In this document: positions 1-25,250 of the stretch, piece after piece
Position numbering within the stretch: the stretch's first letter is position 1
Layout of the letters: each line of letters starts with the position of its first letter
Origin: a virus
Strand: one strand, 5' to 3'
IMG/VR virus record: IMGVR_UViG_3300022748_000043
Coordinates: 1-25,250 of that record
DNA length: 25,250 nucleotides
Notes under the pieces: generated by a model
The model's input: only the letters and a program-made list of their open reading frames with translations
Told to the model about the DNA's origin: nothing
The model's database searches: none
Made by a program: the position numbers and the translations under genes

Positions 1-3000
1 CGAACCACTTGGCCGGGGGACTTGTCCAGTTCAGCCAGTTGGTCTAGGGTCAAGAAGCCCAGCTTCAGCTTGTGCAGGGTTTCCTTGGGGCTAGTGATCG
101 CGGCGTCCAGCCACTCGCCAGCCTTGGCGAAAACACCAGCGGGTTGCGAGGCTTCTTTACCGAAGCGCATGCGCTGACGATCTGCGGCCACTTGGCTGCC
201 AACGCGGAAGATGTTCTTGTCGCTAAACAAGATGCGGTTGTATGTGCGTGGGTTCTCTGCCAGAGAAATTTCAGATTCGTGCTTGTCCAACCAGTCGAGC
301 GCCTTGGTCTCGAACAGGTCTTTGGTTTTGCGCTTCGCGTCAGCACGAGCTTGTTCTTCGTCGAAAGGAACTTTGAACTTCTCAGCGGATTCTTTGTCAG
401 TCTTGTAGAACATGCGCTCGTAGTACGCCTGCTTAGACTCATGCATTGCTCTGACGTGGGCGACCCCGTTCTGAAGCAGGCTTCGCAGCATGCCCATCTC
501 GAAAGTCAGCTTATCGTCTTTGGCCGCATAGGCAGCTCGGGCGGCATCACGCAGCTCATCCCGGTTGTAGGATTTACCACGGAACTGAATGACCTTTGTG
601 GCCGTACCACGGCTACGAGCGTCCAAGTGTTTGATGCCTGCGATACCGGCTTCTTCAAGCAGCAGTGACGCAGCTTTATGGAATTCCCCTTGCTGGACAG
701 CTTTGTCAAACGCAGCACCCTTGCCGACGAGGACGTCATCCATGATTAAGCGGCTCAGCAAGCCAAGGTCATTCTCGCCAGTACCAAACAGGTCTCGCCC
801 AGTAAGCTCATCCACATCAGTGTTAGTGCGGTCTACTACTTCATCCGCGATTGGATCGAGCAAAACTTTGATGGCGTCCCGGACACGCGGAGGTTGGTCG
901 GCCACGACGGCGTTGTAATTAAACAACTCATCGTCAGCCACGGCGGTGTCGACGCGCATGAGGTTACCCTCTGGCTCGGCAGTAGATCGGGCAGTGGCTT
1001 TTTCAAGTGCCGCTTGTTGCTCATCATTAAACGCGAGGGCACCCTTGGCGTCAACAATGTTATTCAGGCTACGAGACTCAGTCTGGCCAACCATGCGCCC
1101 ATCGAGGTACTTGACAGTAACGAGCAAATCACCATTCGCTTTGGCCCTGATCCCAGATTGCGGCACCAGAACAAGTTTTTCACCTTGGTGGTTATAGTAA
1201 TTTTTAAGAAGTGCGTCCGGTTGAATACCTGCGTCCGAAAAAGCTGCCCACAACAGTTTGGGTGCTCCTGCTTTCCGACGCACGTCAGCTTCGTGGTAGC
1301 CCTTGGCGATGCCATAGCGTTCTGCGAGGTATGTGCCCCAACCGTATGCAGTAGCCCCTTCTCCAGAGCCAATGTACTTGTTACGGAAGTTGCGGAAGCT
1401 CGCGGCAGTGCCGTGATACACGCCTGACATCTCCAAGCGAGCAGCACCGAAGGCCATATCCACTACGTCTTGAGCGGTCATGGACTCAGGGTTGTACCCT
1501 AGCCTACGTACTGCAACCTTGAACGCAGCCCACAGTGTGCGGAACCACTCACGTAAGGCGCTGGATTCTTTCACTGTAGCTGTTGGGTCGATACCCGCTT
1601 GGACAGCTTCTTCAATGAAGTACGCCAACAGTTCTGCGTCGTAGTCTGCGTCAGGGGTATTTGCGTTAAGCACACGCATTTCAGCACGGGCGGCCAAGGT
1701 GACTTCGTTTGTGTCAGCGTCAGAGTTCGTCCAGCTTTTAATCTGGGCAACAAGGCGGTCGTACGTTGCTTTCGGCAACAAGTTCTCTAGGCCCAAGTGA
1801 GCCCCGACCTCGTGCATAAACTTGGCACGCCCCATACCTTTTTCGATACGGTTGGCGATCAGATAGGCACGGCCATTTACGGCAACACCATATGCACCTT
1901 CGACGGCGAGCACAGCTCCGATTTGCTGCACAACTTTGTCAGCGGAGTTTGTCAGGTCTTCAACCGAGTTAACCACTGTCAGCTTGCGCGCTGAGACTGA
2001 AGTGCGGACAAAGTCTTCAATTTCTTTGGTCAGCTCCGCAGCGGTGTACGGGTTCTTAGCGCGGACATCCTTACCGAACTTGGCGTTACCAGAGAACATG
2101 GTGTTCAAAGAAGCCAGTGTCAGCGTACCTTGGTGCGCTTGGTCTTCTACCTGAGCACGCTCGCGGGCATCCAAGGCTTCGTATGGGGGAAGCAGGTTTG
2201 TGGATTCAGCCAGAGCTTCGTACTGCTCTTGCGGAGTTTTTATTTCTTCTTGCTTGGGCTCAGTGACAGCGTCAATAATGTCGCCTTCAACCATGCTAGC
2301 CAGCATCTTCTCGTCTGATACTACACCTTGGGGCCCTAGGTTTAGCGCAGCAAATCCTTCACCATCAGGCTTAACGGTAACGGCCTCAATTTTTTCTGGG
2401 GTCGCCTTGTTGCGAACAATAGTTACCGTGGCTGCTTTGCCTTCGAAGGTGACGCGGTGCTTGGTTTTTTCTTCGCCACTTTCGCGGGTAGCTTTGCGTC
2501 CTTCGGCGTTTCTTTTGCCCACCGCTTCGCTACCTCCGGCTCGTTTGCGAACAGGAACTTCCTCTGGGCTTTCGACTTGAACGGCATTTTCCGGCTCCTT
2601 TGGTGCTTGCTTACCAGCCATCTCGCGGACGCGAGCTTTCTCTTTCTTCTCAGCCTCGGCAATCTTTGTAGTCAGATCGGCAACTTGCTTCTCGAGGTCT
2701 TGTACGCGCTCATCGTTGGCTTCGGTGGCAGCCTCCAGCTCATTGGACAAGTCCAAATACTGCTGCATCAAGGCTTCCATCTTGTTGCCTTCTTCGGCCA
2801 AGTCGGATACGTTGGTGCGGTCTACCTTGCCAGTGCCTTTGCCTTGGTTGTCAGTACGCTCTTTGACGTTTTGAATTTCCAAGCCAGCGTTGATGAGGTC
2901 ACCCTCATTGATTTCCGTGCCCTGCTGCGCGGCCAGACCACCTTCGTAGGCGTCATGGATAACTTGCAGCGCATCGAGGGCTTCCAGTACGCTGATACCA

Positions 3001-5348
3001 GATCGCTCGGCTTGCACGTTGACAGCGGCCATGAACTGGTCGATGTGCTTTGTAATGAATCGTGGGAACGACTCACCCTTGTCGGTAACTGCCTCAGACG
3101 CCAATTCCTTGACGTATTGCACAGTGACACCGTACTCCTTGGCCAATGCGGCGTAATCGCCACGTTGGGTTTTCTCGGTCAACAGCAGTAACAAGTCGAC
3201 CTTGCGGTCAGACTTGTAAATCATGCGAAGCGCAGAGCGGATTAAGTCGGGGACTTCTTCAACTCGTTGTTCTTCAGCTGCCTGCTCTTGTTGAACTGGA
3301 GGAACTGCCCCAAGATTTTCATTAGCGAGTCGTTCTCCGGTGACTTGGGCGGCACTTGGAACGGTAGCTTGGGCTGCTTGGGCATTTACTTGCCCTTGCC
3401 CTTGCCCCGGCCCGACAGGCTCGGATACGCCAACACTGGCACCTGCATTGGCTGCTGGCCGTACTCCGCTTGTTGACGGCTGTCCAGCTTGGATGTCAAG
3501 CGGTCCCGCTCCGACACTTCCTGCTCCGACGGGTTGAACTTCAGTGGGTCGTAAAAGCCCAGTTCGCTCATCGCCTGTTTTTCTTGTTCCGCCTTCGACT
3601 GGTACTTCTCGAAGCCCGGCATTGTTTTGCAGTTGCAGTTTTCCATTTTTAGCTCCTTTAGCTAGTTGCTCGGCTTGGTAGCCGGTAGTGTCTTGCCCGG
3701 TAAGGGCTTGGTGAATTGCATTGACCTGCTCGAGCTTGTCGCCTTTGAGCTGGGTGGATTGGTCGTTCAGAATAGCCGCAGCTTCGTCCACAGAATCCAC
3801 ATGAGCGATCTGAAACTGGTTAGCGACTTTACCTACGGCCTGAAAGCCTTTATCCACGGATGCCATGATGTCATTGGCATTGAACTTGTACTTAATGAGC
3901 TGGCCGCCAGTCTCCGCATTTGCCTTAGTGATGGCTTGTGCGAGCTGCACCTGTTGCTCAGGCATCTTGGATGTGAACGTGGCAATGGCGTTGGCCACTG
4001 CTGGGATATTTGGGCCGTAGACCTTCTGGCCGAACGCGCTGCCCACTGCGGGTGTAGCTGGATTAACCACGCCAAATTGTTGTGCGGCTTGGTCAGCAGC
4101 TTGAGCCTGCTGAGCTTGTGCTTGTTGCTGTGCAGCTTGCTGCTGCGCTTGCTGTTGTGCCTGCGCGATTTCAGTAGTTCCACCCGACACAGCTGGTTGT
4201 TGCATTTGCGCAACAGGAACTTGAACGATCTCGCCGTCTTCGGTGACGTGCTCGCGCATAGCAGGTGTTTGGAACTGCTGCGTAGTAATGTCTGGTTGGG
4301 CAATGTCCTTTTGCTTTACAGCTTGGGAAATCTCACCGGATGGCTGACCAGCGGGAGCTGGCGCTTGGTTTGAACCGGGCAAAATAGCGGGAGCACGGCT
4401 ACGAATACCACCGGGCATGCCCAGCAAACCTTCGACCAAGCCACCCGCGACGCCAGCGTTAAGGTATTGAGAGCGAGCCTCCTCAGAAGTCAACTCTTTA
4501 CCAACAGCCTGCTCCATGCCAGTCTGAAGAATTTCAGATGTAGCACCTGTTGCGCCTTGTGTGGCCCCAGCCTTGAGAGTGCGTTGAAGTAAGTTGCCAG
4601 TAAAACCGCTACCGTGGGCTAGGCGACCAACCAGCATGGCTTCAGGCAGAGTCTCTGCTAGCGCATAAGCGGGAGATGCCAGCAAAGCTGTACGACCTGC
4701 GTTCTCATCCCCGCCCTCACGGGCAGATTGGTACAGGGAGCCAACAGCTTGTCCTTCGTTAAATGCAGCGCCACCGACAATTTGCTTACCAAAAGTCTGA
4801 CCTGCCTCAGAGGCAGCGCGGCGAGCGGCGACACTAGCGCCAGCTTCAAGACCGCCGCCGCCAAGGGCACGAGGTAACAGAGCCCCAGCCCGGGACAGGG
4901 CAGCAGGAACAGCAGCTTCAGGAGCGACCATGCCCATGCCGATTGCACCGACCACGTTGGGAATTTGTTTGGCTACTTGGTACCCAAGGTATGGCAATGC
5001 CGAGCTTAGTGACTGATCTTCAACACGTTCAAGTTCTGGGCGGCCAGCAATACGAGCTTCAAGTGCGTTAACGTCTGCACGCTTATTCAACCAGTCGCGG
5101 GCTTTATCTGCCCCGGCCACATCGGCAAGTGCTGCACCAGCACTGTAACCCAGCCCTTGAAGTTCATCAATCCCAGAGGAAAAACCAGCACCGATCGCCC
5201 CACGTTTCTTGCCGGGAGTAACACCGAACATTTGCGCGGTGTCTTGGATGTCCATCCCTGTACGTTGCGATACCCAGTCTAAGATTTCTGCGTCCGACGC
5301 ATCTTTGGCGTCGGGGTACATGTCCCGCAATTGTGCGATGGATGGCAT
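1..5348 (-). CDS. Giant polyvalent virion (ejection) protein with zincin and ADP-ribosyltransferase domains, C-terminus beyond window
   Basis: One frame stays open from ATG at 5348 to the window edge (1782 codons, no stop). GGGAG lies 6 bases before the ATG. Residues 1-240 are Ala/Gly-rich with hydrophobic helices (about 105-145), as in the N-terminus of large phage virion proteins. A Gln/Ala-rich stretch follows (about 393-427), then a Gly/Pro/Gln linker (568-655), a helical segment, a coiled coil (about 853-910) and a charged linker (921-976). HEVGAH (H1179, E1180, H1183) with a downstream Glu near 1246 is a zinc-peptidase motif. Residues 1308-1600 look like a complete polyvalent-type ADP-ribosyltransferase: VYHGT (1310-1314), GSGEGATAYGWGTYLAE (1327-1343) and AGIAGIKHLDARSRG (1567-1581). 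The gene is last after gp14- and gp15-position genes, the place of T7 gp16, so I infer it is packaged and ejected. I saw no lytic transglycosylase domain. The cellular substrate is unknown. Confidence 0.9.
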   Translation of the reverse strand, partial: MPSIAQLRDMYPDAKDASDAEILDWVSQRTGMDIQDTAQMFGVTPGKKRGAIGAGFSSGIDELQGLGYSAGAALADVAGADKARDWLNKRADVNALEARIAGRPELERVEDQSLSSALPYLGYQVAKQIPNVVGAIGMGMVAPEAAVPAALSRAGALLPRALGGGGLEAGASVAARRAASEAGQTFGKQIVGGAAFNEGQAVGSLYQSAREGGDENAGRTALLASPAYALAETLPEAMLVGRLAHGSGFTGNLLQRTLKAGATQGATGATSEILQTGMEQAVGKELTSEEARSQYLNAGVAGGLVEGLLGMPGGIRSRAPAILPGSNQAPAPAGQPSGEISQAVKQKDIAQPDITTQQFQTPAMREHVTEDGEIVQVPVAQMQQPAVSGGTTEIAQAQQQAQQQAAQQQAQAQQAQAADQAAQQFGVVNPATPAVGSAFGQKVYGPNIPAVANAIATFTSKMPEQQVQLAQAITKANAETGGQLIKYKFNANDIMASVDKGFQAVGKVANQFQIAHVDSVDEAAAILNDQSTQLKGDKLEQVNAIHQALTGQDTTGYQAEQLAKGAKNGKLQLQNNAGLREVPVEGGTRKTGDERTGLLRPTEVQPVGAGSVGAGPLDIQAGQPSTSGVRPAANAGASVGVSEPVGPGQGQGQVNAQAAQATVPSAAQVTGERLANENLGAVPPVQQEQAAEEQRVEEVPDLIRSALRMIYKSDRKVDLLLLLTEKTQRGDYAALAKEYGVTVQYVKELASEAVTDKGESFPRFITKHIDQFMAAVNVQAERSGISVLEALDALQVIHDAYEGGLAAQQGTEINEGDLINAGLEIQNVKERTDNQGKGTGKVDRTNVSDLAEEGNKMEALMQQYLDLSNELEAATEANDERVQDLEKQVADLTTKIAEAEKKEKARVREMAGKQAPKEPENAVQVESPEEVPVRKRAGGSEAVGKRNAEGRKATRESGEEKTKHRVTFEGKAATVTIVRNKATPEKIEAVTVKPDGEGFAALNLGPQGVVSDEKMLASMVEGDIIDAVTEPKQEEIKTPQEQYEALAESTNLLPPYEALDARERAQVEDQAHQGTLTLASLNTMFSGNAKFGKDVRAKNPYTAAELTKEIEDFVRTSVSARKLTVVNSVEDLTNSADKVVQQIGAVLAVEGAYGVAVNGRAYLIANRIEKGMGRAKFMHEVGAHLGLENLLPKATYDRLVAQIKSWTNSDADTNEVTLAARAEMRVLNANTPDADYDAELLAYFIEEAVQAGIDPTATVKESSALREWFRTLWAAFKVAVRRLGYNPESMTAQDVVDMAFGAARLEMSGVYHGTAASFRNFRNKYIGSGEGATAYGWGTYLAERYGIAKGYHEADVRRKAGAPKLLWAAFSDAGIQPDALLKNYYNHQGEKLVLVPQSGIRAKANGDLLVTVKYLDGRMVGQTESRSLNNIVDAKGALAFNDEQQAALEKATARSTAEPEGNLMRVDTAVADDELFNYNAVVADQPPRVRDAIKVLLDPIADEVVDRTNTDVDELTGRDLFGTGENDLGLLSRLIMDDVLVGKGAAFDKAVQQGEFHKAASLLLEEAGIAGIKHLDARSRGTATKVIQFRGKSYNRDELRDAARAAYAAKDDKLTFEMGMLRSLLQNGVAHVRAMHESKQAYYERMFYKTDKESAEKFKVPFDEEQARADAKRKTKDLFETKALDWLDKHESEISLAENPRTYNRILFSDKNIFRVGSQVAADRQRMRFGKEASQPAGVFAKAGEWLDAAITSPKETLHKLKLGFLTLDQLAELDKSPGQVV
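2423..2587 (-). CDS. Nested small basic phage protein (54 aa), +1 frame inside the giant gene
   Basis: ATG at 2587 is preceded by AAAGGAG (2595-2601) with a 7-base spacer, an ideal ribosome-binding site that has no purpose in the middle of another gene. The product begins MPFKSKAQRKFLF, continues with EVAKRWAKETP and LPAKVAKKK, and ends in a Lys/Ser-rich tail. From memory this pattern matches a widespread family of short basic phage proteins of unknown function; I could not search to confirm. The open frame extends further upstream to 2662, but that part is arginine-rich shadow sequence without a ribosome-binding site. In the main frame the same bases encode a charged linker (residues 921-976) rich in CGA, AGA and GGA codons. 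The nested frame uses ordinary codons, which suggests it is the older of the two. Confidence 0.72.
   Translation of the reverse strand: MPFKSKAQRKFLFANEPEVAKRWAKETPKDAKLPAKVAKKKPSTASPSKAKQPR
3386..3646 (-). CDS. Second nested small protein (86 aa), +1 frame inside the giant gene
   Basis: ATG at 3646 has AAAGGAG (3653-3659) upstream with a 6-base spacer. The product starts MENCNCKTMPGFEKYQSK, is hydrophilic with a mixed, gene-like composition (GFYDPLKFNPSEQEVSERD in the middle), and ends in a repeated Gly-Lys tail before TAA. I do not recognise the family. The two N-terminal cysteines (C4, C6) and the basic tail are its most obvious marks. The overlapping main-frame segment (residues 568-655) is Gly/Pro/Val/Gln-rich. 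By hand count about 8 of its 19 glycines are GGA, a codon seldom used elsewhere in that gene. This frame is the same +1 phase as the nested gene at 2423-2587. Both the good initiation site and the codon pattern favour a real gene, but homology is untested. Confidence 0.62.
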   Translation of the reverse strand: MENCNCKTMPGFEKYQSKAEQEKQAMSELGFYDPLKFNPSEQEVSERDRLTSKLDSRQQAEYGQQPMQVPVLAYPSLSGRGKGKGK

Positions 5349-5360
5349 GGTGGCTCCCTA

Positions 5361-6776
5361 TCAATACTCCAAGTTTAACCGCTTGGCGAGGTCTGGGCCA
5401 GTAATTTGATTTCCGTTGCGGTCAATATATCGATCGACGCCATCAATAGCCCCGAAAGGCCTGAATCCTTCTTTACCAACCACGAGGTCAAACTGTTTCT
5501 GCCCAGCCGTACGGATAGGCTCTTTTGGCAACGCAGTCTTCTTCTCTTGATTTGCATTGGGGTTCAGCGAGCCGCCGGGCTTAGGCAAGCCGCCCATCAA
5601 TTTGATTGCTGCAACTTCCTTGGTGTAGTCATCCAACGACAGATTGCCAGTCTCATAGCGTTTGCGCGCCGAAGCCAAGTCAGCCCCGATTGCAGCCACG
5701 GGTGCACCACCTTCTTCTGCGCCACCTTGGGCCGCAGCCATTTGGGCTTGGCCAAGAATCTTTTGGTCGGTAATAGGCTTACCGTTTAAATCAAACGCGC
5801 TCACAATTGGAGCACCGCTCTTGTCGAACTTTGTCACGATAGTGATCGGCTGCTTAGGCAGCGCCACACCGGAAGCATCCATACCGCCGCCAACCACAAC
5901 AGTACGAGATGTTGGTTTACCACCCGCAGCAGCGCTAGCAGCGCCCGCAGCAGTGTTGTAGTAATTAGCGTGGGCTTTACCGACCATCTCTTGCGTTGCT
6001 GCATTTCGAGCAGCTGCATTGGCGGTGATGCCTTGGTTCTTGAGTTCAGCTTGCTTGGCCATGTAGTTAGCCAGCTCAGCAGAGGAGCCAAACATACCGG
6101 GTTGCAGCATGGCCTTAGAGAATTTGGTTTCAAACTCTTGTCCGACCAAACCTTCAAGGGTCTTCGTAGCCTCATCGAGGCTGCTGTAGCGTCCGACAAC
6201 TTTCTTGCCGTCCATGGCGACGATTTCGCCAGCTGCGCCGGGCACTGCCTTAAACTGGATATCGTGGCCAAAGGCTTTTTTCAGCTCTGGGCCAAAAGTT
6301 TCAGCGAGGCCCTTGAGCCCCCCAGCCTCAGCAGTGGCTTTAATGCTGGACATGCGATCCGCAGATTCTTTATGCAGCTTCTCCATTGTGGAGTCGAAGG
6401 CGCTTGACAAGTCAGCAGCACGGCGAGCCGCTGTAAACCGCATAGCTGCCTCAGGGTCAGCCCCACCAGCAATAGCACGTTGCTCAATAGCAGCGCGGCG
6501 CTCAGCTGCGGACATCTGAACTGGCGTTGGGGCCACATCGTTCGTGTCCATACCACCCGTACCACTGAAGTTTGGAGTGTAGGTCTTCTCGCCACCTTGA
6601 TCGGCAATAGCGGAACGCAGGGCTTCTTTGCCTGCCTGTTCTTTCTGCCATGCGCCGAATTCGGCCTCGCGCCGTTTTGTCTCTTGAGCTTTAGCCTCAA
6701 TGTCGGTCAGAGTGGAGTAAGTGTCCATGCCGCCCTTGGCGAGGCCACCAGCAAATGCGCCTAAGTTAAATGCCAT
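5361..6776 (-). CDS. Internal virion / DNA-ejection protein candidate (gp15 position, 471 aa)
   Basis: AAGGA sits 8 bases before the ATG at 6776. The protein begins MAFNLGAFAGGLAKGG, a Gly/Ala-rich start common in phage ejection proteins. It continues with a Lys/Glu-rich helical stretch (about 25-60), a long Ala-rich helical middle (90-170), an Ala-rich tract around 250-290 and a Gly/Pro-rich linker (about 395-420). It ends with a small folded segment containing FRPFGAIDGVDRYIDRNG. No enzymatic motif was seen. Twelve bases separate it from the giant gene downstream, and it follows the gp14-like gene, giving the T7-like order 14-15-16. It is shorter than T7 gp15 (about 750 residues), so the assignment rests on position and composition. 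The alternative is a general minor tail protein. Confidence 0.7.
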   Translation of the reverse strand: MAFNLGAFAGGLAKGGMDTYSTLTDIEAKAQETKRREAEFGAWQKEQAGKEALRSAIADQGGEKTYTPNFSGTGGMDTNDVAPTPVQMSAAERRAAIEQRAIAGGADPEAAMRFTAARRAADLSSAFDSTMEKLHKESADRMSSIKATAEAGGLKGLAETFGPELKKAFGHDIQFKAVPGAAGEIVAMDGKKVVGRYSSLDEATKTLEGLVGQEFETKFSKAMLQPGMFGSSAELANYMAKQAELKNQGITANAAARNAATQEMVGKAHANYYNTAAGAASAAAGGKPTSRTVVVGGGMDASGVALPKQPITIVTKFDKSGAPIVSAFDLNGKPITDQKILGQAQMAAAQGGAEEGGAPVAAIGADLASARKRYETGNLSLDDYTKEVAAIKLMGGLPKPGGSLNPNANQEKKTALPKEPIRTAGQKQFDLVVGKEGFRPFGAIDGVDRYIDRNGNQITGPDLAKRLNLEY

Positions 6777-6785
6777 GGTGAATCC

Positions 6786-7649
6786 TTATTTAGTTACGAG
6801 GCCAGACGCGCCGCCTGTTTGGTACTTAGCATACATGCCGATACCAGAGCCAATTGCACTGCCGAGACCAGAAGCCATCATGCCGCCAGCCTGCTGGCTA
6901 GCATTGAAAGCAGAGACGTCAGCGTTGTACTTGCCAACGCCCAGTTGGCCGACGTTGTTCCAGCCGGACATAGCTGTTTGGGTGCCTGCGTTGAGCGCAC
7001 CGCCTGTAGCACCGTAGTTGCTGATCGCTGTCTGGCCAGCTTGCAAGCCTTGGTTTGCGGAGCCAAGAGCAATACCTGTGTTCGCGTTCGCTTGCGCTGG
7101 GAGGCCCGCATACATGTTGTACACGTTAGCTTGTTTCTGCAAGCCGATTTCTTTGGCTGCTTGGCGGGTTTGGTTCATTGCCTGAGCTTCCATCAGGGCT
7201 TGGTTCGCACCAAGTGCACCACTGGCTGCCTGTGCAGCGCCCGATGTTGGGTCGATACCGTAGGCTTGCTGGCGCATAGTCTGTTGTTGGCGTTGGTTCT
7301 CCATCGCAGTAGAGACATCGGCACGGGCTCCAAGGGCTAAACGCTCTTGCTCGTTGGCTGTGTTGTAGAGATCGGCATCAGCCTTCAGCTTTTCCATTGC
7401 AGGAATCGCACCCTCTTCATAGCGCTTCTGAGCCAAGTCAGCATAGCCTTGGTTCTTGGTCGTAATGTCTTTTGTCAGGGCCCACTGCTCATTAGCGCGA
7501 GACTCCTGCTGCTGAGACTGTCGCAGCATCTCAGGGTAAATATCAGTAGTGAACTTGCCCCACTGCTCTTTAGCAAGCGCGGACATTTCCCGTTGGGCAA
7601 TGCCAATGTTGGGGTCTGCGGCTGGCGCGCTGCTTGTTGATTTACCCAT
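6786..7649 (-). CDS. Internal virion protein candidate (gp14 position, 287 aa)
   Basis: The start ATG at 7649 has AGGAG inside the last codons of the upstream acetyltransferase gene, so the two are probably translationally linked. The product opens with a Ser/Ala-rich leader. It then has a long helical region rich in Gln, Glu and Ala (about 20-190, including QRQQQTMRQQAYGIDPTSGA), a second Ala/Gly/Asn-rich region, and a C-terminal Gly/Ala/Met segment (AGGMMASGLGSAIGSGIG, about 253-270) that could insert in or cross a membrane. This composition and its place between the GNAT gene and the 471-residue protein match DNA-ejection proteins that build the transient channel across the cell envelope in T7-type phages. 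No catalytic motif is visible. Confidence 0.72.
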   Translation of the reverse strand: MGKSTSSAPAADPNIGIAQREMSALAKEQWGKFTTDIYPEMLRQSQQQESRANEQWALTKDITTKNQGYADLAQKRYEEGAIPAMEKLKADADLYNTANEQERLALGARADVSTAMENQRQQQTMRQQAYGIDPTSGAAQAASGALGANQALMEAQAMNQTRQAAKEIGLQKQANVYNMYAGLPAQANANTGIALGSANQGLQAGQTAISNYGATGGALNAGTQTAMSGWNNVGQLGVGKYNADVSAFNASQQAGGMMASGLGSAIGSGIGMYAKYQTGGASGLVTK

Positions 7650-7651
7650 GG

Positions 7652-8068
7652 TTAGCTCCTAATCCACTTACATTCAGATTTGAGCATGCCGTACAGGATA
7701 GCGTCTTCGCCGTCCTCGAACGCTTGGCGTATCACCCCCTCTTGGATGAATCCTACATGCTCGTCAAATTTTCTAGCTGCTTGATTACTCACCCGAACAA
7801 GCCCTGTAACTCTTTTGCAGTTGAGCTGGATGAACGGGTAGGCAAAGAAGCGAAACATAAACTCTTTGGTTGTCCAGCGTTTACCGGGCTCTGCTGCGAC
7901 GTGCATGCAGATCGAGGCTTTCGTGTACATGTTGTAGACCACACCAGCAATCAACTGGCCATCTTCTTCAACACCAATAGCTATGTCATCATCTCCGAGG
8001 TCTTCTCCGATACGCTCAGCGACCCACGAACGAACGCGGGCGTCTTGACCATATACCATAGACTTCAT
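7652..8068 (-). CDS. GNAT-family N-acetyltransferase-like protein (138 aa, gp13 position)
   Basis: The fold signature is in the C-terminal half: a strand (ICMHVAAEPGK), a helix with aromatic residues (MFRFFAYPFIQLNCKRV), then NQAARKFDEHVGFIQEGVIR and a final strand ending AILYGML. The N-A-A-x-K-F...GF-x-x-EG pattern is typical of GNAT acetyltransferases of the RimJ/RimL kind, which transfer acetyl from acetyl-CoA to an amine. The substrate is unknown. T7 gene 13 lies in the same place between nozzle and gp14 genes and is, as I recall, also 138 residues and GNAT-like. The role could therefore be in virion assembly rather than classical acetylation. The ATG at 8068 has only a weak upstream AGGGT. 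A second in-frame ATG lies at 8059. Confidence 0.82.
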   Translation of the reverse strand: MKSMVYGQDARVRSWVAERIGEDLGDDDIAIGVEEDGQLIAGVVYNMYTKASICMHVAAEPGKRWTTKEFMFRFFAYPFIQLNCKRVTGLVRVSNQAARKFDEHVGFIQEGVIRQAFEDGEDAILYGMLKSECKWIRS

Positions 8069-8077
8069 GGCCGTAGT

Positions 8078-8281
8078 TTACCCTGAGTGCTCAATTCGTG
8101 AAAGAATTAAGTTCAACTGTGTGATAACTTGGGCCAGAGTGGCATTGGCTGGAAGCGGATCGATTGAGACCGCACCGGGGCGTGCCCCAGTAATCAGCTC
8201 CACGTTGGCTTTCAATGGCTCAATGAACCTAGCCGTGTCATACGGCAAACTGCCAGTGGAGGGGATCGATGGTTTACGCAT
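8078..8281 (-). CDS. Small phage protein of unknown function (67 aa)
   Basis: ATG at 8281 lies 8 bases inside the end of the nozzle gene, so initiation is probably coupled to it. A GGAG about 10 bases upstream may help. An in-frame TTG at 8299 would add six residues but is a poorer start. The product has a Pro/Ser-rich beginning and ends in an amphipathic helix (LAQVITQLNLILSRIEHSG), which could form a coiled-coil oligomer. I do not recognise the family. Its position between nozzle and GNAT genes suggests a minor virion or tail-assembly role, but this is inference only. Confidence 0.6.
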   Translation of the reverse strand: MRKPSIPSTGSLPYDTARFIEPLKANVELITGARPGAVSIDPLPANATLAQVITQLNLILSRIEHSG

Positions 8282-10115
8282 TGGCGATGAGCTCCGCAAC
8301 CGAAGTGGCCATAGTGAAGGAGCGCAAAGGCGCGTTGCCCGTGAGCTTCACCTCGTAGATGTACTCTTTGCTGCCAGCAGGCATGCGCACTGGTTCTTGG
8401 TTCGTGAAGCCGTTTGAGCCAATGAACACATCATTTGCATAGACAAATGCTTGCACCGTGCGCGTCTCAGCCGCAGGTGGGATGTTGGCCAAGATGCTGC
8501 CATTGAGCTGCATGCCGTTCAGGGTGACACTGTTCAGCGTGCTTTTGAGTGGTGTTCCCGCCGCCCACAGGGCTTGGTTTGACGCTGTGATGGACGCCAC
8601 CAAAGCGTTATATGCGCTGGCGTCACCGATGTATGCCCAATCAGCCTGCACTTTTGCCGTAGCAAAGTTTACGGGCTCTGGGAAAATGAATGTCTTCGAC
8701 ATCCACTCGTAGTAGGTGTTGTTGATGGGATCAGCATCGAGCTGGTAAATGCCGTTGTCCACTGGGGAGACGTAGTACACATCAGCCGTAGACTTGGTCA
8801 CGAACACAGCCTGCGAAGCCACATCCAATGTCACCAACGGTGGAGTATCACCACGCATCAAGATCAGCGCCGCCTTCGTTGAGCCGACCTGATAGAAGCA
8901 GATGTACATGTTCTGGTAGATCACACCCACCATGCTCGAGGGCACGTATGCCTGCCACTCATCACGAGTAAACAAGGGGCGGCTAATCACGTCCTGCGTA
9001 CCGGGAGCGATAGACACCAAGCCGTTAGGGCTGGCGTAGAGCACACCGAACTGGTCAGAGGTGATCGACTTCTTGGCCACGCATGGCTCAGGCAATGGCA
9101 CCTTCTCTTGCGACATCGCACCGGGTTGAGAGCCCGTAATCAGGTACGGCTGCTTGGTTGTGCACACCACCAGAGTCTGGCCGAACACACCGAGGCCAAC
9201 GATGGGTGCACCCACAGTCATCATGTAGGACGCAGGCCACGCATGCGGCAGGTACGGCTCACAGAACCACACCTCGTTGCCCACGAAGCCAGCCAAGATG
9301 CCGTTTGGCATAGTGATTAAGCCTTGCAGCGCAGCAGGGGGCGGTGTGTAAAACGTAGAGGAGAGCTGGATGCCGAGGTTGGCTGCTGCCACGTTGTCAG
9401 TGAAAGAGCCTGAGGCCACGCCCGTCGTGGGGTTTACAGAGACTGTGCCTACGTACAAATACGTAGCAGTGGTGCCGCTTGTCACCGAGCGATAGATTCG
9501 CAGCTCGGTGATGTTATATCCAGCAGAGGCGACAGGGGCGGTAGCAAAACCGCTGACTATGATTGAGGCATCTGGCTCGACAACTTGTATCGTTGCTGCT
9601 GGGCTAGGTGCGGACTCTTCGCGTACAGCTCCAAATGCACTTATGTATGTATAGACATACGCACGGGATTCATGTACGGTCCCAGTACCACCAACTTTTG
9701 TCAGAGTAGGCGCAGTGCTTGGCCCGGGCACGCCAAGGTTCAACGAAGAATCAGGGAATGGTTTTGTGCCTGTCCCGCTAGTCGTCGCCAAGTTCCAGTT
9801 TGTCTTCTTCGGCGCAGTACCGTCGGTGTAGTACACACGGAAGTCATTGAGGTCAGCGACTGGGCCGGGCACTACGTCTGTGTCCACAGCGAATTCAAGC
9901 CAGACAGACCCGCCAGTGGCAGAGTTTTCTAGCTTGTAAATAGAGTGCACATCAGGCAGACCGGGCTGATAAGACAGCACCGACTTACGCCATGGGCGTA
10001 GTTCACCTGATTGCAGTTTGACGTTTTTAGCCGTTTGCGCTTGATTAGGCGCGAGCATGGCTGGGCCCGTACGGGGCGAGATACCCGAGAAACCTTCTAG
10101 CTTCAAAAATGGCAT
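8274..10115 (-). CDS. Tail nozzle / tail tubular protein B-like (613 aa)
   Basis: The protein starts MPFLKLEGFSGISPRTGPAM. This beginning, with GLxPR-like and later AKNVKLQSGELRPWR segments, is characteristic of podovirus nozzle proteins. The remainder is rich in beta-strands, consistent with a propeller-like body: a fibronectin-like insertion (about 145-245, AYVYTYISAFGAVREESAPS), then strands such as GNEVWFCEPYLPHAWP and FGVLYASPNGLVSIAPG. It would form the distal part of the short tail through which DNA leaves, as T7 gp12 does. Length is below T7 gp12 (794 residues) but usual for this wider family. The only nearby ribosome-binding signal is a G-run (GGGGG) about 5 bases before the ATG. Confidence 0.82.
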   Translation of the reverse strand: MPFLKLEGFSGISPRTGPAMLAPNQAQTAKNVKLQSGELRPWRKSVLSYQPGLPDVHSIYKLENSATGGSVWLEFAVDTDVVPGPVADLNDFRVYYTDGTAPKKTNWNLATTSGTGTKPFPDSSLNLGVPGPSTAPTLTKVGGTGTVHESRAYVYTYISAFGAVREESAPSPAATIQVVEPDASIIVSGFATAPVASAGYNITELRIYRSVTSGTTATYLYVGTVSVNPTTGVASGSFTDNVAAANLGIQLSSTFYTPPPAALQGLITMPNGILAGFVGNEVWFCEPYLPHAWPASYMMTVGAPIVGLGVFGQTLVVCTTKQPYLITGSQPGAMSQEKVPLPEPCVAKKSITSDQFGVLYASPNGLVSIAPGTQDVISRPLFTRDEWQAYVPSSMVGVIYQNMYICFYQVGSTKAALILMRGDTPPLVTLDVASQAVFVTKSTADVYYVSPVDNGIYQLDADPINNTYYEWMSKTFIFPEPVNFATAKVQADWAYIGDASAYNALVASITASNQALWAAGTPLKSTLNSVTLNGMQLNGSILANIPPAAETRTVQAFVYANDVFIGSNGFTNQEPVRMPAGSKEYIYEVKLTGNAPLRSFTMATSVAELIANA

Positions 10116-10130
10116 GTCGCCCCCTACTTA

Positions 10131-10361
10131 TTACTCAGCAGCTTCGGCGGGTGCTTCAGCTTTTTTCTTGCGTGTGGCTTTTTCAGCAGGCGCGGCTTCG
10201 AGTTCTTCGGCCAACGCTTTGCCATCGTCGTTCAAGTTGAACACACCATCATCGCCCAAGGTGCCGACTTTTTTACGGTCGCCCATGATGCCAACGATGA
10301 GGTTACCAGCGCACAATTCTGCGCCAGATGCTTCCATGAACTGCTCATAGCTTAGTGCCAT
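10131..10361 (-). CDS. Small acidic/basic-tailed phage protein (76 aa), unknown function
   Basis: I chose the ATG at 10361 because GGAG lies 7 bases upstream. An earlier in-frame ATG at 10385 has a weaker GAGG. The product starts MALSYEQFMEASGAEL, has a compact segment (GNLIVGIMGDRKKVGTLGDDG) that could be a small beta domain, and ends in an Ala/Glu/Lys-rich tail (KATRKKKAEAPAEAAE) that is probably disordered. The function is not recognised. It sits between the endolysin and nozzle genes, so it may belong to the virion module. The tail composition resembles that of small nucleic-acid- or scaffold-binding phage proteins, but nothing firm supports that. Confidence 0.62.
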   Translation of the reverse strand: MALSYEQFMEASGAELCAGNLIVGIMGDRKKVGTLGDDGVFNLNDDGKALAEELEAAPAEKATRKKKAEAPAEAAE

Positions 10362-10411
10362 TTTTTTCTCCGGAGGGTTGAACACGGCCTCATTGTAAGG
10401 CCGCTGCTGGT

Positions 10412-11026
10412 TTACGCAAGCGCAGTTCCAGAGTCAATTAACCCTAGTGCCATCTGCGTGTGTTTCACGCGGTCATCTAGACCAATCGTGCCGCCGTTAA
10501 TCCTTTTCGTCAAGGCTACCCAGTCACCTGCTTCCGCCAGTTGGTTGCAGCTATGCGTAGACCAGAACCAGCCAGCGGTCAGAGCTGCGTACTTAGGCGA
10601 AGAGACCAGATCAGGCTGGGCTACGAAGTCCACCCCAAGAGCCTTACTAGCATGGTAGTAATTAGCGTGGCCAGTAAGTTGGATACAGCCGCGACCGCGA
10701 AAACGCCAGCCGTCACCAGAAGCTTCATCCCGATTCCCCATACGTGAGCTGTACACGTTGTTGGCGATTTTTCGTGGATTCCCGGCGTAGGCATTTGCAA
10801 TTTCAAGGGTAGGGAACCGCTTGGCCCACAGCTTCATCAGCGTGGCGGCCTTGTAGTTCAGGTTTTCTTCGAGGATTCGGAACTGAGCACACTCATGCCC
10901 GCACTGGCCAATGAAGGCTGCCTGCTTCTTCGGTGTGTCGATCCCAAACCGGGCGAACGTATCGTTCAGCGCGTCGACCCAGATAGGGTCAATGTGCATG
11001 GCTTTAAGTTGCTCAATGGTTACCAT
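10412..11026 (-). CDS. Endolysin, GH19 chitinase/lysozyme-like (204 aa)
   Basis: The sequence matches the GH19 glycoside hydrolase family as used by phages to cut peptidoglycan glycan strands during lysis. AAFIGQCGHECAQF carries the catalytic glutamate E45, followed by ILEENLNY with a second acidic residue and by YSSRMGN. The stretch WRFRGRGCIQLTGHANY is the substrate-cleft signature, and WFWSTHSCNQLAEAGDW and KRINGGTIGLDDR complete the fold. No signal peptide or membrane segment is seen, so release into the periplasm should depend on a holin. The gene starts 14 bases inside the Rz gene, with GAGAGG about 6 bases before ATG 11026. Length is normal for single-domain phage GH19 endolysins. Confidence 0.93.
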   Translation of the reverse strand: MVTIEQLKAMHIDPIWVDALNDTFARFGIDTPKKQAAFIGQCGHECAQFRILEENLNYKAATLMKLWAKRFPTLEIANAYAGNPRKIANNVYSSRMGNRDEASGDGWRFRGRGCIQLTGHANYYHASKALGVDFVAQPDLVSSPKYAALTAGWFWSTHSCNQLAEAGDWVALTKRINGGTIGLDDRVKHTQMALGLIDSGTALA

Positions 11027-11471
11027 TTGCGGCCTCTCTTACTTGCTCGTAGGCTGCGATGCAGGCGTTGAGCTGGTTGATGGCGCGGTCCCCGTCGGCT
11101 GCGATTTGAGCAATAAGTCGGAGAGTCTCGATGTCAGATTCGCTTCCCGCTTGGTTCCCACTTCCACTGGAAGGGGTGGCACCTGCAACGGCTTGTACGC
11201 AACCTGAGGAGGGGAGGCGCACCCGGCCAGAGTTGATAAGACGATCAAGGTCAGACTGTTTTTTAGCGATAGCATCATTGGCATCCTTCAGTTCGGTTGA
11301 GGTGGCACTGAGTTGTTCATTCAGCTTGTGCTCGGCTTGGCGCACCTGCTCATTCTTGAGCGCAATCTCTGCCTGCATCTCTTGGTCTCGCTCAGCAAAA
11401 CCAGCATGGTGCCCGTAGAAGTAAGAGGCGATCGCAAAGACGATGGCCCCCAAGATCAGATGAGGGTTCAT
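11013..11471 (-). CDS. Rz: Rz-like inner-membrane spanin subunit (152 aa)
   Basis: The N-terminus (MNPHLILGAIVFAIASYFYG) is a single membrane anchor. A long Gln/Glu/Lys-rich coiled coil follows (about 27-80), then a Gly/Ser linker and a C-terminal helical part with a cysteine (INQLNACIAAYEQV). This is the layout of i-spanins, which link inner and outer membranes and disrupt the outer membrane in the last step of lysis. A lipoprotein reading frame nested in the other frame supports the call, since Rz1 genes are often embedded in Rz. The start overlaps the stop of the upstream two-TM gene by ATGA, indicating coupled translation. Confidence 0.87.
   Translation of the reverse strand: MNPHLILGAIVFAIASYFYGHHAGFAERDQEMQAEIALKNEQVRQAEHKLNEQLSATSTELKDANDAIAKKQSDLDRLINSGRVRLPSSGCVQAVAGATPSSGSGNQAGSESDIETLRLIAQIAADGDRAINQLNACIAAYEQVREAANGNH
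11039..11278 (-). CDS. Rz1: Rz1-like outer-membrane lipoprotein spanin, nested in Rz (80 aa)
   Basis: The frame lies entirely within Rz. The product begins with a lipoprotein signal (SLKNSLTLIVLSTLAGCASP) whose LAGC lipobox places the lipidated cysteine about 20 residues in. The mature part is proline-rich (VAYKPLQVPPLPVEV) and ends in a Ser/Thr/Pro tail, as expected for o-spanins. It should pair with the Rz product across the periplasm. Several ATGs are clustered at 11284, 11278 and 11275; AAGGA is correctly spaced for 11278 or 11275 and too close to 11284, so I chose 11278. Confidence 0.88.
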   Translation of the reverse strand: MMLSLKNSLTLIVLSTLAGCASPPQVAYKPLQVPPLPVEVGTKREANLTSRLSDLLLKSQPTGTAPSTSSTPASQPTSK

Positions 11472-11971
11472 GCGGACTCCTGTTTAGCTGCGGCACGTTC
11501 GTGCGCAATGTCCTCTACAGCAGGGTCAATGTAATCAGGTGGCGTAGTGGGCGGTGGCGGTGCACGCCATGTCTCATCCAGCTCGGGGTTCTTGAACCCA
11601 TTGAAGTTGAAATCGAACATGCCCGAAGAAGCCGTAGGCGCTGGGCTAGGACTTGGCGCTACGGCTTGGGGCTGTGGGGGTGGCACCTGTGCGGCAGCCA
11701 GTTTTTCGGACATGGCTTGTACGCCCTTGCGGCTCATCACACCACCGATACCGCCCACGACGAGCAGCACGATGTCATTGAGCATCTTAGCGAACGCTTG
11801 GTCCATAGGAGCCATCGACTTCAGCGGCTGGACAACGAACGCCAAGCTGTAAAGCATGAAGGCCACGATGCCAGCCAGAATCAGCGTGACAACGATTACG
11901 ACGAAACCCCAGATGCGGGTCTCGAATTCTTCAGCGGTCAGACGACGCTGTGGGTGCTGGTTGTTGGACAA
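11468..11971 (-). CDS. Two-TM membrane protein, holin candidate (167 aa), TTG start
   Basis: The start is a TTG at 11971 with GGAG 7 bases upstream. The next in-frame ATG is inside the first membrane segment and would destroy it. Two hydrophobic helices lie at about 22-47 (FVVIVVTLILAGIVAFML) and 66-81 (DIVLLVVGGIGGV). A long Pro/Ala/Ser-rich hydrophilic C-terminus follows (PPPQPQAVAPSPSPAP). Two-TM proteins next to spanins and an endolysin are often holins, which make the inner-membrane lesion that releases endolysin. The long tail is unusual for a classic small holin. The frame overlaps the lipoprotein gene at its start and Rz at its end. The alternative is a membrane protein not involved in lysis. 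Confidence 0.75.
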   Translation of the reverse strand: MSNNQHPQRRLTAEEFETRIWGFVVIVVTLILAGIVAFMLYSLAFVVQPLKSMAPMDQAFAKMLNDIVLLVVGGIGGVMSRKGVQAMSEKLAAAQVPPPQPQAVAPSPSPAPTASSGMFDFNFNGFKNPELDETWRAPPPPTTPPDYIDPAVEDIAHERAAAKQESA

Positions 11972-12149
11972 TTTGTTTCTCCAATACAGGGGCTACGAGG
12001 TAATCTGGGCAGTCTTGTGTGAACAGACAGTCAGGGCGTTGGCATCGCTTCTGCGGCCAGTTGGCCGGGTCTTGGCAGTGATACCGATAACGGTCTTCAC
12101 AAGCTGCCAAGCTACTCAACATCAGCAGAATCACGGCGAATTTTTTCAC
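11931..12149 (-). CDS. Cysteine-rich phage lipoprotein (72 aa), GTG start
   Basis: GTG at 12149 has AAGGA about 8-9 bases upstream. The signal sequence MKKFAVILLMLSSLAAC ends in an LAAC lipobox, so C17 should be lipidated and the protein attached to the outer or inner membrane facing the periplasm. The mature part, EDRYRYHCQDPANWP followed by more cysteines (C25, C36, C41, C47), is familiar from small lipoproteins of other phages, but I know of no assigned function. Four cysteines after the lipid anchor suggest two disulphides in the periplasm. It overlaps the upstream TM/coiled-coil gene by 38 bases and the downstream holin candidate by 41. Confidence 0.78.
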   Translation of the reverse strand: MKKFAVILLMLSSLAACEDRYRYHCQDPANWPQKRCQRPDCLFTQDCPDYLVAPVLEKQIVQQPAPTASSDR

Positions 12150-12294
12150 GTTTCTTTTCCTTTTCTTCGAGTCGAATGATGAGCGCTTCTGCCTTCTTCA
12201 ACTGTTTGCTCTGATACGCTACCATGAATGACAGCGCCATGATGCAGAAGATGATGAGGGTGACGATAGCAACCCAACGCCAGAATTCGTTCAT
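12112..12294 (-). CDS. Small single-TM, coiled-coil membrane protein (60 aa)
   Basis: I set the start at the ATG at 12294 because it forms an ATGA overlap with the stop of the upstream gene. A longer open frame reaching 12396 would only add out-of-frame sequence of that gene. The product is MNEFWRW, one hydrophobic helix (about 7-28, IVTLIIFCIMALSFMV), then a highly charged helix (RLEEKEKKREKIRRD). The many lysines and arginines after the membrane segment favour a cytoplasmic C-terminus, which argues against an i-spanin and for a membrane-bound cytoplasmic coiled coil. The overlap with a lipoprotein gene nevertheless resembles spanin organisation. No family is recognised. Confidence 0.7.
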   Translation of the reverse strand: MNEFWRWVAIVTLIIFCIMALSFMVAYQSKQLKKAEALIIRLEEKEKKREKIRRDSADVE

Positions 12295-13013
12295 AGAGTG
12301 AAATACAACCCCGTCATCTCCAGCAGGACGAGGACTATCACTATCGCGTACCCCAGCTTGGCGATTTGAATTTTGTGTCGTTGCTCTTGTCGCCATTTTT
12401 CATCTCGTTCTTTCTTTGCTTTGACGCTGCGGGCAAACTCTTGCTCTTCCAAAATCTGGTCGTACATTTGCAAGAAGCGCCTGTACAAGTCTTGCAGTCC
12501 CAGTTTCTCTGGCGTGTACGTCATGGCCTCTCGGACCTGCGTAGACAGCTGCGTCATCTGCCACTCGAGCTCAATACGATCAATCGCACTATCGGCAACC
12601 TTCTCTGTCGTCAGAGATGTCTGTTCAAGCTCCCGGCAATGCGCTTTCAACGCCCGTATCGCCTCAAAATACACTTTCAAATTCTCACAAATCTCATGCA
12701 CTGATCGTGCCTGAAATTCTTCGTACGTCAGCTCTGGCTCTTTTGCTTTTCGCGTTGCTTTAGGTGCTGCAACAGTTTCTGGCGTGCTTGGAAGTACTGC
12801 TGTAGGTTTTGGCTTAGCGAATCCAAGAAGCCCTGTGAGCCAGCCCCAGATTCCTGTGACCTCTTTGTAGATGGCCTTGGCGTCTTTGACACCACCTTCG
12901 ACAGTCTTTTTGAACTTGTCGATTTCAGCCTTCCCCTCAGAGAGCATTTGACAGCCAGTACGGATAGCACTGACTGCGCTTTGCGCCATGAGAAGAAGAC
13001 TGATTGGGTCCAC
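12291..13013 (-). CDS. Tail-anchored helical membrane protein (240 aa), GTG start
   Basis: The start is a GTG at 13013, giving MDPISLLLMAQSAVSAIRTG. An out-of-frame ATG lies two bases upstream and an in-frame ATG at 12989. No clear ribosome-binding site is seen, so translation is probably coupled to the fibre gene ending at 13017. The protein has an amphipathic N-terminus, a Trp/Gly segment (GIWGWLTGLLGF, about 54-65), a Pro/Ala linker (66-92), a long helical and coiled-coil body (95-210) and one C-terminal membrane helix (YAIVIVLVLLEMTGLYF, about 220-236). That predicts an inner-membrane tail-anchored protein facing the cytoplasm. The function is unknown. Grouping with the small TM protein, to which it is coupled, suggests they act together. 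Confidence 0.78.
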   Translation of the reverse strand: MDPISLLLMAQSAVSAIRTGCQMLSEGKAEIDKFKKTVEGGVKDAKAIYKEVTGIWGWLTGLLGFAKPKPTAVLPSTPETVAAPKATRKAKEPELTYEEFQARSVHEICENLKVYFEAIRALKAHCRELEQTSLTTEKVADSAIDRIELEWQMTQLSTQVREAMTYTPEKLGLQDLYRRFLQMYDQILEEQEFARSVKAKKERDEKWRQEQRHKIQIAKLGYAIVIVLVLLEMTGLYFTL

Positions 13014-13016
13014 ATT

Positions 13017-13931
13017 TTAGACAGTACGGGTCCACATATACACGACCACGTACGGTTGCAAGTTGGCGTTTGTGCCAGATGAGCCCGTCGAGTCTGTTGT
13101 ACCTGATGTTGAAACAGTGTGGCTGTGTGCGCCCTCTGCAGTTCCAGTTGGGTTGCCGGTTTGCACAAAGCCCCAGTCGTAGTTCGTATACGCGTTGCCA
13201 ATTACACCAGTGTTTCCAAGCCCGTATGTCTTGTAGGTATGGGTGTGGGTTCCGCCTGTGGCCGCAGTGCCTGTCAACGACGCTGTGTGGGTGTGAGCCA
13301 CTGTAATGGCATCTGCACTACCACCAGTAGCTCCTGCGGTGTAAGTTGATCCATCCGTGCCGAGCAAAACGCGCCCAGCAGCATAGGCAACCCATGTGCC
13401 AAAGCCAAACAAAGTGCCGGGGTTTGTACTGACCGTGCTTGAATAGATTGAACCAACAGGATACAGAGCCTGCAAAGCCGCCTGAACAAATGCCGTTGTG
13501 GCCAATTGGGTTGTGTTTGTCCCGTACGAAGCCGTTGGAGCGGTGGATACCCCCGTTATAGTCGGGGCCGAGAGAGAGGTAGCCCCAGAAAAAGTATTAG
13601 CCCCAGAAAATGTTTGATCCGCTGTTAACTGAGCAAAGCTACTTAATGCAGCAGCTGTAACCCGTAGCTCGACCTTATCCCCAGCTGCATACGTATGAGA
13701 AGTTGTGCCTTCTTGAGCGCGAACAACAGTCAGCACATCAGCAGTTCGCGCTGTAACCTTAATGATCTCAAGAGTATTACTCGAGTCTGTCAAAGTTGCA
13801 AAAAAGTACGCTCCCCCAGTAGGTGAAGGGAACAATGCCCCTTGCCCAGTGGATACTGTAATAGAAGTTGCAAACGTCGAAATTGACGACGCTAGTGTGG
13901 CTGAGGCGTTATTGGAAAAAAGTACTGTCAT
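13017..13931 (-). CDS. Tail fibre / receptor-binding protein with HxH motifs (304 aa)
   Basis: AAGG lies about 7 bases before the ATG at 13931. Residues 1-95 form a beta-rich N-terminal domain seen in many phage fibres (FSNNASATLASSI, VVRAQEGTTSHTY, GDKVELRVTAAA). Repeats of the TFSGAN/TFSGAT type follow. The C-terminal half has the collar-like tip layout: YPVGSIYSS, GTWVAYAAGRVLLGTDG, and three HxH motifs (H213/H215, H229/H231, H269/H271), ending NLQPYVVVYMW. In T4 long tail fibre tips, HxH histidines of three chains hold iron ions along the axis. The same role is likely here but not proven. It probably contacts the host surface. Confidence 0.87.
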   Translation of the reverse strand: MTVLFSNNASATLASSISTFATSITVSTGQGALFPSPTGGAYFFATLTDSSNTLEIIKVTARTADVLTVVRAQEGTTSHTYAAGDKVELRVTAAALSSFAQLTADQTFSGANTFSGATSLSAPTITGVSTAPTASYGTNTTQLATTAFVQAALQALYPVGSIYSSTVSTNPGTLFGFGTWVAYAAGRVLLGTDGSTYTAGATGGSADAITVAHTHTASLTGTAATGGTHTHTYKTYGLGNTGVIGNAYTNYDWGFVQTGNPTGTAEGAHSHTVSTSGTTDSTGSSGTNANLQPYVVVYMWTRTV

Positions 13932-13940
13932 ATCAGCCTT

Positions 13941-14300
13941 TTATTTAAGGTTTTTGAGCTTGTACAACGTGCTGAGGTACAGGGCCACGGCCTCGTCAAT
14001 CAAGTTCTGAATGGCAGTCTCATCTTTGCTCACAGCAGTGTAGCGAAGCTTCTCGATAGCCGCGAGTTGTCGTTCAAGCACAGTGATGATGTCGTCAGTG
14101 CGAGCTTCTGTCAGCAAAGGAATATTGTCGATGATGCCATGGCGACCTTGGTAGGCTTCTGCGATGGAGTCAGCGATTCCAACAACCTCGTCATAGAACG
14201 TGTTGAGCGCCATATGCTGGGCATATGACTTTGTGCGCAGGTGCTCTCGGTGAGCTAGTTCACGCCCCAAAAACAATAAAGCAATCAAGCGTCCAATCAT
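13941..14300 (-). CDS. Dps/ferritin-like small helical protein (119 aa)
   Basis: GGAG lies 7 bases before ATG 14300. The product is all-helical. H17, H29, D44 and E48 (LAHREHLRTKSYAQH, then IADSIAEAYQG) have spacings of 12, 15 and 4, identical to the ferroxidase ligands H51, H63, D78 and E82 of E. coli Dps. The fifth Dps ligand (D67) corresponds to N33. Further helices (DDIITVLERQLAAIEKL and DETAIQNLIDEAVALYLSTL) fit the last two helices of the four-helix bundle. At 119 residues it is shorter than Dps (about 165), lacking the N-terminal tail and probably the short middle helix. I recall relatives as a domain of unknown function in phages. Iron binding is inference. The gene lies between fibre and small structural genes. 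Confidence 0.75.
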   Translation of the reverse strand: MIGRLIALLFLGRELAHREHLRTKSYAQHMALNTFYDEVVGIADSIAEAYQGRHGIIDNIPLLTEARTDDIITVLERQLAAIEKLRYTAVSKDETAIQNLIDEAVALYLSTLYKLKNLK

Positions 14301-14325
14301 ATGGCACTCCGGTTAGGGTGAAAAA

Positions 14326-14559
14326 TTAATCCGCCTCTACTACAGCAACAGCTTTCTCTGCTGCAACTAGAGACTGTTTTAGCAGTCCCAAGAAGGTGTC
14401 GCGGCCAACAGAGAGTTGATCCAAACTAAAGCGAGCCGAATTCACCTTGCGCTCAAGATCAACCACGTGGTCCAAAAGGCCACGTTGCTGGTCATCAAAC
14501 TTTTCGATGTCGTACTCAATACCGTCGATCGTGATTTGGGGTTTTGTGTTGTTGCCCAT
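14326..14559 (-). CDS. Small phage protein (77 aa), coiled-coil, function unknown
   Basis: AAGGA lies 8 bases before ATG 14559. The product opens with a short beta segment (QITIDGIEYDIEKFDDQQRG). A heptad-like helix follows (about 28-75, LLDHVVDLERKVNSARFSL and later FLGLLKQSLVAAEKAV). The pattern of a short 'ITIDGxEYD' strand pair followed by one long helix recalls a small family common in marine and freshwater phages, for which I know no function. It lies among fibre-module genes with independent ribosome-binding sites. It may be a minor structural or chaperone-like protein. No catalytic residues are apparent. Confidence 0.72.
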   Translation of the reverse strand: MGNNTKPQITIDGIEYDIEKFDDQQRGLLDHVVDLERKVNSARFSLDQLSVGRDTFLGLLKQSLVAAEKAVAVVEAD

Positions 14560-14612
14560 TTCAGTTCCTTTGATGCGCCGCTGTGATGGGGCAGCGACTT
14601 ACCCCGCATCCA

Positions 14613-14846
14613 TTATGCCGCAGCAGCAACCAATGCACTGATGTCAGTGTCGCCCCACCAAGGCTTTGCAACCATGATGGAGAGGTGCTCTTTGTTGCGA
14701 GCCACTGTGTCATCCCATTCAGCATCTTCCATGCCTTCAGGTTGACCTGCGTTGATGAGGTTCACGCTGTCCATCGCTGCGCTGTAGTGGCGTGCGATCT
14801 CTTCGGCTGTGGGTTGTTCCACTTGGGGTTGGGTTTGTTCAGTCAT
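14613..14846 (-). CDS. Small acidic protein downstream of the repeat fibre gene (77 aa)
   Basis: AAAGGA lies about 8 bases before ATG 14846. The N-terminus is Gln/Glu/Pro-rich (MTEQTQPQVEQPTAEEIARH). The rest is helical, with DSVNLINAGQPEGMEDAEW, then ARNKEHLSIMVAKPWWGD and an Ala-rich end. Short acidic proteins with a conserved 'N..HL..ML/MV.k..W' segment often follow phage tail-fibre genes. Some may act in fibre assembly, but I cannot verify which family this is. It is separated from the fibre gene by 19 bases, and from the next small gene by 53 bases that hold only a weak GC hairpin without a T-tract. Confidence 0.72.
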   Translation of the reverse strand: MTEQTQPQVEQPTAEEIARHYSAAMDSVNLINAGQPEGMEDAEWDDTVARNKEHLSIMVAKPWWGDTDISALVAAAA

Positions 14847-14865
14847 TTTCAGTTTCCTTTAAAGA

Positions 14866-15963
14866 TTATCCGCAGACCCAAACTGAGCCGTTAAAGAATA
14901 CAGGGGTTTTTACGGAGCCGCCGCCTGTAGGAGTTGCCATAAACACGGCTGTTACGGCATCAGTTACATGGGCACGCATACCCAACACACCTGTGGGAAG
15001 GGTGGCGACTGTATACCCTGCAGTTCGCATTGTAGCCGCCAGTACTTGATGCCCGTTAGTATCATGGTATAGGCGTGGATTCCCGTCCCCGTCAGACAGT
15101 ACGATGTAGTTGCTGACAGTGCGAATGTCTAAGCCGCCTTGGTTGCCTGAATAGCTACCAAGGATGGTGTTCTTTGAACCCGTAGTGACCAGATAACCCG
15201 AATCTGCGCCAATGAATGTATTGATGGTTCCCGTTGTTACACCAAGGCCAGCATAGTGCCCAAAAAATGTTCCATACGCGGCTGTTGTGCTATACCCCGC
15301 CTGATAACCCACAGCAGTGTTGTTAGAGGCTGTGGTGTTGGCGAACAGAGAAGAACGACCCACTGCCACGTTGAAATTACCGGTAGTGTTACTGTACAAG
15401 GCGATTGAACCAAGGGCTGTGTTTTCACTGCCAGTGGTTGACGAATACAGAGCCTGACGACCAACCGCAACAGCCTCTGCCCCGCCATTTAAGGAATAAG
15501 CAGACTGATAACCTACAGCAGTGTTGTTGTTCGCTGTGGTGTTATATGCAAGGGCAAACCAGCCTAATGCCGTGTTACCTCCGCCGGACGTGTTTCCGCC
15601 CAACGCATATCTACCAACGGCGCTATTCGCTGTACCCGTCGTATTTGACAGAAGAGTCTGATACCCAACGGCGACGTTTTGAAGTCCGGTGGTGCTGTTC
15701 AAGAGGGCTTGATAGCCGATGGCGACAGACGCATCACCTGTCGTATTAGCCGCCAAAGCACTAGCACCAACAGCAGTGTTGGTAGCCAAAGCACCAGCGC
15801 CACGGCCTACGGTAAGGCCATTTAAAGTAGTAGTGGTAACACTGGTAAAAGAAGGGCTGTCCCCCGCTTGGTATTTGTCCGCATTAAGGTTACTAAAGTT
15901 GCTGTCAACTTCAGAGTTGGCTAAGGGAGAACCCTTAACAGAACGTAAAACGATTGTGGACAT
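14866..15963 (-). CDS. Tail fibre with YadA-like head repeats (365 aa)
   Basis: The N-terminus (VKGSPLANSEVDSNFSNLN) is the short virion-attachment motif seen in many phage fibres ('L..aEVD.Nf.nLN'). Residues 62-281 are thirteen units of 17 residues with the core N-T-A-V-G and a following NTTG turn. This is much like the trimeric beta-roll repeat of YadA-type adhesin heads. The C-terminal 50 residues (YTVATLPTGVLGMRAHVTDA, then a Gly-rich turn and FFNGSVWVCG) are a common fibre ending. It probably forms a trimeric shaft and head for host or surface binding. A weak AAGG lies about 11 bases before the ATG at 15963. Confidence 0.88.
   Translation of the reverse strand: MSTIVLRSVKGSPLANSEVDSNFSNLNADKYQAGDSPSFTSVTTTTLNGLTVGRGAGALATNTAVGASALAANTTGDASVAIGYQALLNSTTGLQNVAVGYQTLLSNTTGTANSAVGRYALGGNTSGGGNTALGWFALAYNTTANNNTAVGYQSAYSLNGGAEAVAVGRQALYSSTTGSENTALGSIALYSNTTGNFNVAVGRSSLFANTTASNNTAVGYQAGYSTTAAYGTFFGHYAGLGVTTGTINTFIGADSGYLVTTGSKNTILGSYSGNQGGLDIRTVSNYIVLSDGDGNPRLYHDTNGHQVLAATMRTAGYTVATLPTGVLGMRAHVTDAVTAVFMATPTGGGSVKTPVFFNGSVWVCG
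15121..15780 (-). repeat. Thirteen in-frame 51-base units coding for 17-residue fibre repeats
   Basis: The glycine closing each NTAVG-like core occurs every 17 residues in the fibre protein, with one 16-residue spacing near residues 219-235. The DNA units are diverged and only the protein pattern is regular, so this is an old repeat under structural selection rather than a recent tandem duplication. Confidence 0.85.
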
Positions 15964-15993
15964 AAGTAGTTACCCTTACCAAGGAAGAAAAAA

Positions 15994-16452
15994 TTAACTG
16001 ACAGTGATTGCCCAAGTTATGGTCATAGCATCGTTTGCACCTTTGTTTACCACGGGGAACACTGTACGGCATAGCATGGTTCCCGCGCTAGACGCATTGA
16101 AGATACCAGCTTCAGTCACAGCGCCTGTACCTGTACCAGCGGGGAAGCTAGCCACGTAAGTCACCACGTTGGTAGCAGAAGTAGCAGAGCCCAAAGCGGT
16201 TCGAGAGCCAGCGATAGCAGTCTGTAATGTTGTATCACCAGCAGCAGCAGCAGCAGTGCCAGCCCCCAACTCCATATGAGTCATAGCTGCGGGGCTATTA
16301 GTGGTAGTCTTCAACATTGCGGCGGCAATGAAAGTCTTGCCTGCGGTAACCACTAGATTCTTGATCTCGCGGGAGTCTTTTACATCACCAGTGATCTGAT
16401 CGAATACGGTGATTTGTACCGCGCCAGTTATTTTGAGAGTTTCGTGCAACAT
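15994..16452 (-). CDS. Tail / fibre-associated structural protein (152 aa)
   Basis: AGGAG lies 6 bases before ATG 16452. The protein starts with beta-strands (LHETLKITGAVQITVFD), then REIKNLVVTAGKTFIAAAML, followed by a segment with MELGAGTAAAAAGDTTLQ and a strand-rich end (NKGANDAMTITWAITVS). The 'KNLVVTAGK...MALG.Gt.aa..gdT.L' pattern is common in a family of phage virion proteins near fibre genes, whose exact role I do not know. It precedes the repeat fibre gene by 30 bases, so it may link fibres to the tail. No enzymatic motif is visible. Confidence 0.75.
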   Translation of the reverse strand: MLHETLKITGAVQITVFDQITGDVKDSREIKNLVVTAGKTFIAAAMLKTTTNSPAAMTHMELGAGTAAAAAGDTTLQTAIAGSRTALGSATSATNVVTYVASFPAGTGTGAVTEAGIFNASSAGTMLCRTVFPVVNKGANDAMTITWAITVS

Positions 16453-16464
16453 ATTTGCTCCTGA

Positions 16465-17190
16465 TTAAAACGTGTAGTTTGCCCCAACGTAGTCAGCAGC
16501 AAAATAGTCTGCAACTGCGTAGCTTTGGACATTGATCGCGCCTGCATCGGCAGGTAAAAAACTGTCGGCCTTATTAAGACTCACAGTCAGCCCAATAGCC
16601 TCAGTCGCCCCCACTGAATCGGTACGTACCTGACTAAAAGTGATTGCCTGATTATCTGCTAAAACCGTGGTGTCAGTGTAAACGCCAAAAACAGAAATAG
16701 CAAGCGCGTCAAATTCACTGATTGCCTCTACTAGGCCTCGGCTAAAATTTACTGAGCTGGCGTCTAAAAAGCTTACAGTGTCTGAAAAGGTGCGTAAAAA
16801 CACCAACACCGGTATACATACATCGGTAATACTTACGCTATCGACCGAGCCTTTGTCAGCCTGCATAGACACTGCATCAAACACGCCCACGTTAGTGGGT
16901 GCAATTGTGTAGTCCTCGGCAAAGTAGTCTATGGCGTACCCTTGGGTCTCCTCCAACCGCTTAAAAAAGGCAAACGCAGTAGAGTCTACTGCGACAGTCA
17001 TGTCCGACTTGTACTGATACCGACCTGAAGAGTCTAACTGGGCAGATAGAACTAGATAAACATACGAAATTTCAGACGCAGGAACAACTCGGCTAACCGA
17101 GGTGGTCGGGTTGATTACAGTGACACTAAGACGCGGCTTTACACGGGAAACTGAGGCCCCAGTGGTCCCAGTTGTAATCCGTGCAACCAT
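16465..17190 (-). CDS. Tail/fibre structural protein with DYFAxDY motifs (241 aa)
   Basis: The start ATG at 17190 shares its first base with the TAA stop of the upstream gene (TAATG), indicating coupled translation. The N-terminal part (to about 60) is beta-rich. The middle holds repeated Asp/Ser/Val segments (FDAVSMQADKGSVDSVSITD, FSDTVSFLDASSVNF), typical of phage fibre repeats built on 'D.VS..d'. The motif YFAEDYT near residues 89-95 recurs as YFAADYVGANYTF at the C-terminus. Similar aromatic 'YFa.dY' endings occur in phage structural proteins. I infer a beta-structured tail or fibre component, probably together with the BppU-like protein. The exact role is unknown. Confidence 0.72.
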   Translation of the reverse strand: MVARITTGTTGASVSRVKPRLSVTVINPTTSVSRVVPASEISYVYLVLSAQLDSSGRYQYKSDMTVAVDSTAFAFFKRLEETQGYAIDYFAEDYTIAPTNVGVFDAVSMQADKGSVDSVSITDVCIPVLVFLRTFSDTVSFLDASSVNFSRGLVEAISEFDALAISVFGVYTDTTVLADNQAITFSQVRTDSVGATEAIGLTVSLNKADSFLPADAGAINVQSYAVADYFAADYVGANYTF

Positions 17191-17522
17191 TAGAAGTCCT
17201 CGCGAACTCGGAACTTCAGCACGTCATAGACGGTTTGAATTTGTCCGTCAGCAAACGTGATTTGAATCTCACCTTCGTAGTCACCAGCCTCGCCTTGCAG
17301 CATTGTGGGCGTTGAAGCAGGATAGAACACCACCTTGCCGTTAGCGCCATCGGTCACTGTGCCGGGCACTGTGGCTTGCAATGTAGTCGACCCAGTGGGG
17401 CGGAAGAACAACACAACGGTAGCGCCAGTAATGACCAGTGGCAGCCCGGTTGTATCGTCCGTGATCGTGCACACCAGCGCGGGGCGGGTGTCACCTTGAA
17501 CCAGTTTAATTTTGTCGCTCAT
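17190..17522 (-). CDS. BppU N-terminal-like beta-sandwich tail protein (110 aa)
   Basis: I placed the start at ATG 17522, which overlaps the upstream TGA (ATGA) and has AGAGG 5 bases upstream. A GTG at 17528 lies too close to that site. The product has the layout of the BppU N-terminal domain of phage baseplate and fibre proteins: KLVQGDTRPALVCTITD, then ITGATVVLFFRPTGS, a GKVVFYPAST segment, and YEGEIQITFADGQIQTVYD. These domains act as attachment modules at the tail. Here the domain stands alone, so it may be an adaptor holding a fibre. The downstream gene is coupled by TAATG. Confidence 0.8.
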   Translation of the reverse strand: MSDKIKLVQGDTRPALVCTITDDTTGLPLVITGATVVLFFRPTGSTTLQATVPGTVTDGANGKVVFYPASTPTMLQGEAGDYEGEIQITFADGQIQTVYDVLKFRVREDF

Positions 17523-18169
17523 GCCCACCTCTGGAATTCGACGTTGACAGCCGTACGGGTCAGGCCCTTGTACACGCGGGTGCGGACTTCAGCCAAGACG
17601 TCATTGAAACGCTTGGTGTACTCCATCGCAGTCTTTGGATCGTAGTACGGTTGGTTTGGGGTGTTGTACAAGCGAGCCCGAGCGCCGAATGAAATCTGCT
17701 CGAGGAAGCGCTCAAACAACTCTGAGTCGACAGTCGTCGATGCCCGCTTCGGAGCAAGGGCAGCGCGAACTTTCAGCTTGTTCTGCTCAGTGGTGGTTGG
17801 CTTGGTAACCAATACCATCTCATCCGCACGGGTACGGAAGTAATAGTAGGGGTTGCCCGACAAATCCTGCCAGTTTGAAGTGCGGTAAATCTGGTTCAAC
17901 TGCTCTTGCGACTTGGGGATCAGCAACTGATCGCCGTAGTACGCCTGCATGATTTCAACTACTTTGTAGTTGCTGTCATTGGCCTCGAGCTCATACGTGC
18001 TTTCGTTCTTTTGCCCAGTCATGGGGTCAAGGTTCTCTTGCAGGTAGTGCGTCTCTTCGCAAAACTCAATGCATGCGTTGCGGATGGCCTGTACGGCCAC
18101 GATCTCGGGTACGTCATGGACGTACGGCATGACCTCAGGCAAGAAGACTTCGTATGAAACGGCGGTCAT
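17519..18169 (-). CDS. Head-tail connector / adaptor candidate (216 aa)
   Basis: The ATG at 18169 overlaps the previous stop (ATGA). The protein starts SYEVFLPEVMPYVHDVPEIV and has AIRNACIEFCEETHYLQENL, a pattern I associate with a phage family of head-tail joining proteins placed after the capsid gene. Next come a beta region (YELEANDSNYKVVEIMQAYY and YYYFRTRADEMVLV) and two long C-terminal helices (ELFERFLEQISFGARARLYN, EYTKRFNDVLAEVRTRVYK). Such a helical core with a beta insertion is usual for adaptors that sit under the portal. I cannot tell whether this protein or its upstream neighbour is the gp11-equivalent ring. Confidence 0.72.
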   Translation of the reverse strand: MTAVSYEVFLPEVMPYVHDVPEIVAVQAIRNACIEFCEETHYLQENLDPMTGQKNESTYELEANDSNYKVVEIMQAYYGDQLLIPKSQEQLNQIYRTSNWQDLSGNPYYYFRTRADEMVLVTKPTTTEQNKLKVRAALAPKRASTTVDSELFERFLEQISFGARARLYNTPNQPYYDPKTAMEYTKRFNDVLAEVRTRVYKGLTRTAVNVEFQRWA

Positions 18170-18852
18170 TGTGAGGTACCTCGAGCAGCAGGATTACGTG
18201 GGCCAAGAGCCATGGATGGGTCGTTGGTGACCTCAGACTCGGTCTTACCCTTAACCGCAGCAACAAACGACGCGGAATACTGCGAAGCCAGCGCAAGGCC
18301 GGGTGCGTACTGAGCGTCTTTGCTACAAGCGCGATAGAGAATGTAGTCCACCAATGCGGATTGGAAGACGTCAAAAATTGGAATGGCCTGCGTTTCAGCA
18401 GTCAAGTCGGCAGGCTGGGCTGAGTAGTTCAGTTCCACATACTGCGTGCCCGTGTTGGGCGGGTAGACATAAAACGCCAACTGATCTTGGTTGGTGTAAA
18501 TGTAGTTGCGGACCTCGGCTGTTGCCGTGTCTGTGTTCCAGTTGGGGTTGAAGCCGTCAAGAATCTCACGCGAGATGATGCGGATTGCCCGACCGGGTGT
18601 TGAGCCGTTGGTGCCCATGTTGCGGTAGATAGCCAGCAGAAGCCAGCCATCGTCCGGGATAGTCTGGCGAGTGCCAGCATCCAATTTGACTACAGAGGTA
18701 GTCGATGACGCGCTCGGCTGAATGAGCACGATTTGGCGCATACCGTCGTTGAGCCATGAAAGAAGTTCGCCTCGGGTCCAACGGATGTTGGTCAAGTCGA
18801 TCAGCTGAATCGTAGCTTTGTCGATGATGGTTTTTGCTGTTACCGTGCCCAT
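18166..18852 (-). CDS. Head-tail adaptor-like protein (228 aa)
   Basis: TAAGG lies 6 bases before ATG 18852. The N-terminal helices contain IIDKATIQLIDLTNIRWTRG and ELLSWLNDGMRQIVLIQPSA, characteristic of a phage structural family (I recall it as a domain of unknown function) with the signature 'W...ELl.WLNdGqr.iv'. A beta region follows (about 75-150, YTNQDQLAFYVYPPN), then a C-terminal helical part with SALVDYILYRACSKDAQYAP. The architecture fits head-tail adaptor or tail tubular A-type proteins. It is coupled to the next connector gene by a 4-base overlap, and both probably form rings between portal and nozzle. Confidence 0.76.
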   Translation of the reverse strand: MGTVTAKTIIDKATIQLIDLTNIRWTRGELLSWLNDGMRQIVLIQPSASSTTSVVKLDAGTRQTIPDDGWLLLAIYRNMGTNGSTPGRAIRIISREILDGFNPNWNTDTATAEVRNYIYTNQDQLAFYVYPPNTGTQYVELNYSAQPADLTAETQAIPIFDVFQSALVDYILYRACSKDAQYAPGLALASQYSASFVAAVKGKTESEVTNDPSMALGPRNPAARGTSQ

Positions 18853-18859
18853 GTTCGCC

Positions 18860-19102
18860 TTACGGTGTTACTGCCAATGCAGCGGTGATCGCGGGAACTT
18901 GAGTGCCTGCCCACAAACCTTGAACAACCAAGTTGTTCGAAGTAGCAGTGCCTGCGTTCAGTCCAGTAATACCAACGGCTTGCGTGTATGTGAAGCCAGC
19001 CGCCACCAAGTCATCAGTGTGATTGCCTGCGTCAGCAGAAACCACAGCAAGGGCTTGAGGGTACGACAGGCCGCTAATGATGAGGTCATCAAGAATCGCC
19101 AT
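18860..19102 (-). CDS. Small repeat protein after the capsid gene (80 aa)
   Basis: AGGAG lies about 7 bases before ATG 19102. The protein is made of three similar units of about 25 residues starting near D5, D30 and N56. Unit cores are DDLIISGLSYPQALAVV, DDLVAAGFTYTQAVGIT and NNLVVQGLWAGTQVPAIT, so the shared pattern is '(D/N)(D/N)L(I/V)..G(L/F)......A'. Each unit probably forms a helix pair. It lies directly after the terminator that follows the major capsid gene, a position often used by decoration or minor head proteins. The function is inferred from place only. Confidence 0.75.
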   Translation of the reverse strand: MAILDDLIISGLSYPQALAVVSADAGNHTDDLVAAGFTYTQAVGITGLNAGTATSNNLVVQGLWAGTQVPAITAALAVTP

Positions 19103-19124
19103 GGTGTACTCCTAGGGTTAATTT

Positions 19125-19147
19125 AAAAAGCAGGGGCCGAAGCCCCT
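19125..19147 (-). terminator. Intrinsic terminator after the capsid gene
   Basis: Read on the minus strand, AGGGGC-TTCG-GCCCCT (19132-19147) is a perfect 6-bp GC-rich stem closed by a UUCG tetraloop with a C-G closing pair. It is followed by GC and then five T (19125-19129). It lies 20 bases after the capsid stop codon and before the ribosome-binding site of the next gene. T7 also has its main terminator directly after its capsid gene, so it may set the ratio of capsid to tail transcripts. Confidence 0.88.
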
Positions 19148-19166
19148 ACCCAGCTCCTTGCGGAGA

Positions 19167-20189
19167 TTAACCTGCGGCGACCAACAATGCCAAGCCTTTT
19201 GGCTGGGCAACTTGAGTACCGTACACGTTCAAGCCGCGCACCAGAGTACCGAAGTCGTTGGGGTTCTGCAAGCTCTCGACCTTGGCGATTTGCGAAGCGA
19301 AAGTGATGGCAGACTTGTGACCAGCCAAGATAGCGTGGCGCTTAACTGCGGAAGCAGAAGTTGCGTCAGTACCAGTGTTGGGGTTCATCCAAGTTTTGCC
19401 AGCAGCGCCGCGTGGAACCAAGTTCGACACGTACACAGTGAAGCGATCGATCATGCCGATCTTGCCGTTGCGCAGAACGCTAGAGGCGTCACCCATGAAC
19501 TGGGCTTGAGCCAAGTTCGATTGCATCAAGATTTGACGCTCTGTGGGGGTGATAACCAACCAACGGTCTGTCTCAGGCACGTTGGCTTCGTCCAACACGC
19601 TTGACAAAGCAGTGATGCTAGACAAGATGTTAGAAGCAGTCAAAGTGACAGCGGCAACGTCAGTACCGAGGTTGTAGCCACCAGAGATCGCACCAGCGGT
19701 AGCGCCTTGGTTAGCTGCGTCGCCTTGGTTGAAAGTCGAATACAACACGTCTTTGTCGATGTTGATCTTCATTTGCATAGCGGCGTCGTTGGTGAACATG
19801 TCCATCAACTTGGGCTTGGCTTGCAATTCCAACACGTTGTTCACGTTCACACCGAAGTACTTGCCCTTGTTAATCACCAATTGGATGGTGCTAGGAGCTG
19901 GAACTTCGTAAGCCAAGTTTTGGCCAACAGAGTAGCTGTTGATTGTGATCGATGGGATGGTGTTGATGATGACGGTGTCACCCATACCAGTGATGTCGCC
20001 TTGCCAGTCGGTGTTAGCGATTTCGCCGAACACGGTGGCTGCGTAGAACTTCTGAGCCAGCTTGCCAGACCAGAGAGCTGGAATGAACGAGCCAGAGTAG
20101 GCGGTGCCGGAATAGGCTACCTGACCACCGGGGGTGTTAAAACCACCGGAGTTAATGGGATACGCTGCTGCTGCGGTTACTGTAGACAT
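19167..20189 (-). CDS. Major capsid protein, HK97 fold (340 aa)
   Basis: AGGAG lies about 8 bases before ATG 20189. The sequence has the features of podovirus coat proteins. An N-terminal arm (MSTVTAAAAYPINSGG) leads to IPALWSGKLAQKFYAATVFG and the beta segment DITGMGDTVIINTIPSITI. Next come GKYFGVNVNNVLELQAKP with an MKINIDKDVL helix (spine region), then ANVPETDRWLVITPTERQIL, a strand typical of P22/T7-type coats. A C-terminal part with HKSAITFASQIAKVE ends the fold. It would assemble into the icosahedral shell around the scaffold encoded just upstream. A strong terminator follows the gene, consistent with high expression of this transcript. Confidence 0.93.
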   Translation of the reverse strand: MSTVTAAAAYPINSGGFNTPGGQVAYSGTAYSGSFIPALWSGKLAQKFYAATVFGEIANTDWQGDITGMGDTVIINTIPSITINSYSVGQNLAYEVPAPSTIQLVINKGKYFGVNVNNVLELQAKPKLMDMFTNDAAMQMKINIDKDVLYSTFNQGDAANQGATAGAISGGYNLGTDVAAVTLTASNILSSITALSSVLDEANVPETDRWLVITPTERQILMQSNLAQAQFMGDASSVLRNGKIGMIDRFTVYVSNLVPRGAAGKTWMNPNTGTDATSASAVKRHAILAGHKSAITFASQIAKVESLQNPNDFGTLVRGLNVYGTQVAQPKGLALLVAAG

Positions 20190-20207
20190 GGAAATACTCC
20201 TGCTGTT

Positions 20208-20228
20208 AAAAAACGGTTTGGTTTACCG
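20208..20228 (-). terminator. Weak terminator-like hairpin between scaffold and capsid genes
   Basis: On the minus strand CGGT-AAACCAA-ACCG is followed by six T (20208-20213). The stem is only 4 bp, so it is a poor terminator at best and may act as a partial attenuator or have no role. Confidence 0.25.
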
Positions 20229-20250
20229 CCATGCCCACAGATGCTGCTTG

Positions 20251-21204
20251 TTAGCGTATGCGTCCTTCTTGGGTGGCGGCGTGGATATCTTTTTCAATCT
20301 GCACCGCTTCTGCCTCGTCGATGTACCCACGACGCCATTCAGAGTAAAACGAATCAATATCCTGTTGGGTATAGATGCGCTTGTCCACGTTTGGATTCGT
20401 AGGAGCTGGCGACGTACGCGAGCGGGTCGGTGCTACTTGACGCTGAAGATCGGCACGGTTGCTCGACTGAGCTGGTGGCGTGACAGATTTCTTGTACTGG
20501 TTAAAGATCGTGGCGGTACGGGCTGCGTCCAGTGCTTCGTACGCGTTTGTGAGCGCGTATTGGCGGGGCATACCGTAAACGGGGTCCACTTCCGCTAACC
20601 AATTCAAGAAACCTTGGTCCACATTCAGGGCTTGCCAATCTGGTACTGCTGACGTCAGGGCACTTTCATAGCGGTCTTTATCAGACACTACTTGGCGCTC
20701 AGACACATTACCTAGCTTGCCCTTCAGTTCGGCGATCTCTGCGGTTAACCTTGCTTCAAGCTGACGGCTGCCCGCTAGCTTCGCTTCGGTTGCACGCTCG
20801 ATCAAGTCGATCAAGTCGGAGCCAAATGCTTCTTTGTCTTGTTCAGTGATCAGAGACGGACTCGAGGCCGGAACAGGTTGGGCTGGAGTTGCTTTAGCTG
20901 TAGCGAGGTCTGTGGTCAGTTGGCCAATCTGGCTGTTCATCTCACGGACTTGCGCGTACAGGCGCGGCACCTCTGCGTCAAACTTACCTTTCAGAGTGTG
21001 GTATTTTTGTTCCCACGTCTCTTCAGATACCGCTGGCTTCGGTTCTGGCTCTGGCGAAATATCCTGCGGTTGTGGCTCAGGGGCGGGTTGAGGACTTACG
21101 ATTGGTTCACCAGTATCCGGGTTAACAGGCTGGGTTCCGTTTAGCTGCGCGACAAGCGCGTCAGCATCTTCAACTTGCTGTTGAACAGCACGAGGCAATG
21201 ACAT
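20251..21204 (-). CDS. Scaffolding protein (317 aa)
   Basis: AAGGAG lies about 7 bases before ATG 21204. The protein is acidic and largely helical. It has a Pro/Glu/Gln-rich disordered part (about 35-65, QPAPEPQPQDISPEPEPKPA), a long coiled coil (about 70-180, with YAQVREMNSQIGQLTTDL and ARLTAEIAELKGKLGNV), and a helical segment with VPDWQALNVDQGFLNWL. A Ser/Pro/Arg linker follows, then a C-terminal helix pair (DIDSFYSEWRRGYIDEAEA). The position directly before the capsid gene and this architecture are those of podovirus scaffolds, which shape the procapsid and are then lost. The basic C-terminal part probably contacts coat protein. Confidence 0.9.
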   Translation of the reverse strand: MSLPRAVQQQVEDADALVAQLNGTQPVNPDTGEPIVSPQPAPEPQPQDISPEPEPKPAVSEETWEQKYHTLKGKFDAEVPRLYAQVREMNSQIGQLTTDLATAKATPAQPVPASSPSLITEQDKEAFGSDLIDLIERATEAKLAGSRQLEARLTAEIAELKGKLGNVSERQVVSDKDRYESALTSAVPDWQALNVDQGFLNWLAEVDPVYGMPRQYALTNAYEALDAARTATIFNQYKKSVTPPAQSSNRADLQRQVAPTRSRTSPAPTNPNVDKRIYTQQDIDSFYSEWRRGYIDEAEAVQIEKDIHAATQEGRIR

Positions 21205-21320
21205 TTCTATCTCCTTCGCTCCGACTACGCTGGAGGGCTCCAGTTACGGTGTGCCCACTCACGCTTACGGTCAGCTACTACGGTTAAATTTTGACTCCGA
21301 GCTTCGACTTTACGGTTTGC
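21205..21320 (-). repeat. Scaffold leader with four ACCGTA hexamers and a palindrome
   Basis: This 116-base gap is the largest unexplained space in the window. On the plus strand TACGGT occurs at 21245-21250, 21266-21271, 21279-21284 and 21311-21316 (ACCGTA on the coding strand). Next to the first copy, CTGGAGGGCTCCAG (21230-21243) is a perfect 6-bp inverted repeat. No T-tract follows, so it is not a terminator. The scaffold ribosome-binding site is at its end. The role is unknown; protein binding or mRNA structure are both possible. Confidence 0.55.
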
Positions 21321-21554
21321 TCATTGTCTACGGGTTTTAGCCAACAAAGTACTACCTTCATCGACAAGGTCAAGGAGGTCCTTCACCTGCAACGCCCGGC
21401 CTTGCAGCCGGAGCATTTCATCTTTATCTCTTGCCTCACACAGGCGCATTAGCGTGTCTGCGTGTTGCTTTTGCAAGAATTCTACCAGTGGTTGAAACTC
21501 TTGCGCTTTCAGTAGTGTAAGGCAACGAGCTACACGCTCGTCAACTCGCACCAT
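21321..21554 (-). CDS. Small helical head-module protein (77 aa), unknown function
   Basis: ATG at 21554 follows the stop of the previous small gene by two bases and has no clear ribosome-binding site, so translation is probably coupled. The product is nearly all helix: ERVARCLTLLKAQEFQPLVE, then FLQKQHADTLMRLCEARDKD and MLRLQGRALQVKDLLDLVDE. Short proteins with the 'lqGraqal.dlLdl' motif occur beside portal or terminase genes of many phages. I know no established role for them; packaging or head assembly is likely. The coding strand composition matches its neighbours. Confidence 0.75.
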   Translation of the reverse strand: MVRVDERVARCLTLLKAQEFQPLVEFLQKQHADTLMRLCEARDKDEMLRLQGRALQVKDLLDLVDEGSTLLAKTRRQ

Positions 21555-21556
21555 TT

Positions 21557-21748
21557 TTATTTACACAAGCCGTCAGTCTTTGCAGACTCTTGGGCCACTT
21601 CTTTGCCACCGCGCTTCAGGGTACCGAAGATACCGCCGTCGCTGCCGCCGTTGCCTTGAGAGGCTGGGCCTTTGGACATGCCATCAGTTTTGGCAGATTC
21701 TTGAGCGTACTCTTTCGAGCGTGACTCGTTTGGGTTGATTGCTTGCAT
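21557..21748 (-). CDS. Small Gly/Ser/Lys-rich protein with internal duplication (63 aa)
   Basis: GGAG lies 8 bases before ATG 21748. This is the first gene after the promoter at 21774-21801, whose predicted transcript start leaves a leader of about 20 bases. The product carries a duplicated 12-residue segment, KEYAQESAKTDG (12-23) and KEVAQESAKTDG (49-60), separated by a Gly/Ser-rich linker (KGPASQGNGGSDGG). It is hydrophilic and probably disordered. No family is recognised. Its place between portal and scaffold suggests a head-assembly or minor head role. The two similar segments may bind two copies of the same partner. Confidence 0.72.
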   Translation of the reverse strand: MQAINPNESRSKEYAQESAKTDGMSKGPASQGNGGSDGGIFGTLKRGGKEVAQESAKTDGLCK

Positions 21749-21773
21749 GGGATTTCTCCGTTAGGTTGATGCG

Positions 21774-21801
21774 ATTATGTACAACATTTTACTGTTGTCA
21801 A
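21774..21801 (-). promoter_or_regulatory. Sigma70-like promoter overlapping the portal stop codon
   Basis: On the minus strand a perfect -35 box TTGACA (21796-21801) and a -10 box CATAAT (21774-21779, five of six matches) are 16 bases apart. The TGA inside TTGACA is the portal stop codon. Transcription should begin near 21767, just before the ribosome-binding site of the 63-residue gene, and would cover that gene, the 77-residue gene, scaffold and capsid up to the terminator at 19125-19147. No phage-polymerase-type promoter was recognised. Confidence 0.7.
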
Positions 21802-23930
21802 GAGCCAATCCCGCTTGTGGGTGCGAAATTGTTGGTTACGGGTGCGCCGTTTTGAAGAACCGCACCGGGGTTAGCTGCCGGAGGCGTACCGCCTGCCTGC
21901 GCTTGGCCATTCTGTTGCTCCATAGCCAGCTGCTGCTGTTGGGCAAGCTGCTGTTGCTGAGCCATGCGTGCCTTGATGATCTCCACTGGGGGCACGATGT
22001 TGTCTGGGTTGAGGTCGAGCGTCTTGGCCGACTGGCGCAACAACTCTGCGATGCCTTCGACACCGACGATCTGCTGAGTGAGTGGGTTGGACAACGCGAT
22101 CTGCAAGAACTGAGCTTGACGCATCTGAGCTTGCTCCTTGACCAGCAACGAGACAGCGCCGCGTGCAACGATGTTGACGTCGCCCTTCAAGTCTGGGTCA
22201 TCGCCGTAGCGCATGTTGTAATAATACAACCGTTCGATGGCAAGACGGATCACATTCTCGTCAATCGCCGCGATCACCTGCTTGATGGCCTTGCCAGCGT
22301 TAGACATGAGCATGCTCATACCTGAAGCCGTACGACCTGCGCCACCCGTAGGACTGTCGCCAGTCATGTAACGTGGGATGCCTGTGTATTCATCAGCCAT
22401 CGTCGAGAACTTCTCGTACACGGCCATGAGCTCAGCGGACAGCGAGCTAGGCTGGAAGAACTGCATAGGAGGTGCGCTGCCTGCCAATGGGTCTGATGTG
22501 ACTTGCCACACCTTCCATGGGTAGAGCTGAGTGATGTTCTCGCCTTGGGGTAAGCGGTCAATGTTGTAGACCACCTGAGGACCCGAGGCAATGGACATGT
22601 TGTTTACAAGCGCACGAGCAGCAGCATTACAGACATCTTGCGCGTCTCGGCACAAATCAGCGACCGAATTGCCCCAATAAGCGCCCGGAACTTCTTCATA
22701 GGATGCCTTGTAGTATGGTTTGCGACCCAGTGGATCGGGGTTGATGACGGCCTTGATGACCCAGTGGCCCACGACCCATGCTTCGATGGGATAGTCCATT
22801 AAGGGATCAGGCACTTCTTCTTCAGACATACCCCAGTCACGAAGCAACTGACCTTGCACACTGCCCCAGTACTGGAGAGCATCAATCAACTGCGATGGGT
22901 TCTGTTGCACACCCATGGTCGACTTGCCCTCAGCCGAAGCCTTGTTCATGTCAACATAAATCCAGTCACGCAGGCCGCCCTTGCCGTACTCTTCGAGCAC
23001 CATGCGGATCGCGCCATCGCTGTAACCCTCAACGCCGATCAGGGCTTGCAAGTCAGAGCGTGCGAGCTTGTGGCGCTCAATCAATGAGCCGTCGTCTACG
23101 TTAGACGCATCAGCTGCGGGGTAAATGTTGAATGGGTCAACGCGTTCCCACTCGAGGCACAACTCGTCTTGCACATCAAGTGTGTATTGACCGTTCTGTG
23201 CTGGAACCCATTTCATCTTAGGGCGCTTGCGCACCACTGGGCCCTTGATAAAGGCAGATGGGAATGTGGTGATGTCGTCAAGAAAATCGCTGAACGCTTT
23301 TGCCCAGTTGCCCTCTTGGAGCTGGTCAGTCATCTTGACTTCCATGCGCTCGGCGGTGCGAGCGGCTACGTCTTTGACGTGAGACATAGCCATGTCTTTC
23401 ATCTCAAGCAATCGCTCACGAACCTGCTGGTCCGTAGGAGGTGTACCAGCTGCGTACAACTGCATCACTTCCTGCTGCGCCTGCTGCATGATCTGCTCAA
23501 CTTGATTAGGTGGCAGGTCAGGAATCGCACCGGGTTTAATTGTCCAAGGCTTCTCGTCAGACGAGGTAACCAGCGTGTCGCGCAACCAGCTCGATGCAGC
23601 ACGGCATTTGTTCGACGTCAACATCATGTAGATAGTCGTACTGCCCTGCTCCCGAAGCTGAGCAAGCTTATCGGGGTCGTACTCTCCGCGACGTGCGCGA
23701 ACAGATTTCAGCATCTTGATCTCAGAGGTCATCTGCTTTGCCATCATTGAGCTCATCCACGTCTTGCGGATAAACCCAGCTAGCGCTTGTACAACAGGTT
23801 GTGAGTTCTGCTGCTGCGCGGCTGCTCGCTGCTCTTCTTGCAGCGCCTTCAGAGATTTGATCGTGACCATACCACCCGTGGTAACAGTACCCGGGGCGTT
23901 TGAATTGGTAATGTTCAAGCCAAGTTGCAT
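21798..23930 (-). CDS. Portal protein (710 aa)
   Basis: The protein is typical of long podovirus portals. It has a helical N-terminus with Glu/Gln-rich stretches, VRARRGEYDPDKLAQLREQG, and a stem region (FPSAFIKGPVVRKRPKMKWV). The clip/wing signature LEWERVDPFNIYPAADASNV follows. After this come GAYWGNSVADLCRDAQDVCN and a long crown-proximal helix region (MADEYTGIPRYMTGDSPTGG, then GMSMLMSNAGKAIKQVI). The C-terminus is Gln-rich (QQQQLAQQQQLAMEQQ) and disordered. It forms the dodecameric ring at one capsid vertex through which DNA is pumped by the terminase encoded just upstream, 49 bases away. No strong ribosome-binding site precedes ATG 23930; an in-frame ATG lies 21 codons further in. Confidence 0.92.
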   Translation of the reverse strand: MQLGLNITNSNAPGTVTTGGMVTIKSLKALQEEQRAAAQQQNSQPVVQALAGFIRKTWMSSMMAKQMTSEIKMLKSVRARRGEYDPDKLAQLREQGSTTIYMMLTSNKCRAASSWLRDTLVTSSDEKPWTIKPGAIPDLPPNQVEQIMQQAQQEVMQLYAAGTPPTDQQVRERLLEMKDMAMSHVKDVAARTAERMEVKMTDQLQEGNWAKAFSDFLDDITTFPSAFIKGPVVRKRPKMKWVPAQNGQYTLDVQDELCLEWERVDPFNIYPAADASNVDDGSLIERHKLARSDLQALIGVEGYSDGAIRMVLEEYGKGGLRDWIYVDMNKASAEGKSTMGVQQNPSQLIDALQYWGSVQGQLLRDWGMSEEEVPDPLMDYPIEAWVVGHWVIKAVINPDPLGRKPYYKASYEEVPGAYWGNSVADLCRDAQDVCNAAARALVNNMSIASGPQVVYNIDRLPQGENITQLYPWKVWQVTSDPLAGSAPPMQFFQPSSLSAELMAVYEKFSTMADEYTGIPRYMTGDSPTGGAGRTASGMSMLMSNAGKAIKQVIAAIDENVIRLAIERLYYYNMRYGDDPDLKGDVNIVARGAVSLLVKEQAQMRQAQFLQIALSNPLTQQIVGVEGIAELLRQSAKTLDLNPDNIVPPVEIIKARMAQQQQLAQQQQLAMEQQNGQAQAGGTPPAANPGAVLQNGAPVTNNFAPTSGIGS

Positions 23931-23979
23931 ATGTGCGTCACTTTGTGCGAATGGGATGTACTATGGCATAGTTTCAGCA

Positions 23980-25250
23980 TCAGGTCCACACGTAGTTGGA
24001 TTTCTGCACTGTCACCGCCTTACGGGCCCAAGCATCGCCTGTGACGTTTCCATCAGCGTGCAGACACGCGTACTGATGGGCATCTGCAATGTGGGAGTGT
24101 GAGTTTTTCTCGGGTTTGTCATCCGTCTCACCGTTCTGCCGGATTTTATACCTATATCCGCCGCGAAGTGCAGCAATTAAATGCGTGCAGCATGGATCGA
24201 TCAAATGACCGGGTTTACCGTCGACTGTGCGCGTGAGCATTTTGTCCACCGCGTTCACCCGTGCCACCACGCTGTTTGTCTTGGCTGGGATGACCCGAAA
24301 GCCTTCCTGCTTCAAGATATCGAACACCGAGCGCTCGTCAGTCTGAGCCCGCTGCTGCCCGGCAGGGTCACCAATAATCAGCACGTTCATGCCCGGGAAT
24401 CGGTTTACCAGCAACGGTTTGAGCTTCTCACGGCAGAACCGCAGGGTACCCATACCATCAGAGGTCAGGTCTGCGAAGGTGAGGAGTCGTCCTTGGGCGT
24501 CGACTTGGTTAATGGTGCATGCAGGTGTGAGACCGAAGTCCATCCCGATGATGAGGGGGTGGGTCTGGAGCTTGATGTGGTTGAGGGTCTGCTTGGCAAC
24601 GTGTGTATCTCGATCAAAAGCTCGGAATACAGGCTGTCCCGAGAGCGATCGCCCGAATTTGCCGTGCACGTAGACATCGATCCAGTCCTCCGATTTGCCT
24701 TCACACAAGTTCTCATAGTACCCGTCTGGCAAGTATTGCACCCAGTCTGCTTCTGTGGCCAGACCGCTAGGCTGGATGGTGACGTGCATGTTGTCAGGCG
24801 GATCGTTGAGCAGCGTCTCCCAGAACGTATCAGCGTCCGGCGGGTTGGTAGCGCCCCACACTTTGTGAATCTGCTTGCCGTTGTCGTCACAAGCACCCAC
24901 ACCGTTCATCGTCTTATCAGGGTAACGGCCAAGACGGCCTGTAAGAGCGTTGTAAATATCAGGGTTGATCTCACGAAATTCATCCATGACGCCGAAGGTA
25001 AGTTGAAGAGACAACAGACGGCGAGCATCATTTGCATCGTCCAGACCACGGAAAAGCACTTCGCACTCAACGTCGTCGAACTTGAGCAGGAACTTCGAGT
25101 TGGTTTTTTCAAGGACACCGGCTTCTCCATCTGGGTACCACTTCAAGAAGTCTGGGATGGTCGTGTCCCACAACATCTGACGGGTGTTACGAATAACAGC
25201 AGCGCGTGAACGACGGATGCCGTCCGGACTGGCCTTGATGCGTGCAGCCT
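23980..25250 (-). CDS. terL: Terminase large subunit (N-terminus beyond window)
   Basis: The frame is open to the right edge, so the N-terminal part with the Walker A loop is outside the window. Visible ATPase parts are SRAAVIRNTRQMLWDTTIPD, the Walker B-like strand TFGVMDE (acidic pair at 24980-24985) and the coupling motif WGATNPP. The nuclease domain has the RNase H-like acidic set: IGMDFGLTPA (Asp codon 24538-24540), IIGDPAGQ (24367-24369) and HSHIADAHQYACL (24082-24084). This is the ATP-driven motor and headful or site-specific nuclease that packages DNA through the portal. The ending is intact (TGA). I see no small terminase subunit; it may lie to the right of the window. Confidence 0.93.
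   Translation of the reverse strand, partial: AARIKASPDGIRRSRAAVIRNTRQMLWDTTIPDFLKWYPDGEAGVLEKTNSKFLLKFDDVECEVLFRGLDDANDARRLLSLQLTFGVMDEFREINPDIYNALTGRLGRYPDKTMNGVGACDDNGKQIHKVWGATNPPDADTFWETLLNDPPDNMHVTIQPSGLATEADWVQYLPDGYYENLCEGKSEDWIDVYVHGKFGRSLSGQPVFRAFDRDTHVAKQTLNHIKLQTHPLIIGMDFGLTPACTINQVDAQGRLLTFADLTSDGMGTLRFCREKLKPLLVNRFPGMNVLIIGDPAGQQRAQTDERSVFDILKQEGFRVIPAKTNSVVARVNAVDKMLTRTVDGKPGHLIDPCCTHLIAALRGGYRYKIRQNGETDDKPEKNSHSHIADAHQYACLHADGNVTGDAWARKAVTVQKSNYVWT

Follow-up and report, generated by a model that had tools for sequence, protein, structure and literature searches.

Evidence for a small phage gene within the +1 reading frame of a giant, putative virion gene

Introduction

Does a 54-codon reading frame inside the coding sequence of a giant phage gene encode a protein of its own, and if so, which of the two readings came first? 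Precedents exist for such arrangements: the +1 frame of Rz harbors Rz1, and gene callers miss genes of this kind (PMC6139136). Among viral overprinted genes, +1 internal overlaps and disorder are frequent (PMC8227390). Here, we address this question for the 25,250-base IMG/VR virus contig IMGVR_UViG_3300022748_000043, the whole length of which is termed "the window" below.

Results

The host gene is a giant in a late virion gene setting

Terminase, portal/adaptor, major head protein, internal virion protein and lysis genes were recognized in the window, and we read their order as that of a tailed phage of the podovirus type. The giant comes last in this order; a complete relative comprises 2,650 amino acids. 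It shares its strand with the genes for terminase, portal, head and an internal virion protein (phrog_511) and so lies in a late virion gene setting. Its product is a putative virion or ejected protein of the polyvalent type, with weak matches to ART-PolyVal (E = 3e-4) and to ATLF, a lethal-factor-like metallopeptidase (E = 4.5e-4), both under the Pfam cut-off. The spacing of the HEVGAH motif in its conserved block differs from canonical HExxH. We found this giant in none of the cultured phage records, and the carriers of the nested genes described below are metagenomic contigs in every case.

N1 is a 54-residue reading frame with its own start site

The original prediction had drawn attention to a small frame at 2423-2587. 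These coordinates and the 54-residue length proved exact, to which we add that the frame, named N1 here, lies on the minus strand; read on the plus strand, the interval is interrupted by stops. The AAAGGAG box seven bases ahead of the internal ATG is present (2601-2595, ATG at 2587). Within the giant ORF, the N1 start has a nucleotide offset of 2761, which confirms the +1 register and places N1 wholly inside the giant's frame (Table 1).

The product (MPFKSKAQRKFLFANEPEVAKRWAKETPKDAKLPAKVAKKKPSTASPSKAKQPR) carries 13 lysines and three arginines versus four acidic residues (pI 10.7), and neither a signal peptide nor a cysteine was found in it. Its predicted structure consists of two short helices followed by a lysine-rich tail, at middling confidence (mean pLDDT 72.6). 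Rare codons had also been expected in the overlapping main-frame linker. They do occur over N1, with AGA, GGA and AGT as the rarest, but the signal is weak (codon score 0.016 versus 0.123 ± 0.066 in the rest of the giant).

Table 1. Features of the window, and related loci carrying the further +1 genes N3 and N4
Feature	Position or carriers	Strand	Remarks
Host giant gene	3-5348	minus	1,782 codons inside the window; 3' end lost at contig end
HEVGAH block of giant (main frame)	1419-2087	minus	conserved; landmark for finding related loci
N1 nested gene	2423-2587	minus	54 aa + stop (TAA); +1 register of giant; phrog_1375 family
N1 Shine-Dalgarno AAAGGAG	2595-2601	minus	7 bases ahead of ATG at 2587; duplex -7.9 kcal/mol
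N2 nested gene	3386-3646	minus	86 aa + stop; +1 register; upstream of N1
N2 Shine-Dalgarno AAAGGAG	3653-3659	minus	6 bases ahead of ATG; duplex -7.9 kcal/mol
Rz-like spanin / nested +1 Rz1-like partner	11013-11471 / 11039-11284	minus	phrog_1327 and phrog_3198
N3	L010, L011, L021, L025, L102, L122		+1 nested after N2
N4	L091, L092, L093, L106, L110-L114		+1 nested at N2 place

N1 belongs to a widespread family of free-standing phage genes

The start of N1 had been likened to a pattern of stand-alone small phage proteins, and profile searches bear this out: many homologues were found, both free-standing and nested. N1 matches phrog_1375, a PHROGs v4 family of unknown function, over residues 3-28 (E = 9e-4), as do 57 of 59 N1 relatives (best E = 4.6e-7). 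The two share the MPFKSKAQ start and a small basic product; the difference is that the family is usually free-standing, whereas N1 lies entirely within another coding frame. M1, P2, F3, S5, Q8 and A20 are invariant in the 59 sequences.

A scan of viral contigs yielded 374 confirmed N1 relatives, 80 of which were retained; E-values of the locus scans are relative to the candidate set. Many relatives stand alone as genes of about 41-60 codons, nearly all beginning at the same methionine. Their sampled neighbors match families of the terminase large subunit, portal, head-tail adaptor and major head protein. In annotated phage records, N1 homologues lie mostly in late regions and are unannotated or labeled "hypothetical"; at position 5001 of Phage C75C1 (L001) and 4001 of Synechococcus phage S-CBS2 (L003), free homologues have no gene annotation. 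At four loci (L067, L070, L085 and L086), the N1 sequence forms the N-terminal part of a longer free-standing protein of 192 amino acids, whose remaining portion may give a clue to what N1 does.

Searches of Pfam, NCBIfam and solved structures with N1 gave nothing usable and no sequence-related solved structure. Plausible matches of the N1 model in a fold search of a viral library were confined to uncharacterized small phage proteins, and a text search of papers for MPFKSKAQ found no occurrence.

Nesting of N1 recurs in related giants

A search with the HEVGAH block retrieved 80 loci. From these, the window and the first scan, we analyzed 72 giant ORFs, taking N1 as present where its score was above 30. 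N1 is nested in 39 of the 72 and absent from 33, and since about half of the giants lack it, N1 is not essential to the giant. Every nested copy found is in the +1 register within a long main-frame ORF, and those in giants retrieved through the HEVGAH block all lie upstream of it. Each of the 39 N1-carrying records searched contains exactly one copy, and no copy was found elsewhere in the 40 records whose giant lacks N1, many of which are fragments.

Two giants without detectable similarity to that of the window (L053, L079), and a third with a short match only (L061), nevertheless carry N1 in +1. We also looked for relatives with an intact main frame and a broken nested frame. In the closest giant relative (L007, 65% identity), the nested frame is open and homologous. 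Giants without N1, such as L095 and L105, have an intact main frame and lack the gene altogether, with no recognizable broken copy; in L095, many stops interrupt the +1 frame and none the main frame. The original expectation of a conserved nested frame was thus upheld.

Separately, the giant of L148 contains a very divergent N1-like +1 ORF (MPYKSDAQRKKFHLLEQQGK..., score 22) 198 codons before the HEVGAH block. Nesting at L013/L014 was dropped as a candidate: the long ORF there is probably an N-terminal over-extension and shows no similarity to giants.

N1 is accompanied by further +1 genes

Scanning the +1 ORFs of the giants revealed three protein-like families besides N1, which we named N2, N3 and N4. 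The window itself holds N2, so that the original description of a single nested gene has to be amended: N1 is one member of a +1 gene set. The rare-codon signal of the main frame is far stronger over N2 (codon score -0.23) than over N1. In the viral contig scan, N2 occurs at 55 loci and is never free-standing. At 54 of them, the whole of N2 lies within a long main-frame ORF; at the remaining one, the contig ends inside N2 and the main frame is open up to that end. N2 is absent from PHROGs, from annotated phage records and from 84,980 bacterial and archaeal species genomes. Its structure was modeled at low confidence (pLDDT 59).

N4 takes the place of N2 in 13 giants, and the two are never found together. 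It starts with GTG or ATG, preceded in most copies by a Shine-Dalgarno sequence. N3 starts about 15 bases past the N2 stop in several giants, and 31 of the 39 N1 carriers also contain N2 or N4. The +1 array occupies low-complexity linkers of the giant late gene in the order N2 or N4, optionally N3, and then N1.

Near the N1 site of some giants without N1, there are protein-like +1 ORFs with Shine-Dalgarno-like sites (138 codons before the HEVGAH block in L139/L141, 139 in L165 and 131 in L132/L135), possibly representing more replaceable nested genes. A cluster beside the HEVGAH block ("N5"), part of which was flagged in L101/L102, was rejected as a gene, its ATG having no Shine-Dalgarno sequence and the main frame being conserved. 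In the +2 frame, the sole conserved cluster present in at least four loci has no Shine-Dalgarno site.

N1 appears to have been captured and exchanged

Giants that resemble each other around N1 can carry different N1 alleles. The window and L007 are 90% identical immediately upstream of N1 and 62% inside it; for L010 and L035, the values are 85% and 72%. At 90% identity, the N1 allele of L007 is instead close to that of L025, in which the flank upstream of N1 cannot be aligned. In an N1 tree of low resolution (48 columns), nested and free copies are interleaved, with about ten label changes, at least two of which are forced by well supported branches. The allele mismatches and the interleaved tree therefore point to replacement by recombination and to more than one capture. 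We propose that N1 came into the giant from free-standing genes and was subsequently swapped between giants.

Alternatively, the nested genes could have been born de novo in the giant by overprinting, with the free N1 copies having escaped from it. N2, known only in nested form, would fit such an origin. For N1, we consider it unlikely, given the interleaving and the occurrence of free N1 in diverse phages that are not related to this giant, among them cultured Streptomyces phages and a Synechococcus phage. Since free N1 is far wider in distribution than the giant, N1 is probably the older partner, and the giant's linker more likely the overprinted, younger reading. The original prediction of overprinting therefore stands as regards the nested overlap itself, with the linker rather than the small gene as the likelier overprinted sequence in the case of N1. 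N2 was either born inside the giant or survives only there.

Both frames are maintained, and the nested frame dominates in the overlap

When two genes overlap in +1, the third position of nested codons coincides with main position 1, and nested position 2 with main position 3. We counted differences over disjoint pairs (18 for the first 37 codons of N1, nine for N2); these are pair counts rather than a formal dual-frame codon model. At main positions 1/2/3, we observed 215/67/51 differences over N1 and 169/92/67 over N2, compared with 373/250/943 in a main-frame control region. Substitutions in the overlaps thus avoid main third positions, indicating that the small frame is the constrained one. 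A blind sliding scan (30 codons, main-frame alignments of giant pairs) flagged mainly the N1, N2, N3 and N4 intervals. Apart from these, it picked out a single interval each in L101/L102 and L091/L114 as well as a few windows containing just two or three differences. Many giants with unalignable flanks (18-25% identity) share N1 at 85-100% identity.

Nested starts are also distinguished by their ribosome-binding sites. A strong Shine-Dalgarno sequence precedes 82% of N1 and 95% of N2 starts versus 8% of control +1-register ATGs (n = 4,734; p = 1e-19 and 3e-14, respectively), an about tenfold enrichment for N1.

For the main frame, we applied synonymous recoding with the codon usage of each giant. 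The median chance per copy of an open main frame is 0.0015 across N1 and 0.0005 across N2, so that nested copies steer clear of codons that would place a stop in it, and free N1 copies of similar GC3 often contain one to seven stops in the corresponding frame. Between N2 and N1, the main frames of the window and L007 are 90% identical, with 3/2/23 differences by codon position. Taken together, position counts for the nested frame, and stop avoidance and flanking constraint for the main frame, show at the sequence level that both frames are open and under constraint, with the nested one dominating in the overlap.

These results bear on the idea that the main frame over the nested genes is an artefact and that the giant is in fact several proteins split by ordinary small genes. 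The main frame in the overlap is indeed of low complexity and weakly conserved, and the nested frame bears nearly all constraint. Nevertheless, we regard a split giant as very unlikely: none of the 39 nested N1 copies of the scan is crossed by a main-frame stop, and the same holds for N2, at the low chances just given; between N2 and N1, selection on the main frame is of the ordinary kind; and giants without N1 have one uninterrupted main frame despite, as in L095, a stop-filled +1 frame.

Even less credit can be given to N1 being the tail of a programmed frameshift product, with ribosomes leaving the main frame for +1 and terminating at the N1 stop. A same-strand +1 arrangement would permit this, but the start codon and Shine-Dalgarno sequence of N1 are kept and nearly all free homologues share its methionine, which fits independent initiation; moreover, N4 retains a start codon of its own (GTG or ATG), in most copies behind a Shine-Dalgarno sequence, and a separate slip site would be needed for each of the several +1 genes per giant. 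Finally, a chance +1 ORF that seems conserved through main-frame conservation, as do +1 translation clusters without a Shine-Dalgarno sequence elsewhere in the giants (downstream of the HEVGAH block, "N5"), is refuted for N1 by the position test, in which the main frame is the variable one and its third positions are the least changed, and by the free-standing homologues, and is further contradicted by the identity of N1 between unalignable flanks and by the Shine-Dalgarno enrichment.

We thus conclude from sequence comparison that N1 is very probably a genuine small protein gene of family phrog_1375, fully nested in the giant's +1 frame. This degree of confidence applies to the nested gene and not to the function of its product.

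Discussion

Predicted expression and possible function of the nested genes

Judged from their start sites, N1 and N2 would be made by independent internal initiation on the giant's own mRNA, and would therefore be present in the late period in which the virion proteins are produced. Based on gene neighborhood and charge only, we tentatively suggest that N1 could be an accessory of the head, of packaging or of ejection-protein loading. Late co-expression with the giant raises the slightly more speculative possibility that N2 is a partner of the giant.

On the whole, we lean toward a model in which the giants are platforms for a hidden, swappable +1 operon, with fixed linker sites holding N2 or N4, N3 and N1. 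If so, some members of this operon were captured from free-standing genes and some exist nowhere else, and giant genes would contain an unseen layer of small phage proteins that are translated together with the giants.

Comparison with known systems

The nearest mechanism is that of Rz/Rz1 of phage lambda (PMC6139136), with which N1 shares complete nesting on the same strand in the +1 register, and of which the window contains its own example (Table 1). In contrast to Rz1, N1 is not a lysis gene and has no lipoprotein signal. Its giant host is of the virion type and not an i-spanin, and it carries at least two nested genes subject to replacement and exchange among phages. Gene E within D of phiX174 (PMC8227390) resembles N1 in its internal overlap, +1 shift and low-complexity main-frame linker. 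N1 differs in belonging to a tailed dsDNA phage whose genome is far larger, in forming part of a repeated array and in a frame that is apparently older than the host linker. The giant resembles the polyvalent proteins (PMC5512222) in its very large size and late-region gene; its matches to ART and lethal-factor-like metallopeptidase domains are weak and remain under curated cut-offs. The word "overlapping" does not occur in that paper. What sets the present case apart is the giant host gene, the presence of several nested genes per host, the replacement of one family by another and the proposed capture of a widespread free-standing gene.

Same-strand nested genes tend to be rejected by gene callers, and whole protein families can therefore escape the databases. 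N2 is an example, with 55 viral loci and no match in PHROGs, annotated phage records or bacterial and archaeal genomes. A tailed phage does not face the limits on genome size that apply to tiny viruses, and yet at least two overlapping genes are maintained here in one host gene. The direction favored for N1, with the small gene older and the host linker younger, is the reverse of the usual overprinting story. More than 70 giants with differing nested contents represent a natural set for studying the origin and spread of overlapping genes and the constraint they place on the host protein.

As a minor observation, the virion genes of the window include one at 7652-8068 (minus strand) for a 138-residue protein that, by eye only, resembles GNAT-type acetyltransferases.
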